This document shows positions 1-64,000 of a stretch of DNA of 64,000 bases, piece after piece. This stretch comes from Pseudoclavibacter sp. 13-3 (GTDB lineage: Bacteria > Actinomycetota > Actinomycetes > Actinomycetales > Microbacteriaceae): contig NZ_JAJOZT010000003.1 in NCBI RefSeq assembly GCF_021168475.1, forward strand, positions 1 to 64,000, read 5' to 3'. The notes below the pieces were generated by a model, which saw only the letters and a program-made list of their open reading frames with translations, searched no databases and was not told where the DNA came from. Both the position numbers and the translations under genes were made by a program. The first letter of the stretch is position 1. The number at the start of each line of letters is the position of its first letter.

Positions 1-120
1 GATCAACAGATCACCGAAATGCAGGACCTCCTCAACACCAGACCACGCAAAACACTTGACTGGGACACCCCGGCCCAGAGAATAGAACCACTACTAACAA
101 CCGTTGCACTCACCACCTGA
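1..120 (+). pseudogene. IS30-family transposase, C-terminal fragment
   Basis: Frame 1 is open from the window edge to TGA at 118-120 and encodes 39 residues. They contain LNTRPRKTLDWDTPAQR, the hallmark tail of IS30-type DDE transposases (RPRKTLGW.TPAE in the family). The gene starts outside the window, so whether the element is intact cannot be decided. Codons such as AGA, ATA and CTA are much less GC-rich at position 3 than in the neighbouring genes, as expected of mobile DNA. No second gene of the element and no clear inverted repeat could be fixed downstream. Confidence 0.85.
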
Positions 121-607
121 AACCGCCATGCGAGAATCGGATTTCTGTGCAGCCTCGATGTGAGAAGCCGGTGGTTCGGCAACCACGATGTGCGCAGCGA
201 GGGATTCAGCAATCTCGGCGGCGCAGTGGGCGACGATTTGGCAGGCTTGCGACCGGCTGTTCGGTTCATCCCGTCTTTGCACAGCATGTTGCCCGGGCTG
301 ACGCATACCTCGGTGTCGGGCAGGCATAGGTTGTTGTTGCTGTGCGTTGGTATTTGCGGTTATAGCGTCTGTTGGCCACGAATTATGCTGCACAGCTGCA
401 CAGCTGTACATGCACACACGGGCGCGTGGAGTGCGGCCGCACAGCAGACATGACTGTGCAGCAGATAGTGTGGCGAACGGGCTCGATGCCCACAAAAAGT
501 GCTGCGCGGCTGCGCAGTGGGTGACAACCTGGCAGACTCTCAGACGGCAGTCCGCTCCGTGCCGATCGCCGCAGGCGGCTGCATGAAGGGCCGGCCCACC
601 ATCACGC
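121..607. other. Non-coding stretch next to IS30 end, with diverged repeats
   Basis: About 490 bp without a convincing gene. The reverse reading frame is open but low-complexity (Ala/Cys/His-rich) and has no ribosome-binding site. It holds a diverged direct repeat: 27 bp near 221-247 and near 509-535 share 22 of 27 bases, and all differences are transitions. Around 388-411 there is a short GCACAGCT tandem and other GCTGCACAG-type words. It may include the right end of the IS30 element and decayed accessory DNA. Confidence 0.5.
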
Positions 608-1612
608 TCAGTCGAGCGGCGGCATCGGCTTCCACGAGCGGTCGCGGTAGATCTCGCGCGCCCCACGCATCCCCGTGAAGAGAGCGGCGACACCGGTCTT
701 GAACGAGTGGTCGACCGTCACGATGCGAATCAGCTCTTTGGCCAGCGTCAGCAGCGTGCCGAAGCCGAAGACGAACCGGTTGTAGTCGCCGTGCAGCCGA
801 AAGTAGCGGGCCATGTAGCCGCGGTTGCGCATGATGTGAAAGCGCACCATGTCGCTGGTGCCGTTGAGCTTGCGGGTGCCGAGGTCGAGCCGCTTGATCT
901 CGCGGGTGCGCCGCAGAATGAACGTGTTGACCAGGGCCGGCGTGCACACCTTCGAGGCGAGATAGCCGTAGACCGTATCGTCCCAATAGATGAAGAACCG
1001 CGGATCGGGCAGCCCGACCTGCCGCACGACGTCGCGGTGAAAGAGCCCGCCTTCGAAGCAGACCGTGTTCATCGGCAGCCAGCCGTCTGCGCCGAAGTCG
1101 TCTTTGGCCACCGGGTTCGGAATGCCCAGCGGCACGTTGAAGTCGAACTGCCAGTAGAACGGCGAGCCGTCGTAGTTGTAGCGACGCCCCTGAATGACCT
1201 GGAACCGTTTCGTCCACGGGGTCAGCCGGTCGATCGCCTCGGGCAGCACGGCCACGTCGTCGTCCATCAGCCACAGCCACTCGGCGCCCAGATCGTAGGC
1301 GATCTTCGTGCCGGCGCTGAAGCCTCCGGCGCCGCCGGTGTTGTCTTCTTGGGGCGCGTAGACGAGGCGATCACGGCCGTCGGCGCGCTTGCCCAGGCGC
1401 TCGCGGTACGATTCGACGATCTCGCCGGTGTCGTCGTGCGAGGCGTTGTCGACGATCACGATCCACGAGGGCGCAGTCTTGAGCTCTGTGAAGCTGTCGA
1501 GCAGCACGCGCAGCAGCTTGGTGCGCTTGTACGTGACGACGACGATGGCGACATCGAGCGGATGCTGTGGCGCGAGATCGCCGTCGGCTCGCGGCTGCGA
1601 TTCAGCGCTCAC
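608..1612 (-). CDS. GT2-family glycosyltransferase (galactofuranosyltransferase-like)
   Basis: About 334 residues. The N-terminal GT-A fold shows VAIVVVTYKR, then VDNASHDDT, EDNTGGAGGFSAG and the metal-binding MDDD, followed by EGGLFHRD and FIYWDD. This pattern is typical of actinobacterial GT2 enzymes that build galactofuranose-type or rhamnan cell-envelope glycans. It probably acts in the cytoplasm on a nucleotide sugar and a lipid-linked acceptor; the sugar cannot be read from sequence. An upstream GTG at 1633 would lie 6 nt from the tRNA-Ser 3' end. The GTG at 1612 has a GGGAG about 10 nt before it and is preferred. It lies directly downstream of the tRNA gene and could be co-transcribed with it. 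Confidence 0.85.
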   Translation of the reverse strand: MSAESQPRADGDLAPQHPLDVAIVVVTYKRTKLLRVLLDSFTELKTAPSWIVIVDNASHDDTGEIVESYRERLGKRADGRDRLVYAPQEDNTGGAGGFSAGTKIAYDLGAEWLWLMDDDVAVLPEAIDRLTPWTKRFQVIQGRRYNYDGSPFYWQFDFNVPLGIPNPVAKDDFGADGWLPMNTVCFEGGLFHRDVVRQVGLPDPRFFIYWDDTVYGYLASKVCTPALVNTFILRRTREIKRLDLGTRKLNGTSDMVRFHIMRNRGYMARYFRLHGDYNRFVFGFGTLLTLAKELIRIVTVDHSFKTGVAALFTGMRGAREIYRDRSWKPMPPLD

Positions 1613-1639
1613 GTCGGTTCGACTCCCGTTCACAGTTCA

Positions 1640-1727
1640 TGGCGGTGGGCCTGGGATTCGAACCCAGGGAGAGTTGCCCCTCACTTGTTTTCAAGACAAG
1701 CTCCTTCGGCCGCTCGGACAGCCCACC
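1640..1727 (-). tRNA. tRNA-Ser (anticodon TGA)
   Basis: Cloverleaf on the minus strand: acceptor GGTGGGC pairs with 1644-1650, the anticodon stem CTTGT/ACAAG encloses a loop with TGA, and there is a long variable arm typical of serine tRNAs. The T-arm is CTGGGTTCGAATCCCAG. Discriminator G and an encoded CCA end at 1640. The wobble position is U34, the position that TrhO (encoded in this window) hydroxylates in such tRNAs. Confidence 0.96.
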
Positions 1728-1793
1728 ATGTCGGCCTCGCTGCGCGGCTCGATCAGTGGAGATCCAAGCGTGAGAGCAGGAGACAACTCGTTC

Positions 1794-1799
1794 ATCATA
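1794..1799 (-). promoter_or_regulatory. Candidate -10 box for tRNA-Ser(TGA)
   Basis: TATGAT on the minus strand, about 65 nt upstream of the mature tRNA 5' end, lying between inverted CAACTC/GAGTTG words at 1784-1808. No good -35 element is visible. Confidence 0.4.
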
Positions 1800-1911
1800 C
1801 AAGAGTTGCCCGGGCCGCACCGAACGGGCTGTCGGCGAGGGCCTGAGACTCCCACAGGCGGCCCGAATGGGGAGTCGCGCGCGAGAGCAGCCGAACCACA
1901 CCAGCTGTTCG

Positions 1912-2802
1912 TCAGGAGTCGAGCACGAGCCCGATGGCCTCGGCCACGCCGTCACCCTCCAGGTCGGCCACCACACGGTTGCCCGTTGCCTGCACCACGG
2001 GCAGTGCGTGCCCCATGGCCGCGCCGATGCCCTCTTCGGCTGCCCAGGCGAGCATCTCGCGGTCGTTGAGCCCGTCGCCGACAGCCATCACACGAGAGCG
2101 CGAGATGCCGAGCCGGCGGCGCACTTTCTCAAGAGCAGTGGCCTTGTTCACGCCGTAGGGCGCGATGTCGAGCCAGGCGGTCCAGCCCATCGAGTAGCTC
2201 ACCTGATGCAGACCGATGGAGTGCACCACTCGCTGGAAATCAGCGGTGTCGTGCCCGGGCGAGACCACGACCACGCGGGTGACCGGGCGGGAGCGAAGGC
2301 TCTCGACGCTCACCTTGCGCGTGGGCGAGCCGAAGGTGCCCACATTGAACGGCCGGTCGAAGCGGTAGCCCTCATCAGCATCTTCGACGGCGTACATGGC
2401 GTCGGGCAGTGCCGGGGCGATCACGTCGATCACCGGTGCCGGATCGAACATCGTCATGTCGACGATGCGGTAGTCGCGTGTGTCGTCGGTGCGCATGCCG
2501 CACACCATCGCGCCGTTCGAGACCACGCTGTAGTCGGCCGAGAGCCCGAGCTCCTGATAGATGCCCAAGGCTCCGGCGATCGGGCGCCCGGTGGCGATCA
2601 TCACGACGTGGCCTGCGGCCTGCGCCTGGTCGATCGCGCGCTGCACTGCCGGGCTCGGTCGGTTGTCTGCGTCGACGGTGGTGCCGTCGAGGTCGAGGGC
2701 GATCAGCCAGCGGTCGTCGGTCACCCGGGGCAGGGGGATGCTGCCGGTCTCGGGGAACGCACCTTTGCCAGGAGCCTGCCATGGGAGGACGTTGCCTGAC
2801 AT
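1912..2802 (-). CDS. Cof-type HAD-superfamily phosphatase
   Basis: 296 residues. Motif I is DLDGTTVD with the nucleophilic and acid/base Asp. A Thr-containing IATGRP motif II, a lysine in GVNKATAL and GDGLNDREML (motif IV) follow, with an inserted C2 cap between them as in the Cof/YidA group of sugar-phosphate and flavin-phosphate phosphatases. The substrate cannot be deduced. The reading frame is open further upstream, but the ATG at 2802 has an AAAGGAA ribosome-binding site and begins just before the conserved part. It follows serS on the same strand after 92 bp, so the two are probably one transcript. Confidence 0.88.
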   Translation of the reverse strand: MSGNVLPWQAPGKGAFPETGSIPLPRVTDDRWLIALDLDGTTVDADNRPSPAVQRAIDQAQAAGHVVMIATGRPIAGALGIYQELGLSADYSVVSNGAMVCGMRTDDTRDYRIVDMTMFDPAPVIDVIAPALPDAMYAVEDADEGYRFDRPFNVGTFGSPTRKVSVESLRSRPVTRVVVVSPGHDTADFQRVVHSIGLHQVSYSMGWTAWLDIAPYGVNKATALEKVRRRLGISRSRVMAVGDGLNDREMLAWAAEEGIGAAMGHALPVVQATGNRVVADLEGDGVAEAIGLVLDS

Positions 2803-2894
2803 TGGTTCCTTTCGTCGCCCACGAGTGTGGTGGAGTGACATGAAGCCTTGGTGAACGACCGGGATGCTGGGTGCCGCGCCCCGGCTCCTGCAGC

Positions 2895-4163
2895 CTATGA
2901 CTCGGGTGTGATCGCCTCGATGCCGCCCAGGTACGGGCGCAGTGCCGCGGGCACGCGCACCGATCCGTCGGCCTGCTGGTGGTTCTCGAGAATCGCCACC
3001 AGCCAGCGGGTGGTTGCGAGCGTGCCGTTCAGGGTGGCGACCGGGGCGGTCTTGCCGCCCTCTTCGGGGCGGTATCGGATGCCCAGGCGGCGGGCCTGAT
3101 AGGTGGTGCAGTTCGAGGTGCTGGTCAGCTCGCGGTAGGTCTGCTGTGTGGGTATCCACGCTTCGGTGTCGAACTTCTGGGCGGCAGAGGAGCCCAGATC
3201 GCCGGCGGCCGTGTTGATCACCCGGTAGGGCAGCTCGACCTTCTGCAGCATCTGCTCTTCCCAGCCCAGCAGTCGCTGGTGCTCGGCGAGGGCCTGCTCG
3301 GGCGTCGTGTAGACGAACATCTCGAGCTTGTTGAACTGGTGCACACGAAGAATGCCGCGGGTGTCTTTGCCGTGCGAACCGGCCTCGCGACGGTAGCAGG
3401 TCGACCAGCCGGCGTAGCGCTTCGGCCCTGCCGTGAGGTCGATGATCTCGTCGGAGTGATAGCCGGCCAGGGCGACCTCGCTGGTGCCGGTGAGGTACTG
3501 GTCGTCGGCATCGAGGTGGTAGATCTCGTCGGAGTGCTGATCGAGAAAGCCGGTGCCCTGCATGATCTCGGGGTTGACGATCGTGGGGGTGATCATCGGC
3601 GTGAAGCCGCCTGCGATCGCCTGGTCGAGGGCAAGGTTCAGCAGGGCGAGCTCGAGTCGAGCGCCCCAGCCGGTGAGGTAGTAGAAACGCGCACCGGAGA
3701 CCTTCGCGCCACGCTCCAGATCGAACAGCCCGAGGTGCTCGCCGATCGCCACGTGGTCTTTGGGCTCGAAGTCGAATCGCGGGTGCTCACCGACCTCGCG
3801 CTCGACGGTGAAGTCGTCTTCGCCGCCCTCGGGCACTCCCTCGAGCACCAGGTTCTGGATGCCGCGGACGGCCACCGAGAACTGCTCTTCGGCGGTGCGG
3901 GCGCGCCCCTCGGCCTGCTTCACCTGGTCGGCCAGCTCTCTGACCTGGGCCACCAGGGCGGCCTTCTCGTCTTTCGGCGCCCTGGCGACCTGTTTGCCGA
4001 ACGCGTTCTGCTGAGCACGCAGGGTCTCGAACTCGGTCAGCGACACACGACGCGAGGCGTCGGCCTCGAGCGCCTGGTCGACAGCGGTGACATCGCCTCC
4101 GCGGGCGCGCTGGCTCTCGCGGAAGAGATCTGGGTTGGTGCGCAGCAGTTCGACGTCAATCAC
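2895..4163 (-). CDS. serS: Seryl-tRNA synthetase
   Basis: 422 residues, normal for class II SerRS. The N-terminal part is the long antiparallel coiled-coil arm that recognises the serine tRNA variable arm. The catalytic core contains [16 protein letters not shown] (motif region with TxE), [13 protein letters not shown] (motif 2) and a motif 3 ending in [16 protein letters not shown]. It charges the tRNA-Ser species found at 1640 and 28909. The GTG at 4163 ([11 protein letters not shown]) is chosen because the protein family begins there and a TACGCT -10 box lies 6 nt upstream, giving a leaderless message. It is divergent from the DAG kinase gene. Confidence 0.97.
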
Positions 4164-4169
4164 CCCACC

Positions 4170-4236
4170 AGCGTAAACCACACGGGCAGCAGACGCAGGG
4201 CAGGCACAGCAGGCATTCAGAAAGCCCGGTTAAGAT
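4170..4236. promoter_or_regulatory. Divergent leaderless promoters of serS and DAG kinase
   Basis: TACGCT (minus strand, 4170-4175) lies 6 nt from the serS GTG. TAAGAT (plus strand, 4231-4236) lies 7 nt from the ATG at 4244. Neither gene has a Shine-Dalgarno sequence, so both transcripts probably begin at the start codon. Confidence 0.6.
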
Positions 4237-4243
4237 TGGTGAC

Positions 4244-5239
4244 ATGGTCAGAGCCCCGGGCGCGAAGCGTCGTCGAGCCGCCGTGGTCTACAACCCGGTG
4301 AAACTCGACCGTGTGCGCCTGAACCCGATCGTCGAGCGCCAGGCCGAGCGCCATGGCTGGGGCTCCACGCTGTGGCTCGAGACCTCGGCCGACGACTCCG
4401 GCGCCGCCGCCGCTCGCACCGCGCTCGACCGTGGCGCGGAGCTCATCCTCGTCGCCGGCGGCGACGGCACCGTGCGAGCGGTGGCTGAAGAGGTCGCCGA
4501 CTCCGGCGTGCCTGTCGCTCTGATCCCCGCCGGCACCGGCAACGTGCTCGCGCGCAACCTCGAGCTGCGCCTCGCGAACGTCGAAGACGCGATCGAGGTC
4601 GCCTTCACCGGTCAGCCGCGAGCCGTCGACGTCGGCCATGCCCGCATCCGCCGCGTCGACGGCCAGATCGAGACCAAGGCGTTCGTCGTGATGGCCGGGC
4701 TCGGCCTCGACGCCGAGATCATGGTCAGCACCAGCTCGCGCGGCAAACGACTCTTCGGGTGGATCGCCTACGTGACCGGTGCGCTGCGCGCCGTCAACCG
4801 GGCCGAGCGCTTCCGGGCCCGCATCACCGCCGATCGACGCCGCGAGATGCGCACGCGCTCGCACACGGTGCTGGTCTGCAACTGCGGCATGCTGCCCGGC
4901 AATCTGCTGCTGGTGCCCGATGCCTCGATCGACGACGGCGAGCTCGACGTGCTCGCGATCTCTCCTCGCAGGTTCAGCGACTGGTTCGGGCTCTGGCGCC
5001 GCATCGTGGTCGAACACCAGCTGACCCGCTCGCGCACCGGCCAGCGCCTGGTCGAGCTCGGCGGCACGCACCGGCTCACCACGCTCTCGCACACGGTGGG
5101 CAAGACCATCGATGTGAGCGTCGAACGGGTGGTGCCGTGCGAGCTCGACGGTGACGTGTTCGGCGAGGCGATCGGTCTCGAAGCCCGGATCAGGCGCGGT
5201 GCGCTGCTGGTGCAGGTGCCCGCCGAACTCGCCGACTGA
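4244..5239 (+). CDS. Diacylglycerol kinase family lipid kinase
   Basis: 331 residues of the DAGK catalytic-domain superfamily (DgkB/YegS type). VAGGDGTVRAVAEEV is the nucleotide-binding GGDGT motif and PAGTGNVLARNL the second conserved motif. VMAGLGLDAEIM and CNCGMLPGNLLLVPDAS lie in the C-terminal beta-domain. It phosphorylates diacylglycerol or a related lipid with ATP at the membrane face, recycling DAG into phospholipid synthesis; ceramide or other lipid substrates are possible for this family. ATG at 4244 with TAAGAT 7 nt upstream points to leaderless expression. Confidence 0.9.
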   Translation: MVRAPGAKRRRAAVVYNPVKLDRVRLNPIVERQAERHGWGSTLWLETSADDSGAAAARTALDRGAELILVAGGDGTVRAVAEEVADSGVPVALIPAGTGNVLARNLELRLANVEDAIEVAFTGQPRAVDVGHARIRRVDGQIETKAFVVMAGLGLDAEIMVSTSSRGKRLFGWIAYVTGALRAVNRAERFRARITADRRREMRTRSHTVLVCNCGMLPGNLLLVPDASIDDGELDVLAISPRRFSDWFGLWRRIVVEHQLTRSRTGQRLVELGGTHRLTTLSHTVGKTIDVSVERVVPCELDGDVFGEAIGLEARIRRGALLVQVPAELAD

Positions 5240-5270
5240 CCCGCATCGGCGCCGCTGGGCGCGCGCCCGC

Positions 5271-6188
5271 TCAGGGGTTCGTGTAGTCGGGCGCGTCGGG
5301 CAGCCCGAACACCTTCTCGAGCGTGTGCACGTCGTGCTGCCGCATCCAGCTGGCCAGGGGCACGCCCACGTAGCGGTAGTGCCAGGCCTCTTCCATGTAG
5401 CCGGTGGTCTGCTCCTGGCCGGTCTCGTACCGCTGCACGAAGCCGAAGCGCCAGGAGTTCTGCTGCAGCCACGTGCCGAGCCCGCTCTGGGCGAACTCGT
5501 TGCACAGCTCGCACGGAGGCTGGGTCTCGGCGATGTCGCAGGCCAGGCCCGTCTGGTGCTCGCTGTGGCCGGGACGCGATGAGTAGCGGTCTGCGGCGGC
5601 CTGCCCGTCCCGCCGTTCGTAGGCTCCGTAGAGGGCCTGCTGACGCTGATAGCTGCGAAACCCGCTGAGGATCTGGATGCCCTGGCCGAGCTCGCGCTGT
5701 GCTGCGGCATCCATGTCGTGCAGGGCTGCGGCGGCGTCGCGTCGCATGCGCTCGCCGTCTCCGTTCACCGAGACGGCGACGGTGTCGAGATCGTCGGGCT
5801 GCCAGTCGATCGGCGTGAGGGGGCGCGCCTTGTTCACCACGGCCCAGATCGACGACGGATCGTCGGTGGAGTGCAGGGTGAGATCGAGATCGGTGTCGAG
5901 CGGGGGGAGCGCTGACGTGTCAGACCAGTCGAGCTGCTCGTGCGGCTCGGCAGACGTCTCGGCGCTCTGAGCCTCGGTGGTCGGGTTGCCGTCGCCGCGC
6001 TCGAGCAGCGGGACCAGCGCGATCATCAGCACGGCCAGCAGCGTCATGGCGATGGTCGTCAGGCGGATGCGCAGCTGACGCCGATATTCGGCGATCTGCC
6101 GCGGATGCTGCCCCGGTCGCAGCTGCGCTCGGCGGCCGGTCGGGGCAGAGGAACGTCTGTCGATCACCGCAGAAGCGCCTCGTACCAT
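5271..6188 (-). CDS. Membrane-anchored D,D-carboxypeptidase, VanY/M15B family
   Basis: 305 residues. A cytoplasmic Arg-rich N-terminus and one TM segment (about residues 44-62) precede an acidic linker and a peptidase M15 domain. SGFRSYQRQ, the zinc motif SxHxxGxAxD as SEHQTGLACD, and EAWHYRYVG carry the ligands and catalytic residues. It trims the terminal D-Ala of peptidoglycan stem peptides outside the membrane. The frame overlaps the end of pheA. A GTG at 6167 would give the common 4-base GTGA overlap and is an equally good start to the GTG/ATG-initiated 6188 version. Translational coupling to pheA is likely, although the functions are unrelated. Confidence 0.88.
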   Translation of the reverse strand: MVRGASAVIDRRSSAPTGRRAQLRPGQHPRQIAEYRRQLRIRLTTIAMTLLAVLMIALVPLLERGDGNPTTEAQSAETSAEPHEQLDWSDTSALPPLDTDLDLTLHSTDDPSSIWAVVNKARPLTPIDWQPDDLDTVAVSVNGDGERMRRDAAAALHDMDAAAQRELGQGIQILSGFRSYQRQQALYGAYERRDGQAAADRYSSRPGHSEHQTGLACDIAETQPPCELCNEFAQSGLGTWLQQNSWRFGFVQRYETGQEQTTGYMEEAWHYRYVGVPLASWMRQHDVHTLEKVFGLPDAPDYTNP

Positions 6189-7096
6189 CGTGTGGCGTCT
6201 TCGTAGTCGACATTGGTCTGGTGCGGCATTGGCTCGCAGGCCTCACGCGTCGCGCACGGATACGACCCGAGAAAGACGACGTTGGGGCTGAAACGGTGCA
6301 CCCCGCGCAGCGCCTCGGCGACGCGGGCGTCGAGGGCGTGCCCCTCGAGATCGATGTTGAAGCGGTAGCGGCCGAGTTCGTCGCCGATGGGGCGCGACTC
6401 GATGCGGGTCATGTTGATGCCACGGGTGCTGAACTGCTCGAGCAGGCGCAGCAGCGCCCCGGCCTCGTCGACCGGCAGCTCGGCGATCAGGCTGGTCTTG
6501 TCTGCACCGGTGGGGGCCGGCAGGCCGTGGTCCGGGCCGAGCAGCACGAAGCGGGTCACGGCGTTGCGGTTGTCGCCGATGTCACGGGCGAGCACCTCGA
6601 GATCGTAGTGGTCGAGCACGCGCTCGCCGGCGATGGCGGCGTCGATGTTCTGATCGTGCAGCGCGCTCGCGGCGGCCGCGGCGTTCGACGGCGCCGGCAG
6701 AAAATCGTGATCGGCCAGATGCTCGGCCAGCCAGGTGCGGCACTGCGGGTACGACATCGGGTGCGTGGTGAGGTGGCGCACGTCGCGCAGTCTGGTGCCC
6801 GGTCGGGCCAGCAGGTGGAAGGTGATCGGCACCAGGCGTTCGCCGACGATGCGCACGCCGGGCATGGTGGCCAAGGCGTCGAGCGTCGCGCTGACGCCGC
6901 CTTCGATCGAGTTCTCGATGGGAATCACCGCATGGGTCGATCGGCCGGTTGCGACGTCGTCGATGGCCTGCACCACAGAGGTCACCGGCCGCCACTGTCC
7001 GAGATGATCCGGGTCGACCTGGCGCAGCGCGTCTTCAGTGAAGGTGCCCGCCGGGCCCAGGTAGCTGTAGACGTCCTGCGTCGTGGAATCGGTCAT
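6164..7096 (-). CDS. pheA: Prephenate dehydratase
   Basis: 310 residues, the monofunctional actinobacterial form. It converts prephenate to phenylpyruvate in phenylalanine synthesis. The N-terminal PDT domain begins SYLGPAGTFTEDAL and contains PIENSIEGGVS; the catalytic TRF motif is in NAVTRFVLLG. A C-terminal ACT domain (DEAGALLRLLEQFSTRGINMTRIESRP) is the usual phenylalanine-binding feedback site. No chorismate mutase domain is fused. The carboxypeptidase gene overlaps its 3' end. Confidence 0.96.
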   Translation of the reverse strand: MTDSTTQDVYSYLGPAGTFTEDALRQVDPDHLGQWRPVTSVVQAIDDVATGRSTHAVIPIENSIEGGVSATLDALATMPGVRIVGERLVPITFHLLARPGTRLRDVRHLTTHPMSYPQCRTWLAEHLADHDFLPAPSNAAAAASALHDQNIDAAIAGERVLDHYDLEVLARDIGDNRNAVTRFVLLGPDHGLPAPTGADKTSLIAELPVDEAGALLRLLEQFSTRGINMTRIESRPIGDELGRYRFNIDLEGHALDARVAEALRGVHRFSPNVVFLGSYPCATREACEPMPHQTNVDYEDATRWYEALLR

Positions 7097-7221
7097 GCAC
7101 TCATCGCTTTCGCCTGGGGCTGTCGCTCGTCTGGGATCGGGCGTCGCTGGTCGGGCTCGAGCAGTGCGGCCTGATCGTCAGCGCTGTTCAGTCTATCGAG
7201 GTTTGATCGTCTGACCGCCGG

Positions 7222-7227
7222 TAGACT
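7222..7227 (+). promoter_or_regulatory. -10 box of the substrate-binding lipoprotein gene
   Basis: TAGACT ends 7 nt before the GTG start at 7235. No Shine-Dalgarno sequence is present, so a leaderless transcript is likely. Confidence 0.55.
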
Positions 7228-7234
7228 CCTCGGT

Positions 7235-8308
7235 GTGCTCTCACCGCTGTTCTTTCACTCGCAAACCCGTCGGCGCGCTGCCGGTCGTGCAGGTCGCTCG
7301 GCCGTCGCCGGTGCATTCGCACTGACACTGGCCGTCATCGCCAGCGGCTGCACCACGCCCACCGCGCAGCAGACCACGACCGGGCCCCTCGAGGTGCGCA
7401 TCGCCGCCGGGCTGTCGCTGCCAGACGGCGTTGCCGAGCGATTCGAAGAGCAGACCGGTATGGCGCTGTCGGTCGACGACTCGCACAGCGCAGACGAGCT
7501 GGCCGCGCATCTGCACGACGCCGATGCCGACGTCGTGCTCGGCGTGAGCGCCGCGAACGCGTCTGGCATCGACGGCGACGCCGGTCTGGTCTCGTACATC
7601 TCGCCTCGTGCGGGTGACGGCGCGGCCGACTTCGCCTTGGACCGCAGCGATCGCCTCACCGCGGTCAGCTACGACCTGGTCTGTGCGCTGGTCGATCGTT
7701 CGGCGGCCGCCGCGAGCGGAACGCCGGTGCCCACCTCGCTGCACGACGTCGTCGCGCAGCCCGATCGGCTGGTGATGCCCGACCCGACCGCCGACAGCTC
7801 GGGCCTGGTGGCGCTCGCCGCCGTCGACCGGCAGAGCAGCGGCACTGATCAGCTCACCGACTCCCTGCGCCAGCTGAGCGAGGCGCAGATCGAGCCGACG
7901 GACGCGCAGGCGCTCCAGGCCTCGTCACTGGGCGGGGGCGATCGCCCGGTGGTGTTCGCCTCGGCCATGCGCGCCGTCGATATATTCCCTCAGCGGAATA
8001 TTGATGCGGTGACCTCGACCTGCACCCCGCGGGTGCGCTATGCCGCGATCGTGGCGGGTTCCGCCCACGTCAACGAGTCGCGCAAGCTCATCGATCTGCT
8101 GCTCGATGACGACGTGCAGGCTGACATCGCCCGCTCGTGGAGCGCATTGCCGGTGCAGCGCGACGCCACGGTGCCGCAGCCGTACCAGCGGTTCGTCGAC
8201 GGCTACGCGGCCACGGCATCCGGCGCCGACCTCGCAGTGCTGCAGCAGCAGCTGCCGGCGCTGCTCGACGCCTGGCGCGAGCAGGCTTCGGCGGCAGACG
8301 CCCGCTGA
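7235..8308 (+). CDS. Periplasmic-binding-type lipoprotein, ThiB/iron-binding-like
   Basis: 357 residues. A signal peptide ends in a lipobox-like IASGC with Cys39. The rest is a type II periplasmic-binding fold: TGPLEVRIAAGLSLPDGVAERFEEQTGM, a DVVLGVSAAN segment, VSYDLVCALVD and LIDLLLDDDVQADI near the end. This layout fits thiamine (ThiB/TbpA) or ferric-ion binding proteins of ABC importers. No permease or ATPase lies nearby, so the partner transporter is encoded elsewhere or the protein has another role. Residues 249-257 use a run of rare codons that form a perfect hairpin (7982-8001). Confidence 0.65.
   Translation: MLSPLFFHSQTRRRAAGRAGRSAVAGAFALTLAVIASGCTTPTAQQTTTGPLEVRIAAGLSLPDGVAERFEEQTGMALSVDDSHSADELAAHLHDADADVVLGVSAANASGIDGDAGLVSYISPRAGDGAADFALDRSDRLTAVSYDLVCALVDRSAAAASGTPVPTSLHDVVAQPDRLVMPDPTADSSGLVALAAVDRQSSGTDQLTDSLRQLSEAQIEPTDAQALQASSLGGGDRPVVFASAMRAVDIFPQRNIDAVTSTCTPRVRYAAIVAGSAHVNESRKLIDLLLDDDVQADIARSWSALPVQRDATVPQPYQRFVDGYAATASGADLAVLQQQLPALLDAWREQASAADAR
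7982..8001 (+). repeat. AT-rich inverted repeat inside a GC-rich gene
   Basis: ATATTCC and GGAATAT pair perfectly across a 6-nt loop. The codons are ATA, CCT, AAT and ATT, all rare in this window, in the middle of the lipoprotein reading frame. Confidence 0.7.
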
Positions 8309-9295
8309 TCAGATCGTGGTGACCCGATCGCCCAGTCGTGCCGCGGTCACGTCGACGGCGTCGGGATTGCGGTCGATCAGCACGAAGCGTCGATCGAGCT
8401 GGGCGGCGACTGCTCCGGTGGTGCCAGATCCGCAGAAGAAGTCGAGCACGAGATCGCCCGGTCGACTCGAGGCCTGCACGATGCGGCGCAGCACGCCTTC
8501 GGGCTTCTGCGTGGGGTATCCGGTGCGCTCCGATCCGCTGGTGGGCACGATGGTGTGCCACCAGACATCGGTCGGCAGCTTGCCTCGCGCGGCCTTCTCT
8601 GGGGTGACCAGCCCCGGTGCCATGTAGGGCTCACGGTCGACGCCGGCCGAGTCGAAGAAGTAGCGATCCGGTCGTTTCACGTAGACCAGGATCGTGTCGT
8701 GCTTCGCCGGCCAGCGTCGCCGCGACTTGCCCCCGAAGTCATATGCCCAGATCAGCTCGTTGAGAAAGCAGTCGCGGCCGAAGACGGCGTCGAGCATCAC
8801 CTTGGCGTAGTGCGCCTCGCGATAGTCGAGATGCACGTAGAGCGTGCCGGTCTCGTCGAGCAGTCGCCAGGCCTCGAGCAGCAGCGGTTCGAGAAATCCC
8901 CAGTAGTCGTCGAAGCGGTCGTCGTACTCGCGCAGCCGCCCCCGCACGGCGCGGTACGAGGCACCCTGAAAGCCGGTGCGCAGCCTTCCGCGCGGGGTCG
9001 CCGCGGATGCGCTGGTCGCGCCGGCGTGGGATGCCGCGGGGCCGGATGCGTCGCCATCAGCAGGCTCTTGGACGTCTGCCGCGGCGGTCACTCGTCGCGC
9101 AGACATGCGCTGCGCCGTCTGCCGCCGCCCGGTGTTGAACGGCGGATCGATGTAGATGAGCTGGCAGCAGCCGTCGTCGAGCAGGGGCAGCACGCGTCCG
9201 CTCTCGCCCGCGACGAGCAGGCCGTGCCCCGAGGCCAGATCGCGTATCGACTCGCTCAGCTCGGCGGCCGTCGGATCGGTCGTCCTGTCGGTCAC
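8309..9295 (-). CDS. Site-specific DNA methyltransferase (beta-class N4/N6)
   Basis: About 328 residues. Motif IV DPPFNTG precedes motif I FCGSGTTGAVAAQL, the beta-class order. GYPTQKPEGVLRRIV and LNELIWAYDFGGKSRRRWPAKHDTI are also conserved in this family. It transfers a methyl group from SAM to adenine N6 or cytosine N4 of DNA. An Ala/Gly-rich stretch after motif IV (about residues 65-105) is an unconserved insertion. No restriction gene is near, so it looks like an orphan. GTG at 9295 overlaps the hydrolase stop by the GTGA pattern; another GTG at 9313 is possible. Confidence 0.85.
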   Translation of the reverse strand: MTDRTTDPTAAELSESIRDLASGHGLLVAGESGRVLPLLDDGCCQLIYIDPPFNTGRRQTAQRMSARRVTAAADVQEPADGDASGPAASHAGATSASAATPRGRLRTGFQGASYRAVRGRLREYDDRFDDYWGFLEPLLLEAWRLLDETGTLYVHLDYREAHYAKVMLDAVFGRDCFLNELIWAYDFGGKSRRRWPAKHDTILVYVKRPDRYFFDSAGVDREPYMAPGLVTPEKAARGKLPTDVWWHTIVPTSGSERTGYPTQKPEGVLRRIVQASSRPGDLVLDFFCGSGTTGAVAAQLDRRFVLIDRNPDAVDVTAARLGDRVTTI

Positions 9296-10233
9296 AGCTG
9301 CCGCTCGATCCACGCGATGATGTCGCCGACCACCTGATCTCCGTCGATCTCGTTGAAGATCTCATGTCGCATGCCCTCGTAGAGCCGCACGTCGACGTGC
9401 TGCAGGCCGACGTCTCGATAGGCCTGTGCGAGTCGCTCGATCGACTTCGGGGTGCCGACCGGGTCATCGGTGCCGTTGGCGATGAGCAGCGGGATGTCGC
9501 TGCGGATGCGCGGCGTCGGCCGGGTGAACAGCCGAAGAGCGTCCCAGAACCCGTGGCTGGAGAGCACGGTGCGGTCAGTGGTCAGCGGATCCGCCGCAAA
9601 GGCGCGACCGACTTCGGAACGGCTGCTGAGCCATTCGTAGCCGCTGGCGCCCGGGGCGTCCCAGCGGCGGTTGAAGCGGCTGGAGGCCACCCACCCGGGC
9701 TGGCAGTAGGCGGTGCCGGTGAGTACGGCGGCGGCATAGGTCTGCGAACGGATGTTCAGCAGATGCTGGGTGATGAACGACCCCCAGCTGTGCCCGAAGA
9801 TGACCGGTGCCCGACCGTCGCCGAGCTCGGCGGCGGCGCGAGACACCGCCCGCACGGCGAGGATGGTGGCCTCGAGACCGCCTTTGCCCAGCCGCCCCAT
9901 CGCCCTGCGCGTGTCGATCGGGGCGGCGACAGCGGGGTCGTCTGCCGAAGCGGTGAGCAGCGCCGCCGCCCCGGTCGCCCCGTGGCCGCGATGATCGTCG
10001 GCGATGACGTCGAAACCCGCCCCGGTGAGCCGGCTCGCGATCGGGATGTAACGGCCGGCGTGTTCGCCGATGCCGTGCACCAGCTGCACCACGCCGCGTG
10101 ACCGGTCGGTCGCTGCACGCCACACATAGTGGTAGTTCGCGACGCCCCAGCGGTCGATCATGGTGTGCACCTCGGCACCGGATCGCCGCAGGCGATCGAG
10201 GTGCTGTTCGAGCACCTGTGCAGTCCCTGTCAT
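9292..10233 (-). CDS. Alpha/beta hydrolase, monoacylglycerol lipase/lysophospholipase type
   Basis: 313 residues of the serine aminopeptidase S33 (Hydrolase_4) group. [14 protein letters not shown] is the oxyanion-hole region, FGHSWGSF carries the nucleophilic Ser, NGTDDPVG the acid and GMRHEIFNE the His. Likely substrates are monoacylglycerols or lysophospholipids. The ATG at 10233 is chosen over an upstream in-frame start: TACAGT ends 7 nt before it, which implies leaderless transcription. It is translationally coupled to the downstream methyltransferase and divergent from trhO. Confidence 0.88.
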
Positions 10234-10240
10234 GAGGTTC

Positions 10241-10286
10241 ACTGTAGCGGCATCGCCGTTCCGCACCGATCTGAACCAGATAGGCT
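10241..10286. promoter_or_regulatory. Divergent leaderless promoters of hydrolase and trhO
   Basis: TACAGT on the minus strand (10241-10246) is 7 nt from the hydrolase ATG. TAGGCT on the plus strand (10281-10286) is 8 nt from the trhO ATG. Confidence 0.55.
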
Positions 10287-10294
10287 GTGAGATC

Positions 10295-11188
10295 ATGCGC
10301 AAGGTCTTGCTCTACTACCTGTTCACCCCGATCGCCGACCCCGAGGCCGTGCGACTCTGGCAGATCGCACTGTGCGAGGGGCTCGATCTGCGCGGCCGCA
10401 TCATCGTCTCGGAGCACGGCATCAACGGCACGGTCTGCGGCGACATCGAGTCGTGCCGCGCCTACGTTCGGCGCACGCGTGAGTATCAGCCGTTCCACGA
10501 CCTCGAGGTGAAGTGGTCGTCGGCCGACGAACAGGTCTTTCCTCGACTTCGGGTCAAGGTGCGCCCTGAGCTGGTCTCGTTCGGCGCCCCCGGCGAGTTC
10601 CGGGTAGACGAGCACGGCGTGGTGGGCGGCGGTCGACATCTGAGCCCGGCGCAGGTCGATCAGCTGGTCGCCGAACGCGGCGACGAGGTGGTGTTCTTCG
10701 ACGGACGAAACGCCTTCGAAGCCGAGGTCGGGCGCTTCGCAGGCGCCGTCGTGCCCCCAGTCGAGCACACCCGAGACTTCGTCGACGTGCTCGACCGCGG
10801 CGACTACGACGACCTCAAGCACCGGCCGATCGTGACCTACTGCACCGGAGGCATCCGCTGTGAAGTGCTCTCGGCGCTGATGCGCGCTCGTGGCTTCGAC
10901 GAGGTCTATCAGATCGACGGCGGCATCGTCAGGTACGGCGAGCAGCGCGGCGACGACGGCCTCTGGCAGGGGTCGCTCTACGTCTTCGACGACCGCAAGA
11001 CGATCACGTTCAGCGACCACGCAGCACAGGTGGGCCGCTGTGCGCTGACCGGTGCCCCCACCACGACCTACTACGACCTCGATCGTCTGCCAGACGAGCT
11101 CGTCACCGCCCTCGGGCATGCGCCCGGCGACGCGGGGCAGGTGCTCCTGTGCGACGATGTCGTCGCCCGCTACACGAAGGCCCGGTAG
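10295..11188 (+). CDS. trhO: tRNA uridine(34) hydroxylase, rhodanese family
   Basis: 297 residues, the YceA/TrhO family. An N-terminal acylphosphatase-like domain ([34 protein letters not shown]) precedes a rhodanese domain with the active-site loop YCTGGIRCE, where the first Cys is catalytic. In the characterised enzymes it makes 5-hydroxyuridine at position 34 with O2, a step toward mo5U/cmo5U in tRNAs with U34 such as tRNA-Ser(TGA). ATG at 10295 follows TAGGCT by 8 nt. The esterase gene starts immediately after the stop, suggesting one operon. Confidence 0.92.
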
Positions 11189-12541
11189 GTGATGCTGAAC
11201 TGGCTGCCTGACGTCAATCTGGTCGACGGCACACTCGTCTCGACCCTGCGCATCGTGGTGTTCGCCGGCATCATCGCGCTGCTCGGGTCGCTGTGGCGCC
11301 GCTGGCGAACGCTGCTCGTCGTGATCGGCGTCGCCGTGGCGAGCGGTGGCCTGGGGTGGCTGGGCGCCTGGCTGGTCTCTGACGTGTTCGACGTGTTCGG
11401 CGTCAGCATCGGCGCGGTCGCCATGCGTCGGGTCGGGCTGGGGTTCGCCGAGCTCGGGGCGCTGATCTCTGTGGTCGTCGTCGCAGGCAGCTGGCGCAGC
11501 TGGCGGCGTTGGGCCGCTCTGGTGGTGGCGGTCGCCTCGCTGTGCTTCACGGCTCTGCAGGTGAACTCGACCTTCGGGCAGTACCCGACGCTGCACGCCG
11601 CACTGGGCATCTCGAAGTTCGGGCCGGCGAACGGTTCGCTGCTGCGCACCTCTGACCTCTCACTCGGCGACTGGCGCGGTCGGAATCATGATCTGCCCGA
11701 CCACGGCACCGTCGTGTCGGTGACGATTCCCGCGCAGACCTCTGACTTCCACGCCCGCGCCGGGGTGGTCTACCTGCCGCCCGCCGCGGTCGCCGACGAC
11801 CCGCCGCAGCTGCCGGTCATCGTGGCGATGACCGGGCAGCCCGGGTCGCCTGACGACATGTTCACCGCCGGTCAGCTGCAGCCGATGCTCGATGCCTACG
11901 CCGCACAGCACGACGGCGTCGCCCCCATCGTGGTCGTTCCCGATCAGCTCGGCAACGCCTACCAGAACCCCATCTGCGTCGATTCGCAGCAGATGGGGCA
12001 GGTCGAGACCTACCTCATGCACGACGTGCCTGACTGGATCTCGCACCACCTGCCCGTGAGCACCGAGTCGAGTCAGTGGACACTCGGCGGATTCAGCCAG
12101 GGCGCCACCTGCACGATGCAGATGGGGCCGGCGAACGCGGCGCTCTTCGGGCATCTCTTCGCGATCTCGAGTGAGATGCAGCCCAACAACGCGACCGAGT
12201 CCGAGATGATCGATCAGTACTTCGGCGGCGACCGCAGCGCATTCGTCGCGAAGACTCCGCTCGGGGCGCTCGCACAGCATCCGGCCACGGGCCAGACCCT
12301 GCTGCTCGCCGCCGGCAGCAACGACGCCGACGCTCAGAGCGCGATCGCCAAGTTCGTCCCGGTCGCGCAGCAGACAGGGCGCGAGGTGCAGACCTTCATC
12401 TCACAGGGCACCGGTCATGACTGGTACACCGTGCGTGCGGTGCTGCCGTCGATCATCGACGTGCTCGGGGTTCAGGTCGGCCTGGCCGATCAGGAGGAGC
12501 CCGCCCAGACCTGGCCCGACGTCGTGCGGGCAACGCCATGA
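11189..12541 (+). CDS. Membrane-anchored esterase (candidate aminoacyl-lipid hydrolase)
   Basis: 450 residues. Three or four TM helices fill about residues 20-125. An extracytoplasmic esterase domain of the antigen-85/esterase-D alpha/beta-hydrolase type follows: MTGQPGSPDDMF, VVVPDQLG, LGGFSQGATCTMQM with the nucleophilic Ser, and a catalytic His in GTGHDWYT. It starts right after the trhO stop (GTG 11189 or ATG 11192), and its TGA overlaps the ATG of the mprF-like gene by 4 bases. Coupling with an aminoacyl-lipid synthase suggests it hydrolyses the aminoacylated lipid, as reported for paired synthase/hydrolase genes in Corynebacterium. That role is inference. Confidence 0.75.
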   Translation: MMLNWLPDVNLVDGTLVSTLRIVVFAGIIALLGSLWRRWRTLLVVIGVAVASGGLGWLGAWLVSDVFDVFGVSIGAVAMRRVGLGFAELGALISVVVVAGSWRSWRRWAALVVAVASLCFTALQVNSTFGQYPTLHAALGISKFGPANGSLLRTSDLSLGDWRGRNHDLPDHGTVVSVTIPAQTSDFHARAGVVYLPPAAVADDPPQLPVIVAMTGQPGSPDDMFTAGQLQPMLDAYAAQHDGVAPIVVVPDQLGNAYQNPICVDSQQMGQVETYLMHDVPDWISHHLPVSTESSQWTLGGFSQGATCTMQMGPANAALFGHLFAISSEMQPNNATESEMIDQYFGGDRSAFVAKTPLGALAQHPATGQTLLLAAGSNDADAQSAIAKFVPVAQQTGREVQTFISQGTGHDWYTVRAVLPSIIDVLGVQVGLADQEEPAQTWPDVVRATP

Positions 12542-15069
12542 TCGACGAGATGAGGCGCCTGCTCGCTGCCGTGCCGCGCTGGCTGCGTGCCCGACCGCTC
12601 ACCGTCACCGTGGTGATCCTGCTGATCGTCGCCAACGTGCTGGTGCGAGTGCTCGACGCGGTGCTGGGCACATCGCTGCGCACCGACCTGTCGAGCGTCA
12701 GCGTCATGCAGACGGCGGCCGGGCACTCCCTGTTCGTCCCGGTCTCGATGCTGATCGGCGAGCGGTGGATGCTGGTGGCGGTGCACGTGCTCCTCACGCT
12801 GGTGCTGCTGGGCGTCGCGGAGCGCCGGCTGGGCTGGGCGCGCGCGCTGATCGGCCTCGTGGTCGCCGGCCTCGGCGGCACGGTGATCGGCATGCTGCTG
12901 CTGCTCGCCGGACTGCACATCAACGAGCTGTGGTCGCTGAGCCTGGCCACCCAGTCGAGCACCACGGTCTGGGCGCCGCTGACCGGCGTGCTGCTGGCGT
13001 CGACCGGCATGATGAACGTGTTCTGGCGTCGTCGGGTGCGCACAGTCGGCTACTCGGTGCTGGTCGCGCTGCTGCTCTTCGGCGCGACGCCCGGTCACCT
13101 CTATGCGCTGCTGGCCGCGGTCATCGGGCAGGTGCTGGGCATGTGGTGGGGCCGAGACCGCCACGTGCATGTGGTCGGCCGCAGCTCACACCACGAGGCC
13201 CGCGTGCTGCTGGCGACGATGGTCGCGGTGCTGGGCGTCGGCCCGGTGCTCACGGTGTTCTCGGCGGTGCCGCTCGGGCCGCTGGCGCCGCTCGGCCTGC
13301 TGCTCAGCGAGGGCGACATCGACATCAGCGGGTCGGGGCCGATCTCCGACCAGCTGGCGAGGTGCCTCGACAGCGACCAGCTCGCCGGGTGTCTGCACGA
13401 GTTCTCGGTGGCACGCGTCTCGACGATCAGCGGCATCGTGGTGACCATTCTGCCCACGTTGCTGCTGCTCGTGAGCGCGTATGGCATCCTTCGCGGCCGC
13501 CGCGTGGCGGCCTGGATGGCCATCGGCATCAACCTCGCCTACTCGCTGCTCTCGCTCTGGTACTTCTTGATCGGGCCGTTCCTGATCGGCGGGCTGTCGC
13601 TCAACCACCATCACGGCGTCGGCGAGATCACCTTCGTGCTGCTGGCCTCAGCGCTCGCTCCGCTCGTCGTCTCGGCGCTGCTCGTGGGCGGGTTGAGGCA
13701 CCTGCAGCTGCGACCGTCTCGTCGACGTCTGATCTGTGCGGTCACCGCCAGTCTCGGCACCTTCGCCGTGCTCTCGGCGCTGTACCTCGTCGTCGGCGTC
13801 GTGCGACCCGACGACTTCACGCCGCAGGCGTCGTTCGCAGACCTGCTCGTCGACCTGCCCGAGCGCTTTCTGCCGGCCGGGTTCTTGGGCCTGACCCGAC
13901 CCGGGTTTCTGCCCGCGGGCGCGCTCGCAGGCATGATCTATCACTGGATGGGTCCGCTGACCTGGCTGGTGGTCATCGTGAGCTCGATCTCGCTGCTGCA
14001 GGTCGTGCCGCCGCGCTCGGAGCGCGCGGCGCGGGCGAAGGTCGACGATCTGCTGCTCCAGGGCGGTCGGTCGCTCTCGTTCATGGCCACCTGGCCGCAC
14101 AACACGTACTGGTTCTCGTCGACCGGGCGCGTCGGCATCGCCTATCGCACGTCGCACGGTGTGGCACTCACCGTGGGGGAGCCGTTCGGCGCCGAGAACG
14201 AGAGAGACGCGGCCACGCTCGAGTTCGCTCGATTCTGCGACGATCACGCACTGGTGCCGGTGTTCTACAGCGTGCACGACCATTGCCGCGACCTGCTCGC
14301 CGCGCACGGCTGGAGCTCGCAGTCGGTCGGTCTGGAGTCGGTCATCGACCCGGTGCACTGGCAGACGAAGGGCAAGCGCTGGCAGGATGTGCGCACCGCG
14401 ATCAACCGTGCCAAGCGTGAGGGAGTGAGCGACCGCCTCTCGGCGTTCGCCGACCTCTCGCTGGCCACGCAGCTGCAGATCAAGGCCATCAGCGAAGAGT
14501 GGGTCAGCGAGAAGGCACTGCCCGAGATGGGCTTCACACTGGGCGGCGTCGAGCAGCTGCGCGACCGCCGGGTGCGTCTGCTGCTGGCCGAGAACGAAGA
14601 CGGTCAGGTGCTCGCCGTGACCAGCTGGCTGCCGTTCTGGCGCGACGGTCGCGTCGTCGGATGGACTCTCGACTTCATGCGCCGCCACCCCGACAGCTCG
14701 AACGGTGTCATGGAGTTTCTGATCGCACGCATGGCCGAGCGGCTGCAAGAGGAGGGCGAGGCTGAGAGCATGAGTCTCTCGGCTGCACCGCTCGCGGGCC
14801 TCGACGAGAACGACGCCTCTGCACTCTCGCGCCTGCTGGCGGCGATCAGCGACGCGTTGGAGCCGGTCTACGGCTTTCGGTCGCTCTTCTTCTTCAAGCG
14901 CAAGTTCCAGCCCGAAGAGCAGCAGATCTCGGTGGTCTATCCGGATGCGTCGGCGCTGTCGTCGATCGCGCTCGCGGTCACCGAGGCGTACGTTCCGGGC
15001 ATGCGCCTCGATCAGCTGGTGACCTCGTTGCGGCGCAGCGAGGCGACAAGCGACGTCTCACCGAGTTAG
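12538..15069 (+). CDS. mprF: MprF-like aminoacyl-phospholipid synthase (DUF2156) with multi-span N-terminus
   Basis: 843 residues. The N-terminal half has about 12 hydrophobic segments; the first six look rhomboid-like. The C-terminal third (from about residue 500) is the DUF2156 aminoacyltransferase: SLSFMATWPHNTYWFSSTGRVG, then LTVGEPFG, GLESVIDPVHWQTKGKRWQDVRTA and GFRSLFFFKRKFQP. The family moves Lys or Ala from aminoacyl-tRNA to phosphatidylglycerol or diacylglycerol on the inner leaflet and flips the product. The result is lower surface negative charge and resistance to cationic peptides. The amino acid used cannot be read here. No LysRS domain is fused. It is coupled to the esterase gene by ATGA. 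Confidence 0.85.
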   Translation: MIDEMRRLLAAVPRWLRARPLTVTVVILLIVANVLVRVLDAVLGTSLRTDLSSVSVMQTAAGHSLFVPVSMLIGERWMLVAVHVLLTLVLLGVAERRLGWARALIGLVVAGLGGTVIGMLLLLAGLHINELWSLSLATQSSTTVWAPLTGVLLASTGMMNVFWRRRVRTVGYSVLVALLLFGATPGHLYALLAAVIGQVLGMWWGRDRHVHVVGRSSHHEARVLLATMVAVLGVGPVLTVFSAVPLGPLAPLGLLLSEGDIDISGSGPISDQLARCLDSDQLAGCLHEFSVARVSTISGIVVTILPTLLLLVSAYGILRGRRVAAWMAIGINLAYSLLSLWYFLIGPFLIGGLSLNHHHGVGEITFVLLASALAPLVVSALLVGGLRHLQLRPSRRRLICAVTASLGTFAVLSALYLVVGVVRPDDFTPQASFADLLVDLPERFLPAGFLGLTRPGFLPAGALAGMIYHWMGPLTWLVVIVSSISLLQVVPPRSERAARAKVDDLLLQGGRSLSFMATWPHNTYWFSSTGRVGIAYRTSHGVALTVGEPFGAENERDAATLEFARFCDDHALVPVFYSVHDHCRDLLAAHGWSSQSVGLESVIDPVHWQTKGKRWQDVRTAINRAKREGVSDRLSAFADLSLATQLQIKAISEEWVSEKALPEMGFTLGGVEQLRDRRVRLLLAENEDGQVLAVTSWLPFWRDGRVVGWTLDFMRRHPDSSNGVMEFLIARMAERLQEEGEAESMSLSAAPLAGLDENDASALSRLLAAISDALEPVYGFRSLFFFKRKFQPEEQQISVVYPDASALSSIALAVTEAYVPGMRLDQLVTSLRRSEATSDVSPS

Positions 15070-15178
15070 GCATCTGAACGCCAGGCGGCTACCATGGCCA
15101 CACACGAGGTCATGCACAGCGGTGCCGTGCCGCGCGACACCGAAGACGGCTGACCTCTCGACAGAGAGGAACGACATC

Positions 15179-15439
15179 ATGAGCTTTCTCGGATTCCTTC
15201 TGCTCGGCCTCATCGCCGGCGCCATCGCCAAAGCCATCCTGCCCGGCAAATCAGACGGCGGCTGGATCTCGACCCTGGTGCTCGGCATCATCGGCGCCAT
15301 GCTCGGCGGCTGGCTGGGCAACGTGCTCTTCGGTGCCGAGATGAGTCGCTTCTTCTCGATCGGCTCGTGGGCGCTCGCGATCGGCGGCTCGTTGATCGTG
15401 CTGCTGATCTGGGGTGCGATCACCCGCAAGCGCAGCTGA
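15179..15439 (+). CDS. GlsB/YeaQ/YmgE family membrane protein
   Basis: 86 residues with three TM helices and the family signature GLIAGAIAKAILPG followed by a glycine-rich GIIGAMLGGWLGNVLFG. Members (transglycosylase-associated proteins) are stress-linked in Firmicutes; the biochemical role is unknown. The ATG at 15179 has AGAGAGGA 8 nt upstream. The frame is open upstream but lacks another good start. A hydrolase gene follows after 7 bp. Confidence 0.88.
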   Translation: MSFLGFLLLGLIAGAIAKAILPGKSDGGWISTLVLGIIGAMLGGWLGNVLFGAEMSRFFSIGSWALAIGGSLIVLLIWGAITRKRS

Positions 15440-15446
15440 GCCGGGC

Positions 15447-16331
15447 GTGACAGAGACTCGGCGCTCGGCACAGGTCGCCTGCACCCGTGTGACCGTCGAC
15501 GGCGGCGAGATCTCGATGCTGCACCTCGCCGCCCCGACCGTGGCCGGTGCGAGCGCATCTCGGAGCTTCGTCGTGCTGCACGGCATCGGCATGGCGGGCA
15601 ACACCTTCGTGGGTCTTGCCGAGCGACTGAGCGCAGAAGGCGAGGTCTGGGCGCCCGACATGCCCGGTTTCGGCGATTCGCCAGAGCGTCCCACCCCGTT
15701 GAGCATTCCACAGACCGCAGACCTGCTGGCCCGATGGATGCTCGTCGCCGGCGTGCGCACCCCGGTCACGCTGGTCGGGCACTCGATGGGCACCCAGGTG
15801 GCGGCCGAGATCTGCGTGCGTCACCCGCAGCTCGTCGACCGTCTGGTGCTGATGGCGCCGACAGTCGACGCATCGGCGCGCTCGGCGACGGCCCAGGCGC
15901 TGCGCATGGCCGACGACCTGCGTGACGACAGCCTGCGCGTGCTGGGGCTCGGCCTGGCGAACTACGTGAAGGTGGGCCCGAAGTGGTTCGCCGACAAACT
16001 CGGCATCATGCTCGATCATCGCATCGAACAGGTGCTGCCCGACGTGCGCGTGCCGACGCTGGTGCTGCGCGGCAGTGAAGACAGAGTCTGCCCCGACCCC
16101 TGGGTGCGGCACTGTGCGCAGCTGACTCCCGGAGCGTCGTTCGTGCAGCTGCCCGGCGTGGGGCACGAGACGATGATCGCGAATCCGGCGCTCGCAGCGC
16201 AGGCGATTCTCGACTTTCTGCGCGCGACCGATGCCGCGAATGCTGTGGATGCTGCCGACGCGCGCGGTGCGGCGCCGCTGCACGGAGAGACCGGTCATCA
16301 GGTCTCACGGGGCACCGCTTCGGGTCACTGA
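15447..16331 (+). CDS. Alpha/beta-fold hydrolase
   Basis: 294 residues. FVVLHGIGMAGNTFVGLAE is the oxyanion motif, LVGHSMGTQVA the nucleophile elbow, RGSEDRVCPDPW the acid and PGVGHETM the His. It is close to 2-hydroxymuconate-semialdehyde hydrolase or haloperoxidase-like esterases, but the substrate cannot be named. GTG at 15447 lies 7 bp after glsB. The last 35 residues (Ala/Asp-rich, then a polar tail) look disordered. A strong hairpin terminator follows. Confidence 0.82.
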   Translation: MTETRRSAQVACTRVTVDGGEISMLHLAAPTVAGASASRSFVVLHGIGMAGNTFVGLAERLSAEGEVWAPDMPGFGDSPERPTPLSIPQTADLLARWMLVAGVRTPVTLVGHSMGTQVAAEICVRHPQLVDRLVLMAPTVDASARSATAQALRMADDLRDDSLRVLGLGLANYVKVGPKWFADKLGIMLDHRIEQVLPDVRVPTLVLRGSEDRVCPDPWVRHCAQLTPGASFVQLPGVGHETMIANPALAAQAILDFLRATDAANAVDAADARGAAPLHGETGHQVSRGTASGH

Positions 16332-16340
16332 GAGCAGCGA

Positions 16341-16375
16341 AGCGCCCCCGCAGGCCGGAGCTTGGCGGGGGCGCT
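16341..16375. terminator. Bidirectional hairpin terminator
   Basis: An 11-bp perfect stem, AGCGCCCCCGC with GCGGGGGCGCT, around a 13-nt loop, lies between the convergent hydrolase and aldehyde dehydrogenase genes. It has no long U tract, as is common in actinobacteria. Confidence 0.8.
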
Positions 16376-16415
16376 GTGTACGCAAGCGGGGCGCTGGCCC
16401 CGGCGAGTGTCGACC

Positions 16416-17807
16416 TTAGAACGAGCCGTCGATGTCGGTGACGACGACGACCTTCTCGTTCACGAACTCCTTGATGCCGAGGTCGATGAGCTCGTGGCCG
16501 TAGCCCGAGTTCTTGACCCCGCCGAACGGGATGTCGGCCTTCACGCCGGTGGGCTGGTTGATGTAGACCATGCCGGTGTCGAGACGACGAGCGACGTCCT
16601 GCGCACGGTGGATGTCCTGGCTGAACACCGAACCGCCCAGGCCGAACGGCGAGTCGTTGGCGATGCGCACGGCGTCGTCTTCGTCTTTCGCGCGGTAGAG
16701 CTGCGTCACCGGGCCGAAGAACTCGGTGTGGAACGCATCGGTGTCTTCATCGATCTCGGTGAGAATGGTCGGCTGGAAGAACGCGCCCTGAGCCGGCACG
16801 TCGGCGGCGAGGGTCTCGGCCTTGGCACCGTCTGCGACGGCCTGCTCGACCTGTGCCTTGAGATCGTCAGCAGCCTTCTGCGACGACAGCGGGGCCAGCG
16901 TGCTCTTGGGATCCATCGGATCGCCGGCGACGAGCTTGGCGACGCCCTCGCGGTACCGGGCGACGAACGTGTCGTAGACCGCGTCGACCACGATCAGGCG
17001 CTTCGACGACACGCAGACCTGACCGCCGTTCCAGTGACGGCCGAAGACGGCCCAGTCGGCGGCCTTCTCGACGTCGGCATCCTCGAGCACGATGAAGGCG
17101 TCGGCGCCGCCGAGCTCCAAGGTGCTCTTCTTGAGGTGCTTCGCGGCCAGCCCGGCCACGATCGAGCCGGCCTTCTCGCTGCCGGTCAGAGCGACGCCGC
17201 GCACGCGCGGGTCGGCGATCACACGCTCGGTCTGATCGTGCGGCAGGAAGAGATTGGTCAGCAGGCCCTCGGGCGCCCCCGCCTTGGCGAACAGGTCGAC
17301 CATGGCCAGTGCCGACTGGGGCACGTTCGAGGCGTGCTTCAGCACGATGACGTTGCCGGCGGTGACCTGCGGGGCCGTGATGCGAATCACCTGGTAGTAG
17401 GGGAAGTTCCAGGGCTCGACGGCGAAGATCACGCCCAGCGGGTCGCTGACCAGCTGCACGTCGGTGTCGCCGAAGCCGGCGGCCGGCAGGAAGCGGGGCC
17501 TGAGCGCCTCGGCGCCGAACTTCACGTAGTAGTCGAGCATCTGCGCGCAGAGCTCGACCTCGAGCTCTGCCTCGCCGATGAGCTTGCCCATCTCAAGGGT
17601 GAGAATCTCTGCGTACTCGCGCTTGTTGTCGCGCAGAATCTGCGCGGCGTTGGCCAGAATCTCGGCACGGTGCTCGAAGCTGGTCTCGCGCCAGCCGAGG
17701 AACGTCTCGTGTGCCTGCTCGAGCGCGGCGTCGACCTCCTGCTCGGTGGCGTTCGGGAACTGCTTGACGACCTCACCCGTGAACGGGTTGGTGGTTGCGT
17801 ATGCCAT
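16416..17807 (-). CDS. NAD(P)-dependent aldehyde dehydrogenase, succinate-semialdehyde type
   Basis: 463 residues of the ALDH superfamily, GabD/YneI-like. The N-terminus is ATTNPFTGEVVKQFP, typical of succinate-semialdehyde dehydrogenases. VEPWNFPYYQV is in the Rossmann region, ALTGSEKAGS is the NAD loop, LELGGADAFIV carries the catalytic Glu and NGGQVCVSSKR the catalytic Cys. It would oxidise succinate semialdehyde (or a related aldehyde) to the acid. The ATG at 17807 has GAAGAGG 4 nt upstream. The roughly 125-nt leader is extensively folded (separate entry), which suggests post-transcriptional control. Confidence 0.9.
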   Translation of the reverse strand: MAYATTNPFTGEVVKQFPNATEQEVDAALEQAHETFLGWRETSFEHRAEILANAAQILRDNKREYAEILTLEMGKLIGEAELEVELCAQMLDYYVKFGAEALRPRFLPAAGFGDTDVQLVSDPLGVIFAVEPWNFPYYQVIRITAPQVTAGNVIVLKHASNVPQSALAMVDLFAKAGAPEGLLTNLFLPHDQTERVIADPRVRGVALTGSEKAGSIVAGLAAKHLKKSTLELGGADAFIVLEDADVEKAADWAVFGRHWNGGQVCVSSKRLIVVDAVYDTFVARYREGVAKLVAGDPMDPKSTLAPLSSQKAADDLKAQVEQAVADGAKAETLAADVPAQGAFFQPTILTEIDEDTDAFHTEFFGPVTQLYRAKDEDDAVRIANDSPFGLGGSVFSQDIHRAQDVARRLDTGMVYINQPTGVKADIPFGGVKNSGYGHELIDLGIKEFVNEKVVVVTDIDGSF

Positions 17808-17826
17808 GAACCTCTTCTTTCTCGAT

Positions 17827-17924
17827 GCGACGACGAAGACCTCTGGTGCCCTGCGGGCATGAGATCGACCGAGTGCAGACCCGGTTTCGTCGTCGCCGTC
17901 GTGTGGCGGCCGGGAACGGCCACC
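17827..17924 (-). promoter_or_regulatory. Structured 5' leader: hairpin plus three-way junction
   Basis: Read on the minus strand. A hairpin at 17924-17905 has an 8-bp stem (GGTGGCCG with CGGCCGCC, one G-U) and a TTCC loop. It is followed by a nested domain. P1 is GCGACGACGAA (17896-17886) paired with TTCGTCGTCGC (17837-17827), 11 perfect pairs. Inside P1 sit P2, ACCGGGT/ACTCGGT with tetraloop CTGC, and P3, GATCTC/GAGGTC enclosing TGCCC/GGGCA with a GCA loop. Almost no base in the junction is unpaired. The ribosome-binding site of the aldehyde dehydrogenase follows 10-15 nt later. I recognise no known riboswitch family. Confidence 0.65.
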
Positions 17925-17938
17925 AGGATGTCCGAATC

Positions 17939-17944
17939 ATTTTA
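17939..17944 (-). promoter_or_regulatory. Candidate -10 box of the aldehyde dehydrogenase gene
   Basis: TAAAAT on the minus strand would place the transcript start near 17932, just upstream of the folded leader. No clear -35 element. Confidence 0.5.
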
Positions 17945-18075
17945 GTGGCCGGGCCACACGATTCGGCTGCGATAGTCATGAACGTCGAAGAGCGGATTGT
18001 ATTCCGCCGCGGCGAGAATGCCAATTGCAACGCTCTGCAACCTGATCAGTCGGCTCTGCCGAACCGACCAGTCAC

Positions 18076-18081
18076 TAGACT
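18076..18081 (+). promoter_or_regulatory. -10 box of the lipoate ligase gene
   Basis: TAGACT ends 7 nt before GTG 18089. There is no Shine-Dalgarno sequence, so a leaderless transcript is likely. Confidence 0.6.
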
Positions 18082-18088
18082 GCCCAAC

Positions 18089-19204
18089 GTGAGCGCGCAC
18101 AACGGAACAGCACAGCATCCCGATCAGCCCGGCCGGCACCGACACGGCGAGTACAAGCTTCCCGGCGGCAAGCTGGTCGTCGTCGATCTCGAAGACGTCG
18201 ACGGCGTCATCCGCGGGTTTCAGCTCTCCGGAGACTTCTTCCTCGAGCCCGACCACGCCCTCGACGCGATCAACGCGGCGGTCGAAGGCCTGCCGACCGA
18301 GGCATCCGCCCGCGCGCTGCAGCAGCGCATCGAGTCTGCGCTGAGCCCAGAGGTGCACCTCGTCGGCGTCACCGTGTCGGGCATCGTCACGGCCGTGCGT
18401 CGCGCGATCACGCATGCCACGACCTGGCGCGATCACGACTGGCAGCTGGTGCGCACCGATCCGCTGCCCCCGCGAGTGCACCTCGCACTCGACCAGGTGC
18501 TCACCGAGGCGGTCGCCGCCGGCGAGCTCAAGCCGACCCTGCGCATCTGGAACTGGAACCGGCCCGCGATCGTCATCGGCTCGTTTCAGTCGGTGCGCAA
18601 CGAGGTCGATCTCGAGGCTGCAGGCCGCTTCGATGTGCCGGTGGTGCGTCGCATCTCGGGCGGCGGCGCGATGTTCATGGAGGCCGGCAACGTGGTCACT
18701 TACTCGCTGTATGCACCGGCCAGCCTCGTCGCCGGGCTGAGCTTCGAAGACTCCTACGCGTTTCTCGACTCGTGGGTGGTCACGGCGCTGCGCGAGCTCG
18801 GCATCGATGCCTACTACAAGCCGCTCAACGACATCGCGAGCACCGCGGGCAAGATCGGCGGCGCGGCGCAGAAGCGCATCTCAGGGCGCGGCCGCACCAG
18901 CGGCGGCGTGCTGCACCACGTGACCATGAGCTACGACATCGACGCCGACCGCATGGTGCAGGTGCTGCGCATCGGTCGCGAGAAGCTCAGCGACAAGGGC
19001 ATTCGCTCGGCCAACAAACGGGTCGATCCGCTGAAGTCGCAGACCGGTCTGCCCCGTGAGGCGATCATCGACCACATGTGCGAGGTGTTCGCCAAAGAGC
19101 ACGGGCTGACTCCCGGCGCACTGTCGCCCGAGCACCTGGCGGCGGCCGAAGAGCTCGCTGCGACGAAGTTCTCGAGCGACGAGTGGCTCTACCGAGTGCC
19201 CTGA
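18089..19204 (+). CDS. Lipoate-protein ligase with N-terminal accessory domain
   Basis: 371 residues. About residues 1-95 (GEYKLPGGKLVVVDLEDVDG, FFLEPDHALDAINAAVEGLP) resemble the small accessory domain or subunit (LplB/C-terminal domain) of lipoate ligases. Residues 110-360 are the BPL/LplA catalytic domain with RRISGGGAMF and the lysine-containing GKIGGAAQKRISGRG. The order accessory-catalytic is the reverse of E. coli LplA. It attaches lipoate, via lipoyl-AMP, to 2-oxoacid dehydrogenase E2 subunits or GcvH. GTG 18089 is chosen because TAGACT lies 7 nt upstream. The frame is open well upstream, but that part is not protein-like. Confidence 0.85.
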   Translation: MSAHNGTAQHPDQPGRHRHGEYKLPGGKLVVVDLEDVDGVIRGFQLSGDFFLEPDHALDAINAAVEGLPTEASARALQQRIESALSPEVHLVGVTVSGIVTAVRRAITHATTWRDHDWQLVRTDPLPPRVHLALDQVLTEAVAAGELKPTLRIWNWNRPAIVIGSFQSVRNEVDLEAAGRFDVPVVRRISGGGAMFMEAGNVVTYSLYAPASLVAGLSFEDSYAFLDSWVVTALRELGIDAYYKPLNDIASTAGKIGGAAQKRISGRGRTSGGVLHHVTMSYDIDADRMVQVLRIGREKLSDKGIRSANKRVDPLKSQTGLPREAIIDHMCEVFAKEHGLTPGALSPEHLAAAEELAATKFSSDEWLYRVP

Positions 19205-19217
19205 GCCAGATCACCGC

Positions 19218-19239
19218 ATCGGCCGCCCGAGCGGCCGAT
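19218..19239. terminator. Hairpin between convergent lipoate ligase and nitroreductase genes
   Basis: ATCGGCCGC pairs with GCGGCCGAT around a 4-nt loop (19218-19239). It touches the nitroreductase stop codon and probably ends both transcripts. Confidence 0.65.
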
Positions 19240-19844
19240 CAGTCGCTCAGCAGCACCAGCTCGTCTCTGCTGCGACGTACGCGTGGGGCGACTTCGCGCT
19301 CGCGGGTGCCCTCGTCGAGCTGGTCGGGCGAGGCGTGTCGACCGGCGACGGTCACCGTGAAGACCTGCACCTCGTCGGGCAGCTCGAACTCGTCGTGCAG
19401 CCCGCCGGCGTCGATGCCCGAGATCTGGTGGGTGTCATAGCCGTCGTACCGCAGCTGCAGCGTCTGGTTCGCGACGGCGAGGCCCAGGTCGTAGGCGGCG
19501 GTCGGCAGTGCGCGCCCGTCAGCCTCGACGTATGCCGCATTCACGATGAGCAGCCCGGACCGGTGCGCCCACTGCTGATTGAACGAGCTCAGATGCGGCA
19601 GCACGCGCTCGAAGACGGCTTCGCGCTGCCCGTCTTCGCCGCGGCGCCCGATGATGAAGCGCCAGGGCTGGCTGTTGAACGCGGAGGGCGCCCAGCGGGC
19701 CGCCTCGATCGCTGCGGCGATCGCCGACTCGTCGACGGTGGCGTGCTCGTCGAATGAGCGCGGGCTCCAGCGGGCGGCGATGGCCGGGGCGAGATCGACG
19801 TCGGTGACGGCGTGGCGGTCGGTGGATGCGGCGGTCGATGACAT
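19239..19844 (-). CDS. Nitroreductase-family oxidoreductase
   Basis: 201 residues. The FMN-binding signature RWSPRSFDEHATVDE is followed by AARWAPSAFNSQPWRFIIGRR and YDLGLAVANQTLQLRYDGYDTHQI, the pattern of NfnB/YdgI-like NAD(P)H:FMN oxidoreductases. It reduces nitro compounds, quinones or enones; the physiological substrate is unknown. ATG 19844 has CAGGAG 7 nt upstream and is preferred to the longer open frame. It diverges from the EndoU gene. Confidence 0.88.
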   Translation of the reverse strand: MSSTAASTDRHAVTDVDLAPAIAARWSPRSFDEHATVDESAIAAAIEAARWAPSAFNSQPWRFIIGRRGEDGQREAVFERVLPHLSSFNQQWAHRSGLLIVNAAYVEADGRALPTAAYDLGLAVANQTLQLRYDGYDTHQISGIDAGGLHDEFELPDEVQVFTVTVAGRHASPDQLDEGTREREVAPRVRRSRDELVLLSD

Positions 19845-19921
19845 GCGGCTCCTGCGTGTGTGCGTGGTCGGGATGGGTCTACCTGCACAGCGAGTGTATG
19901 CCCGGTCGCCGGGCGGCTCCA

Positions 19922-19927
19922 TATACT
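19922..19927 (+). promoter_or_regulatory. -10 box of the EndoU operon
   Basis: TATACT ends 7 nt before ATG 19935. No Shine-Dalgarno sequence. It is a near-consensus hexamer, so the promoter may be strong. Confidence 0.6.
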
Positions 19928-19934
19928 CCTTATC

Positions 19935-20582
19935 ATGACGTCACGAAGAGGCAGCAGACAGCGCCTCACGCGCAATCTGACCCTGCTGGCCCTCGTGGCG
20001 GTGCTCGCGATCTGGGTGTTCGTGCAGCGCGGTCTCGATGCGAACGACACCACCTCTCCCGTTGTGCACGATGCCGGGGCGCGCACCTCGGCATCCGCCA
20101 CGCCGAGCGCGGCCGCTCCGAAAGACACCTCGCTCGACGCTTCGGGCGCGCACGCCGGCAGCTCGGGAGACATCGTCGGGCTCAGCCGTCTGCAGGGCAC
20201 CGACCACTTCACCCGCAATGCGCTCACCCACATCTTCTCTGGCGAGATCAGCCGTGCCGGCAAGGCGGTCGGCTACCACTCGCAGGCGTTCACCGGCACG
20301 AAGGGGGCCGTGGTGAGCGGCACCGAGACGGCGCCCGACGCACAGGGGGTCTACACCGCACAGGTGACGGTCGACGGGCGGGCCAAAGCGGGCAACCGCG
20401 GGTTCTCGACGTTCTACCCGACCACGATGAGCGCACAGCAGGTGGTCGACGCGATCAACGAGGCGTACGACGGCCGAAGCCCCCAGGGCGATGCCTTCGT
20501 CGGGCGCGGCGGCGGGCTCACGATACAGATGGCGCTCGACGATCGCGGACGCATCATCACGGCATACCCGGTGCAGCGATGA
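19935..20582 (+). CDS. Membrane-anchored or secreted bacterial EndoU nuclease
   Basis: 215 residues. A basic N-terminus, one TM or signal segment (about residues 14-31), a Ser/Ala/Thr-rich linker (33-80), then an EndoU fold (about 90-213). RNALTHIFSGEISRAGKAVGYH carries the two expected catalytic His residues (H99, H115). GVYTAQVTVDGRAKAG, STFYPTTMSAQQVVDAINEAY and ITAYPVQR complete the family pattern. EndoU domains are RNases used as toxins at the C-termini of CDI and other polymorphic systems. Here the domain stands alone behind a membrane segment. The ATGA overlap with the next gene suggests a coupled partner, possibly an inhibitor. Confidence 0.8.
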   Translation: MTSRRGSRQRLTRNLTLLALVAVLAIWVFVQRGLDANDTTSPVVHDAGARTSASATPSAAAPKDTSLDASGAHAGSSGDIVGLSRLQGTDHFTRNALTHIFSGEISRAGKAVGYHSQAFTGTKGAVVSGTETAPDAQGVYTAQVTVDGRAKAGNRGFSTFYPTTMSAQQVVDAINEAYDGRSPQGDAFVGRGGGLTIQMALDDRGRIITAYPVQR

Positions 20583-21088
20583 GCCGCGACGCGCCGATGA
20601 ACGATGTGCTGCAGCAGTGCGACCTGCGACACGACTGCGCTGAGATCCGCTTCGACGACGGCACGGTGGTGCCTGAGATCCGCTTCGACGACCCACGGGC
20701 CCGACTGGTCGGCCGCCTGCTGATGAACGACCTGCAGGGGCGCGACGCACAGGGCGTGCTCGACCTGATCGACCGAGTGCTGGCCGGCCGGCTGCCGGTG
20801 GCCGAGATCGCGGGCAACACGACGCGTGCCGTGGTCGGCCCGCAGACCACTCGGCTGTTCGACGATCTCGCCAGGCCGATCGGCGAGGCGAATCGGCCGC
20901 AGACAGACGTGGCGACCCCGTCTTTGCGGGCGATCATCGTAGAGTGGTTCGCGTACGCCGCTCGCACGCGCGCGCGGTGCGCACAGGCATTCGCGTCAGA
21001 TGACGCTGAATCCGGTCGTCCAGACGATTTCGCATCTCGCCGTCGGCCCTCGTGCGATCAACAAGCAGGGGAAGAGCACGAAGCATGA
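20579..21088 (+). CDS. Unknown protein coupled to EndoU (immunity candidate)
   Basis: 169 residues, not recognised. It is soluble, acidic at the N-terminus and basic near residues 120-155. Residues 22-38 contain an internal duplication, EIRFDDGTVVPEIRFDD, encoded by an exact 19-bp direct repeat (20641-20659 and 20674-20692). ATG overlaps the EndoU stop (ATGA), and its own stop overlaps the next ATG in the same way. Position right after a nuclease domain is typical of an immunity gene, but a link with the carboxypeptidase downstream is equally possible. A second ATG at 20597 is an alternative start. The last 35 residues look disordered. Confidence 0.6.
   Translation: MSRDAPMNDVLQQCDLRHDCAEIRFDDGTVVPEIRFDDPRARLVGRLLMNDLQGRDAQGVLDLIDRVLAGRLPVAEIAGNTTRAVVGPQTTRLFDDLARPIGEANRPQTDVATPSLRAIIVEWFAYAARTRARCAQAFASDDAESGRPDDFASRRRPSCDQQAGEEHEA
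20641..20692 (+). repeat. 19-bp exact direct repeat, 33-bp period
   Basis: TGAGATCCGCTTCGACGAC occurs at 20641-20659 and 20674-20692, in frame, duplicating the peptide EIRFDD with an 11-residue spacing. Confidence 0.9.
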
Positions 21089-22458
21089 CTCGTCGACGCA
21101 GTGAGCTGCTCGCCCAAGGGGGAGCCGCAGCGCTGAAGCCCGCGCGCGGCATCGGGTGGCCCATCACGATCGTCGTCGCGTCGATTCTGCTGGCGCTCGC
21201 GGCGTGGGTCACCTGGGGGCCGCTGCCGGTGCAGTCGGCGAGCATCGTCTTCGCCGACGCCTCGCTGCAGCAGAACGATGCCGATACCGTCACTGCAGAC
21301 GCTGCGGCCGACGTGCGATCTGTCGACGCTCAGCTGGTCTGGCCGTCGACCGGAGCCGCAGCGTTCGTGCTGCGCAGCCTCGGCGATCAGCCTGCGGCGA
21401 GTCAGGTGAACGTCTCGCTGACGCATGGCGAGCAGAAGGCCTATTCGATCGCGAGCGTGACGAAGCTCGTCACCGCGCTGCGCGTGCTCGACCGGCGGCC
21501 GCTGCAGGCTGGCGACCAAGGGCCGTCGATCACGATGACGCAGGCCGACGAAGACCTCATGAAGAGCTACCTGGAGCAGAACGGCTCGGTCGAGCCGGTG
21601 ACCGTGGGCGCGTCGCTCAGCCAGTTCCAGGTGCTCGAGCTGTCGCTGCTGCCGTCGAGCAACAACTACACCACCACCTTGGCCACCTGGGCGTTCGGCA
21701 GCGTCGACGACTACCTGGCGAGCACCCCGGCCTGGCTTGACGCGAACGGTCTGAGTGGCATGACGATCGCCGACCCGACGGGAATCGACGAGCGCAACCA
21801 GGCGACCCCGGAGCAGATCGTGCACTTGGGCGAGCTGGCGCTGGCGAACCCGGTGGTGCGTCAGATCGTCTCGACGCCGACGGCTGACATCCCGGGGATC
21901 GGCGAGATCAAGAACCACAACTCTCTGCTCGGTCAGCAGGGGGTCGACGGGCTGAAGACCGGCAGTCTGGCCGACGTGTTCAATCTCGCCTACTCGGCGC
22001 ACTTCAGCGTCGACGGCGTGCCGTTCGAGCTGGTCGGCGCCGCCCTCGGCAGCACCGAAGACCATTCGAAGCTGCAGCCCGAGGTCGGGCAGCTCATCCA
22101 GTCGATCAGACAGTCGATCGTCTCGCGCGACGTGCTCGTCGCCGGTGAGTCGGCGGGCACGCTGACCACGTCGTGGGGTGCGTCGGCCAATGCGCAGTCT
22201 GCGGCCACGGTGCACGTGCTGAGCTGGCAGGGCACCCCGGTCACCGGCCGATTCGTCGGCGCCTCTGTGCAGGCGGGTGCTCGGGCCGGCTCGCAGGTGG
22301 GCACGGTGCTGATCGAGCGCGCAGGCGAACAGGTCGGCTCTGCGCCGCTGCTGATCTCGCAGTCGATCGACGACCCGGGGCTCGGCTGGCGCATCGCCAA
22401 CATCGGGCTGCTGCCGGGGCCGGCCTGGTCGATGGTCACCGGCCAGACCGGGTCATAG
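21085..22458 (+). CDS. D-alanyl-D-alanine carboxypeptidase (S11, PBP5-like)
   Basis: 457 residues. One TM or signal segment (about 24-45), then the penicillin-binding S11 fold: SVTK (Ser near 124), SSN near 190 and KTG near 291. A C-terminal beta domain of about 100 residues follows. It removes terminal D-Ala from peptidoglycan pentapeptides outside the membrane. ATG 21085 overlaps the stop of the preceding gene by ATGA. An upstream start at 21052 is in frame but less likely. Convergent with pepO. The spacer contains a GCCCGA/TCGGGC hairpin. Confidence 0.88.
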   Translation: MTRRRSELLAQGGAAALKPARGIGWPITIVVASILLALAAWVTWGPLPVQSASIVFADASLQQNDADTVTADAAADVRSVDAQLVWPSTGAAAFVLRSLGDQPAASQVNVSLTHGEQKAYSIASVTKLVTALRVLDRRPLQAGDQGPSITMTQADEDLMKSYLEQNGSVEPVTVGASLSQFQVLELSLLPSSNNYTTTLATWAFGSVDDYLASTPAWLDANGLSGMTIADPTGIDERNQATPEQIVHLGELALANPVVRQIVSTPTADIPGIGEIKNHNSLLGQQGVDGLKTGSLADVFNLAYSAHFSVDGVPFELVGAALGSTEDHSKLQPEVGQLIQSIRQSIVSRDVLVAGESAGTLTTSWGASANAQSAATVHVLSWQGTPVTGRFVGASVQAGARAGSQVGTVLIERAGEQVGSAPLLISQSIDDPGLGWRIANIGLLPGPAWSMVTGQTGS

Positions 22459-22477
22459 CCCGACAGCGCCCATCGGG
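22459..22477. terminator. Small hairpin between convergent dacA-like and pepO genes
   Basis: GCCCGA and TCGGGC form a 6-bp stem in the 26-bp spacer between the two stop codons. Confidence 0.45.
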
Positions 22478-22484
22478 CGAGGCG

Positions 22485-24593
22485 TCACCAGATGCGCACG
22501 CGTTCGTCGCTGCCGAGCCAGAGCCGATCGTCTGCGGCGACCGAGAACACCTCGTGAAAGGCGTCCAGGTTGCGCGGAATCTGATTCGCGCGCAGGTCGT
22601 TGGGCGAATGCGGGTCGATGGTGAGCAGGCGAACCGCCTCTTCCGGGCGACGCTTCTCTGCCCAGACCTGCGCCCATGAGAGAAAGAACCGCTGCGGGCC
22701 GGTGAGCCCGTCGATGACCGCAGCCTGACGGGCGGCCTCGGCCACGGCGTCCGCCGCCGACTGCGCGGGATCGACGCCCAACGACAGCAGATAGGCCTGC
22801 CAGGCGATCGAGAGGCCGCTGAGATCGGCGATGTTCTCACCCAGGGTGAGCGCGCCGTTGACGCTGTGGCCGGGAGCGTCGAGCGGCTCGAGCGCGTTGT
22901 ACTGCGCGACGAGTGCGGCGGTGAGCCTCTCGAAGGCCTCGCGGTCGGTCGCGCTCCACCAGTCGACCAGTCGGCCGTCGCCGTCGTACTTCGACCCCTG
23001 GTCGTCGAAGCCGTGACTGATCTCGTGGCCGATCACCGCGCCGATGCCGCCGTAGTTCGCGGCGTCGTCGGCCTCGGCGTTGAAGAAGGGCGGCTGCAGA
23101 ATCGCGGCCGGGAACACGATCTCGTTGAACCCCGGGTTGTAGTAGGCGTTCACGGTCTGCGGGGTCATGAACCACTCGTCGCGGTCGATCGGGCGGCCGA
23201 TCTTGCCCAGCTCGCGCGCCTGTTCGTAACGCCCGATCGCGCGCACATTGCCGATCAGGTCGTCGCGGCCGACCTCGAGCGTGGAGTAGTCGCGCCACGT
23301 GACCGGGTAGCCGATCTTCGGGGTGAACCTCGCCAGCTTCTCGAGCGCCAGGCGTTTGGTGTCGTCGCCGAGCCAGGTCAGCGAGCCGACCGAGCGGCGG
23401 TAGGCCTCGATGAGATTGGCGACGAGCTCGTCCATGCGGTGCTTCGCCGCCGGAGGGAAGTGCTGTGCGACGTACTCGCGCCCGACGGCCTCGCCCAGCC
23501 CGCCCTGCACGAGCGAGACGCCGCGCTTCCAGCGGGGGCGCAGCTCGGGGGTGCCGCTCAGGGTGCGGCCGTAGAAGTCGAAGTTGATCTCGACGAAGTC
23601 GTGCGAGAGATAGGGTGCGGCGCCTCGGATGACGTTGACGGCCAGCCATGAACGCCAGGCCGGCAGCCGGTCTTCGGTGAGCAGGGCGGCGAGGCCCTCG
23701 AGCGCGGAGGGCTGCGCGATGACGACCTCGGCGAGCACCTTCGGGTCGACCTGCGCGGCCTCGAGGTAGGCGCTCCAGTCGATGTTCGGCGTCGACGCGA
23801 CCAGCTGCTCGAAGGTGCGCAGGTTGTAGGTCTTCTCGATCTCGCGGCTGGCGACGACGTCCCAGTGCACGGCTGCGATGTCGGTCTCGAGCTGCAGCAC
23901 CTCATGGGCCCGGCTGGCGGCGTCGTCGACGCCGGCGAGCTCGAGCAGCACCTGCAGATAGATCAGGTACTTGCCGCGCACGTCGGCGAACTGCTCTTCG
24001 CGGTAGTACGACTCGTCGGGCAGGCCGATGCCGCCCTGCACGATGAAGGGCACGTACCGGTCGGGCTGCCCCGGGTCGTTGTCGACGTAGAGGCCGAAGA
24101 ACCCGCTCGACCCGCGCTCCTCGGCGCGACCGACGGCCGTCACGAACTCGGCGACGGTCTGCGGCGCCAGCGCGGCGGCGATGTCGTCGGCGATCGGGGC
24201 GGCTCCCAGCTGTTCGGCTCGGGCTTCGTCCATGAAGCTCGCATAGAGGTCGCCGATCTTGCGGCGGTCGGCTGTCGAGCGGTCGTCGTCTGTGCTCGCG
24301 CCGGTCGAGGCGTCGTCGCGCGGGGCCGCGTGCCTCCCGGCGGGCTCGCTCGCCGCCGTCGCGTCGGCGTCAGCCTCGACGATCGTGCGAATCGCGTCTT
24401 CGGCCGCTTCGGCGAGCTGCAGGAACGCACCGTAGCGCGACTTGTCGGCGGGAATCTCGGTGCGTTCGAGCCAGCGTCCGTCGACGTGCAGGTAGAGGTC
24501 GTCCTGCGGGCGCACCGCCGGGTCGAGGTCGGTGACGCGGATGCCGGAAGAGGGCTCGGCGGGCTGAGAGTCGCGAGAGGCAGCAGAAGTCAT
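22485..24593 (-). CDS. pepO: M13 (neprilysin-like) zinc metallopeptidase
   Basis: 702 residues, full length for cytosolic PepO endopeptidases. The zinc motif is GHEISHGFDDQG, the third ligand is in LGENIADLSGL, and NAYYNPGFNEIVFPA is the substrate-binding NAYY motif. The N-terminal M13 domain is interrupted by a low-complexity Ala/Asp/Ser-rich insert (about residues 77-105). No signal peptide is seen, so it is probably intracellular and degrades oligopeptides. ATG 24593 with TATGCT 6 nt upstream indicates leaderless transcription. Confidence 0.93.
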   Translation of the reverse strand: MTSAASRDSQPAEPSSGIRVTDLDPAVRPQDDLYLHVDGRWLERTEIPADKSRYGAFLQLAEAAEDAIRTIVEADADATAASEPAGRHAAPRDDASTGASTDDDRSTADRRKIGDLYASFMDEARAEQLGAAPIADDIAAALAPQTVAEFVTAVGRAEERGSSGFFGLYVDNDPGQPDRYVPFIVQGGIGLPDESYYREEQFADVRGKYLIYLQVLLELAGVDDAASRAHEVLQLETDIAAVHWDVVASREIEKTYNLRTFEQLVASTPNIDWSAYLEAAQVDPKVLAEVVIAQPSALEGLAALLTEDRLPAWRSWLAVNVIRGAAPYLSHDFVEINFDFYGRTLSGTPELRPRWKRGVSLVQGGLGEAVGREYVAQHFPPAAKHRMDELVANLIEAYRRSVGSLTWLGDDTKRLALEKLARFTPKIGYPVTWRDYSTLEVGRDDLIGNVRAIGRYEQARELGKIGRPIDRDEWFMTPQTVNAYYNPGFNEIVFPAAILQPPFFNAEADDAANYGGIGAVIGHEISHGFDDQGSKYDGDGRLVDWWSATDREAFERLTAALVAQYNALEPLDAPGHSVNGALTLGENIADLSGLSIAWQAYLLSLGVDPAQSAADAVAEAARQAAVIDGLTGPQRFFLSWAQVWAEKRRPEEAVRLLTIDPHSPNDLRANQIPRNLDAFHEVFSVAADDRLWLGSDERVRIW

Positions 24594-24599
24594 GCCCAC

Positions 24600-24686
24600 A
24601 GCATAGTTGTCGGGGTGCCCGTGTCGGTCGGTCCGTGCACCTGCGGTCGATTTTCCTCGCGTTCGGCCGCAGCGTGTGCCTAGCAT
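24600..24686. promoter_or_regulatory. Divergent leaderless promoters of pepO and the PEBP gene
   Basis: TATGCT on the minus strand (24600-24605) is 6 nt from the pepO ATG. TAGCAT on the plus strand (24681-24686) is 5 nt from ATG 24692. Confidence 0.5.
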
Positions 24687-24691
24687 GGACC

Positions 24692-25216
24692 ATGGTCAAT
24701 CCTTACGACGAACTGCCACAGGTTCCCTCATTCGCACTCACCAGCGACGACGTCGTCGACGGTCAGACGCTGAAGTCGTCCCAGGTCGGGGTCGGCGCCG
24801 GCGGCGAAGGGCGGTCTCCGCAGCTGTCGTGGTCGGGCTTCCCCGTCGGCACGAAGAGCTTCGCGGTCACCGCCTACGATCCCGATGCTCCGACCGCGAG
24901 CGGTTACTGGCATTGGGCGGTCTATGACGTTCCCGCCTCGGTGACCTCGCTGGATGCCGGCGCGGGCAACGCCTCGACCGGCGGCGGATCGCTGCCCGCG
25001 GGCGCGGTCGCGCTGACCAACGACTCGCTCGGTCGCGACTTCGTCGGCGCCGCGCCGCCCGTCGGGCACAGGCCGCACCACTACTACTTCGTGGTGCACG
25101 CCGTCGACGTCGATCACCTCGATCTGCCCGAGAACGCGACGCCGGCGGCGCTGGGCTTCAACCTCTTCTCGCACACGCTCGCTCGCGCGACGCTGGTCGG
25201 CGTCTACCAGCGCTGA
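24692..25216 (+). CDS. YbhB/YbcL family (PEBP-like) protein
   Basis: 174 residues of the phosphatidylethanolamine-binding/Raf-kinase-inhibitor fold. GRSPQLSWSGFPVGTKSFAV and YDPDAPTASGYWHWAVYDVP form the conserved anion-binding site (DPDxP, then H-W). HRPHHYYFVVHAVD follows near the end. No signal peptide, so it is cytoplasmic. Bacterial members have no firm function. ATG 24692 with TAGCAT 5 nt upstream. Confidence 0.92.
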   Translation: MVNPYDELPQVPSFALTSDDVVDGQTLKSSQVGVGAGGEGRSPQLSWSGFPVGTKSFAVTAYDPDAPTASGYWHWAVYDVPASVTSLDAGAGNASTGGGSLPAGAVALTNDSLGRDFVGAAPPVGHRPHHYYFVVHAVDVDHLDLPENATPAALGFNLFSHTLARATLVGVYQR

Positions 25217-25275
25217 CGCCTCTACCAGCGCTCACTCCATCGAGGCGCCGACCCGGCGACGTCAGACGTCGCCGC

Positions 25276-25281
25276 TAGAGT
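25276..25281 (+). promoter_or_regulatory. -10 box of the MATE gene
   Basis: TAGAGT ends 6 nt before ATG 25288. No Shine-Dalgarno sequence. Confidence 0.55.
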
Positions 25282-25287
25282 GCCTGT

Positions 25288-26721
25288 ATGACTGAACCGC
25301 GGCCTCGGGGCGCTCGGCACCGCCTCGATCGGCGCATCGCGGCCCTCGCGGTTCCAGCGCTCGGTGCGCTCGTCGCCGAGCCGGTGTTCACACTGATCGA
25401 CTCGGCGATGATCGGGCATCTGGGCGCTGCACCGCTGGCCGGGCTCGCGGCCGCGGCGAGCATCCTGCAGACAGCCGTCGGTCTGATGGTCTTTCTCGCC
25501 TACGCGGCCACGCCCCTCGTCGCGCGCCGTCTGGGCCAGGGGCGGCCCGCCGAAGCGCTCGCCGCGGGCATCGACGGGCTCTGGCTCGCGCTCGTCACCG
25601 GCATCGCGCTCGCGCTCGCGGGGTGGTGGGCGGCCGACCCGCTTGTTGCTGTGCTCACGCCTGACGCGGCGGTGACCGCGCAGGCGCATGCCTATCTGCG
25701 CGTCTCACTGTTCGGGCTGCCGGCGATGCTCGTCGTGCTCGCGGCGACCGGCGTGCTGCGCGGGCTGCAAGACACCAAGACGCCCCTGGTCGTGGTCGCG
25801 GCTGGCATGGCGGCGAATGTCGCGCTGAACGCGCTCTTCATCTACGGGCTGGGCTGGGGCGTCGCCGGCTCAGCGCTCGGCACCGTCATCGTTCAGTGCT
25901 GCATGGGTTTGGTGCTGGCCGGAATCGTGGTGCGACGCGCTCGTGCCGTCGGCGCGGGGCTCGGGCCCGAATGGGCGGGCGTGGGCCGATCGATGCGCGA
26001 AGGCGGCTGGCTGTTTCTGCGCACGGCAACGCTGCGTGCGGCACTGCTCGCGACGGTCTGGCTGGCGGCACGTCTCGGCACCGACACCCTCGCCGGCTAC
26101 CAAGTGCTCTTCTCGCTGTTCAGCGCGTTGGGCATGGCCTTCGACGCGCTCGCCGTCGCCGGGCAGGCGCTGGTGGGGCTCGAACTCGGGGAGCGCGAGC
26201 GGCGGCGGCGAGAGCAGGCGCCGGTCGATGCGCCGCCCAGCTCGTCAGCCGATCGGCAGGCGACCCCGTTCGGCGTGCATGCGGTGAGCCGACGTCTGCA
26301 GCAGTGGGGGCTTCTGGTCGGAGGAGGGCTGACCATCGTCTTCGTGCTGATCTCGCCATGGGCCGGGCGTGCGTTCACCAGCGAACCGGGTGTGCTGTCG
26401 ATGCTGACTCCGGGGCTGATCGCCATGGGTGTGACGCTGCCGCTGGCGGGGTACGTGTTCGTGCTCGACGGCATCTTGATCGGCGCCGGCGACGGACGCT
26501 ACCTCGCGCTGGCCGGGCTGCTCAACCTGGTCGGCATGGCGGTGTGGATGGCCGCGGTGCTCTGGCTGCTCGGCGGCCTCGCGGGTGCGGGCGGCACCAT
26601 GATCGCCGACCGGTGGAAGCTCGTCGCGGTGTGGTCGTGCTTCGGCGGCGGGCTGATGATCATGCGTGCCCTCACCCTCGGGCTGCGCCTGCGTGGCGAC
26701 CGCTGGGCGCAGCGCGTCTAG
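25288..26721 (+). CDS. MATE-family (DinF-like) efflux transporter
   Basis: 477 residues with about 12 TM helices in two related halves. The N-terminal half starts [23 protein letters not shown], typical of the DinF branch, and contains RGLQDTKTP, the conserved loop before TM5. The two halves are linked by a charged region (about 300-330). It exports cationic drugs or metabolites in exchange for Na+ or H+. It is convergent with nucS: the two stop codons overlap at TCTAGA (26717-26722). Confidence 0.92.
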
Positions 26722-27413
26722 AACAGCCGCTCGTCGGCGTCGTCGGTGCCGCGCATGGCCTCGTAGTCGAGCACAAGACACCGGATGCCGCGATCCTCGG
26801 CCAAGGTGCGCGCCTGCGGCTTGATCTCCTGCGCCGCGAAGACGCCCTGCACGGGAGAGAGCAGCGGGTCGCGGTTCAACAGTTCGAGGTAGCGGGTGAG
26901 CTGCTCGACGCCGTCGATGTCACCTCGGCGTTTGAGCTCGACGGCGATGTGCTCCCCGTTGACCCCGCGGGCCATGATGTCGACCGGCCCGATCGCGGTG
27001 GCGTATTCTCGGCGCACGAGTTCGCATCCTTCGCCGAGCAGCTCGATCTGCGCCGCCAGCAGCTCTTGCAGGTGCGCCTCGACCCCGTCTTTGATCAGCC
27101 CGGGATCGGTGCCCAGCTGGTGCGAGGTGTCACTGAGAATCTCGTGGATGCCCACGATCAGCTGGTCTGACGTCTTGCGCTGGGTGACGCGCCAGACCTC
27201 GATGACGCCGATCTCGCGCTGGTCGTCGTCGGGCTCTTCGACCGTCAGGCTGCAGGGCGGCGACATCCAGTTCAGCGGCTTGTACGAGCCGCCGTCGGCG
27301 TGCACGAGCAGCGAGCCGTCGGCTTTGAGCATGAGCACGCGAGTGCCGAGAGGAAGGTGGGAGGTGAGCCGCCCGGCGTAGTCCACCGTGCAGCGAGCAA
27401 TGACGAGACGCAC
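26718..27413 (-). CDS. nucS: Endonuclease NucS/EndoMS, mismatch-specific
   Basis: 231 residues. N-terminal DNA-binding domain ([21 protein letters not shown]) and C-terminal RecB-like nuclease domain with the catalytic D-x(n)-ExK pattern in [20 protein letters not shown]. The C-terminus ends DERLF, matching the short sliding-clamp-binding tail known in actinobacterial NucS. It cleaves both strands at G-T, G-G and T-T mismatches and replaces MutS/MutL in most actinobacteria. GTG 27413 has TACAAT 6 nt upstream (leaderless). Confidence 0.95.
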
Positions 27414-27419
27414 ATCGGC

Positions 27420-27425
27420 ATTGTA
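27420..27425 (-). promoter_or_regulatory. -10 box of nucS
   Basis: TACAAT on the minus strand, 6 nt before the nucS GTG at 27413. No Shine-Dalgarno sequence. Confidence 0.6.
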
Positions 27426-27440
27426 GACGGGCCGACAGGC

Positions 27441-27454
27441 GTTTCACATGAAAC
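27441..27454. promoter_or_regulatory. parS-like sequence between nucS and the LCP gene
   Basis: GTTTCACATGAAAC matches the conserved ParB-binding core GTTTCACGTGAAAC at 13 of 14 positions; the central CG is CA. It lies in the intergenic region, upstream of both divergent genes. Confidence 0.35.
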
Positions 27455-27508
27455 ATCGGCACACTAGTAGAGTTTGTAGATCTGACTGACTTGGCGAAAG
27501 GGGCCTTG

Positions 27509-28837
27509 ATGGCGCAGTCGCGACGAGAGCGACGTGAGGTTGAACGTCGCCTGGCGAAGGCGTCCAGCTCCGCTGCGAACGACAACCGCTTCACCGCGGT
27601 CGCGCGTCATGGCGCGCTCGCACCGGCTGGAGGCGGCCCCAAAGCAGTCTTCAAATGGATCGCCCTCTGTCTGACGATGGCCATCGTCGGGGGTGTCGCT
27701 CTGACCGGGCTGATGGTCTGGTCGGTGCAGAAAGACATCGGCTACTTCGACTTCACGAACGCCGACGGCAGCCCGCAGGTCGCCACGGTCGACGGCCCGG
27801 TCAACTTCTTGCTGATGGGCTCAGACACGCGCAAAGACCAGGGCGACGGCTTCACCGCCGAAGACAAAGACACCGACCTGGCAGACGTCATCATGCTGCT
27901 GCACGTCTCGGCCGATCACCAGACCGCGACTGCGGTGAGCTTTCCGCGCGACCTGATGGTCTCGATGCCGGCGTGCCCGAAGACCGACGGCAGCGGCGGC
28001 ACCTACCCGGCGCAGAGCCGCGTGCAGATCAACTCGACCATCTCGTACGGTGGCCCGAGCTGCACGGCGCTCACGGTCGAGAAGCTCACCGGCGTCGACA
28101 TCGGCTTCGTCGGAAAGATCGACTTCAAGGGCGTCATCGAGATGTCGAATGCGATCGGCGGCGTGCCGGTCTGCGTCACGAACGACATCAACGACAACGA
28201 CTCCGGGCTGCACCTGACCGCCGGCGAGCACACGATCCAGGGCGCAGATGCTCTGGCCTTCCTGCGCAACCGCCACGGCGTCGGTGACGGCAGCGACCTC
28301 GGGCGCATCAGTTCGCAGCAGGTCTACCTCTCGTCGCTGGTGCGCACGATCCAGACGCAGGGCGCGCTCACGAATCCGGTGAGGCTCTACGACCTGGCGT
28401 CTGCCGCGGCCCGCAACATCGAGTTCTCGTCGAACCTCAAAGACACCGGCATGCTGGTCTCGCTGGGCGCGACGGTGGCCGGCATCTCGCTCGACAACGT
28501 CGCCTTCATCCAGGCCCCGGTGACGGAAGATCCTCGTGACCGCAACCGTGTCGTGCTCGACCCGACGCTGTCGACCCCGCTCTTCCAGGCGATCGCCTCG
28601 GGTGAGGGCGTGCGACTGAACGAGAACAGCAAGACCGGCATCGGCTCTGAGACGGTGGGCGAAGCCACCGACGCGACCGCCTCGCCGTCTGCGGATGCCG
28701 CGCCGTCGGCATCAGCGCAGCCCTCGACCGCCTCGGGGTCGCCTGCGCCTGAGGCCTCGCAGCCGGCGACGGTACTGCCAGAGGGCATCGTCGGGCAGAC
28801 CGCTCGGGATCAGACCTGCGCGGTGGCGAACAAGTAG
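27509..28837 (+). CDS. LytR-CpsA-Psr (LCP) family cell-wall glycopolymer ligase
   Basis: 442 residues. A basic cytoplasmic N-terminus, one TM helix (about 48-71) and an extracytoplasmic LCP domain: FLLMGSDTRKDQ, DVIMLLHVSADHQ, VSFPRDLMVSMP, and the polyprenyl-phosphate-binding arginines in AFLRNRHGVGDGSDLGRISSQQ. The family transfers undecaprenyl-linked polymers (teichoic acid, arabinogalactan-like, capsular) to peptidoglycan. The tail (about 385-430) is Ser/Ala/Pro-rich. ATG 27509 is preferred because AAAGGGG lies 6 nt upstream. The TAGAGT at 27466-27471 is a plausible -10. Confidence 0.9.
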   Translation: MAQSRRERREVERRLAKASSSAANDNRFTAVARHGALAPAGGGPKAVFKWIALCLTMAIVGGVALTGLMVWSVQKDIGYFDFTNADGSPQVATVDGPVNFLLMGSDTRKDQGDGFTAEDKDTDLADVIMLLHVSADHQTATAVSFPRDLMVSMPACPKTDGSGGTYPAQSRVQINSTISYGGPSCTALTVEKLTGVDIGFVGKIDFKGVIEMSNAIGGVPVCVTNDINDNDSGLHLTAGEHTIQGADALAFLRNRHGVGDGSDLGRISSQQVYLSSLVRTIQTQGALTNPVRLYDLASAAARNIEFSSNLKDTGMLVSLGATVAGISLDNVAFIQAPVTEDPRDRNRVVLDPTLSTPLFQAIASGEGVRLNENSKTGIGSETVGEATDATASPSADAAPSASAQPSTASGSPAPEASQPATVLPEGIVGQTARDQTCAVANK

Positions 28838-28875
28838 GTTTGTGCCTGGCAGGTGGCGCAGCCGTGCGAATCCGC

Positions 28876-28881
28876 TATGAT
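28876..28881 (+). promoter_or_regulatory. Candidate -10 box of tRNA-Ser(GCT)
   Basis: TATGAT 27 nt upstream of the tRNA 5' end, in the spacer after the LCP gene. Confidence 0.5.
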
Positions 28882-28908
28882 GACATGGTGCCTTTCGCAG
28901 GTGCCTCT

Positions 28909-28998
28909 GGAGACGTCGCATAGTCTGGCCTAGTGCACCACCCTGCTAAGGTGGAGTCCCGAATTTCGGGACCGAGGGTTCAAATCCCTCCGTCTCCG
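28909..28998 (+). tRNA. tRNA-Ser (anticodon GCT)
   Basis: Acceptor GGAGACG (28909-28915) pairs with CGTCTCC (28991-28997). The anticodon arm CCACC/GGTGG has loop CTGCTAA. The long variable arm GTCCCGAATTTCGGGAC is typical of tRNA-Ser. Discriminator G; CCA is not encoded. Confidence 0.96.
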
Positions 28999-29007
28999 CA
29001 CGAAACG

Positions 29008-29049
29008 AAGGCCCTGCATCCCATGTGTTTTCCGGGATGCGGGGCCTTT
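29008..29049 (+). terminator. Terminator after tRNA-Ser(GCT)
   Basis: A long stem, AAGGCCCTGCATCCC with GGGATGCGGGGCCTT (one bulge), follows the tRNA by 10 nt and ends in a short T run. Confidence 0.85.
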
Positions 29050-29120
29050 GTCGTTTGCACGGCCATGCTCACGGTTCGCAGGGTCGCCTGCGTTCTGCCC
29101 ACCCTGTCCACGAGCCCTGC

Positions 29121-29207
29121 TAGCCTGTCACCGAAGCCCGTCTCCGGCCCGCAGACGAGGGCGCTCTACCCACAGACGACAGGGCTGACTCGCAGGAGGG
29201 CTGCGGC
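29121..29207 (+). promoter_or_regulatory. Switch-like structured leader of the SMR gene pair
   Basis: TAGCCT at 29121-29126 is a possible -10, giving a leader of about 75 nt. GCCCGTCT (29136-29143) pairs with AGAC-GA-GGGC (29153-29162). The word GCTCT (29163-29167) can pair either with AGGGC at 29181-29185 or with AGGGC at 29197-29201, which overlaps the AGGAGG ribosome-binding site (29194-29199). ACGAGG, GCGC and TACCC occur in the same order as in the guanidine-III riboswitch as I remember it, but the P1 stem of that class is not evident. The downstream genes encode Gdx-like exporters, so guanidine control is plausible. Confidence 0.4.
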
Positions 29208-29522
29208 GTGGCATGGATCATTCTCATCGCATCAGGTCTGCTCGAGGCCGTCTGGGCAGCCGCACTCGCAGCCTCGCGCGGTTTCCGCAGGCTCTGGCCC
29301 AGCATCCTCTTCGTCGTCGCGTTCGGCGCGAGCATGGCCGGTCTCGCGTATGCGATGTCGGTGATTCCGACTGGCACGGCCTACGCCGTCTGGGTGGGCA
29401 TCGGCGCATGTCTGACGGTGATCTGGTCGATGGCGAGCGGGCGGGAACGGGCCTCGGCCGCGCGTGTGCTGCTGCTCGTGCTGCTCGTCGCATCCGTCAT
29501 CGGTCTGAAGGTGGTGAGCTGA
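29208..29522 (+). CDS. SMR-family transporter subunit, Gdx/SugE-like (first of pair)
   Basis: 104 residues, four TM helices. SGLLEAVWAAAL carries the essential Glu in TM1, and PTGTAYAVWVGIGA is the TM3 signature. The sequence is closest in pattern to guanidinium exporters (Gdx/SugE) rather than EmrE. GTG 29208 has AGGAGG 9 nt upstream. A second SMR gene follows with a 1-base overlap, so the two probably form a heterodimer. The substrate would be guanidinium or small quaternary cations. Confidence 0.88.
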   Translation: MAWIILIASGLLEAVWAAALAASRGFRRLWPSILFVVAFGASMAGLAYAMSVIPTGTAYAVWVGIGACLTVIWSMASGRERASAARVLLLVLLVASVIGLKVVS

Positions 29523-29881
29523 TGCCGTGGATCGTCCTCGTCGTGAGCGGTGTGCTCGAAGCGGTCTGGGCGACCGCGCTGGGGCGCTCGGAGGGGCTCA
29601 CCCGCCCGGTCGAGGTCGTCGTCTTCGCGGTCGCGCTGCTGATCAGCATGGTCGGCCTGAGCCGTGCGGCCCGCACGATCCCGATCGGCACCGCCTACTC
29701 GGTGTGGGTGGGCATCGGTGCGGTGCTGACGGTGGTCTTCGCACTGGCCACGGGCGCTGAGCCGTTCTCGTGGCCAAAGGTGTTCTGCATCGGTGGCGTC
29801 GTGATCGCGGTGATCGGGCTGAAGCTGGTGCCGTCGGATGCCGCGGTGGCGGAAGACGCGGAATCGTCGCCTAGAGCGTGA
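29522..29881 (+). CDS. SMR-family transporter subunit, Gdx/SugE-like (second of pair)
   Basis: 119 residues, four TM helices, with SGVLEAVWATALGRSEG and PIGTAYSVWVGIGA. The essential TM1 Glu is kept. The C-terminus has an extra acidic tail of about 13 residues that the partner lacks. ATG overlaps the stop of the first gene (TGATG). Its 3' end overlaps the convergent small membrane-protein gene by 11 bp. Confidence 0.88.
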   Translation: MPWIVLVVSGVLEAVWATALGRSEGLTRPVEVVVFAVALLISMVGLSRAARTIPIGTAYSVWVGIGAVLTVVFALATGAEPFSWPKVFCIGGVVIAVIGLKLVPSDAAVAEDAESSPRA

Positions 29882-30215
29882 ACATCAGCGCGTAGAGCGC
29901 GGCGAAGACCGCTGCGGGCAGATAGAGCAGGATCACCAGCGCACACGAGACGAACATCTTGGTCGCGCGCGAGCTCCATGAGGCGACCCCGATGACGATG
30001 TGCAGCACGATGCCGAGCACGAGCACGACGGGAAAGCCGTAGACGAGCACCACCAAGAAGATCAGCGGGGCGTATGGGCCGGGAGAAGTGACGGCCACCA
30101 GGGCGTACCAGATCGACGCGACCGCCAGCGGTAAGAGCGGCAGTGCGATGCTCAGGCGCCGTGCCCACTGCTCTCGGCGGTTGCGCCGGTGTTTCGCGGG
30201 GCTCTCAGCAGTCAT
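29871..30215 (-). CDS. Small membrane protein of unknown function
   Basis: 114 residues. A basic cytoplasmic N-terminus (KHRRNRREQWARR) and three hydrophobic segments (about 22-42, 48-75, 86-112). No family recognised. ATG 30215 has TAGAAT 9 nt upstream on the minus strand, close to a leaderless arrangement. It overlaps the SMR gene tail-to-tail. Confidence 0.65.
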   Translation of the reverse strand: MTAESPAKHRRNRREQWARRLSIALPLLPLAVASIWYALVAVTSPGPYAPLIFLVVLVYGFPVVLVLGIVLHIVIGVASWSSRATKMFVSCALVILLYLPAAVFAALYALMFTL

Positions 30216-30486
30216 CTTCAGTCGATTCTATCGGGCAGTCGGGTCAGGCTTATCCCCCTGCGTCTCGGAGGCGCCTGCCGGTCGAACCGAGCGGTGTGCA
30301 GGTCGGTTGTTCTGTTGGGTGCTGTGGCGTTCTGTCTGGTTCTGTCCTGTCCCGTGCTGTGAAGAGAACCACGCTGTAGCCGAGCCTGTGCGCAGAGCGT
30401 CGGGCAGCATCCATATGAGGCGTACTTCGGTGTCATTCCGGGGCTCGATGGGTGGGTGACTGCAGTCGTCGAATGTCAGTGGGTGG

Positions 30487-32265
30487 GTGTTGACTCGGGT
30501 CATGGAAGCCACATCGCACCTCGCGCAGCCCTCGCAGCCAGATGTGCTGCAGGGTCTGATCGCGCTCGGTCGTGTGGCCGGCGCCGTTGGTGCGCAGGCC
30601 GGTAACGCCGATGCAGGTGCCGTTGGCACCGGCGCGGCGGGCTCACTCTGGGGCGGCCTGTCTGGGGCTGCCCTCGTCGCGGCTGTCGAACTCGTCGAGC
30701 ACGCGGGTCGCGCCATCGATTCGCTGCGTGTGCAGGTGGCCGGTGAAGTGGCACAGCGGTGCACAGCCTGTGACAGCGACGAGCGGCTCTCCACGAGATA
30801 CGGGCAGCGCAACGCGGTCGAACTCATCGAGTATGTGGCCGGCGTTTCATCCCGCGAGGCACGCCGCCGGGTACGACTCGGCGAGCAGGTGCTCGGGCGC
30901 ACGGGAGACATCGGGCTGCCGCTGCCGCCGCTCTTCGCGCAGGTCGGTGCGGCGCTTGCTGCTGGCGATCTCGGTCTCGAAGCGGCTGAGGCCATCGTGA
31001 GCGAGCTCGGCAAGGCGGCTCCGCGAGCTGACCTCGAGACGCTGGAGGCGGCCGAGTGTGCGCTCGTCGACGGTGCGCGCTCGCTGCGCCATGCTGATCA
31101 GGCGGGTTTGGGGTCGTCAAGCGTTGCGCCGTCAAGCGCTGGGCCGTCAGGCGCTGGGCCGTCGAACGCTGCAGGTGACAATGCTGCGGACGACGGCGAT
31201 CGCGATCTGGGCTACCGGCACTGCGTTCCCGGACTCTCCGCAGATCTTGTGCGAGTACAGGCGGCGGCATGGCGCGAGGCGCTCGACCCCGATGGCGTGC
31301 AGCCGCGAGAAGATGAGGCGGTCAATCGACGCGACTTCTGGATCTCGTCGCGTGCCCGAAACGGTCTGCACGCCGTGCGCGGCGCGATTCCCGCTGACGT
31401 CGCGGCGCGTGCTCTCGCCGTCTTCGATGCCTGCCTCAGCACGAAGACTCCGCCGCGATTTCTGAGTGACGTCGTCGACGGGACAGGCGCGACGGATTCA
31501 GGCTTGATGGGTGCGGAAGAGATCAGCACAGACGGGAGCAGTGCAGGCAAGAGCAGTGCAGACTCTCTCGATCGCGAGACAGCCCGGGCTGAGATGCGCA
31601 CGCTCGGCCAGCAGCGCGCTGATGTCTTCGCCGCCATGGTCGCCGCGCTGACCGGCAGTCCTGAGTTCCACACGCCGCCCGCCGTGATCGTGACGATACC
31701 GGCTGCTGCCTCGGCCGACACCGGCTCTGGTGCTGCCCCGCTTGGTGCTGCCCCGCTTGGTGCTGCCCCGCCTGGTGCTTCCGGGTCTGGCTCTGCTTCT
31801 GCCGGCGTTGCCGTCACCGGCAACTGCTGTGGCATCGGAGCGATCGCCGCAGCCGGCAGCATCTCGGGCGTCGACCATCCGGTCGCTGCGCAGACGATCG
31901 GTCGCATGGCCTGTGACGGGGGCACCCAGTTCGCCCGGCTCGATGCTCGGGGAGCCCTGATCTCGCTGACGACGACGCAACGGGTGTTCAGCACCCACCA
32001 GCGGCGGGCGATCGCTGCTCGAGACGGCCACCAGTGCGCGATTCCGGGCTGCCGCATCCCCGCTCATGCGTGTGAGGCACACCATGTCGTGCCCTGGCAG
32101 CACGGTGGTGCGACGCATGTCGACAACGGTGTGCTGCTGTGCTGGTGGCACCACCGCCACATCGACAACGGGTCGTGGCAGATCACGATGAACGTCGGCA
32201 GGCCACAGGTGCGGCCGCCGATGATCCGTTCGCTGCTGCACCAGACCGCACGTCGGAGGCGATGA
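30487..32265 (+). CDS. DUF222 / 13E12-repeat HNH endonuclease-like protein
   Basis: 592 residues. The DUF222 domain spans about 55-400 (VELVEHAGRAIDSLRVQVAGEVAQR, then the conserved YGQRNAVELIEYVAGVSSREARRR). A low-complexity Ala/Gly/Pro linker follows. The C-terminal HNH nuclease has RDGHQCAIPGCRIPAHACEAHH and HGGATHVDNGVLLCWWHHRHID, with zinc-binding Cys and catalytic His. Many paralogues occur in actinobacteria; the role is unknown, though mobile-element or DNA-processing links are suspected. The linker contains 15-bp tandem repeats. GTG 30487 or ATG 30502 could be the start. Confidence 0.88.
   Translation: MLTRVMEATSHLAQPSQPDVLQGLIALGRVAGAVGAQAGNADAGAVGTGAAGSLWGGLSGAALVAAVELVEHAGRAIDSLRVQVAGEVAQRCTACDSDERLSTRYGQRNAVELIEYVAGVSSREARRRVRLGEQVLGRTGDIGLPLPPLFAQVGAALAAGDLGLEAAEAIVSELGKAAPRADLETLEAAECALVDGARSLRHADQAGLGSSSVAPSSAGPSGAGPSNAAGDNAADDGDRDLGYRHCVPGLSADLVRVQAAAWREALDPDGVQPREDEAVNRRDFWISSRARNGLHAVRGAIPADVAARALAVFDACLSTKTPPRFLSDVVDGTGATDSGLMGAEEISTDGSSAGKSSADSLDRETARAEMRTLGQQRADVFAAMVAALTGSPEFHTPPAVIVTIPAAASADTGSGAAPLGAAPLGAAPPGASGSGSASAGVAVTGNCCGIGAIAAAGSISGVDHPVAAQTIGRMACDGGTQFARLDARGALISLTTTQRVFSTHQRRAIAARDGHQCAIPGCRIPAHACEAHHVVPWQHGGATHVDNGVLLCWWHHRHIDNGSWQITMNVGRPQVRPPMIRSLLHQTARRRR
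31732..31776 (+). repeat. 15-bp tandem repeat, three copies
   Basis: GCTGCCCCGCTTGGT is repeated at 31732, 31747 and 31762 (the last with one change), encoding GAAPLGAAPLGAAPPG in the linker of the DUF222/HNH protein. Confidence 0.92.
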
Positions 32266-32309
32266 CGAGACGAAGGCGCCTGCTCACAGCATCCACTCAG
32301 CTCATATCA

Positions 32310-32345
32310 TTGCACGACGGGCAAACTTGCACGTAGGGTAATTTC
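32310..32345 (+). promoter_or_regulatory. Promoter and possible operator of the tetR gene
   Basis: TAGGGT (32334-32339) ends 6 nt before ATG 32346. Just upstream TTGCACG is repeated at 32310 and 32327, and GCAAACTTGC (32321-32330) is a near-palindrome. An autoregulatory TetR site would fit, but this is inference. Confidence 0.45.
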
Positions 32346-33038
32346 ATGTCCGTTTCTTCCTCATTGGGATCAGTGCCAGCCCCAGGCTCTGGCCAGCGCG
32401 AGCTGAGTCGACGCGAACTGAATCGGGCGGCCACCCGAGCAGCGATCATCGAGGCTGCGATCAGTCTCGTGCTCGAGCACGGCCGCGATCGCGTGAACGT
32501 CGAGCAGATCGCCGAGCGCGCCGCTGTCTCGCGGCGCACGTTCTTCAACTACTTTCCCGGCATCGACGCAGCGCTCAACGCCCCCACCGAAGATCTGCTC
32601 GTCGAGGCCCTGCAACAGATCGAGAATCGGCCTGCGGCCGAATCTGTCGTCGAGGCCGTGACGCAGGTCTTCATGAGCAGCGTCACCTCCCGCTATCTGC
32701 AGCAGTGCCTCGAACTCGGCGCGGCTCTCGACGGGCACGCCGAGTTCCTGCAGTACGAGCTCATGGCCTGGGACGAGGCTGAAGCGCGATTCGTCACCGC
32801 TCTGCAGCAGCGCGCGCCTGTGGGGATGCCGCGCATCCGTCTCGTGGTGTTCGTCGCCTCGGTGCTGGCGAGCTGTCGAGCGGCCATCAACGCCTGGCTC
32901 GCCGAACGGCATCAGCCCGCAGACGGAATCGATGCCGCGCCCGAGAGCGCTGCACTCACCGACGCCGATCTCACCGACCTCAAACGCCAGCTGCTCAACG
33001 CGGTCGTGACGGTGCGTGACGGGTTCGCCGATCTCTGA
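32346..33038 (+). CDS. TetR-family transcriptional regulator
   Basis: 230 residues. N-terminal HTH: RAAIIEAAISLVLEHGRDRVNVEQIAERAAVSRRTFFNYFP. The C-terminal ligand domain is unlike well-known members. It lies 162 bp upstream of an MMPL exporter gene on the same strand, so it probably represses that gene and itself, as in many TetR-exporter pairs. The inducer is unknown. Leaderless start at ATG 32346. Confidence 0.9.
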   Translation: MSVSSSLGSVPAPGSGQRELSRRELNRAATRAAIIEAAISLVLEHGRDRVNVEQIAERAAVSRRTFFNYFPGIDAALNAPTEDLLVEALQQIENRPAAESVVEAVTQVFMSSVTSRYLQQCLELGAALDGHAEFLQYELMAWDEAEARFVTALQQRAPVGMPRIRLVVFVASVLASCRAAINAWLAERHQPADGIDAAPESAALTDADLTDLKRQLLNAVVTVRDGFADL

Positions 33039-33200
33039 GCCGGCGCATCTCTGACCACCTGCATCCATGCGATCAGCAGAGTTCCCAGACCACACGACAC
33101 CCATCACGCCCCACGCCCCCACACCCACCCGCCCACGAACCACCTCGACTGTGCACACCAGCGGTCGCAACCTCCACACAACACGAAGGAGCCACTCCCC

Positions 33201-35777
33201 ATGGCATCACTGCTCTACCGACTGGGCCGTTTCAGCGCGGTGCATCGTCGGCTCATCATCGCGATCTGGCTGGTGATCATGATCGCCGTCGGCGGCGCGG
33301 TCGCAGCCTTCGCCGGCACGACGAGCAATAACTTCTCCATCCCGGGCACGCAGTCGCAGTCGCTGATCGATCGTCTCAAGGATCGCATCCCCGCTGCCTC
33401 GGGCGGCACCGGCACCATCGCCTTCGACGCTGGAGAGGGCAACCGGTTCACCGACGAGCAGAAGACAGCGGTGAGCAGGGCCCTGGCCGACATCGACGAC
33501 CAGAACGCCATCGCCAGCGTCGTCGATCCCTTCCAGACGCAGCGTGACCTCGACTCCGCGCGTCAACAGGTCGATCAGGGCAGGCCGCAGATCGAGGCGG
33601 CACGCGCCCAGCTCGATGCCGGGCAGCAGCAGCTTGATGCGGCGAAGGCTCAGCTCACGCAGCTCGAGCAGGCTCGTGACGCGGCCCAGCAGGGCGGGGC
33701 ATCCGCCCAGGCCGCCGCGCTCAGCGCACAGCTCGAGGCGGGGCAGGCGCAGCTCGCGCAGCAGCAGACCACGGTCGATGCCGGGCGCACGCAGCTCGAC
33801 GAGCAGCAGGCGGAGCTCACCCGAGCCGAGCGCACGATTGACGCCAGCTCTGCGATCAAGTTCGTCTCTGACAACGGACGAGTCGCCCAGGCACAGGTGA
33901 CCTTCACCACGGCGGCCGAGAACGTCTCTGCAGAAGACAAGAACGCCGTGGTGAGCGCGACGAACGCTGCGCTCGAGGGCACCGGCGTGACCGCTCAGTA
34001 CAGCACCGAGATCGTCTCAGACATCTCCGGGCTCTTCGGGCCGGGAGAGGTCATCGGTCTCGTCGTCGCGGGCATCGTGCTGGTGATCATGCTCGGCACG
34101 CTCATCGGCGCCGGCCTGCCGCTGCTGATGGCGATCGTCGGCGTCGGCGTCGGCGTCGGCACCACCTTCGCCCTCACCGGTGTGATCGAGATGACCTCGG
34201 TGTCACCGATGCTCGCCATGATGCTCGGCCTCGCCGTCGGCATCGACTACTCCCTGTTCATCGTGAACCGCCATCGCACCCAGCTCAAAGAGGGCATGAG
34301 CCTCGAGGAGTCCATTCCGCACGCGGCCGGCACCTCGGGCAACGCCGTGCTGTTCGCCGGCCTCACCGTCGTGATCGCCCTGGCCGCGCTCGCGGTGCCC
34401 GGGCTGCCGTTCCTGACCGTGATGGGCCTCGCCGGGGCGGGCACCATCATCGTGGCCGTGATCGTCGCGCTCACGCTGACACCGGCCATGCTCGGGTTCA
34501 TCGGGATGCGCATCCTCAGTCGCAAGGAGCGTCGCGCGTTGGCGGCGCGCGAGGCGGACGCCCCGGCTGTCGAGCCGGCTGCGCCGAGTGCGGCGTCACC
34601 GGCATCGCCCCGGCGTCGCTTCGACTGGGGGCGCATCGTCACGGCGCACCCGTGGGTGTCGCTCATCGCAGGCGTCATCATCGCCGGCGTGCTCGCACTG
34701 CCGGCGAGCGACCTGCGGCTCGGGCTGCCAGACGGCAGTTCCGAGGAGCCCAGCACGACAGCGTACAAGTCGTACCAGCTCATCGCCGACAACTTCGGCG
34801 CCGGGGTGAACGGCCCCCTCGTCGTCGTCGCCGAGCTCCCCGACAGCGTGACCACCCAGGCGCAGCAGGAAGACGCCTCGCTTGCCCTGGCCGACCGACT
34901 GCGCGATATCGACGGCGTGGCCGCGGCCGTGCCGGGCGGCGCCAGCGAAGATCACCGCACCGCTGTGCTGCAGGTGGTCTCGCAGAACGGCCCGTCGACG
35001 GTCGAGACCGAGCAGCTGGTCAAGCAGATTCGTGCCGATGCCGACGACATCAAGACGCAGACCGGCGTCGAGATCGGCGTGACCGGCCTCACCGCGGTCA
35101 ACATCGACGTCTCGCAGAAGCTCGGCGACGCACTGCCGCCCTATCTGGCGATCGTGATCGGGCTGTCGCTGCTGCTGCTGATCCTCGTGTTCCGCTCGAT
35201 CGTGCTGCCGTTGCTCGCGACGCTGGGATTCCTGCTCTCGCTGGCCGCGAGTCTCGGGTCGGTCGTCGCGATCTACCAGTGGGGCTGGCTGGGGTCGGTG
35301 TTCGGCGTGCACGACCCGGCTGCGGTGCTGAGCTTCCTGCCGATCATCCTGATCGGCGTGCTCTTCGGCCTCGCCATGGACTACCAGATGTTCCTCGGCT
35401 CTGGCATGCGCGAGAGCTTCGCGCACGGGGCAACGCCGCGACAGGCGGTCATGCACGGCTTCACGGTCGGCGCACGCGTCGTCACCGCTGCCGCGATCAT
35501 CATGGTCAGCGTGTTCGCCGGGTTCGTCTTCTCGGAGCTGACGATGATTCGCCCGATCGGCTTCGCGCTCGCCTTCGGCGTGCTCGTCGACGCCTTCCTG
35601 GTGCGCATGACGATCGTGCCCGCGGCGCTGTATCTGCTGCGGCGGTCGGCCTGGTGGATTCCCAAGTGGCTCGACCGCATCCTGCCCGATGTGGACGTCG
35701 AGGGTGCGAAGCTCGACGCGCTGAAGTCCGCGAAGACGGATGCGCCGAATGGGTCGGGTGCACGCGAGGAGTCGTAG
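33201..35777 (+). CDS. MMPL-family RND transporter
   Basis: 858 residues. TM1 (about 17-39), a large extracytoplasmic loop, a block of TM helices around 275-415, a cytoplasmic Ala/Pro-rich linker, a second TM1-loop-TM block. GIDYSLFIVNRHR and GLAMDYQMFLGSG are the two MMPL Asp-Tyr signatures needed for proton coupling. The first loop carries a Gln/Ala-rich coiled coil of about 100 residues (about 111-213), absent from short homologues. It exports lipids, siderophores or drugs. ATG 33201 has GAAGGAG 8 nt upstream. The upstream TetR gene is the likely regulator. Confidence 0.9.
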   Translation: MASLLYRLGRFSAVHRRLIIAIWLVIMIAVGGAVAAFAGTTSNNFSIPGTQSQSLIDRLKDRIPAASGGTGTIAFDAGEGNRFTDEQKTAVSRALADIDDQNAIASVVDPFQTQRDLDSARQQVDQGRPQIEAARAQLDAGQQQLDAAKAQLTQLEQARDAAQQGGASAQAAALSAQLEAGQAQLAQQQTTVDAGRTQLDEQQAELTRAERTIDASSAIKFVSDNGRVAQAQVTFTTAAENVSAEDKNAVVSATNAALEGTGVTAQYSTEIVSDISGLFGPGEVIGLVVAGIVLVIMLGTLIGAGLPLLMAIVGVGVGVGTTFALTGVIEMTSVSPMLAMMLGLAVGIDYSLFIVNRHRTQLKEGMSLEESIPHAAGTSGNAVLFAGLTVVIALAALAVPGLPFLTVMGLAGAGTIIVAVIVALTLTPAMLGFIGMRILSRKERRALAAREADAPAVEPAAPSAASPASPRRRFDWGRIVTAHPWVSLIAGVIIAGVLALPASDLRLGLPDGSSEEPSTTAYKSYQLIADNFGAGVNGPLVVVAELPDSVTTQAQQEDASLALADRLRDIDGVAAAVPGGASEDHRTAVLQVVSQNGPSTVETEQLVKQIRADADDIKTQTGVEIGVTGLTAVNIDVSQKLGDALPPYLAIVIGLSLLLLILVFRSIVLPLLATLGFLLSLAASLGSVVAIYQWGWLGSVFGVHDPAAVLSFLPIILIGVLFGLAMDYQMFLGSGMRESFAHGATPRQAVMHGFTVGARVVTAAAIIMVSVFAGFVFSELTMIRPIGFALAFGVLVDAFLVRMTIVPAALYLLRRSAWWIPKWLDRILPDVDVEGAKLDALKSAKTDAPNGSGAREES

Positions 35778-35920
35778 CACGACCATGGCGCGCGGTCGGG
35801 AGTGCGGCGTACGATAGCTGTCGGGCGCTGCGCGCTCAGGGGGGCGGTGCTCTGGCACCCTCTTCAGCCATCGAACAGACACGGTGTCACGCGATTCGCG
35901 GCGCCTGATGAGAGGGAGTC

Positions 35921-36574
35921 ATGTCCAATCCGAATCCGTCTGGCCCACCGCCGCGTCTCCCGATGCCAGACCACGCGCCACAGTCGGCCCAGCCCCCAGC
36001 GTCGGCCGTTCCCCCCGTGCCGTATGTTCCGGTCGCTCAGCTGCCGCCCGCACCGCAGGGCGGCGAGCTGCCGCCGATTCCGCCGGCAGGGCAGTTCCCG
36101 CCGGCGCCGCCGACACCGCCGGTGACGACCAGCGCCCCGAACGGGTTCGGCGGGCAGTCGGGCGCGGCGAGCCCCATGCGTCAGCTGCCGACGAATCGGG
36201 GGCTGCTGGTCTTCATCCTGCTGTCGATCGTCACTCTGGGCATCTACAGCATCGTCGTCATGACGAAGATCGGCGGTGAGATCAATACCGTCGCCTCACG
36301 GCATGACGGGCGCCGCACCATCAACTTTCTGCTGGTGCTGTTCCTGCTCGGCTGGCTCACCGGGGGAATCTTCACGCTCATCTGGTACCACCTGCTCAGT
36401 GAGCGCATCGGAGTTGAGCTCCGGCGGCGCGGGCTCGCGCGGCAGTTCGGCGCGTCAGACTTCTGGCTGTGGAACGTGCTCGGCAGCCTGATCATCGTCG
36501 GACCATACGTCTACATGTACCAGCTGCTGCATGCGATGAACGACCTCAACGCCGACTACAACCAGCGCGGTTGA
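35921..36574 (+). CDS. DUF4234 membrane protein with Pro-rich N-terminus
   Basis: 217 residues. Residues 1-85 are Pro/Ala-rich and disordered. Residues 90-215 are the DUF4234 domain with three or four TM helices: NRGLLVFILLSIVTLGIYSIV, the FTLIWYHLLSERIGVELRRRG core, and a C-terminal YVYMYQLLHAMNDLNADYN. Function unknown. ATG 35921 has GAGAGGGAG 4 nt upstream. A strong terminator follows. Confidence 0.85.
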   Translation: MSNPNPSGPPPRLPMPDHAPQSAQPPASAVPPVPYVPVAQLPPAPQGGELPPIPPAGQFPPAPPTPPVTTSAPNGFGGQSGAASPMRQLPTNRGLLVFILLSIVTLGIYSIVVMTKIGGEINTVASRHDGRRTINFLLVLFLLGWLTGGIFTLIWYHLLSERIGVELRRRGLARQFGASDFWLWNVLGSLIIVGPYVYMYQLLHAMNDLNADYNQRG

Positions 36575-36591
36575 GTGTCGCAGTGATACGG

Positions 36592-36620
36592 GAGGGCCCC
36601 ACCCACGGTGGGGCCCTCTT
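36592..36620 (+). terminator. Rho-independent terminator after the DUF4234 gene
   Basis: GAGGGCCCCAC pairs with GTGGGGCCCTC around a 5-nt loop, followed by TT. 11 perfect base pairs. Confidence 0.88.
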
Positions 36621-36662
36621 CTGCGTGAGCGAACCTCACCGGCCACGACCACGAAACCGAGG

Positions 36663-36692
36663 TTGAGCCTGCCCCCCTGCGTCTGGCATACT
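36663..36692 (+). promoter_or_regulatory. Promoter of the heterodimeric ABC exporter operon
   Basis: TTGAGC (36663-36668), 18-bp spacer, CATACT (36687-36692). The leader would be about 145 nt and contains a GCGCTC-GGA-GAGCGC hairpin near 36777. Confidence 0.5.
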
Positions 36693-36844
36693 GATGCAGC
36701 TGCGCTGTCATCCCTCCCGAGCACCACATGCCTTCTTCCCGAACCCCGACGACGACGCGCCCCATCGAGCCGTGAGCGCTCGGAGAGCGCAGGGCAGATG
36801 CGCTTCGCGGGATCCTGACGAGTCCGCGCAGCAGAGAGACGCTC

Positions 36845-38578
36845 ATGACTCTGCTCCGACTGCTGACCGCATTTACCAAACGCTACTGGCCGTGGCTCGT
36901 GGCGGTCTTCGTGCTCCAGCTCGTCTCGACGCTGGCGGCGCTGTACCTGCCCAGTCTCAACGCCGAGATCATCGACGACGGCGTGAGCCAGGGCGACACC
37001 GACCTGATCTGGTCGATCGGCGCGCGGATGCTGCTGGTCTGTCTCGTTCAGGTGGTCACCGCTGTCGGCGGCATCTGGTTCGGCGCCCGCACCGCGATGG
37101 CCGTGGGCCGCGACCTGCGCGCGGGGGTCTTCGACACCGTCACGTCGATGAGCGCCCAGCAGGTCGGCGACTTCGGCGCTGCGACGCTGATCACCCGAGG
37201 CACGAACGACGTGCAGCAGGTGCAGATGCTGCTGCTCATGACGCTCAACTTCATGGTATCGACACCGATCATGTGCATCGGCGGCATCGTCATGGCCGTG
37301 CGCGAAGACGTCGGTCTGTCGTGGCTGGTCTGGGTGTCGGTGCCGCTGCTGCTGATCGTCGTGGGGTTCTTGGTGGCGAAGCTGATGCCGCTCTTCCGCG
37401 GCATGCAGGATCGCATCGATGACATCAACGGCGTGCTGCGCGAGCAGATCATCGGCATCCGCGTGGTGCGGGCCTTCGTGCGCGAGCCGCATGAGACTCA
37501 GCGGTTCGCGGGTGCGAATGCTCGGCTGACCGACGTGTCACTGCGCGTGGGGGCGATCTTCGTGCTCATGTTCCCGGCGATCATGATGCTGCTGCACCTC
37601 GCGACGGCGGCCGTACTCTGGTTCGGCGGTCAGCGCGTAGACGCCGGCGAGATGCAGGTCGGCTCCCTCACGGCGTTCCTGCAGTACCTGCTGCAGATTC
37701 TGATGGCCGTCATGATGGGCACGTTCATGGCCATGATGATTCCGCGCGCGGTGGTGTGCGCCGAGCGCATCGACGGTGTGCTGAGCACTGAACCCGACCA
37801 GAGCGAGCCGGAGCACGAGCGCGAGGTGCCGCGCACCGGCATCGTCGAGTTCGCCGCAGCGGGATTCCGCTATCCGGGAGCCGAGCAGCCGGTGCTCGCC
37901 GACCTGACCTTCACCGCGCGCCCCGGCGAGACGGTCGCGATCATCGGCTCGACCGGGTCGGGCAAGACGACGCTGCTGAGCCTGATTCCGCGGCTGATGG
38001 AGGCCACCTCGGGCGAGGTGCGCGTCGATGGCGTCTCGGTGGGCGAGCTGTCACGGCGACAGCTCGCCGAGCGGGTCAGTCTGGTCACCCAGCGCCCGTT
38101 CCTGTTCTCGGGCACCGTCGCGAGCAACCTGCGGTTCGGCCGTGAGGATGCGACGGACGCCGAGCTCTGGCACGCGCTGGAAGTCGCCCAGGCGGCCGAT
38201 TTCGTGCGCGAGCATCCGGATGGGCTCGAACGACGAATCTCACAGGGCGGCACCAACGTGTCAGGCGGGCAGCGGCAGCGGCTGTGCATCGCGCGCACCC
38301 TGGTGGCCCGGCCGGACGTCTACCTGTTCGACGACTCGTTCTCTGCGCTCGACGTCACGACCGATGCGCGCCTGCGACGCGCGCTCGAGCCCGAGCTGGC
38401 GGATGCCACGGCGATCATCGTGGCGCAGCGCGTTGCGACCATTCGCGACGCGGATCGCATCCTGGTGCTCGACGACGGCCGCATCGTCGGGCAGGGCACC
38501 CACGACGAGCTGCTCGAGACGAATGAGACCTACCAGCAGATCGTCGAATCCCAGCTGTCGGCCGAGGAGGTGGCGTGA
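36845..38578 (+). CDS. ABC exporter half-transporter, NBD1 (degenerate-site) subunit
   Basis: 577 residues: six TM helices (about 1-310) fused to an ATPase domain. Walker A GSTGSGKTT (near 368), canonical signature NVSGGQRQR (near 470), but Walker B ends VYLFDDS, with Asp where the catalytic Glu should be. This is the NBD1 pattern of heterodimeric exporters such as LmrCD, BmrCD and TM287/288. The stop overlaps the next gene (TGATG), which encodes the complementary subunit. It probably exports drugs, lipids or peptides. Confidence 0.9.
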   Translation: MTLLRLLTAFTKRYWPWLVAVFVLQLVSTLAALYLPSLNAEIIDDGVSQGDTDLIWSIGARMLLVCLVQVVTAVGGIWFGARTAMAVGRDLRAGVFDTVTSMSAQQVGDFGAATLITRGTNDVQQVQMLLLMTLNFMVSTPIMCIGGIVMAVREDVGLSWLVWVSVPLLLIVVGFLVAKLMPLFRGMQDRIDDINGVLREQIIGIRVVRAFVREPHETQRFAGANARLTDVSLRVGAIFVLMFPAIMMLLHLATAAVLWFGGQRVDAGEMQVGSLTAFLQYLLQILMAVMMGTFMAMMIPRAVVCAERIDGVLSTEPDQSEPEHEREVPRTGIVEFAAAGFRYPGAEQPVLADLTFTARPGETVAIIGSTGSGKTTLLSLIPRLMEATSGEVRVDGVSVGELSRRQLAERVSLVTQRPFLFSGTVASNLRFGREDATDAELWHALEVAQAADFVREHPDGLERRISQGGTNVSGGQRQRLCIARTLVARPDVYLFDDSFSALDVTTDARLRRALEPELADATAIIVAQRVATIRDADRILVLDDGRIVGQGTHDELLETNETYQQIVESQLSAEEVA

Positions 38579-40581
38579 TGAGCGCACGCGAGACAGACGC
38601 AGTGAACACCCCTGGCACGCCTGGCACGCAGCACGATCATGACGAGCACGACGACGACTTCATGCCGACGGCTGGCGACGGCGACATGTTCGGCGATGCG
38701 CCTGCGGTGCGCAAGGCCGAGAACTTCTGGCCGTCGGTGCGGCGCCTCTTCGGCCTCCTGGCGCCGCACAAGCTGGCCCTGACCCTGGTGCTGGCCTTCG
38801 TGGCCGCCTCGGTCGTGCTCAGCGTGCTCGCACCCAAGGTGCTGGGTCAGGCCATGGACGCCATCTTCAACGGCGTCGTGGGCGCGCAGCTGCCGCAGGG
38901 CGTCAGCAAGGATCAGCTGATCGATCAGCTGCGGGCGCAGGGAAACGATCAGATGGCCGACATGCTCGCCGGCATGAACGTCGTGCCGGGAGAGGGCATC
39001 GACTTCGCCCGGCTCGGCATGATCATCCTGGTCGTGCTCGGCATGTACGTCATCGCCTCGGCGTTCATGTGGGCCCAGGGCGCGGTGCTCAACCGCATCA
39101 CCATGAGTGCGGTCAGCGACCTGCGCTCGCGCGTCGAGGCCAAGCTGAATGCCCTGCCGCTGAGCTACTTCGACACCCGCAAGCGCGGTGATCTGCTCTC
39201 ACGCGTCACCAACGACGTCGACAACGTGCAGAACGCTCTGCAGCAGGCCTTCGCCCAGCTGGTGCAGTCGGCGCTGAGCGTGATCGGCATCACCGTGATG
39301 ATGTTCGTCGTCTCCTGGCAGCTGGCGCTCGTGGCACTGCTCGCACTGCCTCTGGCCGCGGTGGTCACCGGTGTGATCGGCGTGCGCTCGCAGAAGCTCT
39401 TCGCCGCGCAGTGGAAGGAGACCGGGCAGCTCAACGGCACGATCGAGGAGTCGTTCTCGGGGCACGACCTCGTCACGATCTTCGGGCGCAGCGACCGCAT
39501 GGAGGCGAGCTTCCGCGAGCAGAACGCCCGGCTCTATCAGGCATCCGCGGGCGCGCAGTTCGTCTCCGGCATGATCATGCCGGTCATGCAGTTCGTCTCG
39601 TACCTCTCATATGTGGGCATCGCCGTGCTCGGCGGCCTCAAAGTGGCCTCGGGCACGATGACCCTCGGTGACGCCACCGCGTTCATCCAGTACTCGCGCG
39701 AGTTCACCCAGCCGCTCTCGCAGATGGCCGGCATGGCCAACATGCTGCAGTCGGGCGTCGCCTCGGCCGAGCGCATCTTCGAGCTGCTCGACGCCGACGA
39801 ACAGGATCCCGACACCGTCAGCGAGAAGCTGCCCGAGCATCCGGCCGGCCGCGTCACCTTCGACGACGTGAGCTTCAGCTACGAGCCCGACGAACCGCTC
39901 ATCGAGCACCTCTCGTTCGAGGCACGGCCCGGCCAGACGGTCGCGATCGTCGGCCCGACCGGCGCGGGCAAGACCACCCTGGTCAACCTCGTGATGCGCT
40001 TCTACGAGCTCACCGGCGGGCGCATCCTGCTCGACGGTGTCGACATCACCGAGATCTCGCGCGCCGACCTGCGTTCGCAGACCGGCATGGTGCTGCAGGA
40101 CACCTGGCTGTTCAAGGGCACGATCCTCGACAACATCCGCTATGGACGCCTCGACGCGACCGACGACGAAGTGGTCGCCGCCGCCCGAGCCACCTTCGTC
40201 GACCGGTTCGTGCGTCAGCTGCCCGAGGGGTACGACACCGTGATCGACGAGGAGGGCGGCAGCATCTCGGCCGGCGAACGCCAGCTGATCACCATCGCGC
40301 GCGCGTTCCTCGCCCGGCCGACGCTGCTGATTCTCGATGAGGCGACCTCGGCGGTCGACACCCGCACCGAGGCGCTGGTGCAGCACGCGATGGCGGCTCT
40401 GCGCAGCGATCGCACCTCCTTCGTGATCGCGCACCGGCTCTCGACGATTCGCGATGCCGACACCATCCTGGTCATGGAACACGGCAGCATCGTCGAGCAG
40501 GGCAGTCACGACGAGCTGCTCGAACGCCACGGGGCCTATCGTCGGCTCTACGAGAGTCAGTTCAGCGGCACGACCGAGTGA
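38578..40581 (+). CDS. ABC exporter half-transporter, NBD2 (catalytic) subunit
   Basis: 667 residues. An acidic His/Asp-rich N-terminus (HDHDEHDDD) of about 45 residues precedes six TM helices, with a long loop after TM1 (about 95-140). The NBD has Walker A GPTGAGKTT (near 459), Walker B LLILDEATS with the catalytic Glu, but a weakened signature, SISAGERQL instead of LSGGQ. With its partner this gives one consensus ATP site and one degenerate site. ATG 38578 overlaps the partner stop; GTG 38575 is also possible. Confidence 0.9.
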   Translation: MSARETDAVNTPGTPGTQHDHDEHDDDFMPTAGDGDMFGDAPAVRKAENFWPSVRRLFGLLAPHKLALTLVLAFVAASVVLSVLAPKVLGQAMDAIFNGVVGAQLPQGVSKDQLIDQLRAQGNDQMADMLAGMNVVPGEGIDFARLGMIILVVLGMYVIASAFMWAQGAVLNRITMSAVSDLRSRVEAKLNALPLSYFDTRKRGDLLSRVTNDVDNVQNALQQAFAQLVQSALSVIGITVMMFVVSWQLALVALLALPLAAVVTGVIGVRSQKLFAAQWKETGQLNGTIEESFSGHDLVTIFGRSDRMEASFREQNARLYQASAGAQFVSGMIMPVMQFVSYLSYVGIAVLGGLKVASGTMTLGDATAFIQYSREFTQPLSQMAGMANMLQSGVASAERIFELLDADEQDPDTVSEKLPEHPAGRVTFDDVSFSYEPDEPLIEHLSFEARPGQTVAIVGPTGAGKTTLVNLVMRFYELTGGRILLDGVDITEISRADLRSQTGMVLQDTWLFKGTILDNIRYGRLDATDDEVVAAARATFVDRFVRQLPEGYDTVIDEEGGSISAGERQLITIARAFLARPTLLILDEATSAVDTRTEALVQHAMAALRSDRTSFVIAHRLSTIRDADTILVMEHGSIVEQGSHDELLERHGAYRRLYESQFSGTTE

Positions 40582-40650
40582 AAGGCGCTCGACGGGCCGC
40601 AGGGTAACGTGGAGGCGAGCAACGACGTCGACCTCGAGGAGCCCAGCACT

Positions 40651-41850
40651 GTGAACGCCCTGCAGATCAAAGCCGCCCTGGCCACCGACGTCGGTCTGCG
40701 ACGCAAGCTGAACGAAGACTCCGGCATTGCCGAGCGACCGGTCTATGCGGTCGCCGACGGCATGGGCGGGCACGACTCGGGCGAGATCGCGAGCGGGCTG
40801 GTGATCGAGCGGCTGCGTGCCCTGGTGGCGGCCGCGACGGGTGGCGTGGTGTCGGCGGATGCGGTGGCCGAGGCCCTGCAGCAGGCCCAGCTCGAGGTGG
40901 CCGAGCTCTCCGCGAGCCGTCCGCACGGGGCCGGGTCGACCGTCAGCGGCGTGGCGCTGATCGAGTCGGCGGGTGAGCCGCACTGGCTGGTCTTCAACGT
41001 GGGCGACTCCCGCGTCTACCGGTCGCGCAACGGGTCTCTGGTGCAGTGGACACATGACCACTCGCTGCTGCAGCAGTGGCTCGACGACGGGCGCATCACG
41101 CCCGAGCAGGCCGCCGAGAGCTCGCGCAGCAACGAGATCACGAAGGCGGTCGGGTCTGACGACTCCGATCCCGACTTCTTCCTGGCGCCGGTCGTCAACG
41201 GCGAGCGGCTGCTTATCTGCTCTGACGGACTGCACGGTCTGGTCGGCGCCGAGGCGCTGCGGGCCTCGCTCGTGATGGGCGGCACTCCTCAGACGACGGC
41301 TGATTCCCTGGTGGAGCGCGCGCTGGTCGCCGGAGGCACCGACAACGTCACGGTGGTCGTGGTCGACGTGGTGTCGGGCGGGGCGCTGCGAGATCCGGAG
41401 TCGCCCAGCGAGAGCCTCGCCTCGCTGGCCGATGTGGCCGCGGTGCACGGGCGGCGTGATCACGAGAGGCAGCGCGACGTCGAGCACTCCGCCGAGACCG
41501 ACGACACCCGCTACGTCTCGCGTGCGAGCCGACGAGCGCGCATGCACACCGCGGCCGATGAGACTGTGCTGATCCCGCACAGCGAGTTCGCCGAGCCGGC
41601 CATTCCCGAGCCGGTCGTCCAGCAGCCGGTCGTCGATGCCGACCTCGACGAAGACACCGTCGTGATCAGACGCGAGCCGGTCGTCACCCGCTCAGCGCCG
41701 GCCGTCGCCGCCTGCGTCGACGTCATCGAGCACCTCGACGACACGGTGTTCGACGACACGGTGCTCGTCGGCCGGTTCGAAGACGACGATGACACCCGGC
41801 CGATCCGTCGCGGACGAGGCGAGCGAGCATCCGCCGACCGATCGCTATGA
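40651..41850 (+). CDS. PP2C-type Ser/Thr phosphatase with multi-motif C-terminal tail
   Basis: 399 residues. The PP2C domain (about 1-245) has all metal-binding motifs: RRKLNEDS, VADGMGGHDSGEIAS, GSTVSGVALI, NVGDSRVYR, CSDGLHGLVG and GGTDNVTVVVVD. The acidic tail (about 255-399) contains repeated phospho-acceptor-like words: DETVLIPH (T305), DEDTVVIRR (T336), DDTVFDDTVLVGR (T365, T370) and DDDTRPIRR. It removes phosphate from targets of the kinase encoded next. GTG 40651 has GAGGAG about 8 nt upstream and is preferred to GTG 40609. First gene of the kinase/Ig/MoxR cluster. Confidence 0.9.
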   Translation: MNALQIKAALATDVGLRRKLNEDSGIAERPVYAVADGMGGHDSGEIASGLVIERLRALVAAATGGVVSADAVAEALQQAQLEVAELSASRPHGAGSTVSGVALIESAGEPHWLVFNVGDSRVYRSRNGSLVQWTHDHSLLQQWLDDGRITPEQAAESSRSNEITKAVGSDDSDPDFFLAPVVNGERLLICSDGLHGLVGAEALRASLVMGGTPQTTADSLVERALVAGGTDNVTVVVVDVVSGGALRDPESPSESLASLADVAAVHGRRDHERQRDVEHSAETDDTRYVSRASRRARMHTAADETVLIPHSEFAEPAIPEPVVQQPVVDADLDEDTVVIRREPVVTRSAPAVAACVDVIEHLDDTVFDDTVLVGRFEDDDDTRPIRRGRGERASADRSL

Positions 41851-41911
41851 CCTGGTGATGCGAGGCCGCCCGCATTTGCCTTAGAATCGCTAGAGACTTC
41901 GGGGAGGGCAC

Positions 41912-43036
41912 ATGGGCAAGCGACTGCCGTCGGCTCCTCCTGCGCTCTCGGGCTGCACCTATGTGCGCCCGCTGGGCACCGGCGGCTTCGCCGACGTCTT
42001 TCTCTTCGAACAGGACATGCCCCGCCGCCCGGTCGCGGTGAAGGTGCTGCTCTCAGACGTCGTCGACGAAGACGTCGTGCGCATGTTCAACGCCGAGGCC
42101 GACGTCATGGCGCGGCTCAGCTCCCACCCGGCGATCCTCAACGTCTATCAGGCGAGCATCGCGCCCGACGGGCGGCCCTACCTGGTGATGGAATACTGCC
42201 CGACGGGAGTCTCTCCGGCCTATCGCGAGCAGGTGCTGTCGCTGCAGACGGTGCTCGACATCGCCGTGCGCATGGGCAGCGCGCTCGAGACCGCACACCG
42301 GGCGGGCGTGCTGCATCGCGACATCAAGCCCTCGAACATCCTCTTCACCTCGTTCGGCACGCCGGTGCTCGCCGACTTCGGCATCGCGACCTCGCTCTCG
42401 GGCCGTCACGCGACCGATCTGTTCGCCATGTCGGTGCCGTGGAGTGCGCCGGAGGTCGTGCGCGAGCAGACCAGAGGCACGATCGCCACCGAGGTGTACT
42501 CGCTGGCGGCGACCGTCTACACGCTGCTCGCCGGGCACTCGCCCTTCGAGATCCCGGGCTCCGGGCGCAACTCGGCCGACAAGCTCAAAGCTCGCATCGT
42601 CAAAGGCCGCGTCACACCGATCGGTCGTGATGACGTGCCGACCACGCTGCAGCGGCTGCTGATGCGATCGCTGTCGCCGAATCCCTCCGAGCGGCCGGCC
42701 ACCGCGCTCGAGTTCGCCCGTGAGATCCAGCAGGTTCAACAGCAGATCGGCGTCGTGCCCACGCAGCTCGAAGTGGCCTCGTCAGAGTGGGCGGGCGCCG
42801 GCTCGGTGCTCGGGTTCGACGACGCCGGCCTGCGCGGGCCGAAGCGCGCGGCGGTGCCGGTGACCTCAGAGCGGCGACGGCACAGTCGCAGCGTGCGAGA
42901 GCTGGCGACGCAGGCAGAGGTCGTCGAAGACGCCCAGGGCTCTTCGGGGCGACGAGGCCTGTGGATCTGGGCCGGCGTGACCGCCGCGCTCGTCGTGATC
43001 GCGGTGGCCGTCACCGTCTGGGTGGTCGGGCGGTGA
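41912..43036 (+). CDS. Ser/Thr protein kinase, membrane-anchored
   Basis: 374 residues. The kinase domain (about 14-275) has GTGGFADV (P-loop), VAVKVL (ATP Lys), HRDIKPSNIL (catalytic loop), DFGIAT and WSAPE. A juxtamembrane region follows, then a single C-terminal TM helix (about 350-371) with almost no extracellular residues, so it lacks PASTA or other sensor repeats. Signal input may come from the large Ig-like protein encoded next. ATG 41912 has GGGGAGGG 6 nt upstream. Its stop overlaps the next start (GTGA). Confidence 0.93.
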   Translation: MGKRLPSAPPALSGCTYVRPLGTGGFADVFLFEQDMPRRPVAVKVLLSDVVDEDVVRMFNAEADVMARLSSHPAILNVYQASIAPDGRPYLVMEYCPTGVSPAYREQVLSLQTVLDIAVRMGSALETAHRAGVLHRDIKPSNILFTSFGTPVLADFGIATSLSGRHATDLFAMSVPWSAPEVVREQTRGTIATEVYSLAATVYTLLAGHSPFEIPGSGRNSADKLKARIVKGRVTPIGRDDVPTTLQRLLMRSLSPNPSERPATALEFAREIQQVQQQIGVVPTQLEVASSEWAGAGSVLGFDDAGLRGPKRAAVPVTSERRRHSRSVRELATQAEVVEDAQGSSGRRGLWIWAGVTAALVVIAVAVTVWVVGR

Positions 43037-46000
43037 GCCCGACGGGGGGCGGCCACAGCGGCGTCGCGGCTGTCAGTCTGCAGCGCCTGCTGCGCAGCCG
43101 GTGGACGCGATGGATCGCGCTGCTGATGATCGTCGCGCTGGCCGCGGTGGGCGTCGTCGTCTGGCGCGGCGTGCCCACGCAGCAGACCGACTTGGGGAGC
43201 CCGACGGTGTGGTCGGTCAACGGCCGTGGCCCGCTTTACGGGCAGGTCAACACCGACATCACCGAGCTGGGCGCGATTCACGCGGGTGACCCGAGCGCGT
43301 TCAAGATCAGCGGTGTGCTGCAGAGCGGCGCCGACGTCGTGCTCTACAGCGACCAGCAGAAGCTGAAGACGGTCGATCCCACGAGACCGGTGAGCATCGA
43401 TGACCCGCAGGACGTCGCCTCAGCGCCGTTCGACGCTGACGTGATCGTGCCCTCCGGAGGCTATGTCGCCTTTCTGAACCGGAAGACCGGCGCGTTGGGC
43501 GCCGAGTCGATCGGCGATCTCGCGCGAGGCGACTCACCCTCGCCGATCAACCAGCGCAAAGGCGACGAGACCGAACGCTTCGTCGCAGGCGCCGTCACCG
43601 ACCGTGGGCGTCTCTACGGGCTGAGCAGCGCGGGCGACCTCGTCGAGTTCGACGTCACGAGCGGCAAAGAGGTCGAGCGGCGGTCGACCGACGGGCCGAC
43701 GTCTGGCGACAAGGTCGACCTGACGGTGTTCGGCGAGCACTGGGCGGCCCTCGACCGCAGCGACAGCGGCGCCACACTGTGGATCGACGGCGTTCAGGCC
43801 GGGGCCGCGCTCGATGCCAAGGCGCGCCTGGCCGTCGCCGTCGCCGACGCCGGGCAGCTCGCGGTGGCCGACGAATCGGGGCTGCACACCTTCGATGCAC
43901 ACGGCGGCGACGGCGGCATCGACGTCGATGCGCAGGGAACGCCGGCGGCCCCGGTCTGGGAGGCCGGCTGCCTGCACGCCGCGTGGGGGTCGGGCAGCGC
44001 GATGTCCGTGTCGGACTGCGGCGGCGACGCACAGGCGATTGACACTCCGGCCCAGGCCGCGGTGAGCTCGAGCCAGCCGGTGTTCCGCCGCAACAACGGC
44101 GGCTTCGTGCTCAACGATGTGGCCTCTGGGCTGATCTGGCAGCGCTCGGGCGACGACTGGACGCTGGTGCCGTCGTCGGTCGCGTGGCAGCGTGATGACG
44201 ACCAGGAAGAGACCACCGACGCGCAGCAGAACCAGGACGCCCGGCAGAACGAGTGCCCGATTCCGGCCAGCGGCGCCAACGCCGAGTTCGGCGTGCGGCC
44301 CGGGCAGCTCACCACGGTGCCCGTGCTGGTCTCAGCACTCGATCCGAACCCGCAGGACACGATCTCGATCGTGCCGTCTGCCGACAGCCCGAAGTGGAAC
44401 GCGGGCGGTCTCGGCGATCTGTCGGCGGTCAACGACGACCAGGCCGTCGCGCTCTCGCCGACGGGCGCCGAGGGCAGCGGCACGGTCGGCTTCGTCATCA
44501 CCGACGGCTCCGACTGCCGGGTGAACGCCGAGGCCAAGGTCACCGTGCACCCGATGAGCGAGAACAGCGCGCCTGAGTATCGCGCGGTCAACGACCAGTC
44601 GCTGGCCAACCTGCAGGTGAGCCCCGGCGGCTCACTGCGGTTCAACGGGCTGAACGGATGGGTCGATCCCGACGGCGACCCGGTCTACGTGACGCAGGCC
44701 ACCGCATCCGTCGGCACCGCCGCGGCCACGCCGTCGGGCATGATCGCCTACAAGGCCGACGACGACCAGCCCGCGGGGCGCATCGTGATCACCGTCGAGG
44801 TCTCTGACGGCCGCGGCGGGGTCGCGACGCGAGACGTGCCGGTGACCGTCGCCGACTCTCCGCTGCTCAAGGCACGCTCGTTCTCGCGCACGGTCACCGT
44901 CGGCACATCGCCGTCGATCGACCTCAGCGAGTTCGTCAGCGGCGTCTCGGGCGGTGGTGTCGAAGACAGCCGCGTCGAGCTCAGCCGTGCCACCGTCGAT
45001 GAGAGCCTGCAGTCGAAGGTGCGCGTGCAGCCGAGCAGTGACTCGCTCTCGGTGAGCGTCACGGCGAGCGAGGCCGGGGTCTACCCGGTGACGTATGAGG
45101 TGAAGTCGGGGTCGAGTCAGGCGACCGCGACGCTGCTGATCACGGCCAGTGCCGCCGAGAACAAGATGAGCACCCCGCCGATCAGCGTGTTCCTGCGGCC
45201 CGACGAAGACGTCACCGTCGACCCGCTGCAGCCGGTGAGCAACCCCGGCGGGCGAGTGCTGATGGTCGGCGACGGTCAGCAGTACGCCCTGGATGACCCG
45301 AGATCGTCACTCAACGCGGCGGCCGTCGGCGGCAGTTCGCTGCGGGTCAGCGGGCAGACTCCAGACAGACGTCCCGGCCGCATCGGCACGTTCACCTACG
45401 CGGTGACTGACGGGGTGCAGACGATCACCGGGCAGGCGACGGTCTTCCAGCTGGACGAGAGCCAGTCGACGAAGCCGGTCGCCGTCGCCGATCAGGTCAC
45501 CGTGCGCGCGGGCGATCAGATCGACATCCCGGTGCTCGACAACGACGTCGCCCCGGCGGGCGGCACACTGATGCTCGACCCGCGGCAGACCACCGACGAC
45601 CTGCCGGGGCTCGCCTTTCCCTCCGGCTCGGTGTTGCGCTATCTGGCGAGCGACACCCCGGGCAGCTACACGATCGACTACCGAGCCTATTCGGCCGGGC
45701 ACCCGGGCGAGGGCTCGCTCGGTCGGGTCAACGTGCGGGTGACCGCAGACGACGGCAATCAGCCGCCGACGCCCAAGAACATCGACGCTCGCGTCGAGGC
45801 GCGCAGCAGCACGATGATCAGCGTGCCGAGCTTCGGCGTGGATGCCGACGGCGACGACGTCAGCGTGGTCTCGGTCACGCAGCCGGGCCAGGGCGGGGCG
45901 GCGCAGGTGCTCGCGGACGGCCGCGTGCAGGTCAGCAGCACCGATGACGCCGGGCCGATCGAGTTCGACTACACCGTCGCCGATTCGCGCGGGGCAACCG

Positions 46001-48957
46001 GCACCGCGCATATGCGGGTCGGCGTCATCACGAACACCTCGTTGGCCCCCATCGCCTACAACGACTACGTCGAGGCCGCCCCTGGCACCGACGCCGTGAC
46101 GATCGCCCCGACGCTCAACGACACCCGCGTCGGCGACGAGAAACTCGAGCTGCAGTCGGCCGACGAAGTGGTGTCGGCAGCGGCAGACGGCGACGCGGCA
46201 CGGACGCCGGTCGAGGTCTCTGACAACACGGTCACACTGCACCCCGGTCGGGCCGTGGGCAAGACCGTCTTCACCTACACGGTGCAGAGCGCAGGCGGCA
46301 GCACCGCCACCGGAAGCATCGTGCTGAACGTCACCAACGACGCTCTGCCGCAGTACCCGGTGCTGGTCGACACCGTGATCGGCGCCGGCGAGATCGACGG
46401 CGACTCGTTCAGCGCCGACGTCATCGCCAACAAACTGGTCTGGTCGGGCCCCGCTCTCTCAGTCGAGCTGCGCGGATCGCCCGAGGGCATGCGCCTCGAC
46501 GGCGATCGGGTGCAGGGCTCGCTGCGCGATCAGCGGCAGATCGTGCCGATCTCGGTCACGGCGTCCAAGGACGACTCCGGGCAGACCCCGCAGACATGGG
46601 CGTTCGTGCGCGTGCCGAAGAAAGACGCCCTGCGGCCGCAGCTCAAAGACCCCACCAAGGTGTACGAGGTGCACGAGCAGCAGCAGGTCTCGGTGAACCT
46701 CGTCGATGAGATCGGAAGGGTCAGCGGCCGCACGCTGCAGGTCAACGCAGCCCGAGCATCCGGCGCACGCTCGCAGGCGAGCTGCTCGGTCTCGGGCACC
46801 ACGGTCAGCTATGCGGCCGGCGGCGACAGTCAGGTCGAACGCGACACGTGCAGCGTCGAGGTGCAGTGGGCCGGCGACGACGACACGCGCAGCTCTGTCG
46901 CGCTGCCGATGAAGATCACGCTCGACAACCCGCCGCCCGAGATGCGTGCACAGCAGATCGCCGTCGTCGCGCCGGCGGAGTCGAAGACCGTCTCGCTGAC
47001 CGATTCGGTGCAGTGGACCGACGACAAGAGCAAACTCGGATTCCAGTGCGGGCCGGCATCTGGCGCGGCCGGCGTCACGGTGACCTGCAACGGGTCGTCG
47101 GCGACGATCACGGTCGCCGCCGATGCGCAGCAGGGGTCAGTGGCCGGTTTCGACGCCAAGATCGTGTCGCCGTCGTTCACCCCGCAGCCCGGCGCACGAC
47201 TCAGCGTGCAGGTCGGCACGCTGCCGCCGCAGACGCTGGAGGCGGCGGGGCTTTCGGTCGACGTCTCGGAGGGCGATGGCGGCTCGGCCTCGGGCAGCGT
47301 CGACGCGATGGCTGCGAACGGCTCGATCAGCAGGTATCGCCCGGTCGAGCTGACCGGGGTGAGCTTCGCCGGCTCGGCCGGAGTGACCGGGTCTGTCAGC
47401 GGCTCGAACATCTCGGTGCAGGTCGCCGCGAACACCGCTGGCGGTGTGAAGAGCGGCACGTACCAGGTCAGAGACGCGCAGGGCAACACGGGTCAGGGGC
47501 GCATCGAGGTCAACTACAAGGCTCGGCCGAACAAGCCGACCGCCACCCTCGACACGGTCGGCGACGGCACGGTCACGCTGGCGATCGCACAGAACGAGAC
47601 GCTGAGCGTGCCGGCGGTGACCGGATTCACCGTGACCTCTGGCGGCGGCTCGAAGAGCTGTGCGGTCGGGGGCACCTGCACGATCAGTGGCCTCAAGAAC
47701 TTCGAGAACCAGACCTTCACCGTCGCGGCGGTCAACGACGTCGGGTCGTCGCGTGAGACCGCGTCAGTGTCGGGCTTCGCGTACAAGGCGCCGTCGACAC
47801 CGAAGATCGGCACGGTCGCCCCGTCAGGCGACGGGCTGGCCACCGTCGAAGTCACCATGCCAGACGACACCGCTGCGACCGTCACCGTCACCAGCTCGAG
47901 CGGCGGCTCCGCAAGCCTCGGCGGCTCCGGCGGCAACGCCACCATCGCCGTGAACAACGCACCCACCGGCATCACCGTTACGGCAGCCGCGCGAGACGTT
48001 CCGACGGGGCTTCGCCAGGCGCCTGCGACGACTGCGGGCACTGCAACGACATCTGCGTACGGCGTCGGCAAACCGGGCATCTCCGGAGTCTCCGCGTCGG
48101 CGCAGAACGGATCGATCTCGGTCACCGGCGAGATCAGCCCGCAGGGCGGGAAGGTCAAATACTGCTGGATCGTCAACGGCGAGTGCAGGCGCGAGGGAAC
48201 CGGTGGCAGCGCTGCGACGACGTTCTCGTCGGGCGAACTGCAGCAGAACAAGGTGAATACCTTCGTGCTGCAGGCCGAGGGGCTCGACGCTGGGGGCAGT
48301 GGCGTGGCATGGGAGACGACTGCGCTGTCGAACAGCGTCTCTGCGACGCCGATCACCTTCCCCTCCGGGGCCGGCGACGTCAAGTACCGGGTGAACTCCG
48401 ACGGCTCGTTCGGCGGATTGGTCAAGAGTTCAGACGGCGACTTCACCGCGGTGGGTGAAGGAGACAAACCCAGTGCCTCGAACCAGAAGTACACGATCAG
48501 ATGGCGATTCTCCGACGGCACGACCGACAGCCAGCCGCACACTGTCGGCCCGGAGGGCACACCCAGGTACCCCTTCTCCATCGGGGAGTCGAGCGGGTGG
48601 CATGACAACATCGTCGAGCACACCTTCGCCAGCACGTCCGACTGGACCTTCACTCTTCCGGCGAAGCCGACCGTCGACGCTGACAGCAATGACTACACGA
48701 TCTCACTGCAGTACTGCAAGACCGGCGGAGGGTGTCAGACCCTGGGCGAGAACGCGACCTCGGTCTCGCTTCCCGAGGGCGCGGCGACGTACACGTTCAC
48801 CTGGAAGGTGCAGTTCACGGGGCAGCTGTCAGAGGGCACCGCACCCCCGCGGCAGTTCACGCTCAAGACGCAGGCCTATGAGGCGCCCGCTCCCGAACCC
48901 GACCCCGATCCGGGAGGCGGCTCGGGCGGCGGCTCCGGCACCGGCGCCACGCCCTGA
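43033..48957 (+). CDS. Very large Ig-like/FN3-like surface protein
   Basis: 1974 residues. A short cytoplasmic N-terminus, one TM helix (about 28-44), an extracellular region resembling a beta-propeller (about 55-385), then tandem cadherin/Ig-like modules from about 405: WVDPDGDPVYVTQ, VDADGDDVSVVSV and VLDNDVAPAGG are typical strands. FN3-like modules follow toward the C-terminus (about 1495-1900), with a Pro/Gly-rich end. Recurrent Cys pairs (for example SCAVGGTC, YCWIVNGEC) suggest disulfide-bonded modules. Start GTG 43033 overlaps the kinase stop. Homologues sit in kinase/AAA/DUF58 clusters in actinobacteria; the likely role is surface sensing or adhesion. From about 47990 the codon choice is somewhat less biased. 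Confidence 0.85.
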   Translation: MSPTGGGHSGVAAVSLQRLLRSRWTRWIALLMIVALAAVGVVVWRGVPTQQTDLGSPTVWSVNGRGPLYGQVNTDITELGAIHAGDPSAFKISGVLQSGADVVLYSDQQKLKTVDPTRPVSIDDPQDVASAPFDADVIVPSGGYVAFLNRKTGALGAESIGDLARGDSPSPINQRKGDETERFVAGAVTDRGRLYGLSSAGDLVEFDVTSGKEVERRSTDGPTSGDKVDLTVFGEHWAALDRSDSGATLWIDGVQAGAALDAKARLAVAVADAGQLAVADESGLHTFDAHGGDGGIDVDAQGTPAAPVWEAGCLHAAWGSGSAMSVSDCGGDAQAIDTPAQAAVSSSQPVFRRNNGGFVLNDVASGLIWQRSGDDWTLVPSSVAWQRDDDQEETTDAQQNQDARQNECPIPASGANAEFGVRPGQLTTVPVLVSALDPNPQDTISIVPSADSPKWNAGGLGDLSAVNDDQAVALSPTGAEGSGTVGFVITDGSDCRVNAEAKVTVHPMSENSAPEYRAVNDQSLANLQVSPGGSLRFNGLNGWVDPDGDPVYVTQATASVGTAAATPSGMIAYKADDDQPAGRIVITVEVSDGRGGVATRDVPVTVADSPLLKARSFSRTVTVGTSPSIDLSEFVSGVSGGGVEDSRVELSRATVDESLQSKVRVQPSSDSLSVSVTASEAGVYPVTYEVKSGSSQATATLLITASAAENKMSTPPISVFLRPDEDVTVDPLQPVSNPGGRVLMVGDGQQYALDDPRSSLNAAAVGGSSLRVSGQTPDRRPGRIGTFTYAVTDGVQTITGQATVFQLDESQSTKPVAVADQVTVRAGDQIDIPVLDNDVAPAGGTLMLDPRQTTDDLPGLAFPSGSVLRYLASDTPGSYTIDYRAYSAGHPGEGSLGRVNVRVTADDGNQPPTPKNIDARVEARSSTMISVPSFGVDADGDDVSVVSVTQPGQGGAAQVLADGRVQVSSTDDAGPIEFDYTVADSRGATGTAHMRVGVITNTSLAPIAYNDYVEAAPGTDAVTIAPTLNDTRVGDEKLELQSADEVVSAAADGDAARTPVEVSDNTVTLHPGRAVGKTVFTYTVQSAGGSTATGSIVLNVTNDALPQYPVLVDTVIGAGEIDGDSFSADVIANKLVWSGPALSVELRGSPEGMRLDGDRVQGSLRDQRQIVPISVTASKDDSGQTPQTWAFVRVPKKDALRPQLKDPTKVYEVHEQQQVSVNLVDEIGRVSGRTLQVNAARASGARSQASCSVSGTTVSYAAGGDSQVERDTCSVEVQWAGDDDTRSSVALPMKITLDNPPPEMRAQQIAVVAPAESKTVSLTDSVQWTDDKSKLGFQCGPASGAAGVTVTCNGSSATITVAADAQQGSVAGFDAKIVSPSFTPQPGARLSVQVGTLPPQTLEAAGLSVDVSEGDGGSASGSVDAMAANGSISRYRPVELTGVSFAGSAGVTGSVSGSNISVQVAANTAGGVKSGTYQVRDAQGNTGQGRIEVNYKARPNKPTATLDTVGDGTVTLAIAQNETLSVPAVTGFTVTSGGGSKSCAVGGTCTISGLKNFENQTFTVAAVNDVGSSRETASVSGFAYKAPSTPKIGTVAPSGDGLATVEVTMPDDTAATVTVTSSSGGSASLGGSGGNATIAVNNAPTGITVTAAARDVPTGLRQAPATTAGTATTSAYGVGKPGISGVSASAQNGSISVTGEISPQGGKVKYCWIVNGECRREGTGGSAATTFSSGELQQNKVNTFVLQAEGLDAGGSGVAWETTALSNSVSATPITFPSGAGDVKYRVNSDGSFGGLVKSSDGDFTAVGEGDKPSASNQKYTIRWRFSDGTTDSQPHTVGPEGTPRYPFSIGESSGWHDNIVEHTFASTSDWTFTLPAKPTVDADSNDYTISLQYCKTGGGCQTLGENATSVSLPEGAATYTFTWKVQFTGQLSEGTAPPRQFTLKTQAYEAPAPEPDPDPGGGSGGGSGTGATP

Positions 48958-49020
48958 CACCAGCCCTGAGCGCTCCTCGGGGCAGAGCGCAATTCAGCAT
49001 CCATCGAAACAGGAGAACGC

Positions 49021-49995
49021 ATGAGCAGCAGCATCACCGCCGAGCAGTCGGCGTGGTTCGGCGACACCTTCGGGCGCCTCGTCGACAACGTCGAGCAGGC
49101 GATCGTGGGCAAGCGCCACGTCATCGAACTCGCCTTCACGGCGCTGCTCACCCGGGGGCATCTGCTGCTTGAAGACGTTCCGGGCACCGGCAAGACAGCG
49201 CTCGCTCGGGCGCTCTCGCGCACCGTGCAGGGCACCTCGTCACGTGTGCAGTTCACGCCTGATCTGCTGCCCGGCGACATCACCGGCATCAGCATCTACG
49301 ACCAGAAGCGCGGCGAGTTCGAGTTTCACAACGGCCCGATCTTCGCGAACATCGTGCTCGCCGACGAGATCAACCGCGCCTCGCCGAAGACGCAGTCGGC
49401 GCTGCTCGAGGTGATGGAAGAGGGACAGGTCACGGTCGACGGCGTCACTCGGGCGCTCGACAAGCCGTTCATGGTGATCGCGACGCAGAACCCGATCGAG
49501 CAGGCCGGCACCTACCGACTGCCCGAGGCGCAGCTCGACCGCTTTCTGATGAAGACCTCATTGGGGTATCCCGACTCGGCGTCGACCCGCCGCATCCTCG
49601 AGGGCGCCGCCGTCAGCACCGACCAGATTCCCGGCATTATCCTGCCGAAGGCCGTCAACGACATGATCGCGCTCACCGCCGACGTGTTCATCGAACCCGT
49701 GATCGTCGACTACATCGTGCGGCTGGTCGAGGCGACGCGCGACGCGGCGCAGACCCGACTGGGCGCCAGTGTGCGCGGAGCTCTCGCCCTGGCCAATGTG
49801 TCGCGCACCTGGGCGCTCGCGCATGGTCGCAACTTCGTCACACCGGATGACATCAAGGCGCTCGCGCTGCCGGTGCTCGGCCATCGCATCATCCTCGATC
49901 CCGAGGCCGAGTTCGACGGCGTCACCCCTGACCGGGTGATCGGTCAGATCCTGCTCGACACGGCTCCGCCCACGCAGGGGGCTGCTCAGCAGTGA
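49021..49995 (+). CDS. MoxR-type AAA+ ATPase
   Basis: 324 residues. Walker A EDVPGTGKTAL, the MoxR signature RVQFTPDLLPGDITG, Walker B IVLADEINRASPKTQSALLEVMEE, sensor 1 ATQNPIEQAGTYRLPEAQLDRF. It is a chaperone-like ATPase that remodels or assembles protein complexes, usually with a DUF58 partner as here. ATG 49021 has CAGGAG 7 nt upstream. The next gene overlaps its stop (GTGA). Confidence 0.94.
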   Translation: MSSSITAEQSAWFGDTFGRLVDNVEQAIVGKRHVIELAFTALLTRGHLLLEDVPGTGKTALARALSRTVQGTSSRVQFTPDLLPGDITGISIYDQKRGEFEFHNGPIFANIVLADEINRASPKTQSALLEVMEEGQVTVDGVTRALDKPFMVIATQNPIEQAGTYRLPEAQLDRFLMKTSLGYPDSASTRRILEGAAVSTDQIPGIILPKAVNDMIALTADVFIEPVIVDYIVRLVEATRDAAQTRLGASVRGALALANVSRTWALAHGRNFVTPDDIKALALPVLGHRIILDPEAEFDGVTPDRVIGQILLDTAPPTQGAAQQ

Positions 49996-51353
49996 CCTTC
50001 GACCCCAGCACCCGCACCTCGACGCGCACCTCGACCCGCACCGAGACTGTGACCAGCTTCGCGCAGGGCGGCGTCTCGACGCGTGCCCGTGCACGGCTGA
50101 GCCTGTTCGGCGCGCGCTCTGTGCGCATCGTGCGACGGTGGATGCGGCACGCCGCCCGGTGGCTCGGAGAGACCGTGACCGCGGCGGGGTGGGTCGCCGT
50201 CGCGGTGGCCGTGCTGGCGACGGTGCTGGGGCTGAGCTTGGGCATCGTCGAATGGCTGGTCGCCGGGCTCGCTGCGCTCGTGCTGCTGCTGATCGGGTCG
50301 GTGTTCCTCTTCGGGGCGAACGCCTACCATGTCGACCTCGGGGTGCTCGAGGATCATGTCGTCGCCGGTGACGAGGTGACGGGCGACATCACCGTCACGA
50401 ACGTCTCGAAGCGGCCTGCGCTGCCGGGGCGACTCGAGATTCCCATCGGGGCGGCACTGGCCGAGACGCACGTGCCCCTGCTGCTGGCGGGGGCCACGCA
50501 TGCCCAGCGCATCAGCATCCCCGCACAGCGTCGCGGCATCGTCGACGTCGGGCCGGTGCGCTCGGTGCGGGCCGACCCCATCGGGCTGCTGCACCGCGAC
50601 ATCCAGTGGACCAAGCGGCACACGCTCTACGTGCACCCGAAGACGGTGTCGCTGCCGACGACGGCCAGCGGTTTCGTGCGCGACCTCGAGGGCACGCCCT
50701 CGTCGGTGCTGGTCAGCGACGACATCTCGTTTCACGCCGTGCGCGAGTACATGCCGGGAGACGCGCCGCGCAACATCCACTGGAAGTCGACGGCCAAGAC
50801 CGGCACGCTCATGGTGCGCCAGTACGAAGAGACGCGACGCTCGAAGGTCGGCATCGTGCTCGGCATGTCGGCCGCCGACTTCGCGGCCGACGACGAGTTC
50901 GAACTCGCCGTGAGCGCTGCCGCGTCGATCGGCGTGCGACTCATCCGCGACCGCCGCGACCTCGACGTGGTGGTGAGCGAAGAGGTGCCCGAGTCGGCCC
51001 GTCGCGTCATCCGATCAGCGCGCCGGCTCAGCACGTTCACGCCGGTCACGCTGCTCAACGACTTCAGCGGGGTCGACCGCAGCGCGCAGATGATGCGACT
51101 CGGCGAAGTCGCCACGCTGGCGGCTCAGCAGATCGACGGGCTGTCGCTGGTGTTCATGGTGTGCGGCTCATCGCTTTCTCTGCACGATCTGCAGACGGCC
51201 GCGCACCGATTCGACATCGACACCACGGTGGTCGTCGTGCGCGTCGACCTCGACGAAGAGCCGGGGGTGCGGCGCATCGGCGACCTCACCGTCTTCACGC
51301 TGGGCATGCTCGACGATCTGCGACATCTGATGGCGAGGGCGGTGCAGTCATGA
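49992..51353 (+). CDS. DUF58 (vWA-like) protein
   Basis: 453 residues. A basic N-terminus and two TM helices (about 62-106), then a beta-rich region, and the DUF58 signature EYMPGDAPRNIHWKSTAKTG near 250, followed by a vWA-like fold. DUF58 proteins work with MoxR ATPases in envelope or metal-cofactor assembly. GTG 49992 overlaps the moxR stop. The 3' end overlaps the next gene (ATGA). Confidence 0.9.
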   Translation: MTFDPSTRTSTRTSTRTETVTSFAQGGVSTRARARLSLFGARSVRIVRRWMRHAARWLGETVTAAGWVAVAVAVLATVLGLSLGIVEWLVAGLAALVLLLIGSVFLFGANAYHVDLGVLEDHVVAGDEVTGDITVTNVSKRPALPGRLEIPIGAALAETHVPLLLAGATHAQRISIPAQRRGIVDVGPVRSVRADPIGLLHRDIQWTKRHTLYVHPKTVSLPTTASGFVRDLEGTPSSVLVSDDISFHAVREYMPGDAPRNIHWKSTAKTGTLMVRQYEETRRSKVGIVLGMSAADFAADDEFELAVSAAASIGVRLIRDRRDLDVVVSEEVPESARRVIRSARRLSTFTPVTLLNDFSGVDRSAQMMRLGEVATLAAQQIDGLSLVFMVCGSSLSLHDLQTAAHRFDIDTTVVVVRVDLDEEPGVRRIGDLTVFTLGMLDDLRHLMARAVQS

Positions 51354-53866
51354 GCGACACCCGTCAGACGCAGGCCGTCTCCCGCGCACAGCTGGTCGCC
51401 ACACTCGCGTTCACGAGCGCCGTGCTGGCCCTCGTGATCATCGGCTCGTGGCCGATCTATCGCAAGCCCACGCTCTTCGTGGCCGGCGGGGCAGCGCTCG
51501 TCGCGGGCCTGGCGGTCGGCCTCGTGATCGTGCGGCGGCGCCTGCGGCCGCTGCCGGCGATCACGCTCGCCGTGGCGGCCTACGCCGTCGTGGGGTTGCT
51601 GGCCGCCGTGCCGTCGACCTGGTCGGCGCTGCCGGCGACACTGGGCGACGGCGCCCTCGAAGTGCTCTCCGCCCCGGTCACCGGCTGGAAGAATCTGCTC
51701 ACGATCACGCTCCCGGTCGGCGACTTCCAGGGCATGCAGCTGCCGCTCTTCCTGGTCGTCTACGTCGCGGCTCTGCTCTCTGTGCTCTTCTCGCTGCGTC
51801 TGACGCGGGGCTGGGGGCTCGCGCTCCCGGTGCTCGGCGCGGCCCTGCTCTTTCCGACCTTCTTCGGCGCACGCGGTGCGGCCGAGACGGTGTCGCTGCC
51901 CGGCCTGCGCGCACCGGTGCACCTGGTCTGCGGGCTGCTGGGGCTGGGCCTGCTGCTGGCCTGGCCGATCGTTCGGCAGCGGCGGGCGCGTCTGGCCGCT
52001 CGCGTGGCCTATGCCGGTGATGTGACCGGGCAGGCCGAGGGCGAGGCCGCTCGAAAGCCGGCGGATGCCGTGGAGGTCGCCATCGCATCCCCCGGCCGGC
52101 GCGGCGCACGCCTGCGACGGGTCGCGCTGGCCGTCGGCATGGCCGTCGTCGCTGTGGTCGTGGCCGGCGCGGCGAGCGGGCCGCTGCTCGGCGACCGCGA
52201 TCGCGTCGTGGGGCGCAGCGTCGTCGAGCCCGAGACACAGGTGCCGCCGCTGAACAGCCCGTTGGCCGCGTTCCGACGCAACTTCACCGCGGCGCATCTG
52301 AATCAGACCCTGCTGACCGTCAGCGGCGACGCTCCGCAGCGACTGCGATTCGCGACGCTCGGCGAGTACGACGGCGATGTCTTCCGCACGGCAGATCCAG
52401 AGCAGCGCAGCAGCGCCGACACCGCCTTTCGGCGCGTGCCGTTCGTGCTCGACACCACCGGCGAGACACGCGACGCGACGGTCACGGTCGGTGACTACCA
52501 GTCGGTCTGGGTGCCGCTCGGCGAGCAGTTGGGGCAGCTGCGGTTCGACGGCGGTGAGCAGCGTTCGCTCGGCAGTCGATTCTTCTTCAGCGACCGTCTG
52601 CAGTCCGGCATCCAGCTCGCCGATCGGGCAGGGCAGCAGGGTCTGCGCGCGGGCGACGAGTACACGTTCTCGTTCGCGCCCGACGACGATCAGCCGTCGT
52701 CTGACCTGGGCCCCGGGAGCGGCTCGGTCGACGGCGTCAGCGCCGATCTGATGCCCGAGCTCAACGAGTGGGTCGCTCAGAAGCGCGAGGGCGGGGCCAC
52801 GCTCGGCGAGGTGCAGCGGCTGAACCGCCTGCTCATCCAGCGCAGCTACCTGGGGCACAGCAAAGACGACCCCGGGCAGGGCGAGAACAGCTGGCTGCCT
52901 CGCGACTACCAGTTTCGCGGCAGCGATGCCGGGCATACGCGCGCCCGCATCGACGGGCTGTTCGGCTCGATGCTCGACAACCGCTATCTCGACTGCTCGA
53001 GCACGGTGTCGCAGTGTGCGGCCACCGTCGGCGACCAGGAGCAGTACGCGACAGCGACTGCGCTCATCGCGCGAGTGGTGGGCTTTCCCTCTCGGGTCGT
53101 CTACGGGGCCAAGGTCGAAGAAGACGGCCGCGTGCAGGGGCGGGATGTCACGGCGTGGGCCGAGGTGCTCACCAGCGACGGCCGGTGGGTCGCCGTCGAC
53201 GCCGATCCGCGCACCGACAACCGCTTCGTCGAGAACCCCGACCAGAACGCGTTCAAGCGCTACAGCCCGACGACGGCTCAGCAGAACGCGGGGCAGGTGC
53301 CGCCGCCAGACAAAGATCCGTCTGGGGGCGACCTCGGCTCGGATGTCGCCAGCAGCAGTCAGGTGCTCGCCCGGGTGCTCGCGATCGTGCGCGGCACCAC
53401 GACGGTGCTCTTCTGGGCGGCGCTGATCACGCTGCCGCTGTGGGGTGTGCTGCTGGTCAAATTGCTGCGGCGACGTCGTCGTCGCACCCGAGGCAGCTCA
53501 GATCAGCGCATCGTCGCCGGCTGGGACGAGCACGTCGACAACATCGTCGACGCTGGTGGCAGCGTGCCGATTCGGGCCACGCGACGCGAGATCGCCGAGC
53601 CGCTGGGCAGCGAGAGTCGACGGCTTGCCGACCTCGCCGACTGGGCGGCGTTCTCGGGGGTCGGGCTCAGCGCCGAGCAGGCTGCCGAGTACTGGCGGCT
53701 CGTCGACGCCGAACGCGTTCGAATGGTGGCCGACAAGACCGGCTGGCAGCGGTGGAAGGCGCGTTTGTCGCCCAAATCGCTGACAGGATATGTTAGACGC
53801 GTGCGCATTCTCGCACAGGTTCCCCAGCGTCTGCGCTTGGGGCTGGGAAGAGGAAAGACAAGATGA
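51350..53866 (+). CDS. TgpA-like membrane protein with a catalytically dead transglutaminase domain
   Basis: 838 residues. Six or more TM helices (about 15-220), an extracellular part with a transglutaminase-like domain (about 470-630), another TM helix (about 682-705) and a cytoplasmic tail. The region matching the usual G-x-C-EQFA motif reads VGDQEQYATA, so the catalytic Cys is Gln563. The catalytic His before AW is Thr601 (VTAWAEV). Only the Asp (VDADP, residue 617) remains. It may therefore bind a substrate or partner without catalysis. It is the usual fourth member of MoxR-DUF58-Ig clusters. ATG 51350 overlaps the DUF58 stop; its stop overlaps the FHA gene. Confidence 0.85.
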   Translation: MSDTRQTQAVSRAQLVATLAFTSAVLALVIIGSWPIYRKPTLFVAGGAALVAGLAVGLVIVRRRLRPLPAITLAVAAYAVVGLLAAVPSTWSALPATLGDGALEVLSAPVTGWKNLLTITLPVGDFQGMQLPLFLVVYVAALLSVLFSLRLTRGWGLALPVLGAALLFPTFFGARGAAETVSLPGLRAPVHLVCGLLGLGLLLAWPIVRQRRARLAARVAYAGDVTGQAEGEAARKPADAVEVAIASPGRRGARLRRVALAVGMAVVAVVVAGAASGPLLGDRDRVVGRSVVEPETQVPPLNSPLAAFRRNFTAAHLNQTLLTVSGDAPQRLRFATLGEYDGDVFRTADPEQRSSADTAFRRVPFVLDTTGETRDATVTVGDYQSVWVPLGEQLGQLRFDGGEQRSLGSRFFFSDRLQSGIQLADRAGQQGLRAGDEYTFSFAPDDDQPSSDLGPGSGSVDGVSADLMPELNEWVAQKREGGATLGEVQRLNRLLIQRSYLGHSKDDPGQGENSWLPRDYQFRGSDAGHTRARIDGLFGSMLDNRYLDCSSTVSQCAATVGDQEQYATATALIARVVGFPSRVVYGAKVEEDGRVQGRDVTAWAEVLTSDGRWVAVDADPRTDNRFVENPDQNAFKRYSPTTAQQNAGQVPPPDKDPSGGDLGSDVASSSQVLARVLAIVRGTTTVLFWAALITLPLWGVLLVKLLRRRRRRTRGSSDQRIVAGWDEHVDNIVDAGGSVPIRATRREIAEPLGSESRRLADLADWAAFSGVGLSAEQAAEYWRLVDAERVRMVADKTGWQRWKARLSPKSLTGYVRRVRILAQVPQRLRLGLGRGKTR

Positions 53867-54885
53867 CGAATCCGCAGTTTCCCTCATACGGATCCAACGA
53901 CTGGACCGATGGCGCACATCTCGCCCAGCAGGCGGCCGACCCGGCCACCTCACCAGAGCAGATGCGGGTCATCATCCAGCAGGATCCATCGCTCTCAGCG
54001 GTCGTCGCAGTGAACCCGAGCATCGATGACGCGCTGCGCACCTGGCTCTGGGAGTATGGCGGCGACGACGTGCGGCAGGCCATGAACGACCAGTACGAGC
54101 AAGCCCTCCAGGCGCAGCAGCTGCAGCAGGCGCAGCAGCTGCAGGCGCCGGTCGATGACGGCTCGGGTGCGCAGGGCGGCTTCGCTGCGCAGGGCGGGTT
54201 CGTCGAACAGGTCGCGCCGATGCCGGAGCAGCAGACACCGGCTCACTCCTGGTACCAGGAGTCGGCGCCGGTGATCGACTCAGTGCCCGGTTTCTCGCCT
54301 GCGGAGCCTGCAGACGATGCCCCTTTCGGCACGTCGGAGGCTGCAGCGCCGGCAGTCGGTTCAGACCCGCAGTCGTCTCCTGCCACGCCCCAGCATGCGC
54401 GCGAACCGCAGACGGCCGCACCGCAGGAATCCGCAGTCTTCCCGGGCGCGGCAGACTTCGGTGACTCGGCAGACCTCGGGGGTGCCGAGAGCTTCGGCGC
54501 CAGCGCCGACATCGAAGATGACGATGCTGAGAAGACGGTGCTGGTGCGTCGCAACCATCGCCCGACCAGCCACCTGCTGCTCGAGTCCGGTGACAGCGTC
54601 GAGATCGAGGCCGATGTGGCGATTCTGGGACGCAACCCGCGCGGCGAGTTCAGCCGACGCGATCAGATCGTGCGCATCCCTGATTCGCACAAGACGATCT
54701 CGAAGACGCACGCCAAGCTGGAGTGGGTCGACGGGGGCTGGTTCATCACCGATCTCGAGTCGACCAACGGCGTGACTCTGGGCACGGCTGATGACGAAGT
54801 CGAGATCACCCCGAACAGCGCGACCCCGCTTGACGGGCCGTTCGCGCTCGGACTCTACCGCATGGAGCTCAGGGTCGATCGCTGA
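53863..54885 (+). CDS. FHA-domain protein with N-terminal leucine-rich-repeat variant
   Basis: 340 residues. Residues 10-75 (LAQQAADPATSPEQMRVIIQ, VAVNPSIDDALRTWLW) resemble the LRV repeats seen at the N-termini of actinobacterial proteins. A Gln/Ala-rich linker (82-215) follows. DAEKTVLVRR around Thr225 is a likely phosphorylation site. The FHA domain (about 235-340) has AILGRNP, ISKTHAKLEW and LESTNGVTL, with all phospho-Thr-binding residues present. It probably reads phosphorylation by the cluster kinase. ATG 53863 overlaps the preceding stop. Last gene of the cluster. Confidence 0.88.
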   Translation: MTNPQFPSYGSNDWTDGAHLAQQAADPATSPEQMRVIIQQDPSLSAVVAVNPSIDDALRTWLWEYGGDDVRQAMNDQYEQALQAQQLQQAQQLQAPVDDGSGAQGGFAAQGGFVEQVAPMPEQQTPAHSWYQESAPVIDSVPGFSPAEPADDAPFGTSEAAAPAVGSDPQSSPATPQHAREPQTAAPQESAVFPGAADFGDSADLGGAESFGASADIEDDDAEKTVLVRRNHRPTSHLLLESGDSVEIEADVAILGRNPRGEFSRRDQIVRIPDSHKTISKTHAKLEWVDGGWFITDLESTNGVTLGTADDEVEITPNSATPLDGPFALGLYRMELRVDR

Positions 54886-54927
54886 TCACCGGTCTGCGCG
54901 CGCCGCTGGGTGAGCGCCGATCACATC

Positions 54928-54956
54928 TTGTGCATCAGGTGCGAAGTGTGTATAGT
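54928..54956 (+). promoter_or_regulatory. Promoter of tRNA-Arg(ACG)
   Basis: TTGTGC (54928-54933), a 17-bp spacer and TATAGT (54951-54956), 15 bp before the tRNA. Confidence 0.75.
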
Positions 54957-54970
54957 GATTCTTCGGACAT

Positions 54971-55047
<77 letters not shown>

Positions 55048-55052
55048 TGAGA

Positions 55053-55080
55053 AAAGGCCCCGCATTCGCGGGGCCTTTTT
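55053..55080 (+). terminator. Rho-independent terminator after tRNA-Arg
   Basis: AAAGGCCCCGC pairs with GCGGGGCCTTT around an ATTC loop and ends in a T run. Confidence 0.93.
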
Positions 55081-55129
55081 CATACCCAGACACCTGTGCG
55101 ATGCTGGGCTCGATGAGCACAGACGTGGT

Positions 55130-55702
55130 GTGAACATGCATGGGTGCGAAATGAATGCGGGTGTGAATGAACGTGGTCGTGCAGTGAACACCAAGCAGCT
55201 GCAACAGGTGCGTGAGCTGCTTGGGCAGGCGGTCGGGTCGCTGCGCGAGGCAGGTTCGCGCGACGAGGCGCTCGCCCGCTATGTGCCGCCGCAGAGGCGA
55301 TGGGTGTTCACCCGTCGCGCCCGTCTCGAACCCGTCTGCAGAGTCTGGCGCATCGGTATGCTGCTGGCCAACGAGGCCGGTGACGCCTGGATCGTCGGCA
55401 CGACGACTCGAGTGCTGGAACCGGCCTGGCCGCGCAACACGGCGCTTGCGATCGAAGAACGACGGAGGCTCCAGGAGCTCGCCTGGAACGGCCCCTTCGA
55501 GCGTGGCGACACGGTCAACTTCGAGGCGGTCCCGATCGACCTGAGCAGCGGCGGTCACGGTGAGACCGAGGCGTGCCCCTTCGTCGATGTCGACGGCGAG
55601 ATCATGGTGCGGTGGGATCCGCACACCACGGGCACCCAGCTGCAGCCCTTCGCCGAATACGTCGCCGAGCAGATCCGCCTGCGCATCGATCCGTTCCTCT
55701 AG
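55130..55702 (+). CDS. Protein of unknown function
   Basis: Up to 190 residues, no family recognised. Residues 40-100 contain RRWVFTRRARLEPVCRVWRIGMLLA and AWIVGTTTRVLEP; the C-terminal half contains an acidic FVDVDGEIMVRWDPHTTG. Likely soluble. The start is uncertain: GTG/ATG codons occur at 55130, 55136, 55163 and 55184, and the last (VNTKQLQQVRELLGQ) begins the well-structured part. No clear ribosome-binding site. It runs tail-to-tail into the FHA-ABC gene. Confidence 0.65.
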   Translation: MNMHGCEMNAGVNERGRAVNTKQLQQVRELLGQAVGSLREAGSRDEALARYVPPQRRWVFTRRARLEPVCRVWRIGMLLANEAGDAWIVGTTTRVLEPAWPRNTALAIEERRRLQELAWNGPFERGDTVNFEAVPIDLSSGGHGETEACPFVDVDGEIMVRWDPHTTGTQLQPFAEYVAEQIRLRIDPFL

Positions 55703-55712
55703 GTCGGCGTCG

Positions 55713-58265
55713 TCAGCCGCGAGTGCGGCGCAGGCGTGCCCAGGCCCCGGCCAGCGAGACCGCACTCATCGCGATGACGATGCCGAGGCTGCTCCACCAG
55801 CGCCACAGCTCGTGCTCCCACAGCGGATCGGTCGCGGGCATGCTCGACTGTGCGACCTGTCGCTCGGCCTCGTCCGAGATTTCGAGCAGGTGCGGCAGAT
55901 CGGTGCTGATCGCCGCCATCGCCATCGTCCAACGCGCCGGAACGGCGCGCGAGATTCCGTCGAGCACCTGGTTGTCGGTCAGGGGGATGAACCCGCCGAT
56001 CATCACCAGCTGCACCAGGAAGACGACGATGATGACCGGCATCACCTGGCTCTGCGAAGTCACCAACGCCGAGAGCAGCAGGCCGAGCATCAGACAGACG
56101 GTCACGGTGACGCCCATCGCGAGCACCAGCTCGGTGCGGGCGCCGAGGCCGAGAATGCCGTCGCCCTCCGGTGGCGGCTTCACCACACCCGCCATGAAGA
56201 CCATGACGATGGCGCCGATCCACCCCAAGATCCCGTAGACGATCACCTTCGACAGTAGATAGCACCAGATCGAGAGGTTCACCGCACGTTCGCGCAGAAA
56301 GATCGAGCGCTCGCTGACCAGGTCGCGAATGGTCATCGCCACGCCCATGAACGCGGCGCCGATGGTGAGCAGCGCCAGGATCAGCTGCGGCTCAGTCGCA
56401 TGCTTGGCGCCGGCCACCTGCGTCAGGCCGGTGTCGCCGGGCACGACCAGTGGCAGCAGGCCGACCAGGAACGGCACCGCGAGCAGAAAGACGCTGTATC
56501 CGCGGTCGGCGAGCAGCAGCGCGATCTGACGCCTGATCAGGGTCAGCAGCTGCCGCGGTCGAGCCGAGGAATCCGTCGTCGCGGTCGACTGCTCGGCACG
56601 TGGCTCGTGCCGGTGCTGCGGCTGAGGTGCGTGACGCTGCCAGCGTTCACGGCATCCGTCGGGGTCGCTCTTCAGCCGGTCGAAGATCGTCGACCAGTCG
56701 GCGGTGCCGAAGTAGCTGACGGCCTGCACCGGCGACCCGATGAACGCGGGCGCGCCCCCGGGCACGAGCACGACGATCTGATCGCAGAGGGTCAGACAGG
56801 CGACCGAGTGCGTGATGACCAGAACCGTGCGGTCGCCGTCGGCCAGTGAGCGGAACTCATGCATCAGCTGACGGTCGAGGGCCGGGTCGAGGCCCGAGGT
56901 CGGCTCGTCGAGAATCAGAAATGACGGCTCGGTGAGCAGCTCCATTGCCACCGACGCCCGCTTGCGCTGGCCACCGGAGAGCTTGTCGATGCGCGTGTCG
57001 AGATGTGCGCGCAGGTCGAGCTGCTGCACCGCCTTGTCGATCTGGGCGTTGCGCTCCTGGGCTGAGACGTCGGCGCCGAGGCGAAGACGAGCCGCGTACT
57101 TGAGCGCCTGATGCAGCTTGAGATGACGGTGGATGACGTCGTCCTGCGGAACCATGCCGATGCGTTTCTTGGCGATCGCATACTGCCGATGGATGTCGAA
57201 CCCGTCGAAGCTGGCTCGCCCCTCGCTCACGCGATTGAGCCCCGAGATCGCCTTCACAAGGGTCGACTTGCCGGCTCCTGACGGGCCGATCACGGCGGTG
57301 AGCGTGCCGCGCGGCGCCGAGAAGTCGACGTGGTCGAGCAGCTTGCGACCATTGCCGAGTGTGAAGCTGACCTGGTCGACTTCGAGGCCTCCGCGGTCGG
57401 GAAAGGCCACGCTGGCCGGCACGAGGCGCTGGCGGCGAAGGGTGAAGTCGGTCGCCCCCGACGTGAGGATGTCGCCCTCGCGCATGTGCGCGGTGGTCAC
57501 GGGGCTGCCGTTCAGGTAGACGCCGTCGCGAGGTCGGCTCTGCACCAGCAGGCCGTCTCGTTGCCCCTGCAGGCGGGCACTCTGCAGCGGCGAATGCAGA
57601 TCTGGAAGCACCACGTCGCTGGCGGTCGACCGTCCCATGATCATGTGCTGGTTCGGCGCGATGCTCCAGCCGGCCGATGCATCCGGCTGCGACTTCGGCG
57701 GCTGCGTCTGGGGTGGGTGCTGCACCTGCGCCTGGTGCTGTCGCGGAGGCGGGGCCTGCGGCGACGGCGAATGCAGTGGTCGCGGCCGCTGCGCGGACGG
57801 CATTCTCGGCGGCAGTGGCCCCGACGCGGCGGGCAGGCCTCTGGCCTTGACGGTGGGCTCGCCCGGCGTCGACGTCTCTGGCGCCGGGTTGGTGCCGTCG
57901 GCGCGAATCAGACGGATCGACACGACCGGCCCCTGCACGGCGTTCCCCAGACGAACGACCGTGTCTGCGGCGATGCCCTCGCGAGAGATGCGCCGGCCGT
58001 TGATGTAGCTGCCGTTGCTCGAGCTCAGGTCTTCGACGTACCAGCCGCCGTGGAAGCCGATGAGCAGCTGTCGACGAGAGACCAGCGGGTCGCGAACGGT
58101 GATCTGCGCGGCGACGCCTCGACCGATGATCGCGAACTCCTGCGGCTGCAGCGTCACCGTGCGGTCGCCGGCCGTCACGACCAGCGATCCTGATGCCACG
58201 TCAGTCGTGGCTGCGACGACACCATGCTGTTCGCCGGTGTGCGCGCTCGATTGGTGTGCCAGCAT
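55713..58265 (-). CDS. FHA-FHA-ABC transporter fusion (Rv1747-like)
   Basis: 850 residues. FHA1 (about 30-115) has AIIGRG, VSRRQLLI and SSSNGSYINGR. A Pro/Gln-rich linker (about 120-195) follows. FHA2 (about 200-280) keeps MIMGRSTASDVVLPD and DGVYLNGSP but has SPLQSARL instead of the Ser-x-x-His motif. ABC-G type ATPase (about 290-520): GPSGAGKSTL, LSGGQRKRASVA, FLILDEPTSGLDP. ABC2 membrane domain (about 600-845) with six TM helices. M. tuberculosis Rv1747 has this same order and is controlled by a Ser/Thr kinase through its FHA domains. It probably exports lipids or glycolipids. ATG 58265 is near the first FHA domain. Confidence 0.9.
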   Translation of the reverse strand: MLAHQSSAHTGEQHGVVAATTDVASGSLVVTAGDRTVTLQPQEFAIIGRGVAAQITVRDPLVSRRQLLIGFHGGWYVEDLSSSNGSYINGRRISREGIAADTVVRLGNAVQGPVVSIRLIRADGTNPAPETSTPGEPTVKARGLPAASGPLPPRMPSAQRPRPLHSPSPQAPPPRQHQAQVQHPPQTQPPKSQPDASAGWSIAPNQHMIMGRSTASDVVLPDLHSPLQSARLQGQRDGLLVQSRPRDGVYLNGSPVTTAHMREGDILTSGATDFTLRRQRLVPASVAFPDRGGLEVDQVSFTLGNGRKLLDHVDFSAPRGTLTAVIGPSGAGKSTLVKAISGLNRVSEGRASFDGFDIHRQYAIAKKRIGMVPQDDVIHRHLKLHQALKYAARLRLGADVSAQERNAQIDKAVQQLDLRAHLDTRIDKLSGGQRKRASVAMELLTEPSFLILDEPTSGLDPALDRQLMHEFRSLADGDRTVLVITHSVACLTLCDQIVVLVPGGAPAFIGSPVQAVSYFGTADWSTIFDRLKSDPDGCRERWQRHAPQPQHRHEPRAEQSTATTDSSARPRQLLTLIRRQIALLLADRGYSVFLLAVPFLVGLLPLVVPGDTGLTQVAGAKHATEPQLILALLTIGAAFMGVAMTIRDLVSERSIFLRERAVNLSIWCYLLSKVIVYGILGWIGAIVMVFMAGVVKPPPEGDGILGLGARTELVLAMGVTVTVCLMLGLLLSALVTSQSQVMPVIIVVFLVQLVMIGGFIPLTDNQVLDGISRAVPARWTMAMAAISTDLPHLLEISDEAERQVAQSSMPATDPLWEHELWRWWSSLGIVIAMSAVSLAGAWARLRRTRG

Positions 58266-58330
58266 CCGCCCCCCTCAGGCCTCAGCCAGTCTACCGGAGC
58301 CGCCAGTCGGCGAGCACCAGACCATAGCGA

Positions 58331-59200
58331 TCAGTCAGAGGGCAGCCCGAGGTCGCGCAGGGCCTCGCGCAGTCGCTCGCGGCCGAAGAAGTCGGCGTCG
58401 TCGGCGAAGTGCTCGGTGATGTAGGTCTGCCAGTCGAACTCTCGCCCGTATTCGGCGAAGAAGGCGTTGATGCGCTCGGCGTAGGCGTCGAGCCCGGGCA
58501 GCACGTCGGCGTCGTACTGCTCATGATGCACGACGATCTCGGGCAGAGGCCGCGGGCGGATCTTCGCGCGATCGGTCGGACTCGGCCACCCCAGCGTCAT
58601 GCCGAAGGCGACGGCTGTGTGCGGCGGCAGCGCGAGGGCGGCGGCGGTCTCTTCTGGATGGTTTCGCGCACCGCCGATGTAGGTGATGCCCATGCCCAGC
58701 GACTCAGCGGCGACCGTGGCGTTCTGCGCGGCGAGGGCGGCGTCGACGAAGGCGACGAGGGTGGCCTCGAGCAGCGCACCGCCGGCGAACGGCCGTTCGG
58801 CGCGCTCTGCCAGCGCCGCGGAACGGTGCAGGTCGGCGATCCAGAAGAGCAGCACCGGCGCCTTGTCGATAAAGGGCTGGTTGCCGATCAGCGGCTTCAG
58901 CTGCTCTTTGCGGGCCTGGTCGCGCACGACGATGACGCTCCACGAGTGCTGATTCGAGCTGGTGGATGCGGCCTGTGCGGCCGTCAGAATGGCGCGCAGC
59001 TGGTCGTCGGTCACGTCTCGGTCGCTGAATCGGCGCACCGAGCGATGCTGCAGCTGTCGCAGGATCGTCGGGTTCACGGCGTCGAACGCCGGTGCCCCGT
59101 CGCCGCCGAAGCGCACGCGCAGGGCCTCGACGAGCTCGTCGCGCGTCGGCTGGTGCAGGTCGGGGTTCTGACTGGTCGGTGCGTCTGCAGCTTCGCTCAT
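58331..59200 (-). CDS. Nitroreductase-family protein, NfrA-like
   Basis: 289 residues. NPTILRQLQHRSVRRFSDRDV and ILTAAQAASTSSNQHSWSVIVVRD form the FMN site of NADPH-dependent flavin/nitro reductases of the NfrA/NfsA type. GMGITYIGGARNHPEE and VAFGMTLGWP are further family motifs. It is longer than the nitroreductase at 19239 and belongs to a different branch. ATG 59200 has TAGCAT 6 nt upstream on the minus strand (leaderless). Confidence 0.9.
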   Translation of the reverse strand: MSEAADAPTSQNPDLHQPTRDELVEALRVRFGGDGAPAFDAVNPTILRQLQHRSVRRFSDRDVTDDQLRAILTAAQAASTSSNQHSWSVIVVRDQARKEQLKPLIGNQPFIDKAPVLLFWIADLHRSAALAERAERPFAGGALLEATLVAFVDAALAAQNATVAAESLGMGITYIGGARNHPEETAAALALPPHTAVAFGMTLGWPSPTDRAKIRPRPLPEIVVHHEQYDADVLPGLDAYAERINAFFAEYGREFDWQTYITEHFADDADFFGRERLREALRDLGLPSD

Positions 59201-59206
59201 GCAGTC

Positions 59207-59212
59207 ATGCTA
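59207..59212 (-). promoter_or_regulatory. -10 box of the NfrA-like gene
   Basis: TAGCAT on the minus strand, 6 nt before the ATG at 59200. No Shine-Dalgarno sequence. Confidence 0.55.
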
Positions 59213-59240
59213 TCGGTCGCCGCAGACATGCGCGCCCGGC

Positions 59241-60431
59241 TCAGTGCGACTCGGCGTTCACCGCAGTGCCGATGCGTTCGAAGATCTCGGTGAGAATCGG
59301 CAGCGGCGTGGCGAAGTTGACGCGGATGAAGTCGGCTGCGGCTGGTCCGGTGGCGGCGCCGTCGGTGATCGCGACGCCGGCCTGCTCGAGCACGAAGTCT
59401 CCGAGGGGCCGCGGCAGGCCGTAGTCGCCCAGGTCGATCCAGGCGAGGTAGGTGCCCTCGGGGCGGCGGTACCGTGCTCGGGGCAGGTGTGTGGCGACCA
59501 GCTCGTCGATCGCGCTGCGATTGCGGTCGAGGTAGGCGACAAGGTCGTCGAGCCATCCGCGACTCTCGTCGTAGGCGACGGTGTTCGCGACGACGCCCAG
59601 GGGGCTCACCGCGTCTTCGGGCCAGTAGCGCACCTGCTGCCAGGTGTGCAGATCGTCGTCGTTCGAGAACAGCACCTGGGCGGTCTTGAGCCCCGCGAGG
59701 TTCCACGCCTTCGACGCACTGGTCACCGTGACGGTGTGCGCGGCCGCGGCCTCGTTCACCGAGGCGTAGGGCACGTGACGGTTGGGGGCGTAGACCAGGG
59801 GAGCGTGGATCTCATCGGCGAACACCCGGCCGCCGTGGCGCTCGACGACCTCGCTGATGGCCACGAGTTCGTCTCGAGTGTAGACGTGCCCGGTGGGGTT
59901 CTGCGGGTTGACCAGCACGAGCACCTCGCCGCCCGCGCGAAAGGCCTGGTCGAGCGCGTCGGGGTCGAGACGCCCGTCGGCTTCGAGCGGCACCTGCACG
60001 GTGTCACGCTGCCAGGCCTGCTGCGGCAGAAAGAGGAAGGGCATGTACGCCGGCGTCGGCAGAATCACTTTGCTGTCCGAGCTGCGTGTGAAGTGCTGCA
60101 GCGTCACCTCGAGGCCGCTGACCACGTCGGAGAGACGGCCGACGTGCTCGGCGTCGATCTGCCATCCGTAGGCGTCGCCGTACCACTTCGCCGTTGCCTC
60201 CTGCATCGCCAGCGCCTGGTGCGGCACCAGGTAGCCGAAGCGGCTCTCGCGCACCCAGCGCTCGAGCACCGCCGTGATCTCGGGTGCCGCACCGAAGTCA
60301 GACTCGGCGATGAACGCGCCCACGGCATTCGGATAGTGCGCCCACTTGCGGCCGCCGATGGCGCGCAGCCGGTCGATCGTGATGGCGTCCCAGCGGGCGG
60401 TGAGCTCGGCGAAGGCGGATGCGTCGGTCAT
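59241..60431 (-). CDS. PLP-dependent aminotransferase/C-S lyase, MalY/PatB type
   Basis: 396 residues, fold type I. KWAHYPNAVGAFIAESDFG at the N-terminus is the MalY/PatB hallmark (KW..YP....WVADMDF in the family). VNPQNPTGHVY, FADEIHAPLVY (PLP Asp) and SASKAWNLAGLKTAQV (Schiff-base Lys) follow. It probably cleaves cystathionine or other cysteine S-conjugates to pyruvate, ammonia and thiol. The GAxIAESDFG variant is a small departure from consensus. ATG 60431 has AGAGGAA 6 nt upstream. Confidence 0.88.
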   Translation of the reverse strand: MTDASAFAELTARWDAITIDRLRAIGGRKWAHYPNAVGAFIAESDFGAAPEITAVLERWVRESRFGYLVPHQALAMQEATAKWYGDAYGWQIDAEHVGRLSDVVSGLEVTLQHFTRSSDSKVILPTPAYMPFLFLPQQAWQRDTVQVPLEADGRLDPDALDQAFRAGGEVLVLVNPQNPTGHVYTRDELVAISEVVERHGGRVFADEIHAPLVYAPNRHVPYASVNEAAAAHTVTVTSASKAWNLAGLKTAQVLFSNDDDLHTWQQVRYWPEDAVSPLGVVANTVAYDESRGWLDDLVAYLDRNRSAIDELVATHLPRARYRRPEGTYLAWIDLGDYGLPRPLGDFVLEQAGVAITDGAATGPAAADFIRVNFATPLPILTEIFERIGTAVNAESH

Positions 60432-60713
60432 GTGGTTCCTCTCGGGTGCAGTGCTCGGTCTGCTGCGGATCTCAGTGCGGTACACGTTCAATGATGCGCC
60501 CGACACGACGTGACTCGATTCGATGAGAGGGGTGGCGCTGCGAGATGAGGTGGAATGAGCCAGCTGCCCCAGGGGAAGAGGGCAGCCGGCCCGCACTCAG
60601 AAGAGTGCTGCGCCACAGCAGGCGCTGTGCGTCTCCGCACGCCCACAGCACTTGCAGATCGTGGTGTGGACTCCACCAAAGATACCGATCGGCAGGGTGT
60701 CAGAGCAAGCGAT
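60432..60713. other. Intergenic region with two tandem hairpins
   Basis: No gene seen. GCACTC-AGAA-GAGTGC (60593-60608) and CACAGC-AGGC-GCTGTG (60615-60630) are consecutive perfect hairpins, downstream of the regulator gene on the minus strand. They may act as its terminator. The rest carries the 5' region of the aminotransferase gene. Confidence 0.5.
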
Positions 60714-61445
60714 TCAGTCGGCTTTGACCGCCACGTCGGCGTGTCGGTCGAAGCGGTAGCCGATGCCGCGCACGGTGCGCACGATCTCTTGGTAGTCTCC
60801 CAGCTTCGCGCGCAGTCGCCGCACGTGCACGTCGATGGTGCGCTCGTTCGGCACGCCCTCGGCCTCTTCGTCCCAGAGGTCGGCGAGCAGGTCGTTGCGG
60901 TGCACGGTCTCGCCCTCATGCTCGACGAGGTGCCCGAGCAGATGGAACTCCTTGTAGGTCAGCGCGACCTCTTGGCCGTCGACGAGCACGCGCTGGCGAG
61001 AGAAGTCTATGACGACGCCGCGGCGCTGCGTCTGGCGCTCCTGCTGGCGAGCACGCTGGGCCGCGGGGTCGCGCAGGGCCAGGCGCACGACATCCACATC
61101 GCGGCCGCCGGCGCCGCGCGGGGCGATCGCGAGCGTCGCATGCGTCTTGATGGCGGGCACCAGCGCCTCTGCCGTCTCTTTGAGGGCCGCGACGAGCTGC
61201 TGCAGGCTGACGCCGCTGGCGGCCGCGCTGACCTCGTCGAAGCCGACGTAGAGCGCGAAGCCGCGAGCCTCGACGTTCTCGTCGCGTCGTGCGTGCGGAT
61301 GCTGCCCTCGACCCGCCTGGCGGGAGGCCGGTCGGGTGGTGTGCGCGCTCTGGGTGTGTGCGCCGGCGGCGGGAGCGCCGTCGTGTGCAGCGTCGGTCTG
61401 CAGGTCGTCGGCTGCGAAGCGGTGGTGGTCGTATGAAGTGGTCAT
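60714..61445 (-). CDS. Winged-helix (OmpR/PhoB-type) regulator without receiver domain
   Basis: 243 residues. The C-terminal DNA-binding domain (about 140-235) is clear: VVIDFSRQRVLVDGQEVALTYKEFHLLGHL and ERTIDVHVRRLRAKLGDYQEIVRTVRGIGYRF. Instead of a receiver domain with phospho-Asp, the N-terminal part has a His-rich disordered stretch (about 1-50) and a small alpha/beta domain (about 55-120: FALYVGFDEVSAAASGVSLQQLVAALKE), so it is not a standard response regulator. No kinase gene is adjacent. ATG 61445 has GAGGAC 6 nt upstream. The frame stays open, His/Asp/Pro-rich, to about 61800, so a longer protein is possible. Confidence 0.82.
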   Translation of the reverse strand: MTTSYDHHRFAADDLQTDAAHDGAPAAGAHTQSAHTTRPASRQAGRGQHPHARRDENVEARGFALYVGFDEVSAAASGVSLQQLVAALKETAEALVPAIKTHATLAIAPRGAGGRDVDVVRLALRDPAAQRARQQERQTQRRGVVIDFSRQRVLVDGQEVALTYKEFHLLGHLVEHEGETVHRNDLLADLWDEEAEGVPNERTIDVHVRRLRAKLGDYQEIVRTVRGIGYRFDRHADVAVKAD

Positions 61446-61870
61446 GAGTGAGTCCTCGGTGTCGTGAGCGATGTCTGCATGCGGGTGGTCGCGCGCTGCC
61501 GTGTGATCGGGCGCGGGATGCTCTGCAGAGTGAGAGCCGTTGTGGTGTGACCGATGAGGATGCGTGGCCTCTGACGGTGTGTCAGGTCGCGCGTCGAAAC
61601 GGTCGGGCTGCTCGGAAGGGTGCCGGGTCAACGACACATTCGGGACGTATCGGCCGTCGTGCGCATCATCGAACGGCAGCCTGCTGCCACCTCGATGTGT
61701 GCTGCGCGGGTGCGGTCGAATGTGCTCATAACGAACAGTCTGCGATATCGGCAGGGGCGAGTCAAGGCTGGGGCGCGTCGAAGCCTCGGACATGACGAAA
61801 CATGACGACTGTGACGCTGCGGTAAGTTGGACGTGGCGCCGCCCAGTCGACCATGAGTGAGGAATCTTTC
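61446..61870. other. Intergenic region between divergent regulator and tadA
   Basis: About 425 bp. The minus strand is open in the regulator frame and would encode a His/Ser/Asp/Pro-rich extension. The composition is less GC3-biased than in real genes nearby, so I treat it as mainly non-coding leader. Candidate signals for tadA lie at its right end (GGTAAGTTGG near 61830). Confidence 0.4.
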
Positions 61871-62338
61871 GTGAACATGCCTGTCTCCCCCGTTTTCGAG
61901 CAGTGGATGGACGCAGCACTCGAGGAGTCGCATGGTGCGCTTGAGACCGGCGACGTGCCGGTCGGGGCGATCATGCTCGATGCGCTCGGCAACGTCATCT
62001 CGGTGGCGCACAACGAGCGCGAGAAGCTCCAAGACCCGACCGCTCACGCTGAGGTGCTGGCAATTCGCCGTGCGGCGAAGGCCTGGGGCAGCTGGCAGCT
62101 GCCGAACACGACGCTTGTCGTGACGCTTGAGCCCTGTGTGCTCTGCGCCGGTGCGATTCTCTCGGCGCGCATCCCGCGTGTCATCTTCGGCGCTTGGGAC
62201 GACAAAGCGGGTGCTGCAGGGTCGGTCTACGATCTGCTGCGCGATCGTCGGCTCAATCATCAGGTCGAGGTCATCGGCGGCGTCTGCGAGCGGCGCAGCA
62301 GTGGGCTGCTGCAGGATTTCTTCCAGCCCCGCCGTTGA
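61871..62338 (+). CDS. tadA: tRNA(adenine34) deaminase
   Basis: 155 residues. Zinc and catalytic motifs TAHAEVLAIRR (HAE) and LEPCVLCAGAILSARIPRVIFG (PCxxC), with GDVPVGAIMLD at the N-terminus, the standard TadA layout. It converts A34 to inosine in tRNA-Arg(ACG), whose gene is at 54971. GTG 61871 has GAGGAA 7 nt upstream and is preferred. ATG 61853 and ATG 61877 are alternatives. Confidence 0.92.
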   Translation: MNMPVSPVFEQWMDAALEESHGALETGDVPVGAIMLDALGNVISVAHNEREKLQDPTAHAEVLAIRRAAKAWGSWQLPNTTLVVTLEPCVLCAGAILSARIPRVIFGAWDDKAGAAGSVYDLLRDRRLNHQVEVIGGVCERRSSGLLQDFFQPRR

Positions 62339-62450
62339 TCTCCGATCGTTTATCTTTTCGACGCAGGCTCGAAGCGTCAGCGGAAACAGGTAGCCTGAGT
62401 GTGAAGGCGGGGGCAGTTGGCTCCGTCGAACTTTGAGGAGGCAGGCCAGA

Positions 62451-63314
62451 ATGACTAAGAAGATCGTGATCGGTGTCGACGGCTCAGAACCGGCTCGCGC
62501 AGCGCTGCGCTGGGGCGTCGGTTACGCCCAGCGGGCGAAGACCGAGGTCGAGCTGTTCTACGTGATCGACCTCACCCCGTTCTCTGACACCCCGGTGTTC
62601 GAGAGCGAGGCGCTTGCTGAAGGGCAGAAGCTGCTCGATCAGGAGGTCGCATACGCGAAGTCCGTCGCACCCGATGTCACCTACACCACCAACCTCGCAC
62701 CCGGCACGCCGACGGCCGTGTTCGAAGAGGAGTCGAAGGGTGCCGAGCTGATGGTGGTCGGCACGCACAAGGGCAGCAAGCTGCCGAACGTGATCTTCGG
62801 CTCGAAGCCGATTCGTCTGGCCGCGTCGGCGCATTCGCCCGTTGCCGTCGTGCCCACCTATGAGCTGGGCGAGCGCCACGGGGTCTACGTCGCTGTCGAC
62901 GGCAGCCCCACCGCCAACGTCGCTCTCGAGTACGCGGCTCGGGCTGCAGACGCGCTGGGCGAGACCCTGCACATCGTCTCGGCCTGGACGATTCCCGCCA
63001 TGCCGGCGACCGATGTCGCGTGGAGCGCGCAGATCATCGAAGAGGTGCGCAACGAGTCGCGAGCCGTGCTTCAGGGGGCGAAAGATCTCGTGTCGGGCGT
63101 GCTGCCCGATCTCAAGATCGAGACGCAGCTCATCGAGGCCGAGCCTGTGCGCGGCATCGTCGAGGCCGCCAAGCATGCCGCGCTGCTCGTTGTCGGCAAT
63201 CGTGGGCGCAAGGGTCTGACGCGTCTGTTCCTCGGCTCGGTCAGCCATGGTGTGCTGAACAACATCCCTGCCCCGGTCATCATCGTCCGCGCTGACGAGA
63301 ACCTCGACAAGTAG
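62451..63314 (+). CDS. Tandem universal stress protein
   Basis: 287 residues made of two UspA domains. Domain 1 starts KIVIGVDGSEPARAALRWGV and contains VGTHKGSKLPNVIFGSKPI, a weak nucleotide motif. Domain 2 starts GVYVAVDGSPTANVALEYAA and has the full ATP motif G-x2-G-x9-G-S in GNRGRKGLTRLFLGSVS. Actinobacterial tandem Usps bind ATP and are induced in hypoxia and stationary phase. ATG 62451 has GAGGAGG 9 nt upstream. Confidence 0.93.
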   Translation: MTKKIVIGVDGSEPARAALRWGVGYAQRAKTEVELFYVIDLTPFSDTPVFESEALAEGQKLLDQEVAYAKSVAPDVTYTTNLAPGTPTAVFEEESKGAELMVVGTHKGSKLPNVIFGSKPIRLAASAHSPVAVVPTYELGERHGVYVAVDGSPTANVALEYAARAADALGETLHIVSAWTIPAMPATDVAWSAQIIEEVRNESRAVLQGAKDLVSGVLPDLKIETQLIEAEPVRGIVEAAKHAALLVVGNRGRKGLTRLFLGSVSHGVLNNIPAPVIIVRADENLDK

Positions 63315-63345
63315 TCGGTTCTGCAGCGCCTTCGGGCGCTCTCTG

Positions 63346-63383
63346 AGAACGGGCCGCCCCACATGCGTGGGGCGGCCCGTTCT
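63346..63383. terminator. Strong bidirectional terminator
   Basis: AGAACGGGCCGCCCCAC and GTGGGGCGGCCCGTTCT form a 17-bp perfect stem with a 4-nt loop between the convergent usp and CDF genes. Confidence 0.93.
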
Positions 63384-63478
63384 GCGTCTGACCCGGAGCG
63401 GGCTTCATCTCTCTGCCGCCGCGTCGCATGGGTCCACGCGATCAACCCGGGACAGAATCGCTCGAACGGCTGCTACGC

Positions 63479-64000
63479 CTATGCCGACGCGCGCAGGATG
63501 TCGGGTTCGATGAAGATCGTCGTGGCGATCGGAACCTGTGCGCGAATGCGTCCTTCGATCGCATCGATGGCCCGGGCCAGCTCGCGAGCCGACTCCGTCG
63601 GGGGCACCGCCACCTTCATCGCCACGAGCAGCGCGTCGGGTCCGAGGTACAGGGTGCGCAGATGGATGATCTGGTCGACGTCGTCGCCCGCGAGCACGGC
63701 GGTGCGAATGCGCTTCAGGTCGGCGTCGGTCGCGCCTTCGCCGATGAGCAGGCTGCGGGTCTCGGCACCGAGCACCAGCGCCACCACGACGAGCAGGGTG
63801 CCGATGGCGATCGTTCCGACGCCGTCCCAGACGCCGTCGCCGGTGAGCACTGTGAGCCCGACGCCGAACAGCGCGAGCACCAGGCCGGTCAGCGCGGCGG
63901 TGTCCTCCAGAATGACCACGGGCAGCTCCGGAGCCTTCGCTCGTCTCACGAACTCGAAGACGCTTCCGTCGCCACGTGCGGCTTTCGACTCGCGCAGTGC
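63479..64000 (-). CDS. Cation diffusion facilitator family transporter, C-terminal part
   Basis: The last 173 residues; the start lies beyond the window edge. SKAARGDGSVFEFVRRAKAPELPVVILEDTAAL is the cytoplasmic loop before TM5 with the ED pair of the zinc-transport site in this subfamily. Two TM helices follow (about 35-80 of the visible part), then a cytoplasmic metal-sensing domain. It exports Zn2+, Co2+, Fe2+ or Mn2+ by proton antiport. The C-terminal domain reads QIIHLRTLYLGPDALLVAMKVAVP, as in other members. Confidence 0.88.
   Translation of the reverse strand, partial: ALRESKAARGDGSVFEFVRRAKAPELPVVILEDTAALTGLVLALFGVGLTVLTGDGVWDGVGTIAIGTLLVVVALVLGAETRSLLIGEGATDADLKRIRTAVLAGDDVDQIIHLRTLYLGPDALLVAMKVAVPPTESARELARAIDAIEGRIRAQVPIATTIFIEPDILRASA

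Follow-up and report, generated by a model that had tools for sequence, protein, structure and literature searches.

The question raised by this locus is whether the short leader preceding a pair of SMR exporter genes, at positions 29121–29207 of the window (the whole stretch of 64,000 nucleotides that was analysed), is a working guanidine switch of a divergent or new kind, as suggested in an earlier note on this DNA. The window belongs to a 2.35 Mb genome of the Microbacteriaceae, and the gene order is tRNA-Ser(GCU), a terminator-like hairpin, the leader, and the two SMR genes starting at 29208 and 29522 (Table 1). The possibility that the leader is part of the tRNA-Ser transcript was rejected, as the terminator-like hairpin precedes the element at 29121. 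By comparison with a sister species, the leader is best explained as a decayed guanidine-III (ykkC-III) riboswitch which would have lost guanidine control while the exporter was kept, and the probability of this reading is put at about 0.86.

In the sister species, which belongs to the same genus and shows 95% protein identity, the guanidine-III model RF01763 scores 46.7 bits at the same place before the exporter gene (locus L002), where the curated Rfam threshold is 36 bits. An Infernal search of the window leader against Rfam, which the earlier note had called for, showed RF01763 only with a 90-nt query, at 29131–29188 with 8.5 bits and thus below the cut-off. No guanidine class was found with Rfam at gathering level in the whole window, nor in 501 nt searched at E values up to 10. 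The models of guanidine-I, -II and -IV gave no match up to E 10 in 29121–29210 or in 28900–29400, and no guanidine-III match was obtained elsewhere in the window genome. A covariance model of our own, built from 29 relatives with the window and the sister excluded, gives 20.0 bits for the window (29129–29193, E 9e-7 in 301 nt, filters off) and 64.5 bits for the sister orthologue, scores that reflect mostly sequence, as the RNAalifold structure of the model has only 6 pairs. The leaders of the two species align colinearly across the aptamer with one single-base gap, located within the eroded upstream hairpin. This alignment together with the 20 bits indicates that the window leader is a guanidine-III homologue and not a new class, and its common descent with the known members is clear from the sequences compared. 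RF01763 precedes most homologues of the window exporter, and is present in 194 of the 398 genomes in the family sample. Of the 40 homologous loci scanned first, the window not counted, 32 have it.

Table 1. Features of the leader region and the exporter genes, with positions in the window; aptamer parts are named by homology to guanidine-III.
Feature	Position	Strand	Remarks
tRNA-Ser(GCU)	28909–28998		Upstream of the terminator-like hairpin and the gdx leader
Terminator-like hairpin	29030–29044		Between tRNA-Ser(GCU) and the gdx leader
-10-like element TAGCCT (TANNNT), putative exporter promoter	29121–29126	+	32 nt upstream of the core; TAACCT at -33 in the sister
Putative guanidine-III riboswitch remnant, whole aptamer region	29129–29193	+	Own covariance model
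Former P1 5' strand, CGCAG	29150–29154	+	TGCGG in the sister
Core ACGAGG	29155–29160	+	C6-G7 ligand-binding dinucleotide (29156–29157) retained; numbering from the T. fusca structure (PMC5696562)
Former P2 5' strand, GCGCTCT	29161–29167	+	GAGCAGT in the sister; 29166 is G17 → C
Former P1 3' strand, CCACA	29170–29174	+	CCGCA in the sister; G23 → A at 29172, an invariant column
Former core linker GACAAGAC, now GACAGGGC	29178–29185	+	A33 → G (29182), A35 → G (29184)
Former P2 3' strand, CTGACTC	29185–29191	+	Same as in the sister
Shine-Dalgarno, AGGAGG	29194–29199	+	Identical in the sister
SMR/Gdx-type exporter subunit 1	29208–29522	+	104 aa, GTG start; PF00893 80.5 bits
SMR/Gdx-type exporter subunit 2	29522–29881	+	119 aa; PF00893 70 bits; start overlaps the previous stop by one base

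In the T. fusca structure P1 is made up of pairs 1–4/21–24 and P2 of pairs 12–18/35–41, and C6, G7 and G17 hold guanidine, the last of these by hydrogen bonding (PMC5696562). Mapped onto the window, C6 and G7 are both present and the position of G17 is occupied by C. Every one of the 95 other guanidine-III leaders that were parsed has G in this column, two more C entries (L022 and L106) being spurious pattern hits. The P1 helix, described as missing in the earlier note, is indeed reduced to 2 of 5 pairs, against 5/5 in the sister and 3–5 in other true members. Three of the seven P2 pairs are lost compared to the sister because the 5' strand has changed at three positions with the 3' strand unchanged, one further U-A pair is now U-G, and all that remains of P2 is a 5-bp alternative in a shifted register. 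The substitutions in P1 and P2 are uncompensated. The A33 and A35 columns, both G in the window, are invariant in the 29 relatives, and of the 23 columns invariant in these relatives the window differs at five including G17. Among 171 leaders (some redundant) 127 have no such difference. Recognisable variants differ at four of these columns or fewer, and in unrelated leaders and shuffles the number is at least six.

The leader and genes of the window are thus orthologous to those of the sister riboswitch (L002:1423-1487, G002), but the latter is fully canonical with 0/23 invariant columns changed. Compared to the guanidine-III class (RF01763; T. fusca PDB 5NWQ, PMC5696562), the window shows the same position before a Gdx pair, the same placement of promoter and Shine-Dalgarno, and the same order of ACGAGG, TACCC, GACA(A/G) and the P2 3' strand. 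It differs in having no P1 or P2 pairing of the class type, a C for G17, G for A33 and A35, and an eroded upstream hairpin. The order ACGAGG (29155), GCGC (29161) and TACCC (29167), on which the earlier note based its comparison to guanidine-III, is present as described. The window leader is not filed as a guanidine-III riboswitch, since the four defining features tested were not found in it.

The divergence of the window core is close to the neutral rate. It differs from that of the sister at 9 of 46 positions (20%), and the fourfold-degenerate sites of the two exporter genes differ at 24% and 28%. Seven of the nine core differences are located at structured or core positions, and all seven are placed on the window side by outgroups, in a comparison of two species, the window and one intact sister. 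Other congeneric pairs, which share species and are not independent, have mostly 0–3 core differences at a fourfold divergence of 0.17–0.39, and six sister pairs of one genus (0.17–0.36) have none; in two pairs that include an indel the count is 4 and 5, and at 0.40–0.60 it goes up to 7. In the congeneric pairs with 4–7 core differences the ligand-contact bases and the stems are kept. The runs ACGAGGG, TACCC and CTGACTC are unchanged in the window core, and neutral drift at such divergence would be expected to leave runs as well. The pattern is one of lost constraint on the aptamer with the exporter retained. The relation to guanidine-III proposed in the earlier note is upheld by the canonical switch at the same place in the sister, but a "divergent or new guanidine-responsive element" does not agree with uncompensated changes in P1 and P2, the loss of G17 and a nearly neutral divergence.

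The downstream genes encode a Gdx-type SMR exporter pair, as had been proposed from the sequence. In addition to the PF00893 matches, the best PDB match of subunit 1 is 6wk5 (E 2.3e-20), which we take to be Gdx-Clo, and all EmrE entries are weaker. The best NCBIfam model is SugE, with a score below the SugE cut-off. The exporter belongs to the SMR family, is nearer to Gdx than to EmrE/Qac, and is encoded by an adjacent gene pair, in agreement with the Gdx subtype; adjacent Gdx pairs forming heterodimers are known (PMC9574504). Subunit 1 is still under purifying selection, with dN 0.023 and dS 0.31 (dN/dS about 0.07) compared to the sister, and subunit 2 is under weaker constraint (dN 0.082, dS 0.31).

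Convergent with the gdx pair is a 114-aa ORF on the minus strand (29871–30215), which has no Pfam or NCBIfam match; its translation was taken from 29871, so that the stop codon is included. The sister has a counterpart with 86% identity, and the ORF is missing from two congeners lacking the gdx pair. In these two further species of the genus other sequence follows tRNA-Ser, and the gdx locus is therefore not fixed in the genus. The sister species contains an insert of about 2.2 kb at the 3' end of tRNA-Ser(GCU) (L188, G002:C2:147900-150700, 250–2490), which is absent in the window. The insert is flanked by an intact tRNA on one side and, on the other, by a repeated AAATCCCTCCGTCTCCGC that immediately precedes the gdx leader, and is predicted to encode an integrase-like ORF of 467 aa.

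A σ70 consensus scan gave no promoter, and the -10-like element was found by comparison with the relatives, where TANNNT peaks 32–36 nt upstream of GGACGA (53 of 93 leaders, with 15.6 expected from shuffles). The presence of TAGCCT at the corresponding position indicates that transcription probably still runs through the leader from its beginning. A transcript start downstream of 29163, which the earlier note held to be incompatible with its proposal, is thus not expected, as the conserved offset places the start probably upstream of this position. The predicted cost of opening the Shine-Dalgarno is similar in the two species, 4.2–6.9 kcal/mol in the window and 5.0–5.9 kcal/mol in the sister. 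The exporter pair is most likely transcribed from the promoter at 29121 and translated without guanidine control.

The alternative closest to the proposal of the earlier note is a divergent guanidine-III switch that still works, in which P2 is shifted to GCUCU (29163–29167)/AGGGC (29181–29185), P1 is dispensable or replaced, and the response is to guanidine or a related ligand. Four substitutions since the ancestor shared with the sister, which has GCAGU/AAGAC, raise this pairing from 2 to 5 pairs, and the helix occurs in predicted minimum-energy structures of the leader, but comparable sets are found in 34% of simulated random-decay leaders and in 48% of shuffles, and the shifted register is found in none of the relatives. 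C6-G7, A8, G9 and the TACCC strand are kept, whereas C stands in place of the guanidine contact G17, two of the five P1 pairs are left, and in the shifted register the old P1 3' strand and the core have no linker between them. The purifying selection on the first subunit would agree with such a switch, which we nevertheless regard as unlikely. The altered linkers of some relatives (GACGAC, GCAAAGAC) indicate that the family tolerates some change, a point against the reading as decay. A rewired minimal switch with the same register-shifted P2 and no P1, sensing guanidine weakly or a different small molecule, is very unlikely. That the observed substitutions are sequencing or assembly errors, and the true leader an intact riboswitch, is highly improbable. 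The window species is represented here by a single assembly, but errors would have to affect seven structured positions within about 35 nt and consist of substitutions only, the divergence of the neighbouring coding sequence from the sister follows the usual codon-position pattern (dN/dS 0.07), and the assembly is rated 100% complete in 9 contigs.

The earlier note also saw a built-in choice between open and blocked translation, with GCTCT (29163–29167) pairing either to AGGGC at 29181–29185 or to an identical AGGGC at 29197–29201. Direct reading agrees with these letters, and the second copy does overlap the Shine-Dalgarno, but the choice is at chance level. With the Shine-Dalgarno left intact, 48% of dinucleotide shuffles have a 5-mer able to pair with two partners, one upstream and one overlapping the Shine-Dalgarno, and 19% have one for which the second copy is identical. 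Seven sets of this kind are present in the window leader, mostly owing to the double occurrence of AGGGC/GGGC, and the fold stability of 29121–29207 is no better than that of the shuffles (z +0.90). Alignment of the leaders across relatives, another check proposed at the outset, shows no conservation of the alternative pairing: in the sister these places read GCAGU, AAGAC and AGGGU. In our reading, the dual pairing follows from a G+C-rich sequence and a Shine-Dalgarno rich in purines. A switch class that is new and has no relation to guanidine-III, with GCTCT alternating between the two AGGGC copies, is hardly credible, as the leader can be aligned over its full length with the guanidine-III riboswitch of the sister.

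Other variants of the class were observed among the relatives. A GACGAC linker replaces GACAAGAC, with two core adenines missing, in gdx-homologue leaders of two types, seven of Leucobacter type (L033, L034, L048, L157, L166, L169 and L174) and three of Agromyces type (L081, L085 and L176), and is thus found in at least two genera. P1, P2, C6, G7 and G17 are intact in these variants, which score 28–48 bits with our own model, and Rfam at gathering level does not detect L033 and L034; the variants could have an altered ligand preference. Like the window, the short-linker variants (e.g. L033, L034, L081) are weak or missed in Rfam and precede gdx homologues, but they keep both helices and all three ligand-contact bases, whereas the window keeps the linker length and has lost the pairing and G17. 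In the guanidine-III leaders L009, L031, L058 and L084 GCAAAGAC replaces GACAAGAC, and in L058 and L084 P1 is changed on both strands to CCCTG/CAGG(A/G). Locus L173 (G099:C2:597540-597890) has a guanidine-III copy with A33 → G before a gdx homologue with an in-frame TGA, and is possibly a second decaying locus.

According to the literature, guanidine closes an H-type pseudoknot in guanidine-III, by which the Shine-Dalgarno is freed, and the closure promotes translation and protects the mRNA (PMC12186494). If the window leader is a decayed riboswitch, the common ancestor of the window species and its sister should have had a canonical switch directly upstream of the paired Gdx exporter operon. 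In the window lineage P1, P2 and one ligand-contact base would then have been lost by uncompensated point substitutions, and the promoter, the Shine-Dalgarno and the exporter genes would have been kept. With P1, P2 and G17 lost, the pseudoknot should no longer close, and expression would stay at a fixed level. From the sequence we infer that the RNA would no longer bind guanidine and that the exporter would be expressed at such a fixed level; the exporter genes are probably no longer responsive to guanidine.

The kind of finding is ordinary: the leader is a degenerate copy of an established riboswitch class, with a small effect on the general picture of riboswitches. A search of the literature on decayed riboswitches gave nothing on guanidine-III. 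For ionic-liquid-tolerant Bacillus licheniformis and E. coli, mutations in guanidine riboswitches are reported to increase expression of the exporter (PMC12186494), and deletion of the riboswitch is reported to make gdx constitutive in an E. coli strain resistant to Cs (PMC13064478). The window would be an example of a riboswitch lost with its genes kept, intact in one species and an uncompensated remnant in its sister, and the two species are potentially a natural loss-of-control experiment which may bear on whether guanidine export needs induction.
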